Source: Paraconexibacter antarcticus (GTDB lineage Bacteria > Actinomycetota > Thermoleophilia > Solirubrobacterales > Solirubrobacteraceae). From it: 64,000 bases of DNA. The notes beneath the pieces were generated by a model. It did no database searches. It had not been told where the DNA came from and saw only the letters and a program-made list of their open reading frames with translations. Numbering within the stretch: position 1 is the stretch's first letter; every line of letters starts with the position of its first letter. The stretch is from contig NZ_CP098502.1 of NCBI RefSeq assembly GCF_024220175.1, positions 4,902,514 to 4,966,513 on the forward strand, written 5' to 3'. This document shows positions 1 to 64,000 of the stretch, one piece after another. A program made the position numbers and the translations under genes.

Positions 1-800
1 CCCTCGGGGATGCCGTGGTCGTGCGCGGCCGGGATGAGGTGGACGGCGATGAGCCCGACCGTCGTCGCGCCGCAGACGAAGAACGACCCGGCGAGCGCGA
101 GGAAGACGCGGTCGCGCGCGACGTCGCGCAGGACCGCGAAGGCGGACGGGCGCCCGGTGGGCGGAAACGGGTCCTCCGGCGGCGGCTCGGCGGCCTCGGC
201 GCCATACGCGGCCTCACCCGCCGCGGGCCGGTCGCGCAGCGCGGCGAGCGTCGCGACGAGCGCGACGGCGGCGGCGCCCCCGACGACGAGCATCGTCCAG
301 CGCCACCCGTCGTGGACGAGGTGCGCCATGAGCGGGAGGAAGACGAGCTGCCCGGTCGAGTTCGCGGCGGTGAGCATCCCGAGGACGAGCCCGCGGCGGG
401 CGACGAACCAGCGGCCCGCGATCGTCGCGGCGAGCACCGGGGCGACCGCGCCGGTCGCCGCCCCCGCCATGAGCCCCCACACGAGGTAGAGCTGCCACAG
501 CTGCGTGACCTGCGTGATGAGCGCGGCGCTCAGCCCGATGAGGAGCAGCGCGGCGGAGACGACGCGGCGCAGGCCGACGCGCTCGATGAGCGCCGCGGCG
601 AAGGGCGCGGCGAGGCCGAAGACGACGAGGTTGATCGACGCCGCCGCCGAGATGTCCGAGTGGCTCCAGCCGAACTCGTCCATGAGCGGCTCGAGAAGGA
701 TGCCGAAGGTCGCGCGGATCGCCGCGGAGGCGAGCAGGACGACGAAGCCGACGGCGGCGACGGTCCAGGCCGGGTGCAGGCGACGGGAGCGGGCGGGCAT
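1..800 (-). CDS. MFS transporter, partial (oxalate/formate-antiporter or MCT-like)
   Basis: Reading the minus strand from an ATG at 800 gives an open frame of 266 codons that runs off the left edge without a stop, so the C-terminal part is missing. The protein starts MPARSRRLHPAWTV and shows successive hydrophobic segments, with a GRWFVARRGLVLG loop between transmembrane helices, as in major facilitator transporters of the monocarboxylate/oxalate-formate type. The visible part covers about the first six helices, a charged central loop (around residues 190-230, rich in E, P and D) and the start of helix 7. It is divergent from the GlxA-like regulator that starts 73 bp away, which may control it. 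The substrate cannot be told from sequence. Confidence 0.8.
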   Translation of the reverse strand, partial: MPARSRRLHPAWTVAAVGFVVLLASAAIRATFGILLEPLMDEFGWSHSDISAAASINLVVFGLAAPFAAALIERVGLRRVVSAALLLIGLSAALITQVTQLWQLYLVWGLMAGAATGAVAPVLAATIAGRWFVARRGLVLGMLTAANSTGQLVFLPLMAHLVHDGWRWTMLVVGGAAAVALVATLAALRDRPAAGEAAYGAEAAEPPPEDPFPPTGRPSAFAVLRDVARDRVFLALAGSFFVCGATTVGLIAVHLIPAAHDHGIPE

Positions 801-872
801 CGCCGGGAACTCTCGCGTGGCCGTCGCCGGACCGCCAGTGGCAGAAACGACAAGGTTCGCTATGTTCCTGCC

Positions 873-1850
873 ATGCCGCCGGTGTCGCGCGACGTCGCGC
901 TCGTCCTCCTCGAAGGCGCCGTCCTGTACGACGTCGGCATCGCGCTGCAGGTCTTCGGGCCGCGCGCGCCGCGCCCGGACCGGCCCGACCAGCCCTACGC
1001 CCTCACCCCGTGCGGCGTGCGCCGCGGGACGATCACGACGATGTCCGGGCTGCGCGTCGGGGTCGACGCCGGCCTCGAGGCCATCGCCGCGGCGGACCTC
1101 GTCATCGTTCCCGGGACCGACGTCACGCGGCCCGTGCCGCCGCGGCTGCTCGACGCGCTGCGTGCCGCCCACGCCGGCGGCGCGCGGATGCTGTCGATCT
1201 GCACCGGGGCCTTCATCCTCGCCGAGGCCGGCCTGCTCGACGGCCGCCACGCCACGACCCACTGGGGCTACTGCGCGGACCTCGCCGCCCGCTTCCCGCA
1301 GGTCCGCGTCGACCCCGACGTCCTCTACGTCGACGACGGGGACATCCTGACCTCGGCGGGCCTGTCGGCCGGGATGGACCTCTGCCTCCACGTCGTCCGG
1401 CAGGAGCTCGGCGCCGAGGTCGCGAACGGCGTCGCGCGGTGGAACGTCGTCCCGCCGCACCGCGCGGGCGGGCAGGCGCAGTTCATCCGGACGCCCGTCC
1501 CGGACGCGCCCGGCGGCGGGCTCGGGCCGACGCTCTCGTGGGCGCAGGCGCACCTCCGCGACCGGCTCGACGTCACGGCGCTCGCCCGCCACGCCCACAT
1601 GAGCGAGCGGACCTTCGCCCGGCGGTTCCGCGCAGAGACCGGCCTGACGCCGAAGCAGTGGCTGCTCACGCAGCGCGTCCTCCACGCCCGGCGGCTGCTC
1701 GAGCGCACCGACCTCGACATCGAGGCGGTCGCGACCGAGGCCGGGTTCGGCAGCGCCGCGTCACTGCGCATCCACTTCCGGCGCGCGACGTCGACCCGCC
1801 CGACGGCCTACCGCGCGACCTTCCGCGACGCGGCACCCGCCGCCGCCTGA
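873..1850 (+). CDS. GlxA-family AraC-type transcriptional regulator (DJ-1/PfpI + HTH)
   Basis: The 325-aa protein has an N-terminal DJ-1/PfpI-like domain (about residues 1-170), with the nucleophile-elbow sequence LSICTGAFILAEAGLLDG. A C-terminal AraC HTH domain follows (about 225-320; HAHMSERTFARRFRAETGLTPKQW and ATEAGFGSAASLRIHFRR). This is the architecture of GlxA-like one-component regulators. I place the start at the ATG at 873, because the frame upstream is charged low-complexity sequence antisense to the MFS gene. Divergence from the MFS transporter suggests it regulates that gene, which is inference. The ligand is unknown; the DJ-1 domain in this family is usually a sensor rather than an amidase. 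Confidence 0.88.
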   Translation: MPPVSRDVALVLLEGAVLYDVGIALQVFGPRAPRPDRPDQPYALTPCGVRRGTITTMSGLRVGVDAGLEAIAAADLVIVPGTDVTRPVPPRLLDALRAAHAGGARMLSICTGAFILAEAGLLDGRHATTHWGYCADLAARFPQVRVDPDVLYVDDGDILTSAGLSAGMDLCLHVVRQELGAEVANGVARWNVVPPHRAGGQAQFIRTPVPDAPGGGLGPTLSWAQAHLRDRLDVTALARHAHMSERTFARRFRAETGLTPKQWLLTQRVLHARRLLERTDLDIEAVATEAGFGSAASLRIHFRRATSTRPTAYRATFRDAAPAAA

Positions 1851-1901
1851 CACAAGCCCGTAGGGTGGACGGTCGGACGTCCGAGCATCGGAGGGGAAGG
1901 C

Positions 1902-2371
1902 ATGACGAGCACCAGTGCGCCGGAGCCACGGCCCGGCCCCCAGCGCGCGGCCGGTGCGCAGGAGATCGCCAACGCGTCGGTGCGGAGGTTCCTCGCGGAC
2001 GACACGGCGGCCCAGGCGCTCGGCATCACGGTCAGCCACGTCGCGCCCGGCGAGGTGACCGCGCACATGACGGTCGCCCCCGCGATGGTCAACGGCCACG
2101 GGAGTGCGCACGGCGCCGCGCTCTTCGCGGTGGCCGACATCGCCTTCGCGATGGCCTGCAACTCGCACGGCCATCCCGCCATCGGCCGCTCGTGCGCGAT
2201 CGAGTACCTCGCGCCCGCCTTCCCCGGGCAGGCGATCACCGCCACCGCGATCGAGCGCTCCGTCGTCGGGCGTGGCGGCATCTACGACGTCGCCGTCACG
2301 CGCGACGGGGCGGGCAGCTGCTGGCGGAGCTGCGCGCCCACAGCCGGCAGCTCCCCGCGCGACCGGCCTGA
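1902..2371 (+). CDS. PaaI-family hotdog thioesterase with apparent C-terminal frameshift
   Basis: The start at 1902 follows a good Shine-Dalgarno (GGAGGGGAAGG). The product reads as a PaaI-type acyl-CoA thioesterase: NGHGSAHGAALFAVADIAFAMACNS is the hotdog-fold signature with the catalytic Asp region, then SCAIEYLAPAFPGQ. After VAVTRDG (about 2309) this frame loses similarity and runs on for over 300 codons of Arg/Pro-rich sequence. The expected C-terminus, GQLLAELRAHSRQL, is read instead in the frame whose codons begin at 2309, ending in TGA at 2369-2371. One missing base in the G/C run at 2307-2314 would explain this. It is either a real late frameshift or a sequencing error; the catalytic core is intact. 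A 10-bp palindrome (CGGACGTCCG, 1874-1883) lies just upstream. The likely role is removal of dead-end CoA thioesters in aromatic or phenylacetate metabolism, but no such pathway genes are adjacent. Confidence 0.7.
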
Positions 2372-2545
2372 CGACGCGCCGGCGGGCCGGCGAGCGCCCG
2401 GCGTCGCGCGCGGGCGCCGGGACGCCCCGGGACGCCCCGAGGCACGACACCCCGTGGCGACACCGCGCGAACGGCGCGTTCGGAGCGTGGCGTTCGTCAC
2501 ATCCGAGCCCCATCGGCTTGCTTCCCGGCCGTCGCGGGCGGAGGA

Positions 2546-3280
2546 TTGTCCCGACGTTTTACTTCTTTCGGGTTATTCGTGGATCAGCGCCCCGGCACTC
2601 CATCCCTCCCCTTCCGCCGCCTCGCCGTACCCGCGGCGGTCGCAGCGGCGTGCGCCGTCTGCGCCCACGTGTCGACGCAGGGCGCCCGGCGCCGGGCCAC
2701 GCGCGACGTGGCCGACGAGCGGCGGCGGATCGCCCGCGAGCTCCACGACGGCCTCGCCCAGGATCTCGCCTTCCTCGCGCAGCAGGCCGACGCCCTCGCC
2801 GCCCGCGCGGACGGCCCGCCCGCCGCGGCCGACATGGCCGTCGCGGCGCACCGCGCGCTGGCCGGTGCGCGCGCCGCGATCGGCACCCTGCGCGGGCCGG
2901 CGGACGAGCCGCTCGCCGAGGCGATCGCGCGCGCCGCGGGCGACGCCGCCACGCGCTGGGGCGCCGCGGTGCGCGCCGACGTCGACGCGGGCGTCGAGCT
3001 CGCCGGCCCGGCGCGCGAGGCCGTGCTCGGCATCGTGTCCGAGGCGGCGCACAACGCGGCCGTCCACGGCCGCCCCCGCGAGGTCCACGTCGAGCTCCGT
3101 GCGGCCCCGGCCCTTCGGCTCTGCGTGCGCGACGACGGCGTCGGGTTCGACCCCGGCGTCGATCGCCCGGGCCACCACGGGCTCACCGGGATGCGCGAGC
3201 GAGCCGCCGCAGTCGGCGGCGCGCTCGAGATCCGCTCGGGCGAAGGGCACGGGACGCAGGTCGTCGTGATGCTCGCGTGA
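2546..3280 (+). CDS. NarL-family sensor histidine kinase (HisKA_3 + HATPase), no sensor domain
   Basis: The short kinase (244 aa from the TTG at 2546) has a HisKA_3 dimerisation motif, ERRRIARELHDGLAQDL, with the phospho-accepting His near residue 67. It also has an HATPase_c domain with N-box AAHNAAVHG, G1 DDGVGFDP and G2 HGLTGMRERA. Only one weak hydrophobic stretch (AVPAAVAAACAVCAHV) precedes the H-box, and there is no recognisable input domain, so it is cytosolic or weakly membrane-associated. The start is uncertain: TTG at 2546 has GGAGG almost touching it, and GTG at 2579 is in frame. Its stop overlaps the response regulator start by GTGA, so the pair is translationally coupled and is presumably a cognate two-component system. 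Confidence 0.85.
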   Translation: MSRRFTSFGLFVDQRPGTPSLPFRRLAVPAAVAAACAVCAHVSTQGARRRATRDVADERRRIARELHDGLAQDLAFLAQQADALAARADGPPAAADMAVAAHRALAGARAAIGTLRGPADEPLAEAIARAAGDAATRWGAAVRADVDAGVELAGPAREAVLGIVSEAAHNAAVHGRPREVHVELRAAPALRLCVRDDGVGFDPGVDRPGHHGLTGMRERAAAVGGALEIRSGEGHGTQVVVMLA

Positions 3281-3942
3281 GCGCGCCGATCCGCCTCCTC
3301 GTGGCCGGCGCCGACGCGCCGACCGGCATGGGCATCCGTCTCGCGCTCGCGGACGACGGCCTCGTCGTCACGGGCGAGCCCGCCGACGCGGACGACGCGA
3401 TCGCCCTGGCCCTGGCCGACCCACCCGACGTGTGCCTCCTCGACGAGGCCCTCCCGGGCGGCTGTCTCGCCGCGATCGAGACGATCCACCGCCACGCGCC
3501 CGCGGTGAAGCTGCTCGTCCTCACCGGGTCCGAGCGGCCTGCCGCCCTCGTCGCCGCGATCCACGCCGGCGTGTCGGGATACCTCCGCACAGACCAGCCG
3601 GCGACGCGGATGCCCGCGACGATCCGCGGCGTGCTCGCCGGCGAGGCCGCCCTCTCGCGCCGCCTGACCTACGCGCTGCTCGAGGCGATGCGCCCGGCCG
3701 ACCGCGTCCGCGCCCACCGGCCGGACGCGCACCCCGGCGGCCGGCCGCTGACCGCCCGCGAGCTCGAGGTGCTCGAGCTCCTCGCCGAGGGGTTCTCCAC
3801 CGGCGCGATCGCGGCGCTGCTGGCGATCACCCCGGTGACGGTCCGCCGGCACGTGTCGAGCGCCGTCGAGCGGCTCGGCGTCGCCGACCGCGACGAGGCG
3901 ATCGCCCTGCTCGACCCGCACGCCGGGCGTTCAGGGCGCTGA
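3277..3942 (+). CDS. LuxR/NarL-type response regulator with degenerate receiver
   Basis: The 221-aa protein has an N-terminal CheY-like receiver and a C-terminal LuxR HTH (LTARELEVLELLAEGFSTGAIAALLAITPVTVRRHVSSAVERLG). The start is GTG at 3277, overlapping the kinase stop by 4 bp. The phospho-acceptor Asp is kept (CLLDEALPGG) and so is the Thr position (LVLTGSE). The N-terminal acidic pair expected after strand 1 reads VAGADAP, and the conserved Lys of GYLLKD is replaced by Arg in SGYLRTD. This suggests altered or no phosphorylation-dependent switching. It converges with the next gene, with a 12-bp overlap of coding ends. Confidence 0.87.
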   Translation: MSAPIRLLVAGADAPTGMGIRLALADDGLVVTGEPADADDAIALALADPPDVCLLDEALPGGCLAAIETIHRHAPAVKLLVLTGSERPAALVAAIHAGVSGYLRTDQPATRMPATIRGVLAGEAALSRRLTYALLEAMRPADRVRAHRPDAHPGGRPLTARELEVLELLAEGFSTGAIAALLAITPVTVRRHVSSAVERLGVADRDEAIALLDPHAGRSGR

Positions 3943-4680
3943 ACGCGCTCCGGCCGCCTCGGGCCATCGCGGCCCGGCGACGCACGGCGCCGGGGCGGCG
4001 ACGATGCCCTCACGCACCGCGAGGACGGCCGCCTGGACCCGGTTCTCCACCCCGAGCTTCTCGAGGACACTCGAGACGTGGTGCTTCACCGTGCTCGGGC
4101 TCACGTGCAGGTGCCGGCCGATCTCGGTGTTGTCCCTCCCGGCGACGAGCAGCTCGAGCACGGCGCACTCGCGCGCGGAGAGCCCGTGGGCGGGCGGCTC
4201 CGGCCCGTCCGGCCACCCCTGCCGCCGCACCCGGGCGACGAGGCTCGCTGCGACGGCCGGCGCCAGGAGCGCCTGCCCGGCGCGTGCGCAGCGGATGGCG
4301 CGCACGATCTCCGGCAGCGGCGCGTCCTTCAGCAGGTAGCCGGAGGCCCCGGCGAGCACCGCCTCGAGGATCTCGTCCTCGTCGTCGGAGACGGTGAGCA
4401 TGAGCACCGCGGTGTCCGGGGCGAGGGCCCGGATCGCCCGCGTCGCGTCGATGCCGCTCATCCCCGGCAGGTGGATGTCCATGACGACGACGTCGGGCCT
4501 GCGCGCGGTGACGAGGCCGGCGGCGCGCTCCCCGTCCGGCGCGTCGCCGACCACGTGGATCGCCGGCTCGTCACCGAGCAGCCGGCACAGGCCGGCCCGG
4601 AAGAGGTCGTGGTCGTCGACGACCACCACCCGGGTCCGCCGTGTCGTGGCCGCTCGGTCGCCGGTCGCCGGGGTTGCCAT
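3931..4680 (-). CDS. LuxR/NarL-type response regulator with canonical receiver
   Basis: The 249-aa protein starts at ATG 4680 behind GGGGGGAC. Its receiver has all standard residues: acidic pair in VVVVDDHDLFRAG, phospho-Asp in VVVMDIHLPGMSG, Thr in LMLTVSD and Lys in SGYLLKDAP. The LuxR HTH (LSARECAVLELLVAGRDNTEIGRHLHVSPSTVKHHVSSVLEKLG) is near the C-terminus. No kinase lies beside it on the same strand; the kinase at 2546-3280 is the nearest candidate and could serve both regulators. The upstream gap carries a 16-bp palindrome at 4731-4746 and separates it from the divergent secreted protein gene, a plausible target. Confidence 0.9.
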   Translation of the reverse strand: MATPATGDRAATTRRTRVVVVDDHDLFRAGLCRLLGDEPAIHVVGDAPDGERAAGLVTARRPDVVVMDIHLPGMSGIDATRAIRALAPDTAVLMLTVSDDEDEILEAVLAGASGYLLKDAPLPEIVRAIRCARAGQALLAPAVAASLVARVRRQGWPDGPEPPAHGLSARECAVLELLVAGRDNTEIGRHLHVSPSTVKHHVSSVLEKLGVENRVQAAVLAVREGIVAAPAPCVAGPRWPEAAGARSAP

Positions 4681-4730
4681 GTCCCCCCACACCGTACGCC
4701 ACCTCATCCCGTTTTTCCAAAAATCGGATC

Positions 4731-4746
4731 GTTCACGTCCGTGAAC
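4731..4746. promoter_or_regulatory. 16-bp palindrome, possible operator
   Basis: GTTCACGTCCGTGAAC is a perfect inverted repeat (GTTCACG / CGTGAAC with a TC centre). It lies in the 196-bp divergent gap, 51 bp upstream of the response regulator start and 131 bp upstream of the secreted protein gene. A dimeric regulator such as the adjacent NarL-type protein could bind it. The role is inferred from position and symmetry only. Confidence 0.4.
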
Positions 4747-4876
4747 GCTTTGTGCCCGCCCGGACCATTGCCCGGCGTCCCCACCCCGCGTAGAGATACG
4801 TCGATATTCGGCCGATGCCCGGCCGGGACACCGGCGCGACCACGTGCCGCGCCACTCGACACGAGAGGGCAGATCG

Positions 4877-6640
4877 ATGTTCGACCACCGACGGACCCGG
4901 CCCGCGCCGGATCGCACCCGGGGCAGGTGCGTGCGCAGGACGCTCAGCGTCCTCCCCGCCCTGCTCGTGAGCGGCCTCGTGTTCGCCGCCCCGGGGCACG
5001 CCGCGGGCTTCGGCAGCTTCGAGAGCGGCGACGGCAACCTCGCCCAGGACAGCACCTTCGACTGGAACAGCTTCGGCGCGCAGACGTACACGGGCACGGC
5101 GCCCTATCGCACCGCCGGCTCGGTCGCGAGCGGCTGGACGCTGAAGGCGTTCGAGGACGCCCAGGCGTCAGGGACCGACACGGGCTTCGCGGGCGGCGTG
5201 AAGCAGGACGACGACTGCGCCACGCTCAAGGGCGGCAAGGCGCCGAACAAGGACGACCTCAAGCGCATCTACCTCGCGACGAAGACCGTCAACGGCGACG
5301 TCATCCTCTCGCTCGCGTGGGTCCGGATCCCGCAGAACTCGACGTCGGCGTCGGCCCACGTCGGCTACGAGTTCAACCAGGGCGCGAGCGGCGGCTGCGG
5401 CGGCTCCTCGACGCTCGTCAAGCGCACCGGCGGCGACATGCTCGTCGTCTACGACTTCGAGGGCGGCTCCAACCCGCCCGCGATCAAGCTCTCGCGCTGG
5501 CTCAACGCGACGTTCACCGGCAGCCCGGGCGCGGTCTGCGAGGTGAGCGGCAACCCGCCCCCGATCGGCGGCGGCTGCTGGGGCGACACGAAGATCCTCA
5601 CGACGCTCGGCTTCGCCCAGGCGAAGGTGAACTTCGGCGTCATCTCGAGCGTGGACGCCCTCAAGCCGGGCGGGACGGACCCGAGCGCGGTCGAGTTCGG
5701 TGAGGCCGGCATCAACCTCACCGACGCGGGCGTGTTCGGCAACGGCGTGTGCGCCGCGTTCGGCAGCGCCTACGGCGTGAGCCGCAGCTCGGGCAACTCC
5801 GCGCAGGCGGCGATGGAGGACCTCGTCGGGCCCGGTGCCTTCACGATCGCCAACTGCGGCAGCGTGACGATCACGAAGACCGGCAGCGACGGCGGGACCC
5901 AGGCCGGCGCCGTGTTCACGCTCTACAACGGCACGGGCACCGGCGGGACGGTCGTCGGCACGTGCACCGTGGCGGCGGACGGCTCCTGCGTCGTGGCGGG
6001 CGGCACGCTGACGACGTTCACGAACCTCCCGCCCGGGACGTACACCGTCCACGAGACGACCGTCCCGGCCGGCTACAACGCCGCCGCGGACCAGACGTTC
6101 TCGCTCGCCGCGGGTGAGTCCAAGACGCTCCAGTTCGTCGACCAGGCCGCACCGGCGACGGTGAACGTCACGAAGGTCGACGACGGCGGCAACCCGGTCG
6201 ACGGCGCGGTGTTCACGATCTCCCAGGGCGGCGTGGCGAAGGGCTCGTGCACGACGGGCGCCCCGACGGCCGGCTCGGGCCAGTGCTCGATCACCGGCGT
6301 GACGGCGGGGACCTACTCGATCGACGAGACGACGGTCCCGGCCGGCTACGCGAAGGACGCGTCCTTCCCGCAGTCGATCACGCTCGCCAACGGCGAGACG
6401 AAGGAGGTCGGCGCGACCGACCCGCGGACCTACCACGTCGTCGCGTTCGTCTGTCGCAACACGGACGCGAAGCTCATCCCGAGCGCCGTGACGATCGACG
6501 GCAGCGTGCGGCCGGTGTCGATCGGCACCGCGGACGCCACCGCGTCGATGACCGAGGCCGCGCTCTGCGCCCTCACGAAGGGCGCCTCGGCGACGAGCCT
6601 GCAGTCCGGCTCGCACAGCGCGACGGTGGTCATCCCGTAG
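4877..6640 (+). CDS. Secreted protein with two SpaA/Cna-B-like prealbumin domains
   Basis: The 587-aa protein starts at ATG 4877 behind GAGAGGG; a GTG at 4844 is a weaker alternative. An Arg-rich n-region and hydrophobic core (VLPALLVSGLVFAAPGHA) form a signal peptide cleaved near residue 42. The first 300 or so residues of the mature part resemble no family I can name and contain several Cys. Two repeats follow, at about 331-425 (SVTITKTGSDGG ... LPPGTYTVHETTVPAGY) and 428-515 (TVNVTKVDDGG ... VTAGTYSIDETTVPAGY). These match SpaA/Cna-B prealbumin folds, including the E of the HETTVPAGY motif used in isopeptide bonds. There is no LPXTG sorting signal or C-terminal membrane anchor, so it is probably released or held non-covalently. 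Function is likely structural or adhesive. Confidence 0.8.
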   Translation: MFDHRRTRPAPDRTRGRCVRRTLSVLPALLVSGLVFAAPGHAAGFGSFESGDGNLAQDSTFDWNSFGAQTYTGTAPYRTAGSVASGWTLKAFEDAQASGTDTGFAGGVKQDDDCATLKGGKAPNKDDLKRIYLATKTVNGDVILSLAWVRIPQNSTSASAHVGYEFNQGASGGCGGSSTLVKRTGGDMLVVYDFEGGSNPPAIKLSRWLNATFTGSPGAVCEVSGNPPPIGGGCWGDTKILTTLGFAQAKVNFGVISSVDALKPGGTDPSAVEFGEAGINLTDAGVFGNGVCAAFGSAYGVSRSSGNSAQAAMEDLVGPGAFTIANCGSVTITKTGSDGGTQAGAVFTLYNGTGTGGTVVGTCTVAADGSCVVAGGTLTTFTNLPPGTYTVHETTVPAGYNAAADQTFSLAAGESKTLQFVDQAAPATVNVTKVDDGGNPVDGAVFTISQGGVAKGSCTTGAPTAGSGQCSITGVTAGTYSIDETTVPAGYAKDASFPQSITLANGETKEVGATDPRTYHVVAFVCRNTDAKLIPSAVTIDGSVRPVSIGTADATASMTEAALCALTKGASATSLQSGSHSATVVIP

Positions 6641-6670
6641 CCGGCGGCGGGGACCGGATCAGGCGGTGAC

Positions 6671-6700
6671 GGCGGGGCCGGTCGGCAGACCGGCCCCGCC
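6671..6700. terminator. Bidirectional terminator hairpin
   Basis: A perfect 13-bp stem (GGCGGGGCCGGTC / GACCGGCCCCGCC) with a GGCA loop lies between the converging secreted-protein genes. It has no clear T tract, which is usual in high-GC genomes. Confidence 0.7.
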
Positions 6701-6711
6701 CGTGTCCCCGG

Positions 6712-8316
6712 TCACGGCACGCGCGTCTGCATGAAGGTCGTCGAGAGGAAGCTCTCGAGCCCCGGGACGTCCTTCGCGAGCGGGATGTCGGGATTGATCT
6801 GCGTGTCGGCCTGCGCCGTCGGCGAGCCGAACAGCTCGCGGTAGTCCTCGGCGATCATCTCGCCCGGGCGCCAGCCGTACGAGCTGTCGATGCGCGGGTC
6901 GCCGGAGAGGCCGCGCGCCTGCAGGTAGGCCCGCAGCGTGAGGTCCTGCTGGACGAGTGCGGCGTAGTCCATCGACCAGGCGTGGCCGTATTCGTGGAAG
7001 AGCTCGCCGTCGCCCCGCAGCCACCCGGCCCACGTGATGTCGGACGTCGCGTTGTAGTCGGTGTAGATGCCGTTCGACTGCGACGCGAAGCTCGTCGTGA
7101 AGCCGGCCTGCACGAGGTCGAAGCGGACGATGACGCGGGCCGCCTCGGTGCCGACGAGCGACCCGGTCATGAGGCGGTCGTGGATCGCCTTCGCGGGGAC
7201 GACGTCGTCGTAGCTCCTGACGGTCAGGCCGCTCGGGCCGACGTAGGTGGAGATCGGCGCCGCCGGGTCGGTCGAGCGGACGATGCGGCGCGTGCCGAAG
7301 TCCGCCCGCGCGGTGCCGGCGAGCGTCACGTCGCGGGTGGGCTTGATGCCCGCCGTGGTGTCCGGGACCCAGTCGGCCTGCAGCGCGTTCCACGACACCG
7401 GGGCGAGGGCGACGCGGTAGGCGCCGTCGGCGAGGCCGGTGAAGCGGTAGAAGCCCGACGCGTCGGTCTTCGCGTTGCCGAGGTACGTGCCCGCCCCGGA
7501 GTACAGGTAGACCGTGAACGCCGCCAGGGCCGTGTCGGTCGTCTCGAAGACGCCGTCGCGGCCTGATTCCTGGAAGACGAAGCCGCCGATCGTGCCGGGG
7601 TCCATCGCGGGGGCCGCGACGACCTGGCCCGAGGCGATGGAGACCGTCGTGCTCGTCGTCGCGACGTTGCCGGCGGGGTCGGTCGCGCGTGCGGTGATCG
7701 TGTGGCTGCCGTCGCTCGCGGCGGAGGCGTCGATCGACGCCGTCCACGAGGAGGTGCCGGACGCGGTCTGGTAGGCGCCGCCGTCGAGCCGCACCGCGAC
7801 GCTCGCGACGCTCGTCCCGTCGGCGGCCGTCCCGGCGACCGCGACCTGATGGCCGACGGTCGTGCCGCTGGACGGCGTCGTGATCGCGACGGCCGGCGCG
7901 GTCGTGTCGGCCGCCGCGGTCGTGTCGGCCGCCGCGTTCGCCACGGTGAAGGCGACCGACGCATTCGTCGCGTGGCCGGCGGCGTCGTACGCCCGGGCGG
8001 TGAGGGTGTGGGTGCCGTTCGCGTAGGCGGTCGTCGTGACGCCGGCCGACCAGGCGGTCGTGCCGCTCGCGACCGTCGCGGCGCCGCCGTCGACGCTCAC
8101 CTCGACGCGGGTGACGCCGACGTTGTCGGCGGCCTTGCCGCGCGCGGCGAGCGTGCCGGTCACCGTCGCGCCGGCGGCGGGCGCCGCGATCGAGATCGTC
8201 GGCGCGATGCGGTCGGCCTTCCCGGCGTGGGCGGCGGGCGCGGTGACGGCGAAGGGGGTGGACGCGGCGAGCGCGAAAGCGAGCACGCGCAGCGACCTGC
8301 GAGTCAGCGGGGACAT
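6712..8316 (-). CDS. Secreted Ig-like/SdrD-B domain protein with HEYGH zinc-peptidase motif
   Basis: The 534-aa protein has a signal peptide (MSPLTRRSLRVLAFALAASTPFAVTAPAAHA, cut near 31). Two bacterial Ig-like domains follow (about 38-125 and 135-220; APTISIAAPAAGATV and APAVAITTPSSGTTV). An SdrD-B-like segment comes next (about 235-330; GTIGGFVFQESGRDGVFETTD). The C-terminal part holds H441-E-Y-G-H445 and, 40 residues on, GEMIAEDYRELFG, which fits an HExxH zinc site with a downstream Glu ligand (gluzincin-like). I therefore read it as a secreted metallopeptidase or a cell-wall-acting relative. It converges with the SpaA-like gene, so both may act at the cell surface. I cannot assign a named peptidase family. 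Confidence 0.78.
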   Translation of the reverse strand: MSPLTRRSLRVLAFALAASTPFAVTAPAAHAGKADRIAPTISIAAPAAGATVTGTLAARGKAADNVGVTRVEVSVDGGAATVASGTTAWSAGVTTTAYANGTHTLTARAYDAAGHATNASVAFTVANAAADTTAAADTTAPAVAITTPSSGTTVGHQVAVAGTAADGTSVASVAVRLDGGAYQTASGTSSWTASIDASAASDGSHTITARATDPAGNVATTSTTVSIASGQVVAAPAMDPGTIGGFVFQESGRDGVFETTDTALAAFTVYLYSGAGTYLGNAKTDASGFYRFTGLADGAYRVALAPVSWNALQADWVPDTTAGIKPTRDVTLAGTARADFGTRRIVRSTDPAAPISTYVGPSGLTVRSYDDVVPAKAIHDRLMTGSLVGTEAARVIVRFDLVQAGFTTSFASQSNGIYTDYNATSDITWAGWLRGDGELFHEYGHAWSMDYAALVQQDLTLRAYLQARGLSGDPRIDSSYGWRPGEMIAEDYRELFGSPTAQADTQINPDIPLAKDVPGLESFLSTTFMQTRVP

Positions 8317-8551
8317 CGGGACGAGACCTCGGGGCAGGGGTTCGCGGAGCCCCGGTCCGGGCGGCGGCAGCGACCGGGGGAGGCGCTGGAAACGGGGATC
8401 TCCGGCGCCCGACTGCCCCTCTCATCGGTCGTTCGATGCCTGACCTTGCCGGGTGCCCAGCGGAGTGGACGGGTGTTCGAACACGGACGCGACACGTCGG
8501 CGGGGGTATTCGACCTGCGCCGCCCCTCTCCCTGCGCGACGATGTGCGGTG

Positions 8552-9226
8552 ATGCCGACCTTGCCGCCCTTCTCCGAGCTCGCCTCCGCCCCCGCCCCCG
8601 GGCTCGACGAGCTCGCCCTCGCGCTCGCGGCCGAGCTGCGCCCGGGGACGGACGCCGACGGCGCGCTGGCCGAGCTCGACGCGCTCGGCGACGAGCTGGC
8701 CGTCCTGCTCGCGGGCTCCGGCGACGAGGAGGACCCCCAGACCGCCGCCGCCGCGACCGCGGCGCTCCTCGGCGGCGAGCACGGCTTCACGGGGGACACC
8801 GACGAGTACGACCACCCCGACAACTCGATGCTCGACCTCGTCCTCGAGCGCCGGCGGGGCCTGCCGATCCTGCTGTCGGTCGTCTACGCCGAGGTCGGCC
8901 GGCGCGCGGGGCTGCCGCTCGCCGGGGTCGGGCTCCCGGGCCACTATGTCGTCGGCCACTTCGGGGCGTCGCCACCGATCCTCCTCGACCCGTTCGGCGG
9001 TGGGGCGCAGGTGAGCTACGCGGGCGACCCGGAGGACGTCCGGCCGTGGACGCCGACCGAGACGGCGATGCGGATGCTCAACAACCTCGTCATGGCGTAC
9101 ACCGCGCGGGGGGATCTCCTCACCGCCCGCCGCGCCGCCGTCATGCGCCTGCACCTGCCGGCCGAGCCCCGCCTGCGCCCGATCCTCGAGCGCGAGCTGC
9201 GGGCGATCGAGGACCGCCTCGGCTGA
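8552..9226 (+). CDS. SirB1-family transglutaminase-like protein
   Basis: The 224-aa protein, from ATG 8552, matches the SirB1/transglutaminase-like N-terminal family: [47 protein letters not shown], then LLDPFGGG. The family's His (PGHYVV) and Asp (LLDPFGG) are present, but the position that is Cys in active transglutaminases is Ser (LLSVVYAEV). It may therefore bind rather than catalyse. The C-terminal part ([27 protein letters not shown]) is TPR-like helical sequence, usual for this family. The cellular function is unknown. It is a single gene, followed by the small double-CxxC gene. Confidence 0.8.
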
Positions 9227-9322
9227 ACCCACGGCGCCGCCCGGGAGCCGGAATTCAAGACGTGCCCCCGCGATGCCGCTAACGTGCGTACGGCAACAAT
9301 CAACGAAGAGAGGAGGGCCGCC

Positions 9323-9424
9323 ATGCGTGTCCTCTGTGCGAAGTGCCTGCGGCTCTGGCCCGCGGCGCGTGTCGCGGATCGCGCGAGCTGCCCCCATTGC
9401 GGGGGAGTTCTGCGGCACCGCTAG
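9323..9424 (+). CDS. 33-residue double-CxxC (zinc-ribbon-like) small protein
   Basis: ATG at 9323 is 9 nt after a strong Shine-Dalgarno (GAGAGGAGGGC), and TAG is at 9422-9424. The 33-residue product has two CxxC pairs, LCAKCLRLW near the N-terminus and SCPHCGGVL near the C-terminus, separated by 14 residues. That is the layout of a single zinc ribbon or rubredoxin-like knuckle. A clean hairpin terminator begins 17 bp after the stop, so the gene looks like its own short transcription unit. Function is unknown. Support comes from the ribosome site, the paired cysteines and the terminator; I have no homology evidence. Confidence 0.65.
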
Positions 9425-9440
9425 ACACCACACGATCCGA

Positions 9441-9470
9441 GCCCCGCTGACCAACCAGCGGGGCTTCGTT
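9441..9470 (+). terminator. Rho-independent-type terminator after small CxxC gene
   Basis: A 9-bp perfect stem (GCCCCGCTG / CAGCGGGGC) with an ACCAAC loop at 9441-9464 is followed by TTCGTTCGTT. It ends the transcript of the small protein before the glycosylase gene. Confidence 0.75.
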
Positions 9471-9545
9471 CGTTCCGGGGCCTTCGCGACGGTGGGCCGG
9501 CGTCCCTCGTCGCGTCGTGGCGGGTGGCGCACTAGATTGCCCGCC

Positions 9546-10223
9546 GTGGCCGCGCGACCGCTCGAGGAGATCGTCGATCCGGGCTGGGCGCAGGCCCTCG
9601 CGCCCGTGGCGGACCGCATCGCGGCGATGGGGGACTTCCTCCGCGCCGAGGTCGCCGCCGGGCGCCCGTACCTCCCGGCCGGGAAGGACGTCCTGCGCGC
9701 GTTCGCCGAGCCCTTCGCCGCCGCGCGGGTCCTCGTCGTCGGTCAGGACCCGTACCCGACGCCGGGCCACGCGGTCGGCCTGAGCTTCTCCGTCGCGCCC
9801 GACGTGCGGCCGATCCCGAAGTCGCTCGTGAACATCTACAAGGAGTACGAGGAGGACCTCGGGCTGCCGCGGCCGTCCAGCGGAGACCTGTCGCCGTGGG
9901 CCCGGCAGGGCGTCGTCCTCCTCAACCGCTCGCTGACCGTCCGCCCCGGCGAGCCGAACTCGCACCAGGGGCGTGGCTGGGAGGCGGTGACCGAGCAGGC
10001 GATCCGCGCGCTCGCCGATCGCCGGGGGCCGTTGGTCGCGATCCTCTGGGGGCGCAACGCGCGCAACCTCAAGCCGCTGCTGGGCGACGTGCCGGCGATC
10101 GAGTCCGCGCACCCCAGCCCGCTCTCGGCGCACAACGGGTTCTTCGGGTCGCGCCCGTTCACCCGCGCGAACGCGCTGCTCGCCGAGCAGGGCGGCGAGC
10201 CGATCGACTGGCGCCTGCCCTAG
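9546..10223 (+). CDS. ung: Uracil-DNA glycosylase, family 1
   Basis: The 225-aa enzyme removes uracil from DNA in base excision repair. It carries the water-activating motif ([20 protein letters not shown]), the second catalytic loop ([20 protein letters not shown]) and the [22 protein letters not shown] segment typical of Ung. The start is GTG at 9546, which gives the usual family length. The stop TAG at 10221-10223 is part of the CTAG that borders the IS982 element, so the insertion left the coding sequence intact. Before insertion the gene would have converged directly with the gene now at 11222-11752. Confidence 0.95.
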
Positions 10224-11221
10224 ATGGTTCGTTCCACGGATCGGTCAGGCGTAGTAGGCAGTGAGGTTGCGTGGTGGGCGGCCGAGGCGTTCGTTGAGAG
10301 CGATCGCGGCGGTGAGAGCGAGGAACTTGGCGGCCAGGCGGGTGCGGAGCGTGTGGAGCTCGCGGGCGCGGTGGTCCTCGAGGTTGAGCATGTCTTTGCA
10401 TGTCCAGAAGATCGATTCCACGCATTGCCGGATCGGGGCCAGGTGCGGCTCTTTGCCGGCCTCGTCCTTGCGTCGGGGGCGGACGATCGTGGCGCCGAGC
10501 GCGGAGGCTTGGGCGTGGAAGTCGCGGCCGGAGTAGCCCTTGTCGCCGATGACGGTGACCGGGCCGTTGCGGTGGCAGCGGGCGAGCATGTCCAGCGCGA
10601 CGTCTCGTTCGCCCGTTTTCGGGGAGGTCAGGGCAAGGGCGCGTGGAGTGCCGTCGGTCGCGAACAGGCCGTGCAGGCGGAAGCCCCAGAAGAAGCGGGA
10701 ATGGCTGGCGCAGTAGCCGTACTCCGCGGCGTTGCCCAGGGCGCTGCGGCGCGTCGTTTCGACCGAGCGACCGCATTCGACCGGTGTGCTGTCGACCACG
10801 AGCAGGTCGTCGTCAAAGCCGTTGGTGTGGCGGGCGAACTCGAGGATCAGCGCTTCGATTTTGTCCGACAGGCGCTGGCGGCGTTTGACGAAACCCGGGC
10901 GCTTGGGCAGTCGCGGGAACAGGTGCCCCAAGCGATGCGGTGCCATCGCCCAGAACTGCTCGTCAGAGCTGATCCGCAGTACCTGCTGAGCCACGCTCAA
11001 CGTGACGACCTCCGCGTCGGTCAAGATCCGTTTGGCGTTCTTGCCCTTCGCAGGCAGGAGATCGTCGCAGGTGCAGTAAACAGCGATCAGCAGCAGGTCG
11101 AGGTCGGCGTCCATCGAGGCCCCCAGGGTCGGCGTTGGCGAGATAGCACCGCCGACTTCGACCTGCCTGCTTATGTCACCTGCCTACCCGACTCCTCCGC
11201 CCCCGCCGTGGAACGAACCAT
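10224..11221 (-). mobile_element. IS982-family insertion sequence, copy 1
   Basis: The 998-bp element is bounded by perfect 16-bp terminal inverted repeats (ATGGTTCGTTCCACGG at 10224-10239, and its complement at 11206-11221). CTAG stands immediately outside both ends (10220-10223 and 11222-11225). This is either a 4-bp target duplication at a palindromic CTAG or a 20-bp inverted repeat that includes it. It holds one transposase gene on the minus strand. The second copy at 36278-37275 appears identical by eye. The left CTAG supplies the stop of ung, and the right CTAG supplies the stop of the gene at 11222-11752. Confidence 0.93.
10245..11114 (-). CDS. IS982-family DDE transposase (copy 1)
   Basis: The 289-aa transposase catalyses cut-and-paste movement of the surrounding element. 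It shows the IS982-type core: LVVDSTPVECGRS with the first Asp, EYGYCASHSRFFWGFRLHGLF, VIGDKGYSG with the second Asp, and IRQCVESIFWTCKDMLNLE with the catalytic Glu. The N-terminal LTDAEVVTLSVAQQVL segment also fits the family. The reading frame is complete and undisturbed, so the copy looks active. Its protein sequence is the same as that of copy 2. Confidence 0.93.
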   Translation of the reverse strand: MDADLDLLLIAVYCTCDDLLPAKGKNAKRILTDAEVVTLSVAQQVLRISSDEQFWAMAPHRLGHLFPRLPKRPGFVKRRQRLSDKIEALILEFARHTNGFDDDLLVVDSTPVECGRSVETTRRSALGNAAEYGYCASHSRFFWGFRLHGLFATDGTPRALALTSPKTGERDVALDMLARCHRNGPVTVIGDKGYSGRDFHAQASALGATIVRPRRKDEAGKEPHLAPIRQCVESIFWTCKDMLNLEDHRARELHTLRTRLAAKFLALTAAIALNERLGRPPRNLTAYYA

Positions 11222-11752
11222 CTAGAGGACCGTCGCGTCGTAGACGTCCTCGGCCGCGGCGCCCATGAGCCGCGCCGCGAGCTGCGGCTTGAGGACCTCC
11301 AGCCGCGCGTCCTGCCCGGCGTCCCGCTCGGGCGCGAAGGCGAGCGCGGCGAACTCGGGGGTGACGAACCCCTCGCGGAGGACGAGCTCGACCGCCCGCC
11401 CGCCGCACGCGAGCCGGAAGACGAAGCGCTCGCGCTCGGGCCCGAGCCCGGGGCGCCGCAGGGCCGGATCGACGACGAAGCGCCCGTCGCTCACCGCGCG
11501 GGTGACGAGCTCGATGCCGTCCCGGGCGCCGGGGCCGCCGAACGCCGTCGCGACCGTGAGCTCGCGCCGCTCGGGCGGCGCGCCGCCGCCTCCGAGCAGC
11601 GGCAGCCCGCGCTCCAGGACCTTGAAGGCGTGGGCGACCCCGCCGGGGGCCCCCGGGCCGTGGAAGCGCATGAGGTCGGCGAAGGTGAACGCCAGCACCG
11701 TCCCGCGCTCGGTGACGAGCAGCGGCGCGGTCGGTCCTGGCACGTCCGGCAT
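11222..11752 (-). CDS. Hypothetical protein, weakly FmdE-like pattern
   Basis: The 176-aa protein from ATG 11752 reads MPDVPGPTAPLLVTERG. It contains FHGPGAPGGVAHAFKVLERGLPLL, then ELTVATAFGGPGARDGIELVTRAVSDGRF, then VELVLREGFVTPEF. The order of an FHGP..PGG motif, a small-residue strand and a GIELVTR segment recalls FmdE-type proteins (FHGH-CPG). The cysteines of that family are absent, so the resemblance is only suggestive. The stop codon TAG is provided by the CTAG at the right border of the IS982 copy. It is divergent from Lhr (54 bp between starts). I do not know its function. Confidence 0.6.
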   Translation of the reverse strand: MPDVPGPTAPLLVTERGTVLAFTFADLMRFHGPGAPGGVAHAFKVLERGLPLLGGGGAPPERRELTVATAFGGPGARDGIELVTRAVSDGRFVVDPALRRPGLGPERERFVFRLACGGRAVELVLREGFVTPEFAALAFAPERDAGQDARLEVLKPQLAARLMGAAAEDVYDATVL

Positions 11753-11806
11753 GCCGCCGAGCCTTTCAGCAAACCGGACCCCGGGCAATAGGCTGGGAGG
11801 CCCGCC

Positions 11807-14800
11807 ATGCCCCCGTCCGCCGACCCCTCGCTCGCGCAGTTCAGCCCCCGCACCCGCGAGTGGTTCACGGGCGCGTTCGCGGGCGCGACCGAGGTGCAGC
11901 AGCAGGCGTGGCCGGCGATCGCCAGCGGCGCCCACACGCTCATCGCGGCGCCGACCGGCAGCGGCAAGACGCTCGCCGCCTTCCTCTGGGGCCTCGATGC
12001 CCTCGCGCGGGAGCCGCGTCCGGAGCCGGCGCACACGCGCATCGTCTACGTCTCCCCGCTGAAGGCCCTCGCCTACGACGTCGACCGCAACCTCCGTGCG
12101 CCCCTGCGCGGCATCGGCGCCGACGTCACCGTCGGCATCCGGACCGGCGACACCCCGCAGCGCGACCGCGCGGCCATGGTGCGCCGCCCGCCGGACATCC
12201 TCATCACGACGCCCGAGTCGCTCTACCTCATCCTCACGAGCCAGGCGCGGGAGATGCTGCGCGGGACGCAGGCGGTCATCGTCGACGAGATCCACGCGAT
12301 CGCCGCGACGAAGCGCGGCGCCCACTTCGCGCTGACCCTCGAGCGCCTGCAGGCGCTGCAACAAACCGGCCCTCACCCACCCCACGAGGTCCAGCGCATC
12401 GGCCTGTCGGCGACGCAGAACCCGCTCGAGGAGGTCGGCCGCTACCTCGTCGGCCCGCGCCGCACCTGCACGCTCGTGGACGCCGGCGTGCGCAAGCCGC
12501 TGGACCTGAAGATCCACGTCCCCGTCGAGTCGATGGTCGAACCCGAGGCGCTGGACGAGCACGGCGCGCCCCGCGACCCGCTCGAGCCGGTCATCGGCGG
12601 CGAGTCGACGCGCAAGTCGATCTGGCCCGCGATCTACCCCGAGATCCTGAAGCTCGTCAGGGAGCACCGGTCGACGATCGTCTTCGTGAACAACCGCCGC
12701 GGGGCCGAGCGCCTCGCGCTGCGGCTCAACGAGCTGCACCACGCCGAGCGGGTCGAGGCGGACGAGGACGCGAGCACCGAGATCATCGCCCGCGCCCACC
12801 ACGGCTCGCTCGCCCGCGAGGAGCGCGAGGTCGTCGAGGAGCTCCTGAAGTCCGGCGACCTCCCGTGCCTCGTGGCGACGTCCTCGCTCGAGCTCGGGAT
12901 CGACATGGGCGCGGTCGACCTCGTCCTCCAGGTCGAGTCGCCGAAGTCCGTCGCCCGCGGCCTGCAGCGCGTCGGCCGCGCCGGGCACGGCGTCGGCGAC
13001 ACGTCGAAGGGGCGCATCTTCCCGAAGTTCCGCGCCGACCTGCTCGAGTGCGCGGTCGTCGTCAAGCAGATGCGCGAGGGGAAGATCGAGCCGACGGTCG
13101 TCCCCCGCAACCCGCTCGACGTCCTCGCCCAGCAGATCGTCGCGATGGCCGCCGACGCGACCGACGCCGAGGGCGGCGGCGGACTCGCGGTCGACGACCT
13201 CCACGCGCTCGTCACCCGCACGCACTCCTACGCAGAGTTGTCCCGTGAGCTGCTCGAGAACGTCCTTGACATGCTCGACGGCCGCTACCCGTCGCAGGAG
13301 TTCGGCGACCTGCGCGCGCGCATCACGTGGGACCGGATCGCGGGGACGATCCGCGCCCGCAAGGGGTCGCGCTCGCTCGCGATCGTCAACGCGGGCACGA
13401 TCCCCGACCGCGGCCTGTACTCCGTCACGCTCCCCGACGGCCGCCGCGTGGGCGAGCTCGACGAGGAGATGGTCTACGAGGCGCGGCCGGGGCAGGCGTT
13501 CCTCCTCGGCGCGTCGGCCTGGCGGATCGAGGAGATCCAGCGCGACCGCGTCATCGTCACCCCGGCGCCGGGCGCGCCGGGCGCCGTCCCGTTCTGGAAG
13601 GGCGACGGCGTCGGCCGGCCCAAGGAGCTCGGTCAGGCGATCGGCGAGTTCGCGCGGACCGCGGTCGACGCCGACCCCGAGGAGCTCGAGCGCACCCACG
13701 ACCTCGACCCGCGCGCCGCGCGCAACCTCGTCGAGTACCTCCAGGAGCAGCAGGCCGCCACGCGCGTCGTCCCCTCCGACCGGACGATCGTCGTCGAGCG
13801 CTTCCGCGACGAGATCGGCGACTGGCGGCTGTGCATCCTCTCGCCCTACGGCGGCCGCGTGCACGCCGCGTGGGCGCTCGCGCTCAGCGCGCGCATCCGC
13901 GACGTCTACGGCCTGGAGAGCGACGCGATCTGGTCCGACGACGGGATCATCGTCCACCTCCCCGACGCCGACGAGCCCCCGGGCGCCGAGCTCGTCATGG
14001 TCGAGCCCGACGAGGTGCAGGACCTCGTCGTCGCCGAGCTCGGGTCCTCCGCCCTCTTCGGCGCGCGCTTCCGCGAGAACGCCGGCCGCGCGCTGCTCAT
14101 CCCGCGCGCGTACCCGGGCAAGCGCACGCCGCTGTGGCAGCAGCGGCTGAAGGCGCAGTCGCTGCTCGAGGTCGCCAAGCGCTACGCCGACTTCCCGATC
14201 ATCCTCGAGACCTACCGCGAGTGCCTCCGCGACGTGCTGGACGTGCCGGGTCTCACCGACCTGCTCCGCGCCCTCCACGCACGCGACCTCTCGCTCGTCG
14301 AGGTCGAGACCCCCACCGCCTCCCCATTCGCGTCCTCGCTGCTCTTCGACTACATCGCGACGTACATGTACGAGGGGGACACGCCGAACGCGGAGCGCCG
14401 CGCGGCGGCGCTGTCGTTGAACAAGGACCTCCTCGCCGAGCTGCTCGGGCAGGAGGAGCTGCGCGACCTCATCGACCCCGACGCGCTCGAGCAGGTCGAG
14501 GCCGCGCTGCAGCACCTCACCGAGCGGATGCGCGCGGCGACGGCCGACGAGCTCGGGGACATCCTGCGCCGCGTCGGGGACCTCACGGACGCGGAGGTCG
14601 CCGCGCGCGTGGTCGACGGCGTCGACCCCGCGGACCTGACGGCGCGCCTGGCGGGCGAGCGGCGCGCGGTGCGGGTGCGCGTCGGCGGCGAGGAGCGCTG
14701 GATCGCCGCGGACGACGCCGGGCTCTACCGCGACGCGCTCGGGACCGTCCCGCCCGGCGGGCTGCCGGCCGCCTTCCTCGAGGACGCCCCGCACCCGCTG

Positions 14801-16312
14801 CGCCGGCTCGCCGCGCGCTACGCCGCGACGCACGGCCCGTTCACGACCGCGGAGCTGCGCGCCCGCTACCTCGTCGACCCCTCGAGCGCGCTGAACGAGC
14901 TCGAGGCGAGCGGCGCGCTCGTCCGCGGCGAGCTGCGCCCCGGCGGGTCCGAGCGCGAGTGGTGCGACGCCGACGTGCTGCGGCGCCTGCGCCGTGCGTC
15001 GCTCGCGGTCCTGCGCAAGGAGATCGAGGCGGCCGAGCCCGCGCAGCTCGCCCGCTTCGCGCCGTCGTGGCAGGGCGTGGACCGTCACCCGCCCGCGGGC
15101 GCCGGGATCGACCGCCTGCGCGAGGTCCTCGTCCCGCTGCAGGGGCTCGCGCTGCCCGCCGCCGTGTGGGAGCAGGACGTGCTGCCGCGCCGCTGCGGCG
15201 CCTACTCGCCCGCGTGGCTCGACCAGCTCTGCGCGAGCGGCGAGCTCGTGTGGGCGGGCGCCGGGTCGGTCGGCCGGGCGAGCGGCCGCGTGGCGCTGTG
15301 GTTCCGCGACGACGCGGAGGCCATCGGGCCCGTGGTCGTCAAGGGCGAGGCGCCGGCGGCGGAGTCCCACGAGCTCATCCGCACGCGCCTGGCCGCCGCG
15401 CCGTGCTTCTTCACCGACCTGCTCGCCGAGGTGCCGCTCGTCCCCGAGGAGCTGCAGGAGGCGCTGTGGGACCTCGTGTGGGCCGGCGAGGTGACGAACG
15501 ACGCGTGGGCGCCGCTGCGTGCGCCGCGGCTCGCGCTGGCGAAGGCGACCGCGCAGCGCGACCGCGCGGTCACCCGGCCGGGCCGCCGGTTCGGCTCGAC
15601 GCGGCGCGGGACCGGCGCCGCCGCCCAGGTGTCCGGCCGCTGGTCGCTGACGACGACGATCTTCGGGGTGGGTGGGGACGGGTCGCCCGCCCCCGATCAG
15701 CAGCGGCGGACCGTCGCCGAGCTGCTGCTCGAGCGCCACGGCATCGTCACCCGCGAGACCGTCCTCGCCGAGGGCGTCCCGGGTGGCTTCTCCGCGCTCT
15801 ACACCGCCTTCGCCGACCTCGAGACGCTCGGCGTCTGCCGGCGCGGCTACTTCATCGAGGGGCTCGGCGGCGCGCAGTTCGCCCTGCCGGGTGCGGTCGA
15901 GCGGCTCCGCGCGCAGAAGGAGCACGACCAGACCGCGCAGGTCCTCGCGGCGACCGACCCGGCGCAGGCGTACGGCGCGGCGCTGAAGTGGCCGGTCCGG
16001 CCCTCGGAGCAGACGACCGCCCCGTCCCGCCGCCCGGCCCGGGTCGCCGGCGCGCACGTCGTCCTCGTCGGCGGCGAGCCGGTGCTCTACGTCGAGCGCT
16101 CCGGCAAGGGGCTGCAGACGCTGTGCGACCCCGAGGACCCGCGCATCCCGGGTGCGATCGAGGCGCTGGCCGCCTTCGTCCGGGGCGGCCGCGGGCGCAA
16201 GCTCGCCGTCGAGCGGATCGACGGCGAGGACGTCATCGGCTCGCCCTACGAGGCGCTGCTCGTCGAGCACGGCTTCCGCCAGGGCCCGCGGAAGCTCACG
16301 CTGAGCGCCTGA
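11807..16312 (+). CDS. lhr: Lhr-family large ATP-dependent helicase
   Basis: The 1501-aa superfamily 2 helicase is the full-length Lhr type found in actinobacteria and proteobacteria, where it acts in DNA repair. Walker A is APTGSGKT (about 48-55). Motif II is DEIH (about 161), motif III is LSATQNP, and the helicase C domain ends with [32 protein letters not shown]. The winged-helix and Lhr core region follows, and the long C-terminal half (about 850-1500) is the Lhr-CTD, with HTH-like segments. Nothing is missing compared with the family. It ends at 16312, directly against the stop of the converging FAD oxidoreductase, with no gap. Confidence 0.95.
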   Translation: [1501 protein letters not shown]

Positions 16313-18103
16313 TCACGCCACGGGCACGTCGAGCGCGTTCGGCAGGCCCGCCCTGTAGAGCTGCGCGTCGATCGCCTTCGCCGGCTCCATCGCGGGCGAG
16401 CGGTAGAGCTTGTACATCTGCGGCGGCGCGGCGCTCGAGCCCGCCGCGTCGAGCAGGGCGGTGACGGCGGCACGGGCCGACTCGTTCGCCCCCTCCATCG
16501 TCGCGAGGTCGATGTTCGTCTGCACGTAGTCGCCGGCGAGGAAGAGGTTCGGGATCGCCGTCCGGGCCTGCGGGCGCTTCTCCCACGTCCCGACGGTGTT
16601 CACGAGCAGCGGGGTCGCGTTGCGGTTGCGGCCGGTGCGGCGGTCGAAGACGATGCCGGGGTCGAGGAACCAGCGCCGGACGTTCACGCCGGAGAGGACC
16701 TTCGCGGCGGTGCCGTGGCGCATGATCTGGGCCCAGACCTCCTTGGCGATCTCGTCCGGCGTGCACTCCTTGGCGGTCTTGCCGAAGAGGACGCCCTTCG
16801 CGTCCCAGTTGGAGATGTCGACCGAGAGGCAGTCGACGGCGCTGCCGTCCCCGTAGTCGCGGGCGAACGCGCGCGTGCCCCAGAACTGGCCCTGGGTGAG
16901 GCCGGTGAGCGCCCACGGCGCGTCGATGAAGCTGATGTGGCCGTGGACGAGGTCGGCCTTGCGGTCGAGGAAGAACTGGATGCCGGCCATCCAGTCCACG
17001 AAGAGGTCGTCCATGCCCTTGAGGGCCGGGTCGGCGGCGAGGACGGGCGCGTCCCACACCCTGCGCGCGCGCTCGGCGGGCATCGCGGAGACGAACCAGT
17101 CGGCGTCGATGCGGTGGCGCCGGCCGCGGGCGTCGCGCGAGCGGGCCGAGACGATGCGGCCGCCCTTGACGTCGAGCCCCGTGATCGAGCGGCCGACGAC
17201 GAACCGCACGCCGCGCGAGCGCAGGTAGACGACCCACGGGTCGATCCACGCCTCGTTCGTCGGCAGGTTCCGGACGCGGTCCAGGGCGCCGTCGTTGCCG
17301 AGGTTCGCCGCGGTGAAGACGAAGGCCTCCGCCATGTTGCCGATCGTCCGCGTGCTCGCGACCGTCTCCTTGGCGGCGACGACGCTGCGGGTCATGCCGG
17401 CGGCGGCGACGGTCTTGTACTCCTGCGAGCGGCTCTCGGCCCCGATGAAGTCCCACCAGCTCGTGTGCTCCCACTGGCCGAAGCGGCGCTCGTCGCTGCT
17501 CGTCGCGAAGACCATGAGCCGCTCGACGAAGTAGCTCAGCTCCTGCGGCGGCAGGCCCTCGCCCTTGAGCGACTCGGTGAGCTGGCGGCGCAGGCCGTCG
17601 GGCGTGCCGATCGTCGTCGGGTCGGGGAAGATGCCGAAGGGGCCCGCGTCGGCGCGGTCGCCCGCGCGGAGGAACTTGCCGCCCGTCGCGTTCACGAGGT
17701 TGTCGCCGACGCCGTGCGCGTTGTGCCCGAAGGGGATGCGGCGCATCGTGTCGGGGACGTGGTGGTAGAAGCCGGGGAAGAAGCGGAAGCCGTGCTCGCC
17801 CGGGAGGTCCTTGCGGCCGCCGCGCGCCGTCCCCGCGACCGGGATGCTGCGGGCCTTGCCGCCGAGGGCGTTGCGCTCGTAGACGGTGACCCGGAAGCCG
17901 CGCTCGACGAGCTCGTGGGCCGCCGCGAGGCCGGCCATGCCGCCACCGAGGACGGCGACGCGGCGGCCGGTGGTCGCCGCGCGGGCGGTGCCGGCGGCGA
18001 GCCCGGGCACGGCGATGAGCGCGCCCGCCGTCCCCGCGTCGCGAAGGAAGCGCCGCCGCGTGACCCCCGTCGCCGCCTGCCGGTCCTGCTGCCCGTCGTC
18101 CAT
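16313..18103 (-). CDS. Tat-exported FAD-dependent oxidoreductase (phytoene desaturase/HpnE-like)
   Basis: The 596-aa flavoprotein begins with a twin-arginine signal (TRRRFLRDAGTAGALIAVPGLAAGTARA). An FAD-binding Rossmann motif follows (RVAVLGGGMAGLAAAHELVERGFRVTVYER), then an amine-oxidase/phytoene-desaturase type body (GGKARS, PGEHGFRFFPGFYHHVPDTM). The C-terminal FAD site is NLFLAGDYVQTNIDLATMEGANES. ATG 18103 is chosen because GGGAGGGTGG lies just upstream and it places the RR motif near the N-terminus. Related enzymes desaturate carotenoids or process hydroxysqualene; the substrate here is not evident, and export by Tat would be odd for a carotenoid enzyme. A divergent TetR gene and an operator-like palindrome sit at its promoter. 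Confidence 0.83.
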   Translation of the reverse strand: MDDGQQDRQAATGVTRRRFLRDAGTAGALIAVPGLAAGTARAATTGRRVAVLGGGMAGLAAAHELVERGFRVTVYERNALGGKARSIPVAGTARGGRKDLPGEHGFRFFPGFYHHVPDTMRRIPFGHNAHGVGDNLVNATGGKFLRAGDRADAGPFGIFPDPTTIGTPDGLRRQLTESLKGEGLPPQELSYFVERLMVFATSSDERRFGQWEHTSWWDFIGAESRSQEYKTVAAAGMTRSVVAAKETVASTRTIGNMAEAFVFTAANLGNDGALDRVRNLPTNEAWIDPWVVYLRSRGVRFVVGRSITGLDVKGGRIVSARSRDARGRRHRIDADWFVSAMPAERARRVWDAPVLAADPALKGMDDLFVDWMAGIQFFLDRKADLVHGHISFIDAPWALTGLTQGQFWGTRAFARDYGDGSAVDCLSVDISNWDAKGVLFGKTAKECTPDEIAKEVWAQIMRHGTAAKVLSGVNVRRWFLDPGIVFDRRTGRNRNATPLLVNTVGTWEKRPQARTAIPNLFLAGDYVQTNIDLATMEGANESARAAVTALLDAAGSSAAPPQMYKLYRSPAMEPAKAIDAQLYRAGLPNALDVPVA

Positions 18104-18147
18104 CGCAACCACCCTCCCGTCGTGTCGTCGCGCCGACGGTAACCAAC

Positions 18148-18162
18148 ACAACTGTCGGTTGT
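18148..18162. promoter_or_regulatory. Palindromic operator candidate between FAD oxidoreductase and TetR
   Basis: ACAAC-TGTCG-GTTGT is a perfect 5-bp inverted repeat around a 5-bp centre. On the minus strand it overlaps a TTGACA-like -35 box for the oxidoreductase (17 bp before TTACCG). It lies 56 bp before the TetR start. This placement fits autoregulation and repression by the neighbouring TetR protein. Confidence 0.5.
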
Positions 18163-18217
18163 CAACGCGGCGCATAGGTGTGCTTGCGCGCTATCGGTGG
18201 CTGTGTAACCTGCGCCC

Positions 18218-18844
18218 ATGTCGGCTCAGGCCCCCGACCCGCTGCTGCCGCGCCGGCGCCTCCCCGCCCCGGCGCGCCGGACGCGGATCCTCGCCGCCGC
18301 GCTCGAGGCGTTCGCCTCCGGCGGCTACGGCCCGACGAGCATGGCGGACATCGCCCAGGCCTCCGGCGTCACCCGCGCCGTCCTCTACGACCACTTCGCC
18401 TCGAAGAAGGCGGTCTTCCTCGCGGTCGTCGAGCAGCAGAACGCGCTCTTCATGGGCCACGTCGGTGCACGCATCGCCGGCGAGGGGACCGCGCGCGAGC
18501 GGATGCGCGGCACGATGGACGCCGTCTTCCGCTTCGCCGAGACGCATCCGCACGCGTGGCGCCTCCTGTTCGGCAACGCGACCCACGGCGACCCCGGGCT
18601 CGACGCGACGTGGCGGGAGATCCGCGCCGCACGGGTGACGGCGGTCGCCGCGTTGCTCGCCGCGGACGCGCGCGCCGCCGGCCTGGACCGCAGCCCGGCC
18701 CAGGTCGAGATCATCGTCGAGATGCTCGTCGGCGCCCTCACCGGGGCCGTCGGCTGGTGGCGCGAGCACCCGGAGGCGACCCGCGCCGACCTGGTCGACG
18801 CGGGCACCGAGCTGCTGTGGACCGGCCTCGGCCGGTCGGCCTGA
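18218..18844 (+). CDS. TetR/AcrR-family transcriptional repressor
   Basis: The 208-aa regulator has an N-terminal TetR HTH (RTRILAAALEAFASGGYGPTSMADIAQASGVTRAVLYDHFASKKAVF) and an all-helical ligand-binding domain. The ATG at 18218 gives a short basic N-terminal tail (LLPRRRLPAPARRT). It is divergent from the Tat-exported FAD oxidoreductase, with the operator candidate at 18148-18162 between them, so the oxidoreductase and its own gene are the likely targets. The inducer is unknown. Confidence 0.92.
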   Translation: MSAQAPDPLLPRRRLPAPARRTRILAAALEAFASGGYGPTSMADIAQASGVTRAVLYDHFASKKAVFLAVVEQQNALFMGHVGARIAGEGTARERMRGTMDAVFRFAETHPHAWRLLFGNATHGDPGLDATWREIRAARVTAVAALLAADARAAGLDRSPAQVEIIVEMLVGALTGAVGWWREHPEATRADLVDAGTELLWTGLGRSA

Positions 18845-18892
18845 GCACACCGTCCTGGACACCGCCGCCGAGCGCACTACCCTGCGTCCAGG

Positions 18893-19327
18893 GTGTCCTC
18901 CTCCCGTCACGTCAAGGCCGCCGGCGGCGTCGTCCTGCACGAGGGGCGCGTGTGCGTCATCCACCGGCCCGACTACGAGGACTGGTCGCTGCCGAAGGGC
19001 AAGCTCCACCCGGGCGAGCGGCACAAGGACGCCGCGCTGCGCGAGGTGTTCGAGGAGACCGGCCTGCGCTGCACCCTCGGCGCCGAGCTCAGCGCCCAGG
19101 AGTACGTCGACCGCAAGGGCCGCCCGAAGACCGTCCGCTGGTGGGTGATGACCGTCGTCGCCGACGAGGGGCTGACCGTCAGCGACGAGGTCGACGAGCG
19201 CCGCTGGGTCCCCGTCCCCGACGCCGAGCACCTCCTCGACTACGAGCACGACCGCGAGCTCGTGCGCGAGGCGCTGGGGCGGCCGTCGCGGGCCGGGAAG
19301 AAGCGGCGGCGGCCGCTGAAGGTCTGA
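18893..19327 (+). CDS. Nudix hydrolase
   Basis: The 144-aa protein, GTG start at 18893, has a complete Nudix box: GKLHPGERHKDAALREVFEETGL (G-x5-E-x7-REVFEETG). KAAGGVVLHEGRVCVIHRPDYEDWSLPKGKL precedes it, as in MutT/Ap4A-type hydrolases. The basic tail (SRAGKKRRRPLKV) is unusual and may bind nucleic acid or phosphate. The substrate is some nucleoside diphosphate linked to another group. It follows the TetR gene by 48 bp in the same direction and may be co-transcribed. Downstream is the inverted-repeat cluster at 19340-19454. Confidence 0.92.
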   Translation: MSSSRHVKAAGGVVLHEGRVCVIHRPDYEDWSLPKGKLHPGERHKDAALREVFEETGLRCTLGAELSAQEYVDRKGRPKTVRWWVMTVVADEGLTVSDEVDERRWVPVPDAEHLLDYEHDRELVREALGRPSRAGKKRRRPLKV

Positions 19328-19339
19328 GGGCTCGCCCGG

Positions 19340-19454
19340 GCAATCGGAATGCAGCTGCTTGCGCTGAGCGACAGTGGCTGCATTGCGGTTGCTCCGCCTT
19401 CGGGATGCAGCCGGTCAGCCTCAGCCTCAGCCTGACTGGCCGCATTGCGGTTGC
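19340..19454. repeat. Nested inverted-repeat cluster between convergent genes
   Basis: Four related motifs of about 19 bp lie here: 19340-19358 (GCAATCGGAATGCAGCTGC), 19374-19392 in inverse orientation (GTGGCTGCATTGCGGTTGC), 19401-19418 (GGGATGCAGCCGGTCAG) and 19433-19454 inverse (TGACTGGCCGCATTGCGGTTGC). The first and second pair with each other, as do the third and fourth, giving two tandem imperfect hairpins. The second hairpin encloses AGCCTC repeats. The cluster fills the gap between the converging Nudix and GlcD-like genes. It could act as a terminator, but its modular repeat structure resembles REP-type elements. Confidence 0.6.
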
Positions 19455-19460
19455 GCGCCC

Positions 19461-20816
19461 CTAAGCCGTCTTCTTCCCCGGGTTGAAGAGCCCCGCCGGG
19501 TCCAGCGCGTCCTTCACCGCGCGGTGCGCGCGCACCGCGGCGGGCGCCCATTGCTTGTGGAGCTGGCCGCGCTTGAGCCACCCGAGGCCGTGCTCGCCGC
19601 TGATCGTGCCGCCGAGGGAGACCGCGAGGTCGAAGAGCTCCTCGACGGCGACCTCCGCCTTGGCGAGCTGCTCGCGGTCGCCCGGCCGCAGGAGGAAGGT
19701 CGAGTGGAGGTTGCCGTCCCCCGCGTGTCCCCACGAACAGGCGTCGAGGCCGTGGCGCAGGCCGATCTCGACGGTGCCGGTGATGCCTTCGGCCAGGCGG
19801 TCGAGCGGGACGCCGATGTCCTCGGAGAGCTTGCCGCCCTGGACCGCGGTGACCGCGATGCCGACGCCGTCGCGCCAGCGCCACAGCTCACGCGGCTCGT
19901 GGCGGCGGGCGCCGGGCCCGAGCGCCTCGAGCAGCTCGGCGACGTCCGCTTGGCCGCTGTCGGCCTCGCAGACGACGAGGAACTGCGCGTCGGCGGGCAG
20001 CCCGCCGGGGAACGACGCGGCGGCCGCGGCGAGCGCGCCCGCGTCGAGGTACTCGATCGTCGCGGGGACGACCCCGGAGGCCATGACCGCCTCGATCGCC
20101 GCACAGCCCGCGTCGACCGTCGGGTAGGCGCAGGCGACGGGGACCGCCGGGTGCGGCGGCGCGGGCAGCAGCCGCAGCCACGCCGCGGTGACGATGCCGA
20201 GCGTCCCCTCGCTGCCGGTGAGCAGGCCGACGAGGTCGTAGCCCGCGACGTCCTTGCGCGTCGGGCCGCCGACGGAGACGAGCTCGCCCGGGGCGAGGAC
20301 GGCCTCGACGCCGGTGACCCACGCCCGCGTGACGCCGTACTTGAAGCAGTGCGGGCCGCCCGCGTTCGTCGCGATGTTACCGCCGATCTGCGACTGCTCG
20401 GCCGCGCCCGGGTCGACCGGGAACATGAGCCCGTTCTCGCGGGCGCGCCGGGCGATCGTCTGCGTCGTGACGCCCGCCTCGACCTCGATGCGCCAGAGGC
20501 CGGGGTCGAAGGAGCGGATGCGGTCCAGGCGGTCGAGGGCGACGACGACCGTCCCCTCCGGCCCCGCCGTCCCGGGCACCGGCGCCGGCGTCGCGCCGCC
20601 CGAGTATCCGGTGCCGCCGCCGCGCGGGACGATGGCGACGCCGCGCTCGTAGCACCAGGCGACGACGCTCGCGACCTCGTCGGCGGTGGCCGGGAGGACG
20701 ACGGCGTCGGCGTGGCCGCGCAGTCCCATCGCGATCGACGCGTCCTGCGTCCACTCGGCCGGCGCATCCTTCAGGACGTACTGCTCTCCGACGATCCGGG
20801 CGAGGTCTGAGTGCAT
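19461..20816 (-). CDS. GlcD-like FAD-linked oxidase (glycolate/D-lactate dehydrogenase type)
   Basis: The 451-aa enzyme from ATG 20816 has an FAD_binding_4 (PCMH) domain: VLPATADEVASVVAWCYERGVAIVPRGGGTGYSGGATP, then GVTTQTIARRARENGLMFPVDPGAAEQSQIGGNIATNAGG. Its C-terminal FAD-oxidase domain ends with HAGDGNLHSTFLL and TISGEHGLGWLKRGQL, a signature of GlcD and D-2-hydroxyacid dehydrogenases. It should oxidise a 2-hydroxyacid to the 2-oxoacid. GlcE and the Fe-S subunit GlcF are not adjacent, so it may work as a single-subunit enzyme. It is divergent from nei (37 bp between starts). Confidence 0.9.
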   Translation of the reverse strand: MHSDLARIVGEQYVLKDAPAEWTQDASIAMGLRGHADAVVLPATADEVASVVAWCYERGVAIVPRGGGTGYSGGATPAPVPGTAGPEGTVVVALDRLDRIRSFDPGLWRIEVEAGVTTQTIARRARENGLMFPVDPGAAEQSQIGGNIATNAGGPHCFKYGVTRAWVTGVEAVLAPGELVSVGGPTRKDVAGYDLVGLLTGSEGTLGIVTAAWLRLLPAPPHPAVPVACAYPTVDAGCAAIEAVMASGVVPATIEYLDAGALAAAAASFPGGLPADAQFLVVCEADSGQADVAELLEALGPGARRHEPRELWRWRDGVGIAVTAVQGGKLSEDIGVPLDRLAEGITGTVEIGLRHGLDACSWGHAGDGNLHSTFLLRPGDREQLAKAEVAVEELFDLAVSLGGTISGEHGLGWLKRGQLHKQWAPAAVRAHRAVKDALDPAGLFNPGKKTA

Positions 20817-20853
20817 CGTCCCCGAGTGTAGGCGGGCCGTACCCTGGGCGACC

Positions 20854-21633
20854 GTGCCCGAGGGCGACACCATCCACTACGCGGCGAACCGCATCCGGCC
20901 GGTCCTCGAGGGGGCCGTCCCGGACGAGATCCGCACGCCGCACCCGCGCTTCGGGCGCGACCGCTGGCCCGACCGCCTGGCGGGCCTCGCGGTCACCGGC
21001 GTCGACGCGCGCGGCAAGCACCTCTTCGTCAGGTTCGACGGGGGGCTCGTCATCCACTCGCACCTGCGGATGACCGGCTCGTGGGGCGTGCACCCGCTCG
21101 GGACGCGCTGGAAGCGGGCGCCGCGCCGGGCCTGGCTCGTGATCCGCGCGGGCGACGTGGAGGTCGTGCAGTTCGACGGGCCGGTCCTCGAGCTCATGAC
21201 CGCCGGCCGGGCCCGCGGTGACCAGCGCATCGCGGGCCTCGGCCCGGACATCCTCGCGCCGGACGGGCTCGACGAGGCGCGCTTCCTGCGGCGGTTGCGG
21301 GAGGACGACCCGACGCGCCCGATCGGCGACGCCCTCCTGGACCAGCGCACGATCGCGGGGCTCGGGACGGTCTGGCGAACGGAGGCGTGCTGGGCGGCGC
21401 GCATCGATCCGCACCGGCGCGCCGGCGAGGTGAGCGACGAGGAGGTCCTCGAGGCCGTCCGCGACGTCGGCCCGCGGATGGCCGTCAGCGCCCGGACCGG
21501 GACCGAGGCCCGCGACCGCGCCTGCTACGGGCTGGACGGGCGACCGTGCCGGCGCTGCGGCGCGAAGATCGCACGCGGCCGCCTCGGCGACGACAGCCGC
21601 CCCGTCTACTGGTGCCCGGGCTGCCAGGCCTGA
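20854..21633 (+). CDS. nei: Fpg/Nei-family DNA glycosylase (endonuclease VIII-like)
   Basis: The 259-aa base-excision enzyme starts at GTG 20854, giving the obligatory Pro-Glu N-terminus (PEGDTIHYAANRI), where Pro is the nucleophile and Glu the catalytic acid. The helix-two-turn-helix region reads ALLDQRTIAGLGTVWRTEACWAA. The C-terminal zinc finger has four Cys (RPCRRCGAKIARGRL ... VYWCPGCQA). EGDT instead of the Fpg-type ELPE places it on the Nei side, acting on oxidised pyrimidines. A start upstream would bury the catalytic proline, so GTG 20854 is certain. Confidence 0.94.
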   Translation: MPEGDTIHYAANRIRPVLEGAVPDEIRTPHPRFGRDRWPDRLAGLAVTGVDARGKHLFVRFDGGLVIHSHLRMTGSWGVHPLGTRWKRAPRRAWLVIRAGDVEVVQFDGPVLELMTAGRARGDQRIAGLGPDILAPDGLDEARFLRRLREDDPTRPIGDALLDQRTIAGLGTVWRTEACWAARIDPHRRAGEVSDEEVLEAVRDVGPRMAVSARTGTEARDRACYGLDGRPCRRCGAKIARGRLGDDSRPVYWCPGCQA

Positions 21634-21680
21634 GCCCGCGGGCCTGACCCCTCCCGTCGACGGGCTCCATACTGGACGCG

Positions 21681-22406
21681 ATGGCCGAGGAGACCGCAGG
21701 GACCGACGCCCGCGTGCGCCGCATCGGGCACAAGGGCGCCGACCACATCGCACCGGGCAACACGCCCGCGTCGTTCGACGCCGCGCTCGCCGCCGGCGTC
21801 GACATGATCGAGTTCGACGTCCTGCCCGAGCACCGCGACGGCACCGGCGAGCTGTACCTCGCCCACGACTACAACCACGTCGAGGGGGCGCCGACGCTCG
21901 CCGAGGGGCTCGCGCACCTCGCGGGCGACGCCTTCGGCGACCTGCACCTCGACGTCGACCTCAAGCTCCCCGGGTACGAGGAGCGGGTCTGCGCCGCGCT
22001 GCGGGAGGCGGGGCTGGCGGAGCGGACGCTCATCTCGACGATGGAGGAGGTCTCGCTCCCCGTCGTCCGCGCCTGCGCGCCGGAGATCCGCCTCGGCTGG
22101 TCGGTCCCCCAGGTCCGTCGCAACTACCTCGCGAACCCGGTGACGAAGCCGCTCGCGCTCGGCGCCGTCCGCTGGGCGCGTCGCCAGATCCCGCCCCGTG
22201 CCGCCGCGAAGGTCGCCGCCGGCGAGATCGACGCCGTCATGTCCCACTGGGCGCTCGTGAACCCGCGCTTCGCCCGCGCGATCCGGGAGGCCGGCGCGGA
22301 GCTCTACGTGTGGACGGTCGACGAGCTGCCGCTCCTGCGCCGGCTCGAGGCGATCCCGGGCGTGACCGGGATCATCTCGAACGACCCGCGGCTCTTCGAC
22401 GCCTGA
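21681..22406 (+). CDS. Glycerophosphodiester phosphodiesterase
   Basis: The 241-aa GDPD-family TIM-barrel enzyme is expected to hydrolyse glycerophosphodiesters to glycerol 3-phosphate and an alcohol. Catalytic motifs are RIGHKGADHIAPGNTPASFDAALAAGVDMIEFDV (His, Glu, Asp) and LYLAHDYNH. The last strand is VYVWTVDELPLLRRLEAIPGVTGIISNDP, written in the protein as LYVWTVDELP. There is no signal peptide, so it is cytosolic. It follows nei by 47 bp on the same strand and converges with the next gene, leaving only 3 bp. Confidence 0.92.
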   Translation: MAEETAGTDARVRRIGHKGADHIAPGNTPASFDAALAAGVDMIEFDVLPEHRDGTGELYLAHDYNHVEGAPTLAEGLAHLAGDAFGDLHLDVDLKLPGYEERVCAALREAGLAERTLISTMEEVSLPVVRACAPEIRLGWSVPQVRRNYLANPVTKPLALGAVRWARRQIPPRAAAKVAAGEIDAVMSHWALVNPRFARAIREAGAELYVWTVDELPLLRRLEAIPGVTGIISNDPRLFDA

Positions 22407-22409
22407 GGC

Positions 22410-22934
22410 CTACTTCGTCACGACGCAGCTGGCGCGCGAGAAGCCCTTCGGGTCCGCGCCGGCGGTGTTGCCGTGGCCCGCCGTCGTCCGCAGCCGGGCG
22501 CGCTTGACGACCTCGGTGCCGTCGCGCCACTCGAACGTCACCGCACCGCGCAGGCGGAAGGCGCCCGTGTCCGGCGGGCGGACCGTGAAGTTGCGACCGG
22601 TCTGGCGCTGGCGGTACTTCGCGGAGCCGACGTCGATCCAGCCGCTGTCGCCCGCCGCGCCGATGTTGTGCCACTTCTTGTCGTCGAAGCTCGCGAGGTA
22701 CTGGAGCTGGAAGCGCATGTACATCCGCTGCTGCCGGTAGCCGGTGCCGGGCATCGAGCCGCGGATCCCGATCGTGTCGGGGTGGTCCGCGGTGTCGCAG
22801 ACGTTCACCGTCGCCCACAGCAGGCTGCCGTCCGAGGCGAGCCGGGACCGGGCGACGCCGGTCGCGGCGGGCAGCACGAAGACCAGGACGGCGAGGGCGA
22901 CGATCGTCGGCAGGGTTGCGCGGGCCCGCAGCAC
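22410..22934 (-). CDS. Hypothetical exported protein
   Basis: The 174-aa frame from GTG 22934 starts with an N-terminal hydrophobic segment (LPTIVALAVLVFVLPAATGVARS), a signal peptide or anchor. The rest is a soluble beta-rich domain: LLWATVNVCDTADHPDTIGIRGSMPG, MYMRFQLQYLASFDDKKWHNIG, and a C-terminal SRASCVVTK. It has two Cys, which could form a disulphide outside the cell. I do not recognise a family. The start is not certain: GTG 22934 is the last start before the signal, with only a weak ribosome site. The neighbours give no functional clue. Confidence 0.65.
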   Translation of the reverse strand: MLRARATLPTIVALAVLVFVLPAATGVARSRLASDGSLLWATVNVCDTADHPDTIGIRGSMPGTGYRQQRMYMRFQLQYLASFDDKKWHNIGAAGDSGWIDVGSAKYRQRQTGRNFTVRPPDTGAFRLRGAVTFEWRDGTEVVKRARLRTTAGHGNTAGADPKGFSRASCVVTK

Positions 22935-23010
22935 ACCGGCAGGGTACCGGGCGCCCGCCGGGCCACGCAGGCGTCCCGTGATGGATCGCCGGGAGCGACG
23001 TAGTGCAGGT

Positions 23011-23538
23011 ATGGGCGACACATTGACCATGGCTCTACCAGCCCCGAACACCGCGTCCCTCGCGTTCGATGCGCTCTACCGCTCGTGCGTGAACGACGTC
23101 CACGCCTACGCGTGGTCGCTCCTCCACGACCGCGCCGCGGCCGAGGACGTGACGGCGCTCGCGTTCGAGCGGGCCTACCGCAAACGGGGCCGCTACGACC
23201 CGCGGAAGGGGACCGAGCGGGCCTGGCTCTTCGGGATCGCCCGCAACGCCGCGCTCGACGAGCTGCGCCGGCGACGAAGGACCGCCGCGCTCGTCGTCGA
23301 CCCCGAGGACCCGGCGGCGGCCGCCGCCGTCTCCGGCGCCGGCGAGGAGGCCGAGCGCCGCGCGACGGTCCGCGCTGCGATCGCCGCCCTCGAACCGCGC
23401 GACCGGGAGCTCGTCGCCCTGAAGTTCCACGCCGGATTGTCCAACGCCGAGATCGCCGAGGTCCTCGGCGTCTCCGAGTCGAGTGCGGGTACGAAGGTGC
23501 ACCGCGCCATCACCAAGCTCCGGGAGGCCTGCGCCTGA
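23011..23538 (+). CDS. ECF-type RNA polymerase sigma factor
   Basis: The 175-aa protein has sigma-70 region 2 (SLAFDALYRSCVNDVHAYAWSLLHDRAAAEDVTALAFERAYRKRGRYDP) and region 4 (LEPRDRELVALKFHAGLSNAEIAEVLGVSESSAGTKVHRAITKLREAC), with no region 3, as in ECF sigma factors. The start could be ATG 23011 or ATG 23029; I chose the first, which has GGGAGCG upstream. Its stop overlaps the next start by TGATG-type coupling (A shared at 23538), so the DUF4349 membrane protein is co-translated and is the best candidate for its regulator. Confidence 0.92.
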   Translation: MGDTLTMALPAPNTASLAFDALYRSCVNDVHAYAWSLLHDRAAAEDVTALAFERAYRKRGRYDPRKGTERAWLFGIARNAALDELRRRRRTAALVVDPEDPAAAAAVSGAGEEAERRATVRAAIAALEPRDRELVALKFHAGLSNAEIAEVLGVSESSAGTKVHRAITKLREACA

Positions 23539-24827
23539 TGTCCCCGAACCGCCCCCAGCACGACACCGACCTCGATCTCGACCCCGTGATCGCCGCCGAG
23601 CTCGACGCGCTCGAGGCCGCCCTCGCCGGCCGCCCGGACGCCGACCCGGCGCTGCTCGGCCTCGTCGCCGCCGTCCGCGACGACACGCCCGCCCCGCGCC
23701 CCGACTTCCGCCGTGAGCTCGACGCCCGCGCCGCCGACGGCTTCCCCCGCGGTGGCGGGGGCGGCCCGCGTGCGCTGGCGGCCGCCGTCCAAGGCCGGCT
23801 CTCCGCCCATCGCATCGGCCTCGTCCCCGCGCTCGGCGCGGCGGCGACCGTCATCGTCGCGCTCGTCGTGGCGGCGAGTGCGTTGCACGGCAGCGGGAGC
23901 GGCAGCGGCAGCGGCAGCGGAGCCGGACGTGGTGGCGGCAATGGGTCCGCAGTCCCGTCGCTCTCCGCCCCGACCCGATCCGGCGAAAGCGCCCCGGCGA
24001 CCCCCGCGGCCGGCGCCGCCACCCAGAGCCAGGACAGCGCAGGCCCCGAGGCGAAATCGTCGATCGCGACCGTCCCGCCCGGCGTCCCGGTCCCCGCGCC
24101 GACGCCGTCCCCGGTCGCCCCGGGCGTCGCCCGCAAGGTCGAGCAGTCGACCCAGCTCGCCCTCCGGACGAGCGCGGGCCGGCTGCAGCAGGTGGCCGAC
24201 GGCGTCGTCCGGGTGACCCAGGCGGCGGGCGGCTTCGTCCAGCAGTCGAACGTCGACGCTACGGACGGCGGCGGTACGGCCGACTTCACGCTCAGCGTGC
24301 CGTCCGCGCAGGCGAAGGCCGCGGTCGCGGGGCTCTCGCGCCTGGCCCACGTCAGCTCGATGAGCCAGTCGCAGACCGACATCACCGCGGGCTTCGTGTC
24401 CGTCTCCGACCGGCTGCACGACGCCCGCGCCGAGCGCCGCGCCCTGTTGAAGGCGCTCGCCGCCGCGAGGACGGCCGAGGGGATCGCCCGCCTCAGGAGC
24501 CGTATCGCCGCGGGCCTCCGCGAGATCGGGGCGATCAAGGGCGAGCTCCGTGGCCTGCGCCGCCGTGCGGACAACACGACGATCCTCGTGACCGTCACCG
24601 CGCTCAGGGCCGCCCCGAAGCCGGCGGGCCACGGGGGCACCGGTGGCGGCGGCTGGACGCCGGGCGACGCGGCGCACGACGCGCTGCGCGTCCTCGAGGT
24701 CGCGGCGGGCGTCCTGCTCGTCGGGCTCGCCGTCCTCCTGCCCGCCGGGCTGATCCTCGTCCCGGCCCTGCTGGGGGCGCGGTACGCCCGCCGCCGGCGG
24801 CGCGAAGGCGCGCTCGATCCGGCCTGA
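23538..24827 (+). CDS. DUF4349 membrane protein, candidate anti-sigma partner
   Basis: The 429-aa protein starts at the ATG overlapping the sigma-factor stop. An acidic N-terminal cytosolic region (about 1-90) precedes one transmembrane helix (IGLVPALGAAATVIVALVVAASAL, about 95-118). A Gly-Ser repeat linker (SGSGSGSGSGAG) and a Ser/Pro/Ala-rich stretch come next. The DUF4349 domain (about 200-350) reads ARKVEQSTQLALRTSAGRLQQVADGVVRVTQAAGGFV ... ADNTTILVTV, with a coiled-coil centre. The C-terminus has a second helix pair (VLEVAAGVLLVGLAVLLPAGLILVPALL). The topology suits an envelope sensor whose N-terminus holds the sigma factor. No zinc anti-sigma motif (HxxxCxxC) is visible, so the anti-sigma role is inference from coupling. 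Confidence 0.82.
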   Translation: MSPNRPQHDTDLDLDPVIAAELDALEAALAGRPDADPALLGLVAAVRDDTPAPRPDFRRELDARAADGFPRGGGGGPRALAAAVQGRLSAHRIGLVPALGAAATVIVALVVAASALHGSGSGSGSGSGAGRGGGNGSAVPSLSAPTRSGESAPATPAAGAATQSQDSAGPEAKSSIATVPPGVPVPAPTPSPVAPGVARKVEQSTQLALRTSAGRLQQVADGVVRVTQAAGGFVQQSNVDATDGGGTADFTLSVPSAQAKAAVAGLSRLAHVSSMSQSQTDITAGFVSVSDRLHDARAERRALLKALAAARTAEGIARLRSRIAAGLREIGAIKGELRGLRRRADNTTILVTVTALRAAPKPAGHGGTGGGGWTPGDAAHDALRVLEVAAGVLLVGLAVLLPAGLILVPALLGARYARRRRREGALDPA

Positions 24828-24870
24828 TCCGCCCTCCGCCGGGGGCCCCGCGTGGTATGAAAGAGGCCGC

Positions 24871-25566
24871 GTGGCCCCCGAGACGACAGAAGCCAGTGCC
24901 CTGCTGGCCCAGGTTCCGGTCTTCGAGGCGCTGGAGGCCGCCGACCTCGAGCGCGTCGCCCAGGTCGCCGTGCCGCGCCGGTTCGACGCCCAGCAGGTCA
25001 TCTTCCGCGAGGGCGACACGAGCGACACGTGCTACGTCGTCCGCTCCGGTCACGCCCGCGCGGTCCGCGAGCACACCGACGGCCGGACGATCGCGCTCGC
25101 CCACTTCGGCCCGGGCGACATCTTCGGCGAGCTCGCGATGTTCGACGACGAGCGCCGGTCGGCCACGGTCGAGACGCTCGACGCCGTGGACGCCATCGCG
25201 ATCGCCGGCCAGGACATGCGGCGGCTGCTCCGGGAGCACCCGGACATCGCCGTGAAGCTCGTCATCGCGCTCGGGCGGCGCATGCGCGAGGCGAACGAGC
25301 GCCTCACGCGCCAGTCCTTCCAGACCGTCCAGAGCCGCGTCGCGGGGGTCCTCGGCCAGCTCGTGCAGCAGGCGCAGGCCGAGGGCGCAGGCGACAAGGA
25401 CGTCCTCGTGACGATCACCCAGGCCGACATCGCCCAGCTCGCCGGGTCCAGCCGCGAGTCGGCCAGCCGCTTCCTCGCCGTCCTCGAGCGGGCCGGGGTC
25501 GTCACCCAGGGCCGCGGCCGCGTCACCGTCCACGACGCCTCCGCCCTCGAGAACTACATCTACTGA
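24871..25566 (+). CDS. Crp/Fnr-family transcriptional regulator
   Basis: The 231-aa protein has an N-terminal cyclic-nucleotide-binding fold (VIFREGDTSDTCYVVRSGHARAV ... GPGDIFGELAMFDDERRSATVETLD), a dimerisation helix, and a C-terminal Crp HTH (VTITQADIAQLAGSSRESASRFLAVLERAGVVTQGRGRVTVHD). The pocket FGELAMFDDERRSATV is close to the cAMP-binding consensus (GE...RSA), so it may bind cAMP or another nucleotide. Fnr-type cysteines are absent. The start is GTG 24871 after AAAGAGG. It is translationally coupled (overlapping TGATG at 25566) to the Nudix gene. Confidence 0.93.
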   Translation: MAPETTEASALLAQVPVFEALEAADLERVAQVAVPRRFDAQQVIFREGDTSDTCYVVRSGHARAVREHTDGRTIALAHFGPGDIFGELAMFDDERRSATVETLDAVDAIAIAGQDMRRLLREHPDIAVKLVIALGRRMREANERLTRQSFQTVQSRVAGVLGQLVQQAQAEGAGDKDVLVTITQADIAQLAGSSRESASRFLAVLERAGVVTQGRGRVTVHDASALENYIY

Positions 25567-26012
25567 TGGCGGGCGGAGCCGAGCCGGAGTTCTCCGCGGG
25601 AGGCGTCGTCCTCTCCCCGGACGAGGAGACCCCGCACTGCGTCGTCATCGTGCCGACCCGCCGGGCCGCCGACGGGAGCAAGGTCCTCGCGCTGCCGAAG
25701 GGCCATCCCGACCCGGGCGAGAGCGCGCTCGACGGGGCCCTCCGGGAGGTCCGCGAGGAGGCCGGCGTCACGGCGGAGCTCGTCACCGAGCTCGGCGACG
25801 TGCGCTACTTCTACATGCGCCAGGGCCGCCGCATCGCGAAGGTCGTGCGGTTCTTCCTGATGCGGGCGACCGGCGGGGACATCGCCGACCACGACCACGA
25901 GGTCGAGGCCGCCCGCTGGGTCACGCTCGAGGAGGCCGCCGCCACGCTGAGCTACGCCGGCGAGCGCGAGATGGTGCGCAAGGCCCTGTTGCACCTGCAA
26001 CCGAACGGGTAG
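25566..26012 (+). CDS. Nudix hydrolase
   Basis: The 148-aa protein contains a full Nudix box, GHPDPGESALDGALREVREEAGV, preceded by EFSAGGVVL and KVLALPKGHPD. This resembles diadenosine-polyphosphate or diphosphoinositol-type Nudix enzymes of actinobacteria. Its ATG overlaps the Crp-like regulator stop, so both are made together. That pairing could mean the hydrolase acts on a nucleotide sensed by the regulator, but this is speculation. It is followed after 13 bp by the ASCH-domain gene, likely one operon. Confidence 0.92.
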   Translation: MAGGAEPEFSAGGVVLSPDEETPHCVVIVPTRRAADGSKVLALPKGHPDPGESALDGALREVREEAGVTAELVTELGDVRYFYMRQGRRIAKVVRFFLMRATGGDIADHDHEVEAARWVTLEEAAATLSYAGEREMVRKALLHLQPNG

Positions 26013-26025
26013 GGTCCTGAGTCAC

Positions 26026-26424
26026 ATGCAGGTGTTGAATTTCTACTCGACGATCTTCGCGGATCAGCTCAAGCGCGGCCGGAAGACCGCCACGATCCGC
26101 CTGGGTGACAAGTCGCACAAGTACAAGAAGAACCAGGCGGTGCTCGTCACCATCGGGTACCAGCATTCGCCGCGCGAGAAGATCTTCGACGCCGTGATCG
26201 ACCAGGTCGAGGTCAAGCGCGTGCGAGACCTCTCCCCCCGGGACATCGAGCACGACAACCCCGAGTTCCGCCGCGTCGAGGAGATGATCCACTTCCTCGA
26301 GCAGATCTACGGCAAGTCCGTGACGATGGACGACCTCGTCACCGTCGTCCGCTTCTCGCAGATCATCGACAACCCGCCGACCGTGACCGAGCGGCTGCGG
26401 GGCATCGGCGGGGCGCAGAACTGA
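26026..26424 (+). CDS. ASCH-domain (PUA-like) protein
   Basis: The 132-aa protein reads MQVLNFYSTIFADQLKRGRKTATIRLGDKSHKY, with KRGRKTATIRLGDK matching the ASCH motif (GxKxxTxRxG). QVEVKRVRDLSPRDIEHDN follows. ASCH/PUA-like folds bind RNA or modified nucleotides; some are nucleases or amidohydrolases on modified bases. It is the last gene of the Crp-Nudix-ASCH group. Its TGA at 26422-26424 lies at the apparent border of the IS110 element, so the element inserted just at the 3' end and may have replaced the native tail or stop. Confidence 0.85.
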   Translation: MQVLNFYSTIFADQLKRGRKTATIRLGDKSHKYKKNQAVLVTIGYQHSPREKIFDAVIDQVEVKRVRDLSPRDIEHDNPEFRRVEEMIHFLEQIYGKSVTMDDLVTVVRFSQIIDNPPTVTERLRGIGGAQN

Positions 26425-26721
26425 TATGGACGGCCGTTCGTCAACCTAGTAGGGTCGGCGAAGTGGCGCATTAGCGCTCGTTCGTGTCTGTGCTGTCGGC
26501 TGGGTTGGTGGCGGTCCGGCAGGCTGTGCGCGACGCGCGGTCAGACTGATATGCGCGGGTTGGGTACCGCAGGACCAGGGGTTCGTCGTGGGGAGCCGCT
26601 GTCTAACATCGGGCGTGGCCGGCCCCCTGACGAGGGCGGGTTGCTCATAGTTCAGCCGCGGGTTCCCCGCGCGGTGCCGGGCCGCCACCGACCCAGCCGA
26701 CGGGATGTCGCCGGGTTCAGG
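26425..26721 (-). ncRNA. Candidate bridge-RNA region of the IS110 element
   Basis: These 297 bp hold no gene. They lie directly downstream of the IS110 transposase on its strand, where IS1111-type elements encode the bridge RNA that pairs with target and donor DNA. The stretch has several G/C-rich complementary segments. I have not modelled a fold, so the assignment rests on position alone. Confidence 0.3.
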
Positions 26722-27804
26722 TCACTCGATCTGGCCGATCGCCCACGTGAATCCGGCGAGCTCGCGCGCTGCGGCGACGGCGATGATCGTGCGGCGTTTG
26801 CCGCGCTGCTCAAGGCGGTTCCATGTGCGATACAGACGCCGCTGCGCGGTCCAGGCGATCGCGACCGCTTCGGCGGGCTGCCCGTCGTGGCGATCGCTCA
26901 GCGCCTTGGTGACCCGCGGCGCCTTGCGGTAGTGCCAGGCAGCCTCGACGAGCAGCCGGCGCGCGTGCCCGGAACCGGTCTTCGTGATCGAGCCGAGGCG
27001 GCGACTTGAGCCGGTGGTGTGCTCCGAAGGGACCAGGCCGATGTAGCTCATGAGCTGCTCGGCCCGGGCGAACCGGGCGAAGTCGCCGACCTCCGAGCAC
27101 AGCCCGGCGGCGGTGAGCGTGTCGATCCCGCGAAGGCACCGCAGCCGGGCGACCTGCACGCCCCACGGTGAGCTCGGAAGCATCCTCGTGATCTGCGCCT
27201 CGAGCTGATCGCGGCGATGCACGAGCACGTCGGCCGCGCCGCGCAGGTCCAGCAGCGTCGCCTGCGCCGCGGGCCACACGAGGTCGACCTGATCCAGCCA
27301 GTCACGGTGGCGCTGCGTCCATGCCTTGCCGTCATCGAAGCGATGGTCGTGACGCAGCAGCAGCTTCGACAACCGGTGGCGGGCACGCATCAGGTCCACC
27401 CGCACGGCCTCGCGCGCCCGGATCAGATCGCGCAGCGCCTCCTCCTCGTGGCCCGGCACCCGCACCGGATGCAGCTTCCCCGCCCAGAGCAAACGCACGA
27501 GCAGTTCGGCGTCACGACGATCAGTCTTCACCCGGTCACCCGACGCCCGCGGGATCTTGCTCGGCGCCGCGACCACGCACGACACCTGCCGCGCCGCGAG
27601 CTCCCGCGCCAACCCGTACCCGGTCGGCCCGGCCTCATACGCCGCCCGCACCGGCCTGGGCAGTGCGGCGCACAACCTGGCCGCCTCACGCACGTCACCG
27701 CGCAACGCGAACCACTGAAGCTCGCCGCTCTCAGCATCGAGCACCGCCGCCACGATCTTCGCGGCGTGTACGTCCAGACCAACGAGGCTTCTAGCCTTCG
27801 TCAT
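26722..27804 (-). CDS. IS110-family transposase (DEDD + catalytic Ser)
   Basis: The 360-aa recombinase has a RuvC-like N-terminal domain with Asp in SLVGLDVHAAKIVAAVLD, Glu in AYEAGPTGYGLAREL and the DRRDAELLVRLL pair. It has a C-terminal transposase_20 domain (LRCLRGIDTLTAAGLCSEVGDFARFARAEQLMSYIGLVPSEHTTGSSRRLGSITKTGSGHARRLLVEAAW) with the conserved serine region. ATG 27804 is chosen for its GGAGGAG site and because MTKARSLVGLDV is the usual family start. The frame is complete, so the element may be functional. Confidence 0.93.
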   Translation of the reverse strand: MTKARSLVGLDVHAAKIVAAVLDAESGELQWFALRGDVREAARLCAALPRPVRAAYEAGPTGYGLARELAARQVSCVVAAPSKIPRASGDRVKTDRRDAELLVRLLWAGKLHPVRVPGHEEEALRDLIRAREAVRVDLMRARHRLSKLLLRHDHRFDDGKAWTQRHRDWLDQVDLVWPAAQATLLDLRGAADVLVHRRDQLEAQITRMLPSSPWGVQVARLRCLRGIDTLTAAGLCSEVGDFARFARAEQLMSYIGLVPSEHTTGSSRRLGSITKTGSGHARRLLVEAAWHYRKAPRVTKALSDRHDGQPAEAVAIAWTAQRRLYRTWNRLEQRGKRRTIIAVAAARELAGFTWAIGQIE

Positions 27805-28111
27805 GGCCGGTCTCCTCCTCTGTGGTTGTGGGCCGCTGCGCGGCTGCAACCGCACAGCTCAAACGTCACCCCACGACCCTTCGCGAGGGACCGGCCACTT
27901 CTACCGCCCGCCTCAGACAGACGACTCAGAACCACCGCCGCCAGCGACGGCCCGATCCATATGGTCTAGCCGAACGCCCTGACTGCGTCGGGTTCGGTCC
28001 GGAGGAGCGCCGGCCGGGTTGCCGATGCGGTTTTCGACCGCGAACGTCGATCTTCCCCCGCCCCGGGGGCGATCTTCGGCGTTCGTCGCGCCGAAGGGCG
28101 TCCGCCCCCAT

Positions 28112-28158
28112 CGGCGTGCGGCCTGGTGGGGCATATACCCCCACGAGACCACACGCCG
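28112..28158 (+). repeat. 47-bp palindromic repeat, copy A
   Basis: The arms begin CGGCGTGCGG and end ACACGCCG around a GGGGCATATACCCCC centre; 17 of the first 20 bases pair with the other arm. It matches copy C (62353-62399) at 40 of 47 positions in the same orientation. Confidence 0.75.
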
Positions 28159-28203
28159 CGCGGAACGCCGAGGAGGGCCGGCGCGGCCGCACCGCCAAGG
28201 CGC

Positions 28204-28248
28204 CCCACCCGTCCCACCCGCCCCACCCGACCCACCCGACCCACCCGC
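28204..28248. repeat. Five tandem 9-bp CCCACCCGN repeats
   Basis: CCCACCCG recurs at 28204, 28213, 28222, 28231 and 28240 with one variable base between units. The minus strand therefore has ten runs of three G, enough for a G-quadruplex. It lies between the two 47-bp palindromes. Confidence 0.8.
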
Positions 28249-28301
28249 CGTAGCCGGTCGCCGTAGACGCCGGCACCCCAGCGAGCTCGCCCACGCTGCC
28301 G

Positions 28302-28348
28302 CGGCGTGCGGCGAAGTGGGGGGATATGTCCCACGAGACCGCACGCCG
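28302..28348 (-). repeat. 47-bp palindromic repeat, copy B (inverted)
   Basis: Read on the minus strand it matches copy C at 43 of 47 positions, including the CATATCCCCCCAC core. It is inverted relative to copy A, 143 bp away. Confidence 0.78.
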
Positions 28349-28468
28349 TCGTCGTGATGCCTGCTCGGGTCGTCGTTGTGCCTGCTCGGGTCGTCGTTCT
28401 CCCTGCTCAGGGGCGCTTTCGTGACCCCGCGCGCGCTCGCAGCGTCCGAGTTCCTACACTCCATAGGG

Positions 28469-28495
28469 CTGGCACTCTCGTGAAAAGAGTGCCAA
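28469..28495 (+). promoter_or_regulatory. CIRCE operator 1 (HrcA site)
   Basis: CTGGCACTC, then a 9-base spacer, then GAGTGCCAA forms the classic CIRCE inverted repeat. It lies just upstream of the -35 box of the groESL promoter and should be bound by HrcA in the absence of heat stress. Confidence 0.92.
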
Positions 28496-28501
28496 CGCCG
28501 G

Positions 28502-28530
28502 TTGACATCTGCGTGGACCACACGTAGATT
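28502..28530 (+). promoter_or_regulatory. Sigma-A-type promoter of groESL
   Basis: TTGACA (28502-28507) and TAGATT (28525-28530) are separated by exactly 17 bp and lie between the two CIRCE operators. This is the clearest vegetative promoter in the window. Confidence 0.88.
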
Positions 28531-28539
28531 CGAGCGACG

Positions 28540-28566
28540 TTGGCACTCACACCCCTCGAGTGCCAG
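28540..28566 (+). promoter_or_regulatory. CIRCE operator 2 (HrcA site)
   Basis: TTGGCACTC, a 9-base spacer and GAGTGCCAG form a second CIRCE repeat. It starts 9 bp after the -10 box, at the expected transcription start, so HrcA bound here would block initiation. Confidence 0.92.
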
Positions 28567-28600
28567 GAGTAAGCATCCATCCGACGGAGGTAGTTCCACA

Positions 28601-28894
28601 ATGAAGCTCAAGCCCCTGGGCGACCGGCTGATCGTCAAGGCCATCGAAGAGGAGCAGACGACCGCCAGCGGTCTCGTGCTCCCCGACACGGCCAAGGAGA
28701 AGCCGCAGAAGGGCAAGGTCCTCGCCGCGGGCGACGGCCGCTGGGACGAAGACGGCGAGAAGCGCATCCCCCTCGACGTGTCCGCCGGCGACACGGTCCT
28801 GTACTCCAAGTACGGCGGCACCGAGATCAAGGTCGACGGCGAGGACCTCCTGGTCCTTCGCGAGTCCGACGTCCTCGCCAAGATCGACGACTGA
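28601..28894 (+). CDS. groS: Co-chaperonin GroES
   Basis: The 97-aa GroES starts [29 protein letters not shown], with the mobile loop ([21 protein letters not shown]) that contacts GroEL and the [33 protein letters not shown]-terminal signature. It caps the GroEL chamber during protein folding. The start ATG 28601 follows ACGGAGG. It is first gene of the groES-groEL operon, 18 bp before groEL, under the dual CIRCE promoter. Confidence 0.97.
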
Positions 28895-28912
28895 ACCAAA
28901 GGAACTTAGAAC

Positions 28913-30532
28913 ATGGCTCACAAGGAACTGAAGTACGGCGCGGAGGCTCGCGCCTCCCTCGAGGCTGGCGTCGACGCCGTCGCCAACGCCGTCAAGGTCA
29001 CGCTCGGCCCGAAGGGCCGCTACGTCGTCCTCGACAAGAAGTTCGGTGCTCCCACGATCACGAACGACGGTGTCACCATCGCTCGTGAGATCGAGGTCGA
29101 GGACGTCTTCCAGAACCAGGGCGCGCAGCTCGTCCGCGAGGTCGCCACGGCGACCAACGACGTCGCCGGTGACGGCACGACGACCGCGACCGTCCTCGCC
29201 CAGGCCATCGTGCGCCAGGGCCTGAAGAACGTCGCCGCGGGTGCCAACCCGCTCGCGCTCAAGCGCGGCATCGAGAAGGCCGTCGACGAGGTCGTCGCCG
29301 CCATCGCGAAGCAGTCCAAGGAGATCTCCTCCAAGGACCAGATCGCCCGCGTCGCCACCATCTCGGCCGGCGACGACGACATCGGAGACGTCATCGCCGA
29401 CGCCATCGACAAGGTCGGCAAGGACGGCGTCGTGAACGTCGAGGAGGGCCAGACGTTCGGCATGGACCTCGAGTTCACCGAGGGCATGCAGTTCGACAAG
29501 GGCTACATCTCGCCCTACATGGTCACCGACCAGGAGCGCATGGAGGCGACCCTCGAGGATCCGTACATCCTCATCGCCAACTCGAAGATCGGCGCCGTCC
29601 GCGACGTGCTCCCCGTCCTCGAGGCCGTCATCCAGTCCGGCAAGCCGCTGCTCATCATTGCCGAGGACGTCGAGGGCGAGGCCCTCGCGACGCTCGTCGT
29701 GAACAAGCTGCGTGGCACCTTCACCGGTGTCGCCGTCAAGGCGCCGGGCTTCGGCGACCGTCGTAAGCGCATGCTCGAGGACATCGCGATCCTCACCGGC
29801 GGCGAGGTCATCACCGAGGACATGGGCCTCAAGCTCGAGAACACCACGGTGTCCCAGCTGGGCCGTGCCCGTCGCGTCGTCGTGGCGAAGGACAACACCA
29901 CGATCGTCGACGGCAACGGCGAGGCGGCTGCCATCAAGGGCCGCATCAACCAGATCAAGGCCGAGGTCGAGAACACCGACTCGGACTTCGACCGTGAGAA
30001 GCTCCAGGAGCGCCTCGCGAAGCTCTCCGGCGGCGTCGCCGTCGTCAAGGTCGGCGCGGCCACCGAGACGGAGATGAAGGAGAAGAAGCACCGTGTCGAG
30101 GACGCCCTCCAGGCGACCCGCGCGGCCCTCGAGGAGGGCATCGTCCCCGGCGGTGGCGTGACGCTGCTGCGCACGGCCGACGCGATCGACCCGGACACCT
30201 ACGAGGGTGACGAGAAGACCGGCGCGAAGATCATCAAGCGCGCGCTCGAGGAGCCGCTCCGCCAGATCGCGGAGAACGCCGGCCTCGAGGGCTCGGTCGT
30301 CGTCAACGACGTCCGCAAGTCGAAGAAGGGCTTCGGCCTGAACGCGGCCAACGGGGACATCATCGACCTCGTCGCCGCGGGCATCATCGACCCGGCCATG
30401 GTGACGCGCTCCGCGCTGCAGAACGCCGCGTCGATCGCGAAGAACATCCTCACGACCGAGGCCATCGTCTGCGAGATCGAGGACGAGGGTTCGGGCGGCG
30501 GCGGGATGCCGGACATGTCGGGCATGATGTAG
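28913..30532 (+). CDS. groL: Chaperonin GroEL
   Basis: The 539-aa Hsp60 has all the ATPase signatures: [32 protein letters not shown] (catalytic Asp in DGTTT) and, near 400, [20 protein letters not shown]. The C-terminal tail ends in a Gly/Met-rich motif ([12 protein letters not shown]), the usual GroEL tail rather than the His-rich tail of mycobacterial GroEL1. The codon use contains more T at third positions than surrounding genes, as expected for a highly expressed gene. It is the second gene of the heat-shock operon and is followed by hairpins. Confidence 0.97.
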
Positions 30533-30560
30533 CCGAAGGCCCGACTTCGTCGGGCTTCGG
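30533..30560 (+). terminator. First hairpin after groEL
   Basis: CCGAA(G)GCCCGA pairs with TCGGGCTTCGG around a CTTCG loop, immediately after the stop codon. A longer imperfect stem follows at about 30563-30607 (GGGAGTGGCGCG with CGCGCAACTCCC). Confidence 0.6.
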
Positions 30561-30622
30561 CCGGGAGTGGCGCGTCGACCGACTGCGTCGGCCACCGCGC
30601 AACTCCCATGCCTCAGCTTCAC

Positions 30623-30651
30623 CGAAGGGCCCCGGATTCCGGGGCCCTTCG
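30623..30651 (+). terminator. Strong terminator of the groESL operon
   Basis: A perfect 13-bp stem (CGAAGGGCCCCGG / CCGGGGCCCTTCG) has a 3-base ATT loop, 91 bp after groEL. Confidence 0.8.
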
Positions 30652-30733
30652 TGCGTCCGGGGCCGGGGTGGGGCGCGGGCCGCCGGGGGTCGTAGGGGTG
30701 GCCGGGCCGCGGGCCGGGCATCATCGCCCGTCC

Positions 30734-31996
30734 ATGCCCGCGTCCGCGCCCCTGATCACGACCGACCCCGCCGCCGACGAGGCGCGCCGCCGCGGCCTGC
30801 GGCGGATGCGTGTCGTCGCCGGCTCGCTGCTCGGCTTCGCGGCCGTCGTCTACGTCGCGACGATCCACTCCGGTGGCGCGCTCGGGTTCGTCAACGCCGG
30901 CGCCGAGGCGTCGATGGTCGGCGCCATGGCCGACTGGTTCGCCGTCACCGCGCTCTTCCGCGCGCCGCTCGGGCTGCCGATCCCCCACACGGGCCTCATC
31001 CCCCGCCGCAAGGACGAGCTCGCCAAGGGCCTGGAGGAGTTCGTCTCCGGCAACTTCCTCCACGAGGAGATCATCCGCGAGCGCGTCGCCGCCGCCACCG
31101 TCACCCGGCGGCTCGGCCACTGGCTCGCGGACGAGCGCCACGCCCGCCGGGTCGTCGACGAGCTCGCGGACATCGCGGCGATCGTCCTGGCCCGCATCCG
31201 CGACGAGCACATCGAGGCGCTGTGGAGCGAAGCGCTCCTGCCCCGCTTCCGCGAGGAGCCCGTGGCCCCCGTCCTCGGCACCGTCCTCGGCGAGGTCGTG
31301 CGGGACGACCTGCACCACGGCCTCGTCGACCTCGCGCTCGAGGAGCTCGAACGCTGGCTCGAGCACAACCCCGAGACGTTCACCGCGGTCGTCGCCGAGC
31401 GCGCGCCGTGGTGGACGCCCGAGGCCCTGAACGCCCGGGTCACCGCCCGCCTCTACCTCGAGGCGGTCGACTGGGTCCGCGACATCCGCTCAGACCAGGA
31501 CCACCACGCCCGCCGGGCGCTCGACTCGATGCTGGACCAGCTCTCCCGCGACCTGCTCACCGACCCCGACACGCAGGACCGCGCCGAGCGCTTCAAGGCC
31601 CGGGTCCTCGAGCACCCGCAGATGCTCGCCTCCGGGATCTCGCTGTGGAACGGGCTGCGCCGGGCGCTGCTCGGCGCGCTGCGCGAGCCGGACGGCCCGG
31701 TCCGCGCGCGGCTCGTGCAGGAGACGACGGCGCTCGCCCGGCGGCTGGACACCGACACGGCGCTCCGCGAGCGCCTGGACCGGATGCTCGCCGACGCGGT
31801 CGTCTTCGGCGTCTCCCGCTACGGCGAGGAGATCACGGCCGTCATCTCCCACACCATCGCGCGCTGGGACGGCGCCGAGGCCGCCCGGCGGATCGAGCTG
31901 CACGTCGGCCGCGACCTGCAGTTCATCCGCATCAACGGCACCCTCGTCGGCGGGCTCGTCGGCCTCGGGATCCACACGCTCAGCGTGTCGGTCTGA
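30734..31996 (+). CDS. DUF445-family membrane-associated protein
   Basis: The 420-aa protein from ATG 30734 has an N-terminal transmembrane helix (VVAGSLLGFAAVVYVATI). The DUF445 hallmark follows (GFVNAGAEASMVGAMADWFAVTALFRAPLGLPIPHTGLIPRRKDELAKGLEEFV), then a long helical, coiled-coil-rich body. A C-terminal hydrophobic hairpin reads QFIRINGTLVGGLVGLGIHTL. Members are found in many bacteria (YjiN type) and have no settled function. The NGTLVGGLVGL end is conserved in the family. It probably has its own promoter in the 82 bp after the groESL terminator. Confidence 0.92.
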   Translation: MPASAPLITTDPAADEARRRGLRRMRVVAGSLLGFAAVVYVATIHSGGALGFVNAGAEASMVGAMADWFAVTALFRAPLGLPIPHTGLIPRRKDELAKGLEEFVSGNFLHEEIIRERVAAATVTRRLGHWLADERHARRVVDELADIAAIVLARIRDEHIEALWSEALLPRFREEPVAPVLGTVLGEVVRDDLHHGLVDLALEELERWLEHNPETFTAVVAERAPWWTPEALNARVTARLYLEAVDWVRDIRSDQDHHARRALDSMLDQLSRDLLTDPDTQDRAERFKARVLEHPQMLASGISLWNGLRRALLGALREPDGPVRARLVQETTALARRLDTDTALRERLDRMLADAVVFGVSRYGEEITAVISHTIARWDGAEAARRIELHVGRDLQFIRINGTLVGGLVGLGIHTLSVSV

Positions 31997-32047
31997 CGGC
32001 CCCGCCCGGCCCCCCGTCGGCGACCCCGTTCCTCGATACTCCCGGGC

Positions 32048-33064
32048 GTGCCCGAGCCCGCCGTCGTCCCGCCCGTCCCGCCCGCCGCGCCCGTCCCGCA
32101 GCGCGTGTTCATCACCGGAGCGCTCGGGTTCATCGGAGGGACCCTCGCGCGCCGCTACCGCGAGGCGGGCGCGGAGGTCCGCGGCGTGGACCGCGTCGCC
32201 GCACCGGAGCACGGCGTCGTCGCCGGCGACGTGAGCGAGCCCGGGGCCTGGCAGCAGCATGCGGCCGGCTGCGACCTCGTCGTCCACACCGCCGCCGTCG
32301 TCTCCAACGCCGCGAGCGACGAGCTCTCCTGGCGGATGAACGTCCTCGCCACGCGGCGCGTCCTCGACGCCGCCCGCGACGGCGGGGCGCAGCGCCTCGT
32401 CCACTTCTCCTCCGTCCGCGCGTTCTCGGACCTCGGCTTCCCCGACGGCGTCGAGGAGTCGTGGCCCGTCCGCACGGACGGGAACGCCTACGTCGACACG
32501 AAGGTCGCCTCCGAGCAGGTCGCCCTCCAGGCGCACGCGGTGGGCGAGGTCCCGGTCACCGTCATCCGCCCGGGCGACGTATACGGTCCGCGCTCGCGCC
32601 CGTGGACGATCCTCCCGGTCGAGTACATCAAGGCGCGGCGCTTCCTCCTCCCCGCGATGGGCCGGGGCGTCTTCAGCCCCGTGTACGTCGACACGCTCGT
32701 CGACGGCGTCGTGCTCGCCGCCGGCCTCCCCGCCGGGGCCGGGCAGGTCTTCACGCTGTCGGACGGGGTCGCCGTGAGCTGCCGCGAGTTCTTCGGCCAC
32801 TACACGCGGATGCTCGGCGTCCGCGGCCCGCTCTGCCTGCCGACCCCGGTCGCCGTCGCGCTCGCCGGCGCCGTCGGCGCGGTCGCGCGTGCCCGCGGTG
32901 AGGAGACCGAGGCCGGACGGGCGAGCGCCCTGTACCTCGCGCGGCGCGGCACGTACTCGATCGCGAAGGCCCGGCGCGTGCTCGGCTACGCGCCCGCGAT
33001 CGACCTCACCGAGGGCATGCGCCGCACCGAGGCCTGGCTGCGGGAGGCCGGGCACCTCGACTGA
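32048..33064 (+). CDS. NAD-dependent epimerase/dehydratase (extended SDR)
   Basis: The 338-aa protein, GTG start 32048, has the nucleotide-binding motif FITGALGFIGGTLARRY, the middle motif VVHTAAVVSN and the catalytic YVDTK. HFSSVRAF supplies the Ser, and IRPGDVYGPRSRPW follows. This is an extended short-chain dehydrogenase acting on a nucleotide sugar, sterol-like or similar alcohol substrate. The C-terminal LTEGMRRTEAWLREAGHL is typical. The 3-beta-HSD/sterol branch is possible from the two hydrophobic stretches near 265-285 (VAVALAGAVGAVARA). The next gene follows after 100 bp. Confidence 0.88.
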   Translation: MPEPAVVPPVPPAAPVPQRVFITGALGFIGGTLARRYREAGAEVRGVDRVAAPEHGVVAGDVSEPGAWQQHAAGCDLVVHTAAVVSNAASDELSWRMNVLATRRVLDAARDGGAQRLVHFSSVRAFSDLGFPDGVEESWPVRTDGNAYVDTKVASEQVALQAHAVGEVPVTVIRPGDVYGPRSRPWTILPVEYIKARRFLLPAMGRGVFSPVYVDTLVDGVVLAAGLPAGAGQVFTLSDGVAVSCREFFGHYTRMLGVRGPLCLPTPVAVALAGAVGAVARARGEETEAGRASALYLARRGTYSIAKARRVLGYAPAIDLTEGMRRTEAWLREAGHLD

Positions 33065-33164
33065 CCGCCCGGCGGCGGGCGGCCCGCCCGGCGCCCGGTC
33101 CCCGGCGGCCGCGGGGACGGACCTCCGGTTGCGCGCGGACGGCCCGGGCGGCGAGGATCGCCCG

Positions 33165-34682
33165 ATGGACGACGCACCCAGCGGCGGGATCACCCGGCGG
33201 ACCCTCGTCGGGGGCGCCGCCGCCGGCGCCGCGGCCGCGGTCCTGCCCACGGGCGCGGACGCCGCGACCACGACCGCCACCGCCACCGCCAGGAAGGCCC
33301 GGCCCCGGCGCACCGCCGACGTCATCGTCGTGGGCGCCGGCCTCGCGGGGCTCACCGCCGCGCGCCGGCTCGTCGCGGCCGGCCGCTCGGTCATCGTGCT
33401 CGAGGCGCGTGACCGCGTCGGCGGGCGCACGCTCAACGCCGACCTCGGCGGGGGCAAGGTGGTGGAGGTCGGCGGCCAGTGGGTCGGCCCGACGCAGGAC
33501 CGCCTGCTCGCCCTCGCGAAGGAGCTCAGCGTCGAAACGTTCAAGACCTACCAGGAGGGCAAGGCGGTCCTCGTCTACCGGGGGAGTCACCAGACGTTCG
33601 ACCTCAGCGGTCCGCTCGGCCCGATCCCGCCGATCCCCGACGGCATCCTCGACGCCGCCACCGCGATCCAGAAGCTCGACGCGATGGCCGCCACCGTGCC
33701 GGTCGACGCGCCGTGGACGGCGAAGCAGGCGCTCGAGTGGGACTCGCAGACGTTCGAGACGTGGCTGCAGGCCAACGCGCTGACGAAGGGCGGCCGCTTC
33801 CTCGTCGAGCTCGGCTTCTCCTCGGTCTTCGCCGCCGAGCCGCGTGACGTCTCCCTCCTCTTCGCGCTCTTCTACATGGCCGCCGCCGGCGACGAGCAGC
33901 ACGTCGGGACGTTCGACCGCCTCATCAACACGGCGGGTGGCGCGCAGGAGTCCCGCTTCGTCGGCGGCTCGCAGCGCATCTCGCTGCTCGCCGCGGCGCA
34001 GCTCGGCCGGCGCGTCGTCCTCGGCGCCCCGGTCCGCCGGATCGCGCAGGCGGGCGGCCACGTCACCGTCACGACCGACCGCGCCTCCTACCGGGGCAGG
34101 CACGCCGTCGTGACGCTCCCGCCGACGCTGGCGGGACGGATCGACTACCTCCCCGCCCTGACCGCGCAGCGCGACCAGCTGACCCAGCGCGTCCCGATGG
34201 GCACGGTCATCAAGGTGCAGGCGGTGTACGACGAGCCGTTCTGGCGGGGGGACGGACTCGCCGGCTACGCGAACGGCGACGTGGACCCGGTCCACCTCAC
34301 CTTCGACAACTCCCCGCCCGACGGCTCGCCCGGGATCCTCATCGGCTTCATCGAGGGCGAGCTCGGCCGGGTCTGGGGCCAGAAGACCGTCGCCGAGCGG
34401 CGGGCGGGCGTGCTGAACTCGTTCGCCACCTACTTCGGCGAACGGGCACGCAGCCCGACGCGATACCTCGAGATGAGCTGGGCGGCCGAGCCGTACACCC
34501 GCGGGTGCTACGTCGGCTTCATGCCGCCCGGCGTCCTGACGAGCTACGGCCGTGAGCTGCGCCGTCCGGCCGGCCGCATCCACTGGGCCGGCACCGAGAC
34601 CTCCGGCTACTGGAACGGCTACATGGACGGCGCCGTCCGCTCGGGTGAGCGGGTCGGGGCCGAGCTGCTCGGCGGGGCATGA
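33165..34682 (+). CDS. Tat-exported flavin amine oxidase (monoamine-oxidase family)
   Basis: The 505-aa enzyme starts at ATG 33165 (GGCGAGGA upstream) with a twin-arginine signal (ITRRTLVGGAAAGAAAAVLPTGADA). The FAD motif is VIVVGAGLAGLTAARRLVAAGRSVIVLEARDRVGGRT, then GGQWVGPTQDRLLALAKEL, typical of putrescine or monoamine oxidases. The substrate cage and C-terminal FAD loop are present (GRIHWAGTETSGYWNGYMDGAVRSGERVGAELL). It should deaminate an amine to an aldehyde with release of ammonia and H2O2. The stop overlaps the next gene's ATG by ATGA, so a linked function with the nitrilase-like protein is likely. Confidence 0.9.
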   Translation: MDDAPSGGITRRTLVGGAAAGAAAAVLPTGADAATTTATATARKARPRRTADVIVVGAGLAGLTAARRLVAAGRSVIVLEARDRVGGRTLNADLGGGKVVEVGGQWVGPTQDRLLALAKELSVETFKTYQEGKAVLVYRGSHQTFDLSGPLGPIPPIPDGILDAATAIQKLDAMAATVPVDAPWTAKQALEWDSQTFETWLQANALTKGGRFLVELGFSSVFAAEPRDVSLLFALFYMAAAGDEQHVGTFDRLINTAGGAQESRFVGGSQRISLLAAAQLGRRVVLGAPVRRIAQAGGHVTVTTDRASYRGRHAVVTLPPTLAGRIDYLPALTAQRDQLTQRVPMGTVIKVQAVYDEPFWRGDGLAGYANGDVDPVHLTFDNSPPDGSPGILIGFIEGELGRVWGQKTVAERRAGVLNSFATYFGERARSPTRYLEMSWAAEPYTRGCYVGFMPPGVLTSYGRELRRPAGRIHWAGTETSGYWNGYMDGAVRSGERVGAELLGGA

Positions 34683-36277
34683 GGACGGACGCCCGGCACG
34701 CGGCGGCGCCGCGCCGCGCGGGCGTGATCACGCGTGCGGCCGTGCTCGCCGCCGTCGCGCTCGGCGCCCCCGGCGCGGCGACGGCGGCCGCCGCGACCGG
34801 GATGGCCGGCACGGGCCCGCCGCCACCCACCCCTGCCGCGTGCGCCGCCGTCCGCCCGCCGCGCACCGTGGCGCCGATCCTCGCGCCCGCCCGCCGGGGC
34901 AGCGGCCACGGCCCCCGGGTCTTCGCGATGCAGCTCGAGCAGGACCCCGCGAACGTACAGACCTACGCCGCTTTCCGCCGGAAGACCGAGTGCGATCTGC
35001 GCGCCTTCGTCGTCCCCCACCTGAGCCGCACCCGGCCGAACGTCGTCGTCTTCGACGAAGACATCGGGCTCATGACGATCGGCACCGGCTCCCGCGGCGC
35101 GGCGGCGCGGGCCCTGCTCGCGAACCCCCTCGGCCACCCGGGCTGCGAGGGGCAGGGCTTCCCCTGCGCGACGCTCGCGGCGCTCGCGCTCGTCGGCGCC
35201 GGCTACGTCCGCCAGCAGGCGTTCTACGCGCTGCGCTTCGGCGGCGTCCCCGGGCTGAGCGACACGTTCGTCGCCGCGACCGACACGTTCGCCCGCGGAT
35301 GGATGCAGACGTTCTCCGACCTCGCGCGGCGCTACCGCGTCTACCTCGCGGGCTCGGCCGACCAGCCGGACTTCGCCGCCTCCTCGGCGCCGGGCGACAT
35401 CGACGCGCTCGCCGACCCGGACCTCCCGCGGCCGCAGGAGGTCTACGTCGCGACCTCGCGGGCGGTGCACAACAAGGTCTTCGTGTGGGGCCCGCGGGAC
35501 GTGCGCACGGGCGGCCCGCCCATGCTCCGCAACGTCGTCGCCGCCAACGAGAAGGTGCCGCTGACCCCGATCGAGCAGGCCCTCGGGCTGACCCCCGGGC
35601 CCGCGACCGGCCCCGCCGCCGTCGCGAACCTGCGGCCCTTCCGCATCCCGCACACCCGGGCCCGGCTCGGCTTCGCGACGAGCCTGCCGGCCTTCGTCTA
35701 CGGGACGGTCGCGCCGGGCGCGGATCCGTGCGCCGATGTATCGAGGACGTACATGCGCTGCCTCGACCACCTCGGCGCCAACGTCGTCCTCCAGGACGAG
35801 GCGAACCCCGGCCGCTGGACCGGCGCCGACGGGGACGGCGTGGAGCAGTGGCAGCCGCTCTCGTGGATGACCTCGACCGCGCGCGCCGTCACCGACCCGT
35901 CCGTCCGCTTCGCCTACGACGTCACGCCGATGCTCGTCGGCAACCTGGCCGACCTCGCCTTCGACGGGCAGAGCGCGATCACCCAGCGCGGGCTCCGGGG
36001 CCGCGGATGCCACTACGTCGGCAACGGGACGTGGACGGCGGGCGAGGACCGGCCCGACCTGCAGGACGAGGCGGGCGACCACCCGGAGTTCCTCGCGCTC
36101 GCGCCCTGGGTGACCGCCGACGCGCCGCGCGCCGCCCTGCGCGCGACCGGCGCCCGCCTCGCGCCCGGCTCCGGCGACGTCCACGAGGGCGACTACGTCG
36201 AGACGGCGCTCGTCGCGGACCTCCCGTTCCCGCCCGACCCGCGGCGCGCCGGCTGCCGCACCCGGCCCGCCCCCTAG
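34679..36277 (+). CDS. Exported nitrilase-superfamily-like protein
   Basis: The 532-aa protein begins with a signal-like segment (RAAVLAAVALGAPGAATAAAA) and is coupled to the amine oxidase. Features that suggest a carbon-nitrogen hydrolase fold are RVFAMQLEQDPANVQTYAAFRRKTECDLRAFV, PNVVVFDEDIGLMTIG (candidate Glu), AVHNKVFVWGPRD (candidate Lys) and YMRCLDHLGANVVLQDEANPGRW (candidate Cys). I am not certain the three align as a true Glu-Lys-Cys triad. If correct, it could cleave an amide or nitrile related to the amine oxidase substrate. The stop TAG (36275-36277) is part of the CTAG bordering IS982 copy 2, so the frame ends exactly at the insertion. Confidence 0.6.
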   Translation: MRTDARHAAAPRRAGVITRAAVLAAVALGAPGAATAAAATGMAGTGPPPPTPAACAAVRPPRTVAPILAPARRGSGHGPRVFAMQLEQDPANVQTYAAFRRKTECDLRAFVVPHLSRTRPNVVVFDEDIGLMTIGTGSRGAAARALLANPLGHPGCEGQGFPCATLAALALVGAGYVRQQAFYALRFGGVPGLSDTFVAATDTFARGWMQTFSDLARRYRVYLAGSADQPDFAASSAPGDIDALADPDLPRPQEVYVATSRAVHNKVFVWGPRDVRTGGPPMLRNVVAANEKVPLTPIEQALGLTPGPATGPAAVANLRPFRIPHTRARLGFATSLPAFVYGTVAPGADPCADVSRTYMRCLDHLGANVVLQDEANPGRWTGADGDGVEQWQPLSWMTSTARAVTDPSVRFAYDVTPMLVGNLADLAFDGQSAITQRGLRGRGCHYVGNGTWTAGEDRPDLQDEAGDHPEFLALAPWVTADAPRAALRATGARLAPGSGDVHEGDYVETALVADLPFPPDPRRAGCRTRPAP

Positions 36278-37275
36278 ATGGTTCGTTCCACGGATCGGTC
36301 AGGCGTAGTAGGCAGTGAGGTTGCGTGGTGGGCGGCCGAGGCGTTCGTTGAGAGCGATCGCGGCGGTGAGAGCGAGGAACTTGGCGGCCAGGCGGGTGCG
36401 GAGCGTGTGGAGCTCGCGGGCGCGGTGGTCCTCGAGGTTGAGCATGTCTTTGCATGTCCAGAAGATCGATTCCACGCATTGCCGGATCGGGGCCAGGTGC
36501 GGCTCTTTGCCGGCCTCGTCCTTGCGTCGGGGGCGGACGATCGTGGCGCCGAGCGCGGAGGCTTGGGCGTGGAAGTCGCGGCCGGAGTAGCCCTTGTCGC
36601 CGATGACGGTGACCGGGCCGTTGCGGTGGCAGCGGGCGAGCATGTCCAGCGCGACGTCTCGTTCGCCCGTTTTCGGGGAGGTCAGGGCAAGGGCGCGTGG
36701 AGTGCCGTCGGTCGCGAACAGGCCGTGCAGGCGGAAGCCCCAGAAGAAGCGGGAATGGCTGGCGCAGTAGCCGTACTCCGCGGCGTTGCCCAGGGCGCTG
36801 CGGCGCGTCGTTTCGACCGAGCGACCGCATTCGACCGGTGTGCTGTCGACCACGAGCAGGTCGTCGTCAAAGCCGTTGGTGTGGCGGGCGAACTCGAGGA
36901 TCAGCGCTTCGATTTTGTCCGACAGGCGCTGGCGGCGTTTGACGAAACCCGGGCGCTTGGGCAGTCGCGGGAACAGGTGCCCCAAGCGATGCGGTGCCAT
37001 CGCCCAGAACTGCTCGTCAGAGCTGATCCGCAGTACCTGCTGAGCCACGCTCAACGTGACGACCTCCGCGTCGGTCAAGATCCGTTTGGCGTTCTTGCCC
37101 TTCGCAGGCAGGAGATCGTCGCAGGTGCAGTAAACAGCGATCAGCAGCAGGTCGAGGTCGGCGTCCATCGAGGCCCCCAGGGTCGGCGTTGGCGAGATAG
37201 CACCGCCGACTTCGACCTGCCTGCTTATGTCACCTGCCTACCCGACTCCTCCGCCCCCGCCGTGGAACGAACCAT
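36278..37275 (-). mobile_element. IS982-family insertion sequence, copy 2
   Basis: The 998-bp element appears identical to copy 1 (offset 26,054 bp), with the same 16-bp inverted repeats (36278-36293 and 37260-37275). CTAG again stands on both sides (36274-36277 and 37276-37279). Both copies have the same orientation. Here the left CTAG contains the stop of the nitrilase-like gene. The right end lies 14 bp before the MOSC gene start, so the element separates two genes that were about 10 bp apart before insertion. Confidence 0.93.
36299..37168 (-). CDS. IS982-family DDE transposase (copy 2)
   Basis: The 289-aa product is identical to the transposase of copy 1, with the same DDE core (VVDSTPVECGRS, VIGDKGYSG, QCVESIFWTCKDML). 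The intact frame and identity between copies point to recent transposition. Confidence 0.93.
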   Translation of the reverse strand: MDADLDLLLIAVYCTCDDLLPAKGKNAKRILTDAEVVTLSVAQQVLRISSDEQFWAMAPHRLGHLFPRLPKRPGFVKRRQRLSDKIEALILEFARHTNGFDDDLLVVDSTPVECGRSVETTRRSALGNAAEYGYCASHSRFFWGFRLHGLFATDGTPRALALTSPKTGERDVALDMLARCHRNGPVTVIGDKGYSGRDFHAQASALGATIVRPRRKDEAGKEPHLAPIRQCVESIFWTCKDMLNLEDHRARELHTLRTRLAAKFLALTAAIALNERLGRPPRNLTAYYA

Positions 37276-37289
37276 CTAGCCTGTCGCGC

Positions 37290-38018
37290 ATGCCGCTCGC
37301 CACCGGGACCGTCACCGAGCTGCACCGCTGGCCGGTGAAGTCGCTCGCCGGCGAGCCGGTCGACACCGCCCAGGTCGACGGGCGCGGCATCGCGGGGGAC
37401 CGCACGCACGCGCTCTTCGACACCTTCAAGGACGCGCCGCGGCGCCTGACCGTCCGCCAGGTGCCGAGGCTACTCGCGTGGCGCGCGAGCTACGCGGGGG
37501 CCGACCCTGCGCCGGACGCGCCGCCGCTGCCCGCGGTGACCGCGCCGGACGGCCGCACCTACGGCTGGGAGGATGCACACCTGCCGGCCGCCTTCGCCGC
37601 GGACCTCGGTCGCGACGTCGTCCTCCGCCGGGACCTCGCCGGCCAGCAGGACCTCGAGCGCTCGGTCCTCATCACGACCCGGGCGACCTTCGAGGCGCTC
37701 GCCGCCGAGCTCGGCTCCGGCGGGCTCGACCTGCGCCGGATGCGCACGAACGTGCACGCGGACCTCGACGCACCCGCCTTCGCCGAGGAGGCGTGGGAGG
37801 GTGCGCACGTGAGCATCGGAGAGGCCGAGTTCGTCCTCCTGCACCCGTGCGTGCGCTGCGTCATCCCGACCCGCGACCCCGACACCGGCATGAAGGACCC
37901 GCGCATCCTGCGCCACCTCACCCGCGAGCACGGCGGTCTCTTCGGGATCAACGCCCGCTACGTCGGACCGGCCGCGGGCGCGCGCATCCGCCGCGGCGAT
38001 CCCATCGTCTTTACCTGA
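37290..38018 (+). CDS. MOSC-domain protein (YcbX/mARC-like)
   Basis: The 242-aa protein has an N-terminal MOSC beta-barrel (VTELHRWPVKSLAGEPVDTAQVDGRGIAGDRTHALFDT) and a MOSC domain with LLHPCVRCVIPTRDPDTG, where the conserved Cys binds the molybdenum cofactor or sulphur. Family members reduce N-hydroxylated compounds or transfer sulphur. The start ATG 37290 is only 14 bp after the right end of IS982 copy 2. It has no visible ribosome site, so its expression now depends on IS sequence or on a changed leader. Before insertion it probably followed the nitrilase-like gene in one operon. Confidence 0.88.
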   Translation: MPLATGTVTELHRWPVKSLAGEPVDTAQVDGRGIAGDRTHALFDTFKDAPRRLTVRQVPRLLAWRASYAGADPAPDAPPLPAVTAPDGRTYGWEDAHLPAAFAADLGRDVVLRRDLAGQQDLERSVLITTRATFEALAAELGSGGLDLRRMRTNVHADLDAPAFAEEAWEGAHVSIGEAEFVLLHPCVRCVIPTRDPDTGMKDPRILRHLTREHGGLFGINARYVGPAAGARIRRGDPIVFT

Positions 38019-38107
38019 CGCGGCACCGGCACCGACGGGCGTGCGCCGCGGGTGCCCGGGGCATCGACGGAGGTGGGGCGGTGGCGTCGCTCGCCTCCGC
38101 CCCGCCG

Positions 38108-39598
38108 TCAGGCCCCGGCCGCCTCGGCCTCCGCGCCCGCCGGCGCGTGCCCGTAGGCCGGCGCCGCCTGCAGCACGAAGATCGCGACGAGGAGCGCGAC
38201 GCCGACGAGGCCCGCGCCCACGACGTAGCCGAGGTGGTAGCCGGAGTTCAGCGCGAGCTTCTCGACGACGCCGTCGTCCTTCAGCCGGCTCGTCCGCTCC
38301 GCGGCGAGCGTCGCGAGCAGCGCGAGGCCGACGGCGCCCCCGACCTGCACGGTCGTGTTGATGAGGCCGGAGGCGAGGCCCGAGTCGCTCGGCGTCGCCC
38401 CGGACATCGCGAGCGTCATGAGCGGCGGGAACGCGAGCCCGGCACCGATGCCGGTGAGCATCGTGGCGGGGAGGATGTCGACGACGAACGAGCCGTCGGC
38501 CGGCGTGCGGGCGAAGAGCAGCAGCCCTCCGACGAGGCAGACGAGCGTCGGGATGAGGACCCCGCGCGCCCCGAAGCGCATGACGAGCCGCTCGGAGGTC
38601 CGCAGCGAGAGGAAGGCGACGACCGCGGTCGACGGGAAGAACGCGAGGCCGACCTGCAGCGGGTTGTAGTCCAGGACACGCTGCATGTAGAGCGCCCCGA
38701 GGAAGAACTGCGTGAAGAGCCCCGCGACGGTGAAGATCATCACGAGGTTCGCCCCGCTGACGTTGCGCGAGCGGAAGAGACGCAGCGGCATGAGCGGGTT
38801 GGTCGCGTGGGACTGACGCGCGACGAAGCCACCGAGGAGGGCGAACGCGACCGCGAGCGAGCCGAGCGTCCGCGCCGAGCCCCAGCCCTGCTGCTCGACC
38901 TGGAGGATCGTGAAGACGAAGAGCATCAGACCGCTGACGATGAGCACCGTGCCGGGGACGTCGGCGCCCTCGGCGAGCCCCAGGCCCGCGTCCTCGTGGA
39001 CGAGGCGCCGCGCGAGGTACCCCGTCGCCGCGCCGATCGGGAGGTTCACGAGGAAGATCCAGTGCCAGCTGATCGCGTCGGTTAGCACGCCGCCGACGAT
39101 GAGGCCGAGCGCGCCGCCACCCGCCGCGACGAAGCCGAAGACGCCGATCGCCTTCGCCTGCTCGCGCGGGTCGGGGAACATCGTGACGATCATCCCGAGG
39201 ACGACCGAGGAGGTCAGCGCGCCGCCGATCCCCTGGATGAAGCGGGCGCCGACGAGGACGCCCTGCGCCGGCGAGAGCGCGCAGGCCAGCGACGCGAGCG
39301 TGAAGATCGCCAGGCCGGCGAGGAAGACGCGACGGCGCCCGAGCAGGTCCCCGAGGCGCCCGGCGAGGAGCAGCAGCCCGCCGAACGCGATGAGGTACGC
39401 GTTGACGACCCAGGCGAGGCCGGACTGGGAGAAGCCGAGGTCGTCCTGGATCGACGGCAGCGCGACGTTCACGATCGTCGAGTCGAGGACGATCATGAGG
39501 ACGCCCGTGCACAGGACGTACAGGGCGATCCAGCGGGACCGGTCGCCCGTCGCGGGGTCGTGTGGGGCGGGCATGGCGGCGGTGGCGGCGTCGGTCAT
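38108..39598 (-). CDS. DHA2-family (EmrB/QacA) MFS drug efflux transporter
   Basis: The 496-aa protein has 14 predicted helices. DHA2 motifs are LDSTIVNVALPSIQDDLGFSQSGLAWVVNAYLIAFGGLLLLAGRLGDLLGRRRVFLAG and the motif C region ALGLIVGGVLTDAISWHWIFLVNLPIG. It exports hydrophobic drugs or metabolites in exchange for protons. The C-terminal tail (PAYGHAPAGAEAEAAGA) is soluble. Start ATG 39598 gives a short polar N-terminus. There is no adjacent regulator on its strand; the ABC exporter operon lies just upstream in the same direction. Confidence 0.92.
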   Translation of the reverse strand: MTDAATAAMPAPHDPATGDRSRWIALYVLCTGVLMIVLDSTIVNVALPSIQDDLGFSQSGLAWVVNAYLIAFGGLLLLAGRLGDLLGRRRVFLAGLAIFTLASLACALSPAQGVLVGARFIQGIGGALTSSVVLGMIVTMFPDPREQAKAIGVFGFVAAGGGALGLIVGGVLTDAISWHWIFLVNLPIGAATGYLARRLVHEDAGLGLAEGADVPGTVLIVSGLMLFVFTILQVEQQGWGSARTLGSLAVAFALLGGFVARQSHATNPLMPLRLFRSRNVSGANLVMIFTVAGLFTQFFLGALYMQRVLDYNPLQVGLAFFPSTAVVAFLSLRTSERLVMRFGARGVLIPTLVCLVGGLLLFARTPADGSFVVDILPATMLTGIGAGLAFPPLMTLAMSGATPSDSGLASGLINTTVQVGGAVGLALLATLAAERTSRLKDDGVVEKLALNSGYHLGYVVGAGLVGVALLVAIFVLQAAPAYGHAPAGAEAEAAGA

Positions 39599-39705
39599 CT
39601 GCCGCACGTTGTAGCACCAGCCCCGCGGGACCCCCGGTGAACGGCACGCATGATCCGCAGACGCCCCGAGACGCCGGAACTCATCGGCGGGCGGTTCGAG
39701 TCCGC

Positions 39706-40509
39706 TCAGTCGCCGGCGACGCGACCGAACGCCCGCACGGCCAGCGGCGCGGTGATCGCGACGATCGCGACCGCCCAGAGCAGCGTGTAGACCGCCGGGT
39801 GCTGGAGCGACCACGCGTCGCTCGAGCCCGCGACGACGTCCGGGTTGCCGAACTGGTGGCGGAGGGCGCCCGAGAGCGACGTGACGGGGTTCCACTCCGC
39901 GAACGTCCGCAGGACGCCGGGGAGCGTGTTCACCGGGACGAAGGTCGACGCGAGGAAGGTCACCGGGAAGAGGCCGGTGAAGGCGACGCCCTGCACGGCC
40001 TGCGGCGAGTCGAGCAGGCAGCCCATGAGGATGCCGACCCAGATCATCGCGAACTGGAAGCCGAGCATCAGCGCGTAGCCGCCGAGCGCGTCGAGCACCC
40101 CGCTGTGGATGCGCCAGCCGACGACGAGGCCGGTGATCGACATGAGCGCGACCGGGACGAAGCCGATGAGGACGGCCGCGATCGCGCGCCCGCCGAGGAC
40201 CGCGCTGCGGCTGATCGGCAGGGTGCGGAAGCGGTCGATCGCGCCGGTCGAGCGGTCGGCCGTGAGGCCGACGGCGATCCCGAAGCAGCCGAAGACGATC
40301 GTCTGGGCGAAGATCCCGCCGAGCAGGAACTCGCGGTAGCTGCCGCCCCCGGGGACCGAGATCGCGCCGCCGAAGACGTAGGCGAAGAGCAGCACGAACA
40401 TGATCGGCTGGATCGTCGCGTCGGTGAGCATCTCCGGCTGGCGGCGGATGTGCTTGAGGCTGCGCCGGGCGATGACCCAGGCGTCGCCGACGTACCGGCG
40501 CGGGCTCAT
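39706..40509 (-). CDS. ABC-2-type transporter permease (daunorubicin-resistance DrrB-like)
   Basis: The 267-aa permease has six helices, including ATIQPIMFVLLFAYVFGGAI, TIVFGCFGIAVGLTADRSTGAIDRFRTLPISRSAVLGGR (the typical DrrB cytosolic loop) and TLLWAVAIVAITAPLAV. With the ATPase encoded just upstream (ATGA overlap) it forms a two-component exporter. ATG 40509 lies in the overlap with the ATPase stop. Confidence 0.93.
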   Translation of the reverse strand: MSPRRYVGDAWVIARRSLKHIRRQPEMLTDATIQPIMFVLLFAYVFGGAISVPGGGSYREFLLGGIFAQTIVFGCFGIAVGLTADRSTGAIDRFRTLPISRSAVLGGRAIAAVLIGFVPVALMSITGLVVGWRIHSGVLDALGGYALMLGFQFAMIWVGILMGCLLDSPQAVQGVAFTGLFPVTFLASTFVPVNTLPGVLRTFAEWNPVTSLSGALRHQFGNPDVVAGSSDAWSLQHPAVYTLLWAVAIVAITAPLAVRAFGRVAGD

Positions 40510-41528
40510 GCCGCCGCCTCCCCGGGGCCACGGCCGGGGCCGCGGCCCGGCCCCGCGTCGGCGCGCGCGGCCGCGTCGGCGGCGCTGTGCCCGGTGAGCT
40601 CGAGGAAGACCTCGTCGAGCGTCGGCGGCCGCAGCGCGAGCTCGTCGACCTCGACGCCCGCGTCCGCGAGCGCCCCGCCGACCGCCGCCATCGCCGCGGC
40701 CCCGCCGTCGGTCGCGACGACGATCGCGTCGCCGTCGGGGTCGACGAGCGCCTCGGCGCCGGCCGCCGCCGACACGAGGCGGACCGCCTCGTCGAGGCGC
40801 GCGCGGTCGCGCACGATGACCCGGATCTGCTCGCCGCCGATGCGCCGCTTCAGCTCGCGCGCGCTCCCCTGGGCGATGACGCGGCCGTGGTCGACGACGA
40901 GGATGTCGTCGGCGAGCCGCTCGGCCTCCTCGAGGTACTGCGTCGTCAGGAGGATCGTCGCGCCGCTCGCCACGAGGGTGTCGAGCACCTCCCACAGCTC
41001 GTTGCGCGCCCGCGGGTCCAGGCCCGTCGTCGGCTCGTCGAGGAAGAGGACCTCGGGCGTGGCCACGAGCGTCGCCGCGAGGTCGAGCCGTCGCCGCATC
41101 CCACCCGAGTACTTGCCGGCGACGCGGTCGCCCGCCTCGGTGAGCGAGAACTGCTCGAGCAGGACCGTCGCCCGCTCCTTCGCGCGGCGCCGGCCGAGGT
41201 GGTGCAGCTCGCCGAGCATGACGAGGTTCTCGCGGCCGGTGAGCAGCTCGTCGACCGTCGCGTCCTGGGCGGCGTACCCGATGCGGCGCCGGACCTCGTT
41301 CGCGTCGGTCGCGACGTCGAAGCCGACGACGGACACCGTCCCCTCGTCGGGGTCGCTCAGTGTCGTGAGCATCCGGACCATCGTCGTCTTGCCGGCGCCG
41401 TTCGGGCCGAGGACGGCGGTGACGCTGCCGCGCGCGACCTCGAGGTCGATCCCGGCCACCGCCGTCATGTCCCCGAAGCGCTTGACGAGCCCGCGCGCGC
41501 GGATGGCGACGTCGGGAGCGCCGGTCAC
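40506..41528 (-). CDS. ABC transporter ATP-binding protein (DrrA-like)
   Basis: The 340-aa ATPase has Walker A (LGPNGAGKTTMVRML), a Q-loop (IGYAAQDATVDELLTGREN), the signature YSGGMRRRLDLAATLVA, Walker B (VLFLDEPTTGLDP) and an H-loop-like TTQYLEEAERLAD. The C-terminal DrrA-type extension (RPPTLDEVFLELTGHSA) ends in a Gly/Pro/Arg-rich tail. GTG 41528 overlaps the stop of the upstream gene (GTGA). Together with the permease it should export a drug-like or lipid substrate. Confidence 0.94.
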   Translation of the reverse strand: MTGAPDVAIRARGLVKRFGDMTAVAGIDLEVARGSVTAVLGPNGAGKTTMVRMLTTLSDPDEGTVSVVGFDVATDANEVRRRIGYAAQDATVDELLTGRENLVMLGELHHLGRRRAKERATVLLEQFSLTEAGDRVAGKYSGGMRRRLDLAATLVATPEVLFLDEPTTGLDPRARNELWEVLDTLVASGATILLTTQYLEEAERLADDILVVDHGRVIAQGSARELKRRIGGEQIRVIVRDRARLDEAVRLVSAAAGAEALVDPDGDAIVVATDGGAAAMAAVGGALADAGVEVDELALRPPTLDEVFLELTGHSAADAAARADAGPGRGPGRGPGEAAA

Positions 41529-41905
41529 GAGCGCCACCGGCGGCGGCGCTTCGGCTCGTCCTCGGCGGGGAGCGGCGTCAGACCCGGCCGCAGCGGGTCG
41601 ACCTCGCCGTCGAGGATCTGACGCGCCAGCGCGAGAGCGCCCGACCACACGCCCTCGACACCGCGGCCGACGTCGGCGTCCTCGGACCTCTCGCCGACGC
41701 GCAGGGCGCATGGCGGCGTCTCGCCCTCGGGATCGACGAGCATGTAGCGGCGGCCGCCGGGCCACGCGACGGCGAAGAGGACCTGGCCGTCGGAGCGCAG
41801 GGCGCTGAAGAACTCGATGTCCTCGGAGACCGCGAGCGACTCGTCGGTCGCGAGCGTGTGGTCGTCGGTCCAGTCGGGGGGCCAGCGGGGGAAGACGTCG
41901 CTCAT
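41525..41905 (-). CDS. Small conserved-looking hypothetical protein upstream of ABC exporter
   Basis: The 126-aa protein from ATG 41905 reads MSDVFPRWPPDWTDDHTLATDESLAVSEDIEFFSALRSDGQVLFAVAWPGGRRYMLVDPEG and ends with a basic tail (EDEPKRRRRWRS). It has no signal peptide or membrane segment. It is the first gene of a tightly coupled three-gene operon with the DrrA/DrrB-like exporter (4-bp overlap), so it may help regulate or assemble that exporter. I do not recognise the family. Confidence 0.7.
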   Translation of the reverse strand: MSDVFPRWPPDWTDDHTLATDESLAVSEDIEFFSALRSDGQVLFAVAWPGGRRYMLVDPEGETPPCALRVGERSEDADVGRGVEGVWSGALALARQILDGEVDPLRPGLTPLPAEDEPKRRRRWRS

Positions 41906-41976
41906 CGCCCCATAGTCAAGCGGGTCACCCGGGACGGCGCGTGAACATCCGTCGCCTGTTTCACACGGCGCCGTAT

Positions 41977-41986
41977 GATACGTATC
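41977..41986. promoter_or_regulatory. GATACGTATC palindrome upstream of MBL-TetR operon
   Basis: A perfect 10-bp palindrome within CCGTATGATACGTATCGG lies 37 bp before the metallo-hydrolase start. It is an AT-rich spot in GC-rich DNA and so likely overlaps the promoter. It is a good candidate binding site for the TetR-type regulator encoded by the second gene. Confidence 0.45.
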
Positions 41987-42022
41987 GGCATGAAACCACG
42001 GCGACGAGGGAGCTGATCGGCT

Positions 42023-42811
42023 TTGACGGACGTGCGCATCACCTACATCGGCGGGCCCACGGCCCTCATCGAGATCGGGCCGTGGCGCCTGCTCACCGAC
42101 CCGACCTTCGACCCGCCGGGCAAGCGCTACTTCTTCGGCTGGGGCACCGCGTCGAAGAAGCTCCAGGGCCCGGCCGTCGCCTTCGACGACCTCGGCCGGA
42201 TCGACGCGGTCCTCATCAGCCACGACCATCACGGCGACAACCTCGACCCCACCGGGCGTGAGCTGCTGCCGCGGATGGGGCAGATCGTCACGACCGAGCC
42301 GGGGGCGAGACGGCTCGGCGGGGGCGCCGTCGGCCTCGCGCCGTGGGCGACGACGACGCTCGAGGCCGAGGGCCGCCCGCGCATCGAGATCACCGCCACC
42401 CCGTGCCGCCACGGGCCGCCCGGCAGCAAGCCGATCGTCGGCGACGTCGTCGGCTTCGCGCTGAAGTGGGACGGGCAGCAGCACGGCGTGCTGTGGATCT
42501 CCGGCGACACCGTCCTCTACGACGGCGTCCGCGAGGTCGCGCAGCGGCTGAACGTCGGCACGGCCGTCGTCCACCTCGGCGGCGTGACGTTCCCGTGGCT
42601 CTCCGGACCCCTGCGGTACACGATGAACGCGCAGGAGGCGGCCGAGCTCTGCGGGCTCGTCGACCCGCACACGATCATCCCGATCCACTACGAGGGGTGG
42701 AAGCACTTCCGTCAGGGCCGCGGCCCGGCCGAGCAGGTGCTGGCCGCCTCACCGCTGGCGCCGCGCGTGCGGTGGCTCGCGGCCGGCACGCCGACGGAGC
42801 TCGACGTGTGA
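42023..42811 (+). CDS. MBL-fold metallo-hydrolase (UlaG-like)
   Basis: The 262-aa protein starts at TTG 42023 after GAGGGAG. It carries the metal-binding motif ISHDHHGDNLD, the downstream GTAVVHLGG and IIPIHYEGWKHF, and an N-terminal ITYIGGPTALIEIGPWRLLTDPTFDPPG. This layout matches the UlaG/L-ascorbate-6-phosphate-lactonase-like or NAPE-PLD-like branch of metallo-beta-lactamases. The exact substrate is unknown. It is coupled to the TetR gene by a GTGA overlap, so expression probably responds to the regulator's ligand. Confidence 0.9.
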   Translation: MTDVRITYIGGPTALIEIGPWRLLTDPTFDPPGKRYFFGWGTASKKLQGPAVAFDDLGRIDAVLISHDHHGDNLDPTGRELLPRMGQIVTTEPGARRLGGGAVGLAPWATTTLEAEGRPRIEITATPCRHGPPGSKPIVGDVVGFALKWDGQQHGVLWISGDTVLYDGVREVAQRLNVGTAVVHLGGVTFPWLSGPLRYTMNAQEAAELCGLVDPHTIIPIHYEGWKHFRQGRGPAEQVLAASPLAPRVRWLAAGTPTELDV

Positions 42812-43389
42812 CCCGGCCCGGCCGCCCGACGCTGACGACGCCCGACGCGTGGGCGGCCGCCGCGCTCGACGAGCTCGAGCAAACCGGCGTCCGCGCGCTC
42901 TCGGTGCAGGCGGTCGCCCGCCGGCTCGGCGTGAGCAAGGGCGGCGCCTACCACCAGTTCTCCGGCCGGCGCGCGCTGCTGCAGGCCGCCCTCGCCCGCT
43001 GGGAACGGCGGCAGGTCACCGAGCTCGGTGAGCGGTTCGGGGCGATCGCCGACCCCGCCGAGCGCCTGCACCGCCTGCTCCTCTACGCCGCGCTCGAGAT
43101 GCAGCCGACGGTCATCCTCCAGTTCATGGCGGCGGCGGACGACCCGGACGTGGCCGCGGCGCTGGAGCGCTCGGCGACCGCCCGGCTCGCGCTGCTGCGG
43201 CGGATCTTCACCCAGCTCGGCGCGACGCGCACCGTCGCGGGCCACCGGGCGATCATCGCCTACAGCCACTACCTCGGGCTCGCCCAGCTGCGGACGCAGT
43301 CGCCGGCGGTGCTCGCCTCGCCCGCCGCCCTGCGCGGCCACGTGCGCGAGCTCGAGCGCAGCCTGCTCGCGGGGCTGGCCGGGGCCTAG
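42808..43389 (+). CDS. TetR/AcrR-family transcriptional regulator
   Basis: The 193-aa protein has an N-terminal TetR HTH (AWAAAALDELEQTGVRALSVQAVARRLGVSKGGAYHQFSGRRALLQAAL) and a helical effector domain. GTG 42808 overlaps the metallo-hydrolase stop. The operon organisation and palindrome at 41977-41986 suggest that it controls its own operon. Confidence 0.91.
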   Translation: MTRPGRPTLTTPDAWAAAALDELEQTGVRALSVQAVARRLGVSKGGAYHQFSGRRALLQAALARWERRQVTELGERFGAIADPAERLHRLLLYAALEMQPTVILQFMAAADDPDVAAALERSATARLALLRRIFTQLGATRTVAGHRAIIAYSHYLGLAQLRTQSPAVLASPAALRGHVRELERSLLAGLAGA

Positions 43390-43437
43390 CCGAGCCGCCC
43401 GGCCGGCCGCCGCCCCGCCCGCGGCCCACGCCGCCGC

Positions 43438-43818
43438 TCAGCGCCGCCGCGCGGGCCGCGGCGTCCGCTCGGCGGCCGCGCAGGCGAGGCAGTGCACGCT
43501 GTCGGGCATGGCGCGCAGCCGCGGCGCGGGGATCGCCGCCCCGCAGGTGTCGCAGACGCCGTAGGTCCCCTCGTCGAGCTTCGTGAGCGCGCGCTCGGTC
43601 CGCGCGAGCCCGCGCTCGAGCGTGCTGCCGACGCCGATGTCCGTGAGCCGGCTCACCGCCTCGATCGTGCCGTCCCCGATGCGCTTGCCGAAGCCGAGCC
43701 CGCTGCCGCGCTCGGGGGTGCGCGCGAGACCGGAGACGCGCTCGCGGCTCCCGTCGCGCCGGTCCTCCAGCACACGGCGGATCGCCGTCAGGTCCAGGTC
43801 ATCGGTGCGTGACGTCAT
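43438..43818 (-). CDS. TraR/DksA-type zinc-finger protein
   Basis: The 126-aa protein has a helical N-terminus and a C-terminal zinc finger (YGVCDTCGAAIPAPRLRAMPDSVHCLACAA), with the CxxC-x17-CxxC spacing of DksA/TraR proteins. The GxYGxC motif before the first pair is typical (DEGTYGVC). DksA relatives bind RNA polymerase through the secondary channel. The acidic coiled-coil tip residues are not obvious here. It ends with a basic tail (ERTPRPARRR). Confidence 0.9.
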   Translation of the reverse strand: MTSRTDDLDLTAIRRVLEDRRDGSRERVSGLARTPERGSGLGFGKRIGDGTIEAVSRLTDIGVGSTLERGLARTERALTKLDEGTYGVCDTCGAAIPAPRLRAMPDSVHCLACAAAERTPRPARRR

Positions 43819-43928
43819 CTTCCGGGGATACCCGGCGCCCCGCGGTCCCACCCGTCGCCGCGCCCCGGAGCCCGGCCATCTGCTTGAGGTCGTCAAACGT
43901 CGCTGCTGCGAAGTACCCTGGATAGGAC

Positions 43929-44360
43929 ATGGGCACTCCCGCCGCGCCGCCGACGTCCGCCGCCTCCGAGGCCTGGCTCCTCATGAGCCGGCTGCTCCGG
44001 GAGAACCGCGGCCCGTTCTTCGCCGCCTGCGCGGAGGAGCGCCTGTCCCCCCCGCAGGTCATGGCACTGCAGCTCCTCGAGCCGGCGATCCCGACCCCGA
44101 TGAGCGACCTCGCCGGCCTCATGCACTGCGACAACTCGAACGTCACGGGCATCGTCGACCGGCTGGAGGCCCGCGGCCTCGTCACCCGCCGGCCCGCGAC
44201 CCACGACCGGCGCATCAAGCACCTCCTCGTCACCGACGAGGGCGCGGCGGTCCGCGCGCGGCTCGTCGCCCAGCTGAGCGAGCCGCCCGAGCCGCTGCTG
44301 CGGCTCAGCACGGCCGAGCAGCGTCAGCTCCGCGACCTGCTGCGCAAGGCGCTCGGCTGA
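43929..44360 (+). CDS. MarR-family transcriptional regulator
   Basis: The 143-aa protein has a winged helix: RLSPPQVMALQLLEPAIPTPMSDLAGLMHCDNSNVTGIVDRLEARGLVTRRPATHDRRIKHLLVTDEG, with the DRR wing of the family. A TTGAGGTCGTCAA inverted repeat at 43884-43896, 33 bp before the start, may be its own operator. The neighbouring genes are a DksA-like protein and citrate synthase, and neither is an obvious target. Confidence 0.9.
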   Translation: MGTPAAPPTSAASEAWLLMSRLLRENRGPFFAACAEERLSPPQVMALQLLEPAIPTPMSDLAGLMHCDNSNVTGIVDRLEARGLVTRRPATHDRRIKHLLVTDEGAAVRARLVAQLSEPPEPLLRLSTAEQRQLRDLLRKALG

Positions 44361-44372
44361 CGCGCCCCCGGG

Positions 44373-45470
44373 TCAGGCGACGTCCGCGACCGCGCGCGGG
44401 CCCTCGCCGACGTACTTCGCCGTCGGGCGGATGAGCCGGGCCTCGCGCTTCTGCTCGAGGATGTGGGCGGACCAGCCGGCGACGCGCGCGCAGGTGAACA
44501 TCGGCGTGAAGAGGTCGGCCGGGACCTCGGCGAGGTCGAGGATGACCGCCGACCAGAACTCGACGTTCGTCGCGAGGACACGGTCGGGCTTGCGGGCCTT
44601 GAGCTCGGCGAGGGCGGCCTTCTCGAGCGCCTCGGCGACCTCGAAGCGCGGCGAGCCGAGCTCGGACGCGACGCGGCGCAGGACGCGGGCGCGCGGGTCC
44701 TCGGCGCGGTAGACGCGGTGGCCGAAGCCCATGAGGCGCTCGCCGCTGTCGAGGGCCTGCTTGACCCACCGCTCGGCGTCGCCGTCCATCGCCTCGACGC
44801 CCTCGATCATCTTCAGCACGCGCGAGGGGGCGCCGCCGTGGAGCGGGCCGCTGAGCGCGCCGACCGCGGACGAGAGCGCGGCGGCGCAGTCGGCGCCGGT
44901 CGAGGTCACGACGCGCGCGGTGAACGTCGAGGCGTTCATCCCGTGCTCGGCCGCGGAGATCCAGTAGGCGTCGATGGCCTTCGCGTGGTCGGGGTTGACC
45001 TCGCCGCGCCAGCGCATGAGGAAGCGCCCCGCGATCGTGTCCTGCTTGTCGATCTCGTCCTGCGGGACCCACGGCCGGCCGAGGCCGCGGGCGGACTGCG
45101 CGACGAAGCTCAGCGCTTGGACGGACGCGCGCGCGAGGTCGTCGCGGGCCTGCTCGTCGGAGATGTCGATGACGGGCTGGTAGCCGTACTCGGGAGCGAG
45201 CATCGCGAGCGCCGCCTGCACGTCGACGCGATGGTCGCCGGAGCGGACGAGCAGCGGGTGCGGCTGCGCGGGCGCGAGGCCGGGGTCGAAGCTGCCGTCG
45301 ACGAGCAGGCCCCAGACCTTCTCGAACGCGACGTGGCCGACGAGGTCCTCGATGTCGACACCGCGGTAGCGGAGCGACCCACCCTCCTTGTCGGGCTCGG
45401 CGATGGTCGTGGCGAAGGCGACGACGCCCTCAAGCCCGCTCTGTACGTCGCTGGTGTCGATCGTGCTCAT
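44373..45470 (-). CDS. Citrate synthase family protein (citrate/2-methylcitrate synthase type)
   Basis: The 365-aa enzyme has the short type of citrate synthase fold. Key motifs are SLRYRGVDIEDLVGHVAFEKVWGLLVDG, GPLHGGAPSRVLKMIE (active His), LMGFGHRVYRAEDPRARVL (active His) and VLATNVEFWSAVILD. In the last motif the catalytic Asp of NVDFYSG is Glu, a change I recall as common in actinobacterial citrate synthase 2, so activity is probably kept. It condenses an acyl-CoA with oxaloacetate. No prp genes are adjacent, so a specific 2-methylcitrate role is not supported. Confidence 0.92.
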   Translation of the reverse strand: MSTIDTSDVQSGLEGVVAFATTIAEPDKEGGSLRYRGVDIEDLVGHVAFEKVWGLLVDGSFDPGLAPAQPHPLLVRSGDHRVDVQAALAMLAPEYGYQPVIDISDEQARDDLARASVQALSFVAQSARGLGRPWVPQDEIDKQDTIAGRFLMRWRGEVNPDHAKAIDAYWISAAEHGMNASTFTARVVTSTGADCAAALSSAVGALSGPLHGGAPSRVLKMIEGVEAMDGDAERWVKQALDSGERLMGFGHRVYRAEDPRARVLRRVASELGSPRFEVAEALEKAALAELKARKPDRVLATNVEFWSAVILDLAEVPADLFTPMFTCARVAGWSAHILEQKREARLIRPTAKYVGEGPRAVADVA

Positions 45471-45546
45471 GATCCGAGCCTACCGTTCCCCGACAGCCTG
45501 TCTGACGGCAGATCGTGAACACCCGCCGCCACCCCGCGGCGGTGGG

Positions 45547-46434
45547 CTACACCGTGCCGAGCACCGCGGCCATGCGCTGCGGGACGACGCCGAGCGCCTC
45601 GGCGTCCGCGGTCCCGTGCCGGGTCGTCATCGGCACCTGGAGCAGCTCCGCCTCGTCCCAGGTGACGGGCGTGCGCGACTTCGCGAGCGCCTCGGCGACC
45701 CGCAGGCCGCGCGAGGCGATGAAGGTCGGCACCGGGAGGACCGGGCGCTCGCGGCCGGCGGCGCGCAGGATCGTGTGGGCGGCCTCGGTCGCGCTCAGGG
45801 TGTCGGGGCCCGCGAGCTCGTGGCGGGCGGCGGCGACGGCCGCGGCGGCAGGCGCCTGGACGATCGCCATGAGGCAGTCGGCGACGTCCTCGGCCCAGAT
45901 CGGCTGGGAGCGCGCCGAGCCGGAGCCGGGGAGCGGCACGACCGGCGCGAGGGCGAGACGGCCCATGAGCGTCGCCCAGCGGTCCCCCGGGGCGTAGACG
46001 AGCGACGGGGCAACGATCGTGTGCCGCAGCCGCGAGTCGACGACCGCCCGCTCGGCGAGCGCCTTCGCACGGAGGTAGCGGGTGCGGTTGTGGGACCCGG
46101 CCCCGAGCGCGCTGAGGAAGATGAAGTGCTCGACGCCGGCGCGCTCGGCCGCCTGGACCATCCGCCAGGTCGCGATGCCGTTGAGCTCCTCGATCGAGCC
46201 GGCGGACTGGTCCCGGATCGCGCCCGCGAGGTGGACGACCGTCTTCACCCCGCGCAGCGCGTTGCGGAACGAGGGCGGGTCGGTCAGGTCGCCGAGCGCG
46301 ATCTGGACGCGTACGCGCTCGGGCCCGAGGCGCTTCGGGTCCCGGACGAGGCAGCGGACGGGGACACGGGCCGCGACGAGCCGCCGCAGGAGGGGCGTGC
46401 CGACGAGGCCGGTGGCGCCGGTGAGCAGGAGCAC
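45547..46434 (-). CDS. NAD(P)-binding atypical SDR (NDUFA9/NmrA-like)
   Basis: The 295-aa protein has MLLLTGATGLVGTPLLRRLVAARVPVRCLVRDPKRL at its N-terminus and then HLAGAIRDQSAG, FIFLSALGAGSHNRTRYLRAKALAERAV. YLRAK stands where the YxxxK catalytic motif would be. This is the atypical SDR group related to complex I NDUFA9. It probably binds NAD(P) and acts on a lipid- or quinone-related substrate. The start ATG 46434 begins directly with the Rossmann strand. Confidence 0.88.
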   Translation of the reverse strand: MLLLTGATGLVGTPLLRRLVAARVPVRCLVRDPKRLGPERVRVQIALGDLTDPPSFRNALRGVKTVVHLAGAIRDQSAGSIEELNGIATWRMVQAAERAGVEHFIFLSALGAGSHNRTRYLRAKALAERAVVDSRLRHTIVAPSLVYAPGDRWATLMGRLALAPVVPLPGSGSARSQPIWAEDVADCLMAIVQAPAAAAVAAARHELAGPDTLSATEAAHTILRAAGRERPVLPVPTFIASRGLRVAEALAKSRTPVTWDEAELLQVPMTTRHGTADAEALGVVPQRMAAVLGTV

Positions 46435-46453
46435 ACCCGAAACCTAGCGGCCC

Positions 46454-47164
46454 TCAGCGATACTCCGGATTCGGGTGGTCGAACGAGCAGCCGGCGTCCC
46501 ACTGCTCCCGCTGGTTGCCGTGGGCCGGGAAGCCCCCGCTGCGCTTGAGCATGGCCGCGAGGTGCATGAGGTTCCAGGCCGCGAAGACCGTGTTGCGCTG
46601 CGTGAACTCGTTCTGCGGGCCGCCCGAGCCCGGGTCCGCGTAGCTCGGGCCGGGCCCCGCCTCGCCGAGCCAGCAGCTGTCCGCCTGCGGCGGGATGCAG
46701 TAGCCGAGGTGCTGGAGCGAGTAGAGGACGTTCATCGCGCAGTGCTTCGCGCCGTCCTCGTTCCCGGTGACGATGCAGCCGCCGACGCGGCCGTAGTAGA
46801 CCCACTGGCCCCGGTCGTTGAGCTGCCCGCTGTTGCCGTACAGGCGCTCGATGACGCGGGTGCAGACGCTCGACTTCTCGCCGAGCCAGATCGGCGTGCC
46901 GAGGACGAGGATGTCCGCCGCGAGGACCCGCTCGAAGATCGCCGGCCACCCGTCGGAGGCGGCGCCGTGCTCGGTCATGTCCGGGTACACACCGGGCACG
47001 AGGTCCTCGTCGACGGCGCGGATCGTCTCCACCCCGACGCCCTGCTTCTCCATGACGCCGATGGCGACGTCCATCAGCGCCTGGGTGTTCGAGGGCTCCG
47101 AGGCGCCCTTCAGCGAGCAGTTGACGAACAGCGCGCGCAGATCGGAGAAGTCGTGATCGCTCAA
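46454..47164 (-). CDS. NADPH-dependent FMN reductase / flavodoxin-family protein
   Basis: The 236-aa protein starts at TTG 47164, whose TTGA overlaps the stop of the sulfite-oxidase-like gene. It has the flavodoxin-like pattern [40 protein letters not shown], the FMN-binding [24 protein letters not shown] and [29 protein letters not shown]. It should carry out FMN-dependent reduction with NAD(P)H. Coupling to the molybdopterin enzyme and the nearby ferredoxin suggests one redox chain, possibly feeding electrons to or from that enzyme. Confidence 0.88.
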
Positions 47165-47784
47165 AACCAGTGACGCTCCTCTTTGAACGGGTCGCCGTCG
47201 TTGTGGTAGCCGTTGAGCTCCCAGAAGCCCTGCCGGTCGGCGGTGAGAATCTCCAGGCGGCGGAGGAACTTCGCCGACTTCCAGAAGTAGCGCTTGGGGA
47301 CGAGCAGCCGCAGCGGGTAGCCGTGATCGGGCTCGAGCGGCTGACCCTCGTACGTGTGGGCGAGCATCACGTCGTCGTCCAGCAGGACCTCGAGCGGCAT
47401 GTTCGTCGTGTAGCCGCCGTCGGAGTGGGCGAGGACGTGCGTCGCGGACGGCCGCACCCCGGCCCGCTCCATGAACGCCGTGATCGGCACCCCGGTCCAC
47501 GTCGTGTCGAGCTTGGACCAGCGCGTGACGCAGTGGATGTCCACCGTCTGGGTGCGCTGCTCCATCGCGAGGAGCTCGTCCCAGGTGACCGCGAACGGGG
47601 ATTCGACCTCCCCGTCCACCGCGAGCGTCCACGAGGAGAGGTCGGTCTTCGGCACACGGCCGTACGTCAGGACCGGGAATTTCGACGTCAGGTACTGCCC
47701 CGGCGGGACCCTCGAGGCGTCCACCCCGGCCTCCTTCGCCTGCCGTCTGCCACGCTCGCCGAGGATCTTGGAGGTGATACCCAT
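47161..47784 (-). CDS. Sulfite oxidase-like molybdopterin oxidoreductase
   Basis: The 207-aa protein is an oxidoreductase molybdopterin-binding domain: [38 protein letters not shown], then [22 protein letters not shown]. The Cys ligates molybdenum and the RWSKL motif is typical. [55 protein letters not shown] completes the fold. There is no Tat signal, so unlike MsrP it is cytosolic. It heads a coupled pair with the flavodoxin-like gene and is divergent from the ferredoxin gene. The substrate could be sulfite or another oxyanion. Confidence 0.91.
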
Positions 47785-47865
47785 GCTGCTGTCGTAGTAT
47801 GACGCCGTCCGAGTCGCACCCGCGGCCGTTCATCTTCAGTCCCCCGGAGTAAGAGGAATACCTGT

Positions 47866-48132
47866 ATGGCCTACGTCATCGCGGAGCCCTGCGTCGGCAC
47901 CAAGGACAACTCGTGCGTCGAGGTGTGCCCGGTCGATTGCATCCACCCCACGCCCGATGAGCCCGACTACGACAAGGTCGAGCAGCTCTACATCGACCCC
48001 GAGGAGTGCATCGACTGCGATGCGTGCGTCGAGGCGTGCCCGGTCGACGCCTGCTTCGCGGAGGATCAGCTCCCGGACGAGTGGGGCAAGTTCGTCCAGA
48101 TCAACGCGGACTACTTCGCCAGCTCCAAGTAG
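47866..48132 (+). CDS. Ferredoxin, seven-iron (3Fe-4S/4Fe-4S) type
   Basis: The 88-aa ferredoxin has two cluster motifs: an N-terminal CVGTKDNSCVEVCPVDCIHP, with the three-Cys spacing expected for 3Fe-4S, and CIDCDACVEACPVDAC for 4Fe-4S. The acidic body and the EWGKFVQINADYF C-terminus are typical of actinobacterial FdxA. It starts after AGAGGAA. It is divergent from the molybdopterin/flavodoxin pair and may be their electron carrier. Confidence 0.95.
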   Translation: MAYVIAEPCVGTKDNSCVEVCPVDCIHPTPDEPDYDKVEQLYIDPEECIDCDACVEACPVDACFAEDQLPDEWGKFVQINADYFASSK

Positions 48133-48141
48133 GTCCCGCGC

Positions 48142-48663
48142 ATGACCTCCCACCCCGTCCGGCGCGGCGGGGTGCGGTCGTCGGCGGCGGTCCTGACCCT
48201 CGCGCTCACCGTCGCCGCCTCGGGCTGCGGCGGGAGCAGCGGCGGGTCCTCGAAGGACTACTACGCGGCGATCGACACCTTCTGCGGGAAGGTGACCGCC
48301 GCGGCCCAGCAGGTGACCACGGACACGGCCGCCGTGCGCCGCGACTCGAAGGCCCCCGCCGCCGACCGTTACGCCGCGATCACGAAGTCCCTCACGCGCT
48401 TCGCCGACTCGACGGAGGCGGCGCTGACGAAGCTCGAGCAGGCGAAGGTCCCGGCGAAGTTCTCCGACTACCAGAAGGGCACGTCGGCGGGCTTCCGCAC
48501 GTTCATCTCGACGCTCCGCACGACGGCGGCGTCGGCCGACAAGAACGGCCCGAAGGCGCTGACCCAGCTCCAGGGCAAGCTCAACGCCGTGAAGCTGCCC
48601 GACCCCCCGAAGGACATCACCGCGAACGCGAAGGCGTGCGCGAGCTTCAGCCCGAAGGGCTGA
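48142..48663 (+). CDS. Predicted lipoprotein of unknown function
   Basis: The 173-aa protein has a signal peptide with a lipobox-like end (LALTVAASGCGG), so Cys-30 or so is likely lipidated. The mature part is alpha-helical: YYAAIDTFCGKVTAAAQQVTTD and LTKLEQAKVPAKFSDYQKGTSAGFRTFIST, with two Cys far apart. No domain is recognised. It follows the ferredoxin by 9 bp but a functional link is doubtful. Two terminator hairpins follow. Confidence 0.78.
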   Translation: MTSHPVRRGGVRSSAAVLTLALTVAASGCGGSSGGSSKDYYAAIDTFCGKVTAAAQQVTTDTAAVRRDSKAPAADRYAAITKSLTRFADSTEAALTKLEQAKVPAKFSDYQKGTSAGFRTFISTLRTTAASADKNGPKALTQLQGKLNAVKLPDPPKDITANAKACASFSPKG

Positions 48664-48695
48664 GCCCGCGGCTCGGCCTCACGGAGGCCCGGAGC

Positions 48696-48727
48696 CGGAG
48701 GTACCAGCCTTTGGGCGAGTACCTCCG
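48696..48727 (+). terminator. Terminator hairpin after lipoprotein gene
   Basis: A perfect 9-bp stem (CGGAGGTAC / GTACCTCCG) with a 14-base loop begins 33 bp after the stop. Confidence 0.65.
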
Positions 48728-48728
48728 A

Positions 48729-48758
48729 TGACATCCGAGCCCCCGGGCGAGGATGTCA
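48729..48758 (-). terminator. Terminator hairpin at the end of mrp
   Basis: A perfect 8-bp stem (TGACATCC / GGATGTCA) is adjacent to the previous hairpin. Its right arm overlaps the stop codon of the converging mrp gene. Confidence 0.5.
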
Positions 48759-49901
48759 CGCCATGGGGAGCGTCATCCCCGTCGGCGCCGGCGCCTCGGG
48801 GAGCGGGATGTCGGCCGTGATGACGTTCAGGACCGGCAGCGGCTCCGGGGTCATCGCGATGATCCCGCGCGCGGCCTGGCGGATGTTCTGCGCGGCCGGG
48901 TCGTCCGGGTCGGTGATGACGAGCGGCGTGCCGGCGTCGGCCTGGGCGCGCAGCGGCATCGTCAGCGGGATCTTGCCGAGCAACGGGACGTCGAGCTCGT
49001 CGGCCAGCGCCTTGCCGCCGCCCTCGCCGAAGATGGGGAACCGCTCACCCGAGGGCGTCGTGAACCCGGACATGTTCTCGATGACGCCGGCGATGTCGAG
49101 GCTCACCTTGTTCGCCATCTCGGCGCTGCGGCGGGCGACCTTCTGCGCGGTGTCCTGCGGCGTCGTGACGATGACGAACTGCGCCTGCGGCAGGAGCTGG
49201 CTCAGCGTCATCGAGACGTCGCCGGTGCCCGGCGGCAGGTCGACGAGCAGGTAGTCGAGCGCGCCCCAGGCGACGTCCTCGAGGAACTGCGTCAGCGCCT
49301 TGTGGAGCATCGGGCCGCGCCAGACGACGGCGGCGTCCTCGGCGACGAAGAAGCCGATCGACATGACCTTCACGCCGTGCGCCTCGAGCGGCTGGATCTT
49401 CCGGTCGGGGGAGACGGGCGGCCGGTCGGACCCGAGGCCGAACATGCGCGGGATCGAGTAGCCCCAGACGTCGGCGTCGAGGATGCCGACGCTCTTGCCG
49501 TCGGCCGCGAGGGCCGCGGCGAGGTTCGAGGTGAGCGTCGACTTGCCGACGCCGCCCTTGCCGGAGCCGATGCAGATGACGTTCTTCACCTGCGCGAGCG
49601 CGCCCTTGGGCATCGAGCCGCGGCCGAGCTTCTGCTGCAGCGCGCCCTTCTCGGCGTCGCTCAGGACGTCGAAGGTGACGCGCGAGGTCGTGATTCCGAG
49701 GTCGCCGAGGACGTTGGCGACGTCGACCTCGAACTGCTTCTTGATCGGGCAGCCCGGGGTGGTCAGCGAGACCATCACGTCGACGCTGCCGTCGGCCTGC
49801 TGCTCGATCGAGCGGACCATGCCGAGCTCGACGATGTCCTGGCGCAGCTCGGGATCGATGACCGCGCGCAGGGCTTCGCGGATGTCGTCAGTCGAAGGCA
49901 T
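48756..49901 (-). CDS. mrp: Mrp/ApbC-family P-loop ATPase (Fe-S carrier type)
   Basis: The 381-aa protein has an N-terminal MIP18/DUF59 domain (about 1-90; REALRAVIDPELRQDIVELGMV ... TTPGCPIKKQFEVDV), then a P-loop (GSGKGGVGKST, 112-122) and a deviant Walker motif. Mrp/NBP35 proteins carry Fe-S clusters to apoproteins. The bridging CxxC seen in many members is replaced here (ENMSGFTTPSGERFPIFG), so a bound cluster at that site is unlikely. ATG 49901 is the start that gives the normal DUF59 N-terminus. Confidence 0.92.
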   Translation of the reverse strand: MPSTDDIREALRAVIDPELRQDIVELGMVRSIEQQADGSVDVMVSLTTPGCPIKKQFEVDVANVLGDLGITTSRVTFDVLSDAEKGALQQKLGRGSMPKGALAQVKNVICIGSGKGGVGKSTLTSNLAAALAADGKSVGILDADVWGYSIPRMFGLGSDRPPVSPDRKIQPLEAHGVKVMSIGFFVAEDAAVVWRGPMLHKALTQFLEDVAWGALDYLLVDLPPGTGDVSMTLSQLLPQAQFVIVTTPQDTAQKVARRSAEMANKVSLDIAGVIENMSGFTTPSGERFPIFGEGGGKALADELDVPLLGKIPLTMPLRAQADAGTPLVITDPDDPAAQNIRQAARGIIAMTPEPLPVLNVITADIPLPEAPAPTGMTLPMA

Positions 49902-49976
49902 GCCCCCATTGTCGCAGGGTCGGCGCCGCGGGTCGGTGCGGGTGGGCACCGGCCCGGCGGCGCCGCGCGCCTTAAA

Positions 49977-50013
49977 GACAAAGGGCCCACACGCGAAGCG
50001 CGGGCCCTTTGTC
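49977..50013 (-). terminator. Terminator hairpin between H1-like gene and mrp
   Basis: A perfect 12-bp stem (GACAAAGGGCCC / GGGCCCTTTGTC) encloses a GCGAAGCGC mini-hairpin. On the minus strand it is followed by TTTAAGG. It ends the transcript of the lysine-rich protein gene; 50014-50161 holds no gene. Confidence 0.75.
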
Positions 50014-50161
50014 GAGGGAGGAGAGGGTGCTACGACTGACGACGGGATATGAGGTCGCCAGACCTGTCCGCGAGCCCGGACCCTCTCGGCCGGTGCGGGG
50101 AAGTGGGTGCCGCCCGCCCCGCGCGTGTTCGCGGCGGGGGCGGGCGGGTGCTGCGGTGCTG

Positions 50162-50854
50162 CTACGCCAGGGAGGCGATCCGATCCACGAGCTCCGAGCC
50201 CGTCTTCTCGACCGACGCGGCGAGGTCGCTCGCGGTGGCGGTGAAGAGGTCGGTGCGCGCCCCGACGTCCTTCTTCAGGCCCGAGAACTGCTTGTCGAGA
50301 TCGGCGCGGAACGCCTTGATCTCCTTCTCGGCCTTCGTGCGGTTCTTCTTCAGCTCGCGCTCGGCCTTCGTGCGGCGGGTGCGGAGCTGGCGCTCGAGCT
50401 TCGTGCGGTTCTTCTTCAGCTCGCGCTCGGCCTTCGTGCGGGCGCTGCTGCCGCGCTTCTCGGCCTTCTTGAGGTCGGCCTCGAGCTCCTTGACGATCGA
50501 CTCGAACTGCTTCTGCGCAGCATCGACCGAGCCGTACTTCGTCGCCAGGTCGTCGACGACGTCGACGATGGCGTCACGCGCGATGAGGGCGGCGCCGACG
50601 GGGATGAGCACGGCCTTCTCGGCGTAGACCTGGACGCGCTCGGCGGGCGTCTCGACCTTGGTCTCGACCTTCTTGGCGGCCGTCTTCGCCTTGGTGGCGG
50701 TCGCGTTCTGCTTGCGGGTCGCAGCAGCCTTCTTCGCGGTCGTGGACCGCTTCGTGGCGGCGGTCGCGCGCTTGACGGTCGTGTTCGACTTCGTCGCGGC
50801 GGTGGCGTTGGCGGCGGGGCTGGTGTTGCGGGTGGGGGCGCTCTGGTCGGCCAT
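50162..50854 (-). CDS. Lysine/alanine-rich histone-H1-like protein with coiled coil
   Basis: The 230-aa protein from ATG 50854 has a basic, repetitive N-terminus rich in Lys, Thr and Ala (about 1-65; KRATAATKRSTTAKKAAATRKQ), like bacterial H1 or HupB tails. A hydrophobic amphipathic middle (VQVYAEKAVLIPVGAALIARDAIVDVVDDLA) follows. A long charged coiled coil then has a repeated unit (KAERELKKNRTK twice, with RRTKAERELKKN). The middle part resembles heparin-binding haemagglutinin/HbhA-like proteins, and this could be a mixed DNA- or surface-binding protein. Its AT-rich promoter region (50880-50930; CTAATATCC -10-like on the minus strand) contrasts with the rest of the window. Confidence 0.78.
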   Translation of the reverse strand: MADQSAPTRNTSPAANATAATKSNTTVKRATAATKRSTTAKKAAATRKQNATATKAKTAAKKVETKVETPAERVQVYAEKAVLIPVGAALIARDAIVDVVDDLATKYGSVDAAQKQFESIVKELEADLKKAEKRGSSARTKAERELKKNRTKLERQLRTRRTKAERELKKNRTKAEKEIKAFRADLDKQFSGLKKDVGARTDLFTATASDLAASVEKTGSELVDRIASLA

Positions 50855-51071
50855 GTGGAGTGTGCTCCTCCTTCGGACTTCTCTAAGGATATTAGAACTA
50901 AGTTGTCCGGAGAATACCACCGAACATCTGTTTGTAAACCCGTCCGGAGCGTTTGTTACAGGTCCGGTCACACCATCGTCACAAGTGCCGATGAAATGGG
51001 GCTCTTCCGTTCGTACGCTTGTGACGTGCCGAACGCTCGTTCGTCCGCGAAACGGACGCGGAAACGCCCGC

Positions 51072-52133
51072 TCAGGCGGGAGCTCGTGCGACGCGCCCGA
51101 GCCACCGTGCGGGCTCGACCAGCTCGGCGAGGCTCGGCAGCAGCTCCGGGGCGTCCCACGCGCGGTGCAGCGTCGCGACGTCCGCCTGCGCGACGACGGC
51201 ATCGCAGAAGCGCTTGCCGTCCTCGTACTGGCGGAGCTTCAGCTCGAGGCCGAGCAGCCGCTCGAAGAGCCGCCAGGGGCTGAAGCCGCTCGCCGCCTCA
51301 CGGCGACGGGCGAGCGCCGCGCGCAGGTCGGCGAGGTCCGGGAGGACCGGGGCGCCGGCCGCGTCCATGACGTGCTCGGCGTGCCCCTCGATGAGCGACA
51401 TGACCGCCTGGATGCGGTCGAGCAGTGCCTTGCGCTCGGGGCCCGCGACGAGCGCGAGGACCGAGCCGGAGCGCACCTGGCCCGCGACCGCGCGGACGTC
51501 GGGCAGCGCGAGCCGCGGCACGACGGGCCGGCCGTCCGGCCCGGGCGCGCCCGTGAGGCCGCCGACGAGCTCGTCGACGAGGGCGCCGAGGTGGGGCCGC
51601 AGCCACGGCACCCCCGTGAACTGGACCGCGTGGGTCATCTCGTGGATCGTCACCCAGCGGACGAGCTGCGCCGGATCGACGTCGAGCGTCTTCGCGGCCG
51701 CGTGGAGGTTCGGGACGACGAGCAGCAGCCGCAGCGGCGCGTCGGGCTCGGTGAGGTGGACGTCGACCTGCCCGAGGACGCGGCGGCCGAGGAGGCCCGT
51801 CACCGCGCCGGCCTCGGCACCGAGCAGCGCCCCCGCCCCGAGCAGCGCCGGGCCCTGCAGCGGCCCGAGCCCCGCGCCCGCCTTCGCCAGGACCGGCGCG
51901 AGGAGCGCGTCGAACGCCGCGTAGTTCGCCGCGCGCCAGGCGGGGCGGCCGACCGCCTCGGCGACCGGGAGCGGCGTCCGCGGCTGCAGGCCCGTGTAGG
52001 CGACGACCCGCTCGGCGGCGTCGGCGGCGATCGCCCGCAGGTCGACCGGCAGCGCGTGGGTCTCCCCGAGGCCGCCGCCGGTGAGCCCGGCGACGCGCTC
52101 GGCGAGCCCCCAGTCGATGCGGGACCCGCTCAT
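51072..52133 (-). CDS. DUF2342 zinc-dependent metalloprotease-like protein
   Basis: The 353-aa protein has an HEMTH zinc motif (RWVTIHEMTHAVQFTGVPWLRPHL) and the DUF2342 pattern with LIEGHAEHVMDAAG, the second conserved histidine-rich segment, and GLELKLRQYEDGKRFCDAV. These proteins are found in actinobacteria, often noted beside F420-related genes, and the proteolytic activity is unproven. ATG 52133 overlaps the stop of the inositol-phosphatase gene (ATGA), so the two are translated together. Confidence 0.9.
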   Translation of the reverse strand: MSGSRIDWGLAERVAGLTGGGLGETHALPVDLRAIAADAAERVVAYTGLQPRTPLPVAEAVGRPAWRAANYAAFDALLAPVLAKAGAGLGPLQGPALLGAGALLGAEAGAVTGLLGRRVLGQVDVHLTEPDAPLRLLLVVPNLHAAAKTLDVDPAQLVRWVTIHEMTHAVQFTGVPWLRPHLGALVDELVGGLTGAPGPDGRPVVPRLALPDVRAVAGQVRSGSVLALVAGPERKALLDRIQAVMSLIEGHAEHVMDAAGAPVLPDLADLRAALARRREAASGFSPWRLFERLLGLELKLRQYEDGKRFCDAVVAQADVATLHRAWDAPELLPSLAELVEPARWLGRVARAPA

Positions 52134-52978
52134 ACCGACGGCAGGGTCGCGAGGCGCGCGAGCGCCTCGGGGGAGCGGGCGGCGACGACCGGCGAGTGCG
52201 GCGCGAGGTCGAGCGGCGCGCCGAGCGGGTCCTCGAACCCGGTGAAGGCGACGAGCCCGCCGGACTCCCGGACGATGAGCTGCGCGGCGGCCGCGTCGAC
52301 CGCGCGCGAGCGCCAGAGCGTCGCCATCCCGTCGACGCGGGTCGTCGCGACCTGGCACATCGAGAGCGCGATCGACCCGAGCGCGCGCACGCGGTAGACG
52401 TGCTCGACGAGGGCGTCCGACGAGGCCGCGAGCCAGCGCGGGTCGGAGTTCTCGATCGCGACCATCTCGAGCTTGCCGTCCGGGCGCCACCGCTCGGGGG
52501 GCGCCGGGGAGAGCGGGACGTCGTCGAGGAAGGCGCCGCCCCCGCGTTCGGCGCGCCACTCCTCGCCCGAGCCGAAGTCGTGGACGAAGCCGAAGCAGAC
52601 GTCCGCCATCGTCTCGCCGTCGGCGACCGCGATCGAGACGGCGTGGTGGGGGAAGCCGCGCTTGGCGTTGTTCGAGCCGTCGATCGGGTCGACGAGGACG
52701 AGCAGGCCCGGATCGCCGTAGTCGACGGTGCCGCGCTCCTCGGAGACGACGGTGAACCGCGCGCCCTCGGCGTGCAGGCGGTCGAGCTCGTCGAACACGA
52801 GCTGCTCGGCCTGGGCGTCGATGACGAGCGTCCGGTCGCCGCCCTCGCCCGTGCTCCCGGTCTCCGCGACGCGCCCGTCGCCGCACGGCACCCCGTCGAG
52901 GAGCGCGGCGATCCCGGCCGCGGCCCGGCGGCCGGCGTCGAGCCAGGCGTACGGGAGTCCGTCAGCGGGGTCGGCCAT
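52130..52978 (-). CDS. Inositol monophosphatase family protein
   Basis: The 282-aa protein has the metal-binding motifs of the family: VVSEERGTV (Glu) and VLVDPIDGSNNAKRGFPHHAVSIAV (Asp-Pro-Ile-Asp-Gly). The C-terminal motif differs from WDxAA: RSRAVDAAAAQLIVRESGG keeps the Asp. It likely dephosphorylates myo-inositol phosphate or a related sugar phosphate or 3'-phosphoadenosine nucleotide. It is the first gene of a coupled pair with the DUF2342 gene and is divergent from the helicase gene 20 bp away. Confidence 0.91.
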   Translation of the reverse strand: MADPADGLPYAWLDAGRRAAAGIAALLDGVPCGDGRVAETGSTGEGGDRTLVIDAQAEQLVFDELDRLHAEGARFTVVSEERGTVDYGDPGLLVLVDPIDGSNNAKRGFPHHAVSIAVADGETMADVCFGFVHDFGSGEEWRAERGGGAFLDDVPLSPAPPERWRPDGKLEMVAIENSDPRWLAASSDALVEHVYRVRALGSIALSMCQVATTRVDGMATLWRSRAVDAAAAQLIVRESGGLVAFTGFEDPLGAPLDLAPHSPVVAARSPEALARLATLPSV

Positions 52979-52998
52979 GGCGACATACTAGGTAGGCC

Positions 52999-55900
52999 TT
53001 GCCGTCGCCCGACCCTCCCGTCGTCCTCACCGAGCCTCAGCGCGCCGCCGTCCTCCACGACGGCGGCCCCCTCGTGCTGCTCGGCGGCGCCGGGACGGGG
53101 AAGACCGCGACGCTCGTCGCCCGCTTCGCCCTCCTGACCTCCGAGGGCGGCGTCGCCCCCGAGCAGGTGCTCATCCTGACCGGCGGCGAGGCGGCCGCGG
53201 ACGAGCTGCGCACGCGCGTGGAGGACGTCCTCGGCGACCGCGCCTTCGCCGAGCTCGCGGTCCACACGCCCTCCGGGTTCGCCGCCCGCCTCCTGCGCGA
53301 GGAGGCGATGGAGGCGGCGATCGACCCGACCGTCGGCATGGCCGGCAGCGCCGACCGCCTCGCCTTGCTGCTCGCGCGCATCGACGAGCTGCCGCTGCGC
53401 GTCCACGACCTCGCCGGCCGGCCCGCCGCGACCCTCGCACGGCTCCTCGCCCGCATCGACCGCGCGAAGGAGCAGCTCGTCACCGCCGAGGCCTTCACCG
53501 CCTGGGCGGCGGGGCTCGACGACTCAGACGCCCGCGCGGTCCGCGAGCGTGAGTTCGCCGCCCTCTACACCGCGCACGACGCGCTCCTGCACCAGCAGGA
53601 CCTCCTCGACGCCGGCGACCTCATCCTCCGGGCGCACGCGCTGCTCGCCGGGCGCCCGCACGTGCTCGCCCGGACGGCCGCGCGCTACCGGCACGTCATC
53701 GCCGACGACCACCAGGACGCCACGCCGGCCGCGCACGCGCTCATCACGCTCCTCGGCGGCGCGACCGGGACGCTCGTGCTCGCGGGCGACGACGACCAGG
53801 CGGTGCGCCGCACGAGCGCCGCCCAGCCCGGTTCGCAGGCGCTGCGGGCGGCGGCGGGCGGCGCCGCCACCGGGACGACGGTCGTCCGCCTCGAGCGCTC
53901 CTTCCGCTGCCGCGCGCGGGTCATCACCGCCGCGCAGGCGGTCGTCGCCGGGCGCGAGGGCGCGAACCCCCACCGCCTGCCGAAGCGGCTCGAGGGCGAC
54001 GGAGGGGGGAACGTCCGCTTCTGGCGCTGCGCGAACGAGCGCGCGCAGGCGCAGGGCGTCGCCGCCGAGATCGAGCGCCTCATCCGCGAGGGCGTCGCCC
54101 CGGAGCAGATCGGCGTCATGGTGCGCTCGGTCCGCAACGAGGGGCAGGCGGTCGCCGTCGCGCTCGAGGAGCGCGCCGTCCCCTACCGGATAGTCGGGGC
54201 GGCGGCCTTCTTCCAGCGGACCGAGATCCGCGACGTCCTCGCCTGGCTGCGGCTGCTCGTCGAGCCGGGGGACGCCGCCGCCGTCGTGCGCGTCCTCGCC
54301 CGCCCGCCGATCGAGCTGCGCTCGGTCGACCTCGCCCGCTGCGTGCAGATCGCCCGCCGCCGGAAGCTCGACATGGTCAGCGCGCTCGGGGCGGCGCTCG
54401 AATCCCCCCAGGTCGCACCGGAGGCCCGGGAGCGCATCCAGACCTTCCTGAAGCTCCAGCGCCAGACCGCCGCGGCGCTCGACACGATGCGGCCGGACCT
54501 CTTCGTCCACCGCCTCATCGAGCGGCTCGGCCTGCGCCGCCAGCAGCTCTTCGCCGCGCAGGCGGACGTCGTCGAGCGCCTGCTCGCGCTCGCCCGCCTC
54601 GGGGAGCTCGCGTCGAACTACACGGCCCGCACCCCGACGGCGACCGCGCGCGACTTCGCCCGGTACCTCACGGCCGTGGCCGACGCGGGGCTGCGCGACG
54701 AGGAGGAGCTCGACCAGTCGGCGGTCGCGCCCCGCGGCGCCGTCGCCGTCCTCGCGATGCACGGCGCCCGCGGGGTCGAGCTGCGGCACGCGTTCGTCCT
54801 CGGCCTGCAGTCCTCGCGGATGCCGGGCGCGCGGCAGGAGCTCGTCGAGCCGGTGCCGGCGGCGCTCGTCGCGGACGCGGCGGGCGCGGACTTCGGCGTG
54901 GCCGACGTCGTGGCGCCCGAGGCGACGGGGGACCGCGCGGACCACGTCGCCCACATGCGGCGCCTGCTCCACGTCGCGATGACCCGCGCGAGCGAGGGCG
55001 TCGTCCTCGCCTACGCGGCCGCGTCCGACCGTGGCGCACGCCAGCCCCCGTCCCCGTTCGCCGAGGAGGCGCGTGCCGCGCTCGGCGCCGGGTGGGAGGA
55101 CCGCGAGGAGGTCCTCTTCGGGCCTGACGAGGCGCTCCACGCGACGTACGCGATGCTCCGCGACGAGCTGCTCTCGTCCGTGTCGAAGGTCGGCTCGCGG
55201 CTCGGCGAGCTGCGGCTGGACACCGACCTCGACGTCACCCACGGGGTCACCCGCTACCTCGAGCTCGTGAAGATCGCCGCGATCCTCGAGCGGCCCGCCG
55301 GGCAGTCGGTGCGCGACGCGCTCGCGGACGTCAACTCGAAGCTCCTGCAACCGGTCTCCGCCCACCAGCGCGAGGTCTTCACCTCGAGCGCGCTCGACGA
55401 GTTGCTGCTCAACGCCGAGGCGGACGCGCAGGCCCGGGCCGCCGCCGTCTCCGGCCGCGCGGAGCCGTCGCTGGAGGCCTTCCTGCCGCGGCGCGGCGAG
55501 GGCCTGCTGCTCAGCGCGTCGGACATCGAGACCTACCGGTCATGCCCGCTGAAGTACAAGTTCGCGCGCGTCTTCCGCATCCCGAGCGAGTCGACGATGA
55601 ACCAGCGCTTCGGGATCCTCTTCCACCAGGTCCTCGAGCGCTTCCATACCGAGGGCGGGTCGGGCGCCCACGGCATCGCGGGCATCGGCAGCTACGGCAC
55701 GCCGGGCTCGATCGACGAGCTCCTCGGGCTGCTCGAGGCGGGCTGGCGGCGCGGCGGCTTCGGCGACACCGAGGAGGAGCGCCAGTTCAAGGCGAAGGCC
55801 GTCAGCGCCCTGCACCGCTATCACGCGCGCTTCGCCGACGAGAAGGCCGACCCGGTGTGGCTCGAGAAGAGCTTCCAGTTCAAGCTCGGCCCGCACGTCC

Positions 55901-56256
55901 TCCGCGGCCGCGTCGACCGCGTCGACCGCCTGCCGAGCGGCGAGTACGAGCTCATCGACTACAAGACCGGACGGCCGCGGACCGTCGCGCAGCTCCGCGA
56001 GGACGTGCAGCTGTCGCTCTACGCGGTCGGGGCGCGCGAGGCGTGGCAGCTCGACTCCTCCCGCCAGGCCTACCACTACGTCCTCGACGACGAGAAGGTC
56101 CGCGTCCCGGCCGAGGAGCTCGACCGCGACTGGATCACCGACACCGTCATGCAGGTCGCCGACGGGATCCTCTCGCAGGGCTTCGAGCCCACGCCGTCCT
56201 TCGGCGCGTGCTCGATGTGCGACTACCGCATCGCCTGCCCGGCCGCCGAGCGGTAG
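52999..56256 (+). CDS. UvrD/Rep-type helicase fused to PD-(D/E)XK nuclease (AdnA/AddB-like)
   Basis: The 1085-aa protein (TTG start) begins with an SF1 motor: Walker A LLGGAGTGKTATLVARF and a motif II region reading HVIADDHQDATPAAH, where the usual DE is DD. LVLAGDDDQAVRRTSAAQPG, FRCRARVITAAQ and HVAMTRASEGVVLAYA follow. The C-terminal PD-(D/E)XK domain (about 830-1085) shows LSASDIETYRSCPLKYKFARVFRI, GILFHQVLERFH, VDRVDRLPSGEYELIDYKTGRP and CSMCDYRIACPA. One upstream Cys (SCPLKY) plus CxxC-x5-C fits an AddB-type 4Fe-4S clasp. This is a DNA break-resection enzyme, AdnA-like. No AdnB-like partner is in view, which is unusual since AdnA and AdnB are normally adjacent. Confidence 0.9.
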   Translation: MPSPDPPVVLTEPQRAAVLHDGGPLVLLGGAGTGKTATLVARFALLTSEGGVAPEQVLILTGGEAAADELRTRVEDVLGDRAFAELAVHTPSGFAARLLREEAMEAAIDPTVGMAGSADRLALLLARIDELPLRVHDLAGRPAATLARLLARIDRAKEQLVTAEAFTAWAAGLDDSDARAVREREFAALYTAHDALLHQQDLLDAGDLILRAHALLAGRPHVLARTAARYRHVIADDHQDATPAAHALITLLGGATGTLVLAGDDDQAVRRTSAAQPGSQALRAAAGGAATGTTVVRLERSFRCRARVITAAQAVVAGREGANPHRLPKRLEGDGGGNVRFWRCANERAQAQGVAAEIERLIREGVAPEQIGVMVRSVRNEGQAVAVALEERAVPYRIVGAAAFFQRTEIRDVLAWLRLLVEPGDAAAVVRVLARPPIELRSVDLARCVQIARRRKLDMVSALGAALESPQVAPEARERIQTFLKLQRQTAAALDTMRPDLFVHRLIERLGLRRQQLFAAQADVVERLLALARLGELASNYTARTPTATARDFARYLTAVADAGLRDEEELDQSAVAPRGAVAVLAMHGARGVELRHAFVLGLQSSRMPGARQELVEPVPAALVADAAGADFGVADVVAPEATGDRADHVAHMRRLLHVAMTRASEGVVLAYAAASDRGARQPPSPFAEEARAALGAGWEDREEVLFGPDEALHATYAMLRDELLSSVSKVGSRLGELRLDTDLDVTHGVTRYLELVKIAAILERPAGQSVRDALADVNSKLLQPVSAHQREVFTSSALDELLLNAEADAQARAAAVSGRAEPSLEAFLPRRGEGLLLSASDIETYRSCPLKYKFARVFRIPSESTMNQRFGILFHQVLERFHTEGGSGAHGIAGIGSYGTPGSIDELLGLLEAGWRRGGFGDTEEERQFKAKAVSALHRYHARFADEKADPVWLEKSFQFKLGPHVLRGRVDRVDRLPSGEYELIDYKTGRPRTVAQLREDVQLSLYAVGAREAWQLDSSRQAYHYVLDDEKVRVPAEELDRDWITDTVMQVADGILSQGFEPTPSFGACSMCDYRIACPAAER

Positions 56257-56271
56257 GCGTGCGGTCGTGGG

Positions 56272-57147
56272 TCAGGTGCCCTCGGGGCCGCGCTGCTTGA
56301 GGAAGCGCTGGAACTCGCGGGCGATGACGTCGCCGGACGGCAGGTCGGACGGCTTGACCTCGGGCGCCTCCTCCTCGGCGGCCTGCTCGAGGCGCTCGAC
56401 GAACTCGCGCACCTCGGGGTCGCTCTGGACGGCGAGCGAGACCTGGCGCTCGTAGTCGGCGGTCGCCTGCTCGAGGTCGGTCGCGTCGACGGTGACGCCC
56501 ACGAGCCCCTCGAGCTTGCGGACGAGCGCGAGCGCGGCCTTCGGGTTCGGCGCGGCGGCGACGTAGTGGGGGACGGACGCCCACAGCGACACCGACGGGA
56601 TGCCCGCCTCCTCGCACGCGGCGTGGAGGACGCCGACGATGCCGGTCGGCCCCTCGTACGTCGTGCGCGGCAGGTCGGAGTGCGCGACGAGGCTCTCGTC
56701 GCTCGAGAGGCCGGTGATGCTCACCGGGCGCGTGTGGGGGACGTCGGCGAGCAGCGAGCCGAGCGAGACGACCATCTGCACGCCGAGCGACTCGGCGACG
56801 TCGATGACCTGCCGGCAGTAGGACCGCCAGCGCATCGACGGCTCGGGACCCTGGAGGAGGATGAGATCGCGGGCGGCCCGCGGGACGCGCGCCTCGTAGA
56901 GCTCGACCGTCGGCCACTCGATGCGGCGCGTGCGGCCGTCGGTGAGCGCGATCTGCGGGCGCGTCGCCTGGAAGTCGTAGTAATCGTCGGGGTCGAGCTG
57001 CGCGAAGCGCGTGGCGTCGAGCGAGGATCCGAGGAACTGCAGGGCGGCGGAGGCGGCGTCGCCGGCGTCGTTCCAGCCGGTGAACGCGCAGACCAGGGCC
57101 GGGGCGCGAAGGCCCTCGGGTCGGTGCTCCCAGATCAACGGCTGCAT
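56272..57147 (-). CDS. PAC2-family protein (proteasome-assembly-chaperone fold)
   Basis: The 291-aa protein from ATG 57147 matches the PAC2 family of actinobacteria: APALVCAFTGWNDAGDAASAALQFLGSSLDATRFAQLDPDDYYDFQATRPQI, then LILLQGPEPSMRWRSYCRQVIDVAESLGVQMVVSLGSLLADVPHTRPVSITGLSSD. The C-terminal part is an acidic coiled coil (EFVERLEQAAEEEAPEV). PAC2 proteins are often linked to the proteasome-bearing actinobacteria, but no proteasome gene is in this window. Function is unproven. Confidence 0.92.
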   Translation of the reverse strand: MQPLIWEHRPEGLRAPALVCAFTGWNDAGDAASAALQFLGSSLDATRFAQLDPDDYYDFQATRPQIALTDGRTRRIEWPTVELYEARVPRAARDLILLQGPEPSMRWRSYCRQVIDVAESLGVQMVVSLGSLLADVPHTRPVSITGLSSDESLVAHSDLPRTTYEGPTGIVGVLHAACEEAGIPSVSLWASVPHYVAAAPNPKAALALVRKLEGLVGVTVDATDLEQATADYERQVSLAVQSDPEVREFVERLEQAAEEEAPEVKPSDLPSGDVIAREFQRFLKQRGPEGT

Positions 57148-57172
57148 CCGATCCACCGTACACAATGGCCGG

Positions 57173-58111
57173 ATGCCGCCCGTCCAATCGCCGACGGCGA
57201 GCGCGCCGCCCGGCCCGGGTGGCGGCGCGTCGCCCGGCCCTCCGGGGTCGATCGCGACCCTGCGCGCGGGGGACGTCGTCCGCGGCACCTTCGCGTGCAC
57301 GCGAAAGGACCGCCTCACCGCGAAGACCGGGACGACGTACCTCGCCGTCGAGCTCCGTGACCGCACCGGGTCGATCGCCGGGCGGGTCTTCCGCGACGCC
57401 GACCTCGTCGCCTCGCGCTTCGACCGCGGGGACCTCGTGCACGTCCAGGCCCGGGTCGAGCGCTTCCGCGAGGAGCTCCAGCTCGACATCACCGCGATCG
57501 CGCGGGCGCCCGCCGGCGACGCCGACCCGTCGGCCTTCCTCCCGGTCGCCTACCGCGACATGGAGGAGCTCGACGGCTTCCTCGAGCACCTCGCCCGCGA
57601 GGTCCACGACCCGGGCTATCGCGGCGTGCTCGAGCGCCTGCTCACCGACGAGCCCCTGCGGACCGCGCTGCGCCGGACGCCCTGCTCGCGCGGCGGGCAC
57701 CACGCGTACCTCGGCGGCCTGCTCGAGCACACCGTCGCGGTCGCCACGCTCGCGCAGGAGACGTGCCTGCTGCACCCGCGGCTGAACAGCGACCTGCTCA
57801 TCTGCGCGGCGATCGTCCACGACCTCGGCCACACCGAGGCGTTCACCTACGGCGCGGAGATCCAGCTCGGCGAGGCCGGCCGGCTGCTCGGGCACGTCGA
57901 GCTCGGCCTGCGGATCGTCGACCGGCTCGCGGCCGGCCTCCCGGCGATGGACGAGGCGCGGCGGCTGCAGCTCGCCCACTGCGTCCTCACCCACCACGGG
58001 CCCGACCAGGCCCCCGGGCGGCGGTTCGGCTCGGTGGAGGCGCTGACCCTCGCGCGGCTGAACGCGCTGGACGCGAGCGTCAAGGGCGCGCTGGAGCAGG
58101 GGCTGCCCTAG
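57173..58111 (+). CDS. OB-fold plus HD-domain protein (YhaM-like 3'-5' exoribonuclease)
   Basis: The 312-aa protein has a Pro/Gly-rich N-terminal tail (about 1-27), an OB-fold (about 30-110; VVRGTFACTRKDRLTAKTGTTYLAVELRDRTGSIAGRVF) and an HD domain (GGHHAYLGGLLEHTVAVATLAQETCLL ... CAAIVHDLGHTEAF ... CVLTHHG). This order is that of YhaM/CBF1-type exoribonucleases. The stop TAG shares a CTAG (58108-58111) with the stop of the converging flavoprotein gene. The ATG at 57173 is the first in a good context; the PAC2 gene is divergent, 25 bp away. Confidence 0.9.
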   Translation: MPPVQSPTASAPPGPGGGASPGPPGSIATLRAGDVVRGTFACTRKDRLTAKTGTTYLAVELRDRTGSIAGRVFRDADLVASRFDRGDLVHVQARVERFREELQLDITAIARAPAGDADPSAFLPVAYRDMEELDGFLEHLAREVHDPGYRGVLERLLTDEPLRTALRRTPCSRGGHHAYLGGLLEHTVAVATLAQETCLLHPRLNSDLLICAAIVHDLGHTEAFTYGAEIQLGEAGRLLGHVELGLRIVDRLAAGLPAMDEARRLQLAHCVLTHHGPDQAPGRRFGSVEALTLARLNALDASVKGALEQGLP

Positions 58112-59502
58112 AGCCCCGCCTTCTCGAGCAGCCGCAGCCAGATCTCGCTGCGGGTCGGGAAGGCTGGCACGGCGTGCCAGAGGACGTCGAGCGGGACCTC
58201 GCCGACGACGGCGATCGTCGCGGCCTGGAGGAAGTCCTGCACGTCCGCGCCGGTGATCGTCGCGCCGACGACGAGCCCGCGCCCGTCGTCGATGACGAGC
58301 CGCGCGGTGCCGGGCGCGTTCCGCCCGTAGAAGCTTCCGCCGGCGTTGCCCGACGTGGCGACGTCGACCGCGCGGGCCTGCAGCCCGGCCTCGAGCGCGC
58401 CGTCGAGCGTCCAGCCGACGGCCGCGACCTGCGGCTCGGTGAAGGTCACCCGCGGGGAGCGGGCGCCGTCGAGCCGCACGGAGGTCGGGCGGCCGAGGAT
58501 GTCGTCCGCCGCAATCCGGGCCTGGTACTTGCCCATGTGCGTCAGGAGGGCGCGACCGTTCATGTCACCGATGGCGTAGAGCCAGTCGCGGCCGGGCACG
58601 CGCATCGTGTCCTCCACCTCGACGAAGCCGCGGGCGTCCGGCTTCACGCCGACGGTGACGAGGCCGAGGTCGTCGAGCGGGACGTGGCGCCCGGCCGCGA
58701 CGAGGAGCTCCGCCGCCTCGACGGTCTCCTCGCCCTCGAGGACGACGCGGACGGGCCCGGTGTCGGCGTCACGCTCGACGCGGACGATGCGGACGCCGGT
58801 GCGCACCGTGACGCCGAGCGCCTCCGAGGCCTCGGTCACCTGCGCCGAGGCGAACGGCTCCTCCTTGAGCAGCAGCCGGTCGGCGACCTCGAGGAGCGTC
58901 ACCTCCGCGCCGAGCGTCCGCCACGCCTGCGCCATCTCGGCGCCGATCGGGCCGCCGCCGATGACGACGAGCGACGCCGGGACGGCCTTCGCGGTCGTGA
59001 TCTCGCGGTTCGTCCACGGCACGGCCTCCGCGAGCCCGTCGATCGGCGGGAGCGCGGCACGGCTGCCGACGGCGAGCACGATCGCGCGGCGCGCCGTGAG
59101 CCGCCGCCCGTCGTCGAGCACGATCGCCTTCTCGCCGTCGAGCGTGGCGACCCCGCGCAGGAGCGTGATGCCACGCTCCTCGATCCACGGCAGCTGGGCG
59201 CTGTCGTCGAGGTCGTGGATGACCTCGTCCCGGCGCGCGAGCGCGGCCGCGGCGTCGAGCGTCCCGGTGACCGCCTCGGCGGCGCCGGGGATGCGCGCCA
59301 CCTCCGCGAGCGCCTGGGCGGGCCGCAGGAGCGCCTTGGACGGCATGCAGCCGTAGAAGCTGCACTCGCCGCCGACGAGATGCCGCTCGACGAGCGCCAC
59401 CTCGAGGCCGGCGTCCGCCAGGCGCCCGGAGGCGACCTCGCCCGCCGGGCCCGCGCCGAGGACGATGACGTCGAACTGATCTTCAGGCATGTGGCCGGAC
59501 AT
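58108..59502 (-). CDS. Dihydrolipoamide dehydrogenase-like class I pyridine nucleotide-disulfide oxidoreductase
   Basis: The 464-aa flavoprotein has an FAD motif (VIVLGAGPAGEVASGRLADAGLEVALVER), the redox-active CSFYGC (VGGECSFYGCMPSKALLRP), an NAD-binding motif (VVIGGGPIGAEMAQAWRTLGAEVTLLE) and the FAD C-terminal motif LYAIGDMNGRALLTHMGKYQARIAA. The dimerisation domain ends LWHAVPAFPTRSEIWLRLL, with the His-Glu pair in altered spacing compared with HxxPTxxE of Lpd. It could be a lipoamide, mycothione or related disulphide reductase. No dehydrogenase-complex genes are beside it. A Tyr in the active-site loop (CSFYGC) is unlike the usual CLNVGC of Lpd. Confidence 0.9.
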   Translation of the reverse strand: MSGHMPEDQFDVIVLGAGPAGEVASGRLADAGLEVALVERHLVGGECSFYGCMPSKALLRPAQALAEVARIPGAAEAVTGTLDAAAALARRDEVIHDLDDSAQLPWIEERGITLLRGVATLDGEKAIVLDDGRRLTARRAIVLAVGSRAALPPIDGLAEAVPWTNREITTAKAVPASLVVIGGGPIGAEMAQAWRTLGAEVTLLEVADRLLLKEEPFASAQVTEASEALGVTVRTGVRIVRVERDADTGPVRVVLEGEETVEAAELLVAAGRHVPLDDLGLVTVGVKPDARGFVEVEDTMRVPGRDWLYAIGDMNGRALLTHMGKYQARIAADDILGRPTSVRLDGARSPRVTFTEPQVAAVGWTLDGALEAGLQARAVDVATSGNAGGSFYGRNAPGTARLVIDDGRGLVVGATITGADVQDFLQAATIAVVGEVPLDVLWHAVPAFPTRSEIWLRLLEKAGL

Positions 59503-59558
59503 GATGCCCTGCGGGGTGGGCCGTCATGCGGGATCGCGCCCAGCGGGCGCGCCGGCGA

Positions 59559-60005
59559 TCACCCGTCGAGGCGCTCCTGCACCGTCTCGTAGGCGTCGTT
59601 CGCCTGCACGAGGAAGCGGAGGATGGTCTCGCGGTCACGCTCGTCCAGCTCGTCGATGAACCCCTCGAGCTCGGACGCGAGGAGCTCGGACGCCTGGCGG
59701 AGGACGTCCTGTCCGTCCGGGGTGATCGACACCACCGACGAGCGGCGGTCGGCCGGGTTCGGGCTGCGCTCGACGAACCCGGACCGCTCGAGACGGTCGA
59801 GCGCCGGCGTCACGCCGCCCGTGCTCATGCCGAGGCGCTCGGCGATCTGGCCGTTCGTCAGCCACCCGTCGAGGGAGAGCTCCGAGAGGATCGAGTACGA
59901 GGTCGAGTTGACGCCGGCGACCTTCGCCGCCGCTCCCGCCGCCCGCGTCTGTGTGATCGACAGCCGCGAGACGGCCACCAACAGCGTTTTCCCTTGAACC
60001 GTCAC
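59559..60005 (-). CDS. MarR-family transcriptional regulator
   Basis: The 148-aa protein (GTG start 60005, GGAAGG upstream) has a winged helix: NSTSYSILSELSLDGWLTNGQIAERLGMSTGGVTPALDRLERSGFVERSPNPADRRSSVVSITPDGQDVL, with the DRRS wing. The GGVTPALDRL recognition helix is clear. It lies between the flavoprotein and TauE genes, all on the minus strand; targets are unknown. Confidence 0.91.
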   Translation of the reverse strand: MTVQGKTLLVAVSRLSITQTRAAGAAAKVAGVNSTSYSILSELSLDGWLTNGQIAERLGMSTGGVTPALDRLERSGFVERSPNPADRRSSVVSITPDGQDVLRQASELLASELEGFIDELDERDRETILRFLVQANDAYETVQERLDG

Positions 60006-60100
60006 CGTGCGCCTTCCGTGTCTCGAGCGACCCGGTGTAGCAAATCACACTCCTGCCGCAAGCGCACAGGTTTTCGTACCGAGCCTCGGGCGAAATACCG

Positions 60101-60469
60101 TCAACGTGCCGCGTCGCGGAACGCGCGCCGGACGAGCTGCGCCGCGACGAAGAGCTGCAGGCCGGCGAAGCTCACCTCGACGACCCGGGTCGGCAGGGCG
60201 TTGACGAGCGCGACCCCGGCCACCGCCCCGGGGACGGCGAGCAGGCCGACGACGGCTGCGTCCCGGACCCGGAGGTTGCCGTAGCGGTGCTGGCGCACGG
60301 CGCCGACGAGGGCGACGGGGACGATGGCGAGCAGCGACGTCGCCTCCGCGTCGACCTGGCGCAGCCCGACGATCGCCACGAGCGCCGGGACGAAGAGCGC
60401 GCCGCCGCCGACGCCGAGCATCCCCGCGAGGAGGCCGGCGGCGATGCCGATGAGGACGACCTCGACCAT
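60101..60469 (-). CDS. Half-size TauE/SafE (TSUP) membrane protein, second half
   Basis: The 122-aa protein has about four helices and the TSUP core motif GLLAGMLGVGGGALFVPALVAIVGL near its N-terminus, then QVDAEATSLLAIVPVALVGAVRQHRYGNL. TSUP transporters usually have two such repeats in one chain of about 250 residues, but here each repeat is a separate gene. It starts 4 bp after the stop of the partner gene 60474-60836. The pair likely assembles into one transporter for sulfite, organosulfur or similar anions. Confidence 0.87.
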   Translation of the reverse strand: MVEVVLIGIAAGLLAGMLGVGGGALFVPALVAIVGLRQVDAEATSLLAIVPVALVGAVRQHRYGNLRVRDAAVVGLLAVPGAVAGVALVNALPTRVVEVSFAGLQLFVAAQLVRRAFRDAAR

Positions 60470-60473
60470 GCCG

Positions 60474-60836
60474 TCAGCCGAGCAGGAGGTCCCCGGCGCT
60501 CACGACGAGCAGCACGGCGAAGCCGAGGGACACGAGCTTCGGGTCGACGCGCTGCTGCAGCCACGTCCCGGCGAGGACGCCGCCGACCGCGGGAAGCCCG
60601 ATGAGCAGGCCGTCGCCGACGTGGAGGTTGCCGTAGGCGCCGTGGGCGACGGCCGCCGTCGCGGCGATCACGACGATCGCGCCGAGCGACGTCCCGGTGG
60701 CCTCGCGCTCGCCGTAGCCGAGCCAGAGGATGAGCAGCGGCACGATGACGACGCCGCCGCCCACGCCGAACAGCCCGCTGAACAGCCCGGCGGCCGTGCC
60801 GCAGATCGCGAGCAGGGTCATGCGGCGCCGGTCCAT
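60474..60836 (-). CDS. Half-size TauE/SafE (TSUP) membrane protein, first half
   Basis: The 120-aa protein has the matching TSUP repeat: AAGLFSGLFGVGGGVVIVPLLILWLGYGEREATGTSLGAIVVIAATAAVAHGAYGNLHVGDG, then three more hydrophobic segments. The EATGTS and GVGGG motifs line up with DAEATS and GVGGG of the downstream half. The two genes are not in the same frame and have separate starts, so this is a natural split or a fixed ancient half-form rather than a simple stop mutation. Its ATG at 60836 is divergent from otsB. Confidence 0.87.
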   Translation of the reverse strand: MDRRRMTLLAICGTAAGLFSGLFGVGGGVVIVPLLILWLGYGEREATGTSLGAIVVIAATAAVAHGAYGNLHVGDGLLIGLPAVGGVLAGTWLQQRVDPKLVSLGFAVLLVVSAGDLLLG

Positions 60837-60943
60837 GCCCGCATCGTAGGTGGCGGGCCGCCCGCGGCCCTTCCCGCGCGCCGATCCGGCGGCTCCCGAG
60901 CGCCTTTACCTGCCGCGCAGAACGGCTCTGCCACACTGGTGGT

Positions 60944-61801
60944 GTGTCCGTGGCCGCCACCTCGCTCCACGACGCCCTGGGCCCGCTCCTCGCCGACCCG
61001 TCGGCCGCCGCGGTCCTCCTGGACGTCGACGGCACCCTTGCCCCGATCGTCCGCCACGCGGACGACGCGCACGTCCCCGAGGCGACGCGCCGCCCGCTCA
61101 TCACCGTCGCACGCAGCTACGGCTTCGTCGGCTGCGTCAGCGGCCGACGCGCGGCGATCGCCCGGCGGATCGTGTCGCTCGGCTCGATCACCTACGTCGG
61201 CAACCACGGCAGCGAGGTCCTCCCCGGCGGCGCCTCGGAGACCGAGGTCGACGAGGAGGTCGCCGCCTGGACCGAGCGCGTGCGCGCGTTCGCCGCGGCC
61301 GAGCTCACCCGCGAGGACGTCCACCGCACGCGGGTCCGCGGTGAGGACAAGGAGGCGATCGCCGCCTTCCACTGGCGCGGCGCCCCCGACGAGGCGGCCG
61401 CCGAGGCCGTCGTCGAGGGCATCGCCGCGCGGGCGGACGGCGAGGGCTTCGCGCTGCACCGTGGCCGCAAGGTCCTCGAGGTCCGGCCGCCGGTCGCCCT
61501 GGACAAGGGGCGCGGCATCGAGCGCCTGCTCACGGGGCGGGGCCTGCGCGTCGCGCTGTACGCGGGCGACGACGTGACCGACGTCGACGCGTTCGCCGGA
61601 CTGCGACGCCTCGTCGCCGCCGGCGAGCTCGAGGCCGCCGTCTGCGTCGGCGTGACCTCCGACGAGACCCCGGACGAGCTCGTCCGCGCCGCCGACCTGC
61701 TCGTCGACGGCCCCGCCGGCGTCCGCGAGCTGCTCACCGTGCTCGCCGACGCCGTCCGCGGCGGGGCGGTCGCGCCCGCCGGCGACCCCACCCCGGGGTA
61801 G
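60944..61801 (+). CDS. otsB: Trehalose-6-phosphate phosphatase
   Basis: The 285-aa HAD-superfamily enzyme has motif I VLLDVDGTLAPIV (nucleophile Asp), GFVGCVSGRRAAIARRIV, the substrate-binding NHGSEVLPGG and the motif III/IV segment VALYAGDDVTDVDAF. VLEVRPPVALDKGRGIERLL is characteristic of OtsB. It would make trehalose from trehalose 6-phosphate. The synthase OtsA is not in the window. Start GTG 60944; GTG 60942 is out of frame. Confidence 0.92.
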   Translation: MSVAATSLHDALGPLLADPSAAAVLLDVDGTLAPIVRHADDAHVPEATRRPLITVARSYGFVGCVSGRRAAIARRIVSLGSITYVGNHGSEVLPGGASETEVDEEVAAWTERVRAFAAAELTREDVHRTRVRGEDKEAIAAFHWRGAPDEAAAEAVVEGIAARADGEGFALHRGRKVLEVRPPVALDKGRGIERLLTGRGLRVALYAGDDVTDVDAFAGLRRLVAAGELEAAVCVGVTSDETPDELVRAADLLVDGPAGVRELLTVLADAVRGGAVAPAGDPTPG

Positions 61802-61804
61802 CGC

Positions 61805-62335
61805 TTGCGGTTCGTCGACCTGCTCCGCACGACGGTGCTGCTCTGCGGCGCGGCCGCGACCGTCCTGGCCGTCGTCTGCGTCGCCGGCGCCACGCAGAAC
61901 GCGGACGAGCAGCTCGTCCTCTACGCGACGGCGTGGTGGGTCATCGCGTCGATCCTCGGCTCCTTCCTCGGCCGCCGCAACGACGCGAGCCCGCCGATCG
62001 CCCGGCTCCTCGCGGACGCCAAGCAGGCGACGATGATGCCCGAGCAGCGGCCGGGCGCCGTCGTCCTCAACCGCCTGTGGCCGCTGCTCGTGGCGACCGT
62101 CGTCGCCGGGGCCCTCGCCGTCGTCGCCCCGCAGATCCCGGGGATCGCCGCCGGGTTCACGATCGTCTGGGCCCTCGCCTGGCGGCGGCAAGACAAGGCG
62201 GTCCAGGCCATCGAGGAGCGCGACGGCGTCCAGTACTACGTCGAGCGCACGTCGCCGCTCGCGCCGGCGCAGCTCGTCCGCATGCCGGGCCTCCGGCGCG
62301 AGATCCCGACGCGGGACGGCGTGCCGGGGGCCTGA
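61805..62335 (+). CDS. Hypothetical membrane protein
   Basis: The 176-aa protein (TTG start, 3 bp after otsB) has about four hydrophobic segments: TTVLLCGAAATVLAVVCVAGA, VLYATAWWVIASILGSFLG, LWPLLVATVVAGALAVVAPQI and IAAGFTIVWALAWR. A cytosolic tail follows (QAIEERDGVQYYVERTSPLAPAQLVRMPGLRREI). The QYYVERTSP tail looks conserved in style but I do not know the family. Tight spacing suggests co-transcription with otsB. Confidence 0.75.
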   Translation: MRFVDLLRTTVLLCGAAATVLAVVCVAGATQNADEQLVLYATAWWVIASILGSFLGRRNDASPPIARLLADAKQATMMPEQRPGAVVLNRLWPLLVATVVAGALAVVAPQIPGIAAGFTIVWALAWRRQDKAVQAIEERDGVQYYVERTSPLAPAQLVRMPGLRREIPTRDGVPGA

Positions 62336-62352
62336 GCGGCAGATCCCCCGGG

Positions 62353-62399
62353 CGGCGTGCGGTCTCGTGGGTCATATCCCCCCACTCGACCGCACGCCG
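62353..62399 (+). repeat. 47-bp palindromic repeat, copy C
   Basis: The third copy of the dispersed palindrome lies in the 98-bp gap between the membrane protein and glycosyltransferase genes. Arms are CGGCGTGCGG and CCGCACGCCG around GTGGGTCATATCCCCCCAC. Confidence 0.78.
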
Positions 62400-62433
62400 C
62401 GCTGGGTCGACGGTTGCTGGGAGACTGCGAGCC

Positions 62434-63450
62434 GTGCCGAAGGACGTCCTGCTCGTGGCCCTCGGGTCGACCGCCGGCCTGCGCCGGGCGGAGGCGGGGT
62501 TCGCCGCGTCGCTCGCACGGGCGGGCGTGTCGGTCGCGACGGTGACGGCGGCGCCGCAGCGCGACGTGCGGACGCTCATGGCCACCGACCTCGTCTGGGC
62601 GCTCGCCGCGCGGCGGGCCGCCGTCGCCGGGATCGCGGAGCACGCGCCGCGCGCCGTCGTCTACTCGACGGTCACCGCGGCCCTGCTGTGGCCGCGCCCG
62701 GGCGCCATCCGCTTCGACGCGCCGGCGGCGGGCAACCGGCCCGGACGCCACGGCCTGTGGCAGCGGCCCCTGGAGCGCCGCCGGCTCGCCGCCGCGCCGC
62801 TCCTGCTGCCCCACGACGCCGCCGCGCTCGACGACCTCGGTCCCGCCGCGGCCGCGGCGCTGCGCGGCCGGGTCGTCGCGGTCCCGATCGCGGTGGACCC
62901 CTCGGGTCCGGCGGACGGGGTCCGCGACCTCGCCACGATCACCTACGGGACGAACCCGCACAAGAAGGGCCTGGACCGCGTGCTCGCCGCGTGGGCGCTC
63001 GCGCGCCGACCCGGCGAGGAGCTGCTCGTCGCCGGGATCGACGCGCTGCCGGACGGCCTCGGGCCTGCGCCGGAGGGTGTCCGCTGCACCGGCATGCTCG
63101 ACGCCGCCGCCTACCGCGGGCTCCTGCGGCGGGCACGGGTCTTCGTCACCGCGCCGCGGCGGGAGGACCACGGGCTCGCGCAGCTCGAGGCGCTCGCGGA
63201 CGGCTGCGCGCTCGTCACGACCGCGGCGCCCGGGCCCTACGCGGCCCTGCCCGCCGCCCGCGCCCTCGACCCGCGCTGGGTCCTGCCCGACGGGGCGGGC
63301 GCGGACGCGCTCGCGGCCGCGATCCGGACGGCGCTCGACGACCCGCCGGCGGACCTCGCCGTCCGCGGGCCCGCGGCGGTGGCCGAGCACGGGAGCGCGG
63401 CGATCGACCGCGCGGTGGCCGAGCGCGTGCTCCCGCGCCTGCTCGGCTGA
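62434..63450 (+). CDS. Glycosyltransferase, GT-B fold (GT4-like)
   Basis: The 338-aa protein starts at GTG 62434. Its N-terminal half is a Rossmann-like acceptor domain (KDVLLVALGSTAGLRRAEAGFAASLARAGVSV). The C-terminal half has donor-site sequence TYGTNPHKKGLDRVLAAWALARRPGEELLVAGI, then RVFVTAPRREDHGLAQLEALADGCALVTTAAPGP, resembling the E-x7-E motif of GT4 (E..Q..ALA.G). Acceptor and sugar are unknown. It is not in an obvious polysaccharide cluster. Confidence 0.85.
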   Translation: MPKDVLLVALGSTAGLRRAEAGFAASLARAGVSVATVTAAPQRDVRTLMATDLVWALAARRAAVAGIAEHAPRAVVYSTVTAALLWPRPGAIRFDAPAAGNRPGRHGLWQRPLERRRLAAAPLLLPHDAAALDDLGPAAAAALRGRVVAVPIAVDPSGPADGVRDLATITYGTNPHKKGLDRVLAAWALARRPGEELLVAGIDALPDGLGPAPEGVRCTGMLDAAAYRGLLRRARVFVTAPRREDHGLAQLEALADGCALVTTAAPGPYAALPAARALDPRWVLPDGAGADALAAAIRTALDDPPADLAVRGPAAVAEHGSAAIDRAVAERVLPRLLG

Positions 63451-63474
63451 GCCCGGGCCTCGCGGCGGCGGCGC

Positions 63475-63509
63475 GTCCGGGTCCGGGTCCGGGTCCGGGT
63501 CCGGGTCGG
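63475..63509. repeat. GTCCGG hexamer tandem repeat
   Basis: Five GTCCGG units (63475-63504) plus a partial one fill the short gap between two converging genes. Confidence 0.85.
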
Positions 63510-63510
63510 T

Positions 63511-64000
63511 TCAGCCCTGCTTGCGCAGGGCGTCAAGCTCGGTCCAGCTGCGCGTGTTCGCGACCTGCGCGGCGGTGAGCCAGGCGCGGCGCGCCGTCCC
63601 CACGCCCCAGCTCGTGACGCCGAGCTTCTCGGGGCCGTGGGCGTCCGAGTCGATGACGATGAGGACGCCGGCGGCGGCCGCGGCGCGCGCGTGGACGTCG
63701 TGGAGGTCGCGGCGGTCCGGGGCGGAGTTGATCTCCAGGAAGGTGCCGGTGCGGGCGGCCGCGTCGATGACCGCATCCATGTCGACGGCGTACGCCTGGC
63801 GCTGCTCGATCTTCCGGCCCGTCGGGTGCCCTAGGGCGTAGACCGACGGGTGCTCGAGCGCGGCGACGATCCGCTTCGTCATCGCCGCCTCGTCCATCGC
63901 GAACTGGGTGTGGACGGAGGCGACGACCCAGTCGAGCTCGGCGAGGAGGTCGTCGGCGTAGTCGAGCGAGCCGTCGGGGAGGATGTTCACCTCGCTGCCC
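63511..64000 (-). CDS. polX: PHP-domain protein, partial (PolX C-terminal type)
   Basis: The visible C-terminal 163 residues of a longer protein read SEVNILPDGSLDYADDLLAELDWVVASVHTQFAMDEAAMTKRIVAALEHPSVYALGHPTGRKIEQRQAYAVDMDAVIDAAARTGTFLEINSAPDRRDLHDVHARAAAAAGVLIVIDSDAHGPEKLG. The histidines and acids of a PHP metal-binding domain are present (SVHTQF, GHPTGR, EINSAPDRRDL, DSDAH). This exact pattern is that of the PHP domain at the end of bacterial PolX DNA polymerases with 3'-5' exonuclease. The polymerase part is off the right edge, so the assignment as PolX is probable but not proven. It ends against the GTCCGG repeat. Confidence 0.85.
   Translation of the reverse strand, partial: GSEVNILPDGSLDYADDLLAELDWVVASVHTQFAMDEAAMTKRIVAALEHPSVYALGHPTGRKIEQRQAYAVDMDAVIDAAARTGTFLEINSAPDRRDLHDVHARAAAAAGVLIVIDSDAHGPEKLGVTSWGVGTARRAWLTAAQVANTRSWTELDALRKQG

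Follow-up and report, generated by a model that had tools for sequence, protein, structure and literature searches.

Dispersed palindromes of Paraconexibacter antarcticus as probable solo end sequences of an AbiEi-DUF559 nuclease-gene element

Three copies of a 47-bp palindrome occur in the window (the whole stretch of 64,000 nucleotides of Paraconexibacter antarcticus DNA that was analysed), and they are probably solo copies of a sequence that serves a nuclease-gene element as its recognition site and as its ends, and that would have been spread by cleavage and repair. The window covers bases 4902514-4966513 of the source genome (G000; 5.14 Mb, single contig), and the genome holds 55 distinct copies of the same palindrome family (pattern searches gave 46, then more), namely 50 solo copies and 5 copies that flank two nuclease genes. 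Sequence comparison and statistics support this reading through the pairing of genes with palindromes, the lineage-specific match between the two, the solo dispersal, the extragenic placement and the absence from congeners. Since the cognate nuclease genes lie outside the window, the main point was invisible to the first-pass annotation, which was limited to the window.

It had been noted in that annotation that two 47-bp copies, A and B, lie near groESL with 143 bp between them, and both coordinates and spacer are as described; the two copies carry CGGCGTGCGG arms and an ATAT core. The arm pattern gives five matches in the window (three copies, two of them on both strands) against a mean of 0.02 in shuffled sequences, which confirms that the window palindromes are real. 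Within each copy, 15-17 of 23 positions pair. The opposite orientation of A and B holds with respect to the asymmetric family consensus, but it is weakly meaningful (35/47 identical positions in direct and 38/47 in inverted comparison), because each copy comes close to being self-complementary. The proposal that A and B pair with each other as a working unit is not supported, since most copies of the family are single, and the covariation of the arms is not above that of shuffled sequences. An RNA element was likewise rejected, there being no Rfam match in the window and no covariation of the arms. Two other features of the window are as follows. An IS110-type transposase ORF, named from its own sequence, lies on the minus strand at 26722-27855, between an ASCH-domain gene and copy A, and it is missing at the same place in the congeners G001, G004 and G005. 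In addition, there is a perfect direct repeat of 300 nt (10218-10517 and 36272-36571), probably an insertion sequence, whose end sequence ctagatggttcgttccacggat also adjoins a palindrome copy at locus L035.

Table 1. Palindrome copies located in the 64-kb window (position 1 is its first base).
Feature	Position	Strand	Relation to family or gene
Copy A, solo 47-bp palindrome, window family	28112-28158	minus	2 mismatches to core consensus
Copy B, solo 47-bp palindrome, window family	28302-28348	plus	no mismatch to core consensus
Copy C, third solo copy, window family	62353-62399	minus	43/47 identical to B when inverted
Probable solo copy of the L129 family (nuclease gene at G000:C1:2009291)	19342-19396		82% identity over 55 nt to the 5′ flank of the gene, E 2e-10

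The 47-bp consensus of the window family is CGGCGTGCGGYCNNGTGGGGNNATATNNCCCACNNGRCCGCACGCCG, which hardly varies in its outer arms and in the inner GTGGG/CCCAC, while positions 11, 13 and 14 and their partners 37, 35 and 34 vary independently (for 11/37: T-A 15, T-G 15, C-A 7 and C-G 7). Measures of arm covariation in the family equal shuffled values, that is to say, within the source genome it is the sequence of the arms that is conserved rather than base pairing as such. A double-stranded binding site is therefore favoured over an RNA hairpin, and judged by its sequence the palindrome looks like a double-stranded operator.

In the source genome, two pairs of window-family palindromes enclose homologous AbiEi-DUF559 genes. 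A covariance model of the window family, searched in 232 genomes of the order, gave two weak matches elsewhere and no more, one of which, in G104, a genome from another genus of the same family, pointed to a palindrome family of that genome's own. This family is 51 bp long, has 20 copies and follows the same plan with different arms (GGAGGAGTGGCGyyyTGGGGGTGATATGCACCCCCArrrCGCCACTCCTCC), and an inverted pair of its palindromes, 0.95 kb apart, encloses one gene homologous to the two genes of the source genome. All three proteins start at an ATG inside the central ATATG of the palindrome, the two window-family proteins beginning with MTPLRR and MPPPRR. The N-terminal half of the nuclease is AbiEi-like, as matched by the AbiEi models of PADLOC (E 2e-15 to 6e-27) and by Pfam AbiEi_4 (weakly in the window family), and the C-terminal part is a DUF559 domain, which is related to the solved endonuclease-like protein 3hrl. 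Across 92 proteins, conservation is 98-100% at the residues matching E203, D231, E242, D244, H249 and D258 of the first window-family protein, which suggests that the predicted nuclease active site is intact. In paired units, the 3′ palindrome lies at about -60 to +30 nt from the stop codon, a position that leaves no room for a second gene, so there is no adjacent AbiEii toxin gene. At locus L138 (G000:C1:1907333), the nuclease gene is flanked on both sides by tandem arrays of several palindromes and not by single ones. The window subfamily has a third protein, with about 65% identity, at locus L131 (G000:C1:5007641); the palindromes at both ends are diverged and partly decayed there, and it is possibly a dying element.

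A full element would measure about 1 kb and consist of palindrome, gene and palindrome, with the gene often starting at the centre of the 5′ palindrome, and the gene product is an AbiEi-like module (winged helix and second domain) fused to a DUF559/Vsr-type nuclease. It has been reported that AbiEi binds, as two monomers, a pair of 23-bp inverted repeats separated by 3 bp and acts as the repressor of its own promoter (PMC7319586), and the palindrome of 47-51 bp would be of the size of such a double site. By analogy with AbiEi at its operator, two monomers of the nuclease would each bind one arm of ~23 bp in double-stranded form, and this binding would also autoregulate the nuclease gene. The nuclease domains would then come together in the middle of the palindrome and nick or cut it there; through repair from a second copy, the palindrome would spread within the genome, with or without the gene. 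From these sequences we infer binding, cleavage, copying and a route of the copy to its new site, the AbiEi-like half reading the palindrome and the nuclease half acting at its centre; cleavage and repair would be the simplest link between a sequence-specific nuclease and scattered sites of its own. In G104, some arm positions appear by inspection to change together (G-C, T-A, C-G), which would favour a folded single strand, not a duplex, as the substrate there; such a strand may also be the substrate in other families.

As to placement, 48 of the 55 copies lie outside called genes; the non-coding share of the sampled genome, by the same simple gene caller, is 19%. Of the 48 extragenic copies, 29 stand between convergent genes, a setting that accounts for 22% of intergenic bases (p 1.5e-8). 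This distribution bears on an explanation that we consider unlikely, in which the palindromes are operators only, the AbiEi-like protein is a repressor or a nucleoid-type binder, and the scattered copies are a regulon or titration sites, so that nothing moves. The known autoregulation by AbiEi proteins through paired 23-bp inverted repeats (PMC7319586), a 5′ palindrome that covers the start of the nuclease gene, and arms that behave like double-stranded half-sites would all suit such operators. However, most copies are found at gene ends, the majority of the extragenic ones between convergent genes, and not at promoters; a palindrome copy also lies 3′ of the nuclease gene's stop codon, the nuclease-type residues are conserved, and the copies are genome-specific.

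The association of gene and palindrome extends beyond the window family. Nuclease genes of this kind are found in 44 of 61 genomes of the order, and there are 10 DUF559 genes in the source genome and 8 in G104, many of them flanked by matching palindromes of about 45-57 bp whose sequence differs between the nuclease gene lineages. With a cut-off set above the maximum of 475 mismatched pairs, 33 of 95 full-length AbiEi-DUF559 genes from the order have matched 5′ and 3′ flanks. The figure for ordinary genes, taken from two of the genomes after removal of one that was itself a nuclease gene, is 7 of 210 (Fisher 7e-13). About two thirds of the 95 genes are without a matched pair at this cut-off (decayed, or never had one). 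Elsewhere in the phylum, 5 of 12 further genes have matched flanks, one of them with a perfect 50-bp palindrome at its start. An in-frame ATG occupies the centre of the palindrome in 13 of the 27 pairs found at a gene start, and the palindromes are mostly 43-56 bp long (median near 49). When flanks are compared between loci, similarity is found for 7 of 18 protein pairs with at least 60% identity, versus 11 of 3970 pairs below 50%. Every lineage of the nuclease carries a palindrome of its own, and palindromes resemble each other where the proteins do.

Solo copies are found for several of these families as well. In 464 kb of the source genome, scattered solo copies belong to the families L126, L138, L141 and L142 and to the window family, and the families L129 and L134 probably have solo copies there too. 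In 400 kb of G029, four solo copies of the L227 palindrome are present, and queries from the one genome against the other returned weak, low-complexity matches only. One palindrome family in G104 is also scattered as solo copies.

With 55 copies in the source genome and none of the core pattern in the seven congeners searched, the earlier suggestion of a mobile or selected element is supported; further copies do exist, and the copies are not a set of unrelated terminators. In the groESL region of the congeners G001, G004 and G005, the ASCH-domain gene is kept beside CIRCE-groES and there is no palindrome, which supports a gain in the lineage of the source genome. A base-exact empty site at groESL was not found, the congener alignment being poor and the sequences too diverged. 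Target-site duplication was rejected, with 4 cases against 4.5 expected, and insertion into pre-existing hairpins was rejected, as the complementarity of the flanks equals that of shuffled sequences. The window-family nuclease has no match on plasmids or phages; the palindrome is absent from the viral contigs searched, and viral relatives of the nuclease were not found.

A MITE-like spread by another transposase, with the nuclease genes as passengers between two copies, is in our judgement quite unlikely. Dispersal and absence from congeners alone do not name the enzyme, and the source genome carries other transposases, such as the IS110-type gene mentioned above; but the pairing of flanks is specific to the nuclease gene family, each lineage has its own palindrome whose similarity tracks that of the protein, and there is neither a Y1 transposase in the source genome nor a target-site duplication. 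Bidirectional transcription terminators conserved as hairpins are very unlikely, for although the copies are GC-rich inverted repeats, enriched between convergent genes and often 10-30 nt past stop codons, and may act secondarily in transcription termination, it is sequence and not pairing that is kept (covariation equals shuffles), the listed copies with their flanks have no T run, the congeners lack palindromes at groESL, and at the nuclease gene this palindrome extends across the start codon.

Mobilisation by the cognate nuclease would most likely amount to a REP/RAYT-like system built on a different enzyme. As in REP/RAYT systems (GTAG REPs; PMC3116915, PMC3733652), short extragenic palindromes occur in tens of copies with a genome-specific sequence, and a genome holds several classes of them, the repeats of each class flanking a cognate gene. 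The REP/RAYT enzyme, however, is a Y1 (HUH) transposase, whereas an AbiEi-DUF559 nuclease takes its place here, and the palindromes here are longer, at about 43-59 bp, and frequently include the start codon. No GTAG or CGTC tag is present in the consensus or flanks of the window family, and a search for the Y1/HUH transposase (PF01797) gave no match in the source genome, the same search being positive in 5 of 14 control genomes. Because the defining enzyme and tag are absent, the system is not classed as a member of REP/RAYT. For CGTC-tagged and untagged REP families, dispersed palindromes have been reported for which no associated transposase gene was found (PMC3733652); the palindromes described here differ from them in sequence, have no tag and come with a candidate cognate enzyme.

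The AbiE type IV toxin-antitoxin system (PMC7319586, PMC3985639) resembles the present one in its AbiEi-like part, here the N-terminal half, and in an operator of 23+3+23 bp, which is close to the 47-51 bp found here. The AbiEi-like half is fused here to a nuclease, however, a further site stands at the 3′ end and others are dispersed over the genome, and no AbiEii nucleotidyltransferase toxin gene lies between the palindromes; true plasmid AbiE pairs look different. It has also been reported that neither AbiEi nor its homologue from M. tuberculosis binds the sites of the other (PMC7319586). The EDxHD/Vsr homing endonucleases, among which I-Bth0305I is reported to act as a dimer on a target of nearly 60 bp (PMC3943268), appear by inspection to resemble the nuclease proteins in the order of their conserved E, D, H and D residues, and the homing-endonuclease match of the nuclease proteins in PADLOC is weak. 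In contrast to these enzymes, the genes described here are outside introns and inteins, show no sign of homing to an allelic site and encode an AbiEi-like recognition module. The MTES_1575-type Vsr domain has been described in the literature in another context. No description of DUF559 together with palindromes, AbiEi or mobility was found in the open-access literature searched, and an earlier description elsewhere is possible. The system is ranked as a new kind, because no known system that was found pairs such an enzyme with dispersed palindromes; by a stricter view, it could be assigned to the REP-like kind.

For the Actinomycetota at large, we give an even chance to the existence of a class of intragenomically mobile palindromes, each driven by its own AbiEi-type nuclease, which would read the palindrome as an operator and spread it by cleavage and repair; it would be a non-HUH, REP-like system with co-evolving protein-palindrome pairs. 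A concrete candidate class of enzyme is thereby offered for one group of palindromic repeats, among which some families, such as the CGTC REPs, are without a known mobilising enzyme (PMC3733652), and genes annotated merely as DUF559 or AbiEi-domain are given a context. The protein-palindrome pairs, several of them in a single genome, form a natural series for studying the co-evolution of DNA recognition, and the proteins may be new nucleases whose recognition sites are long.
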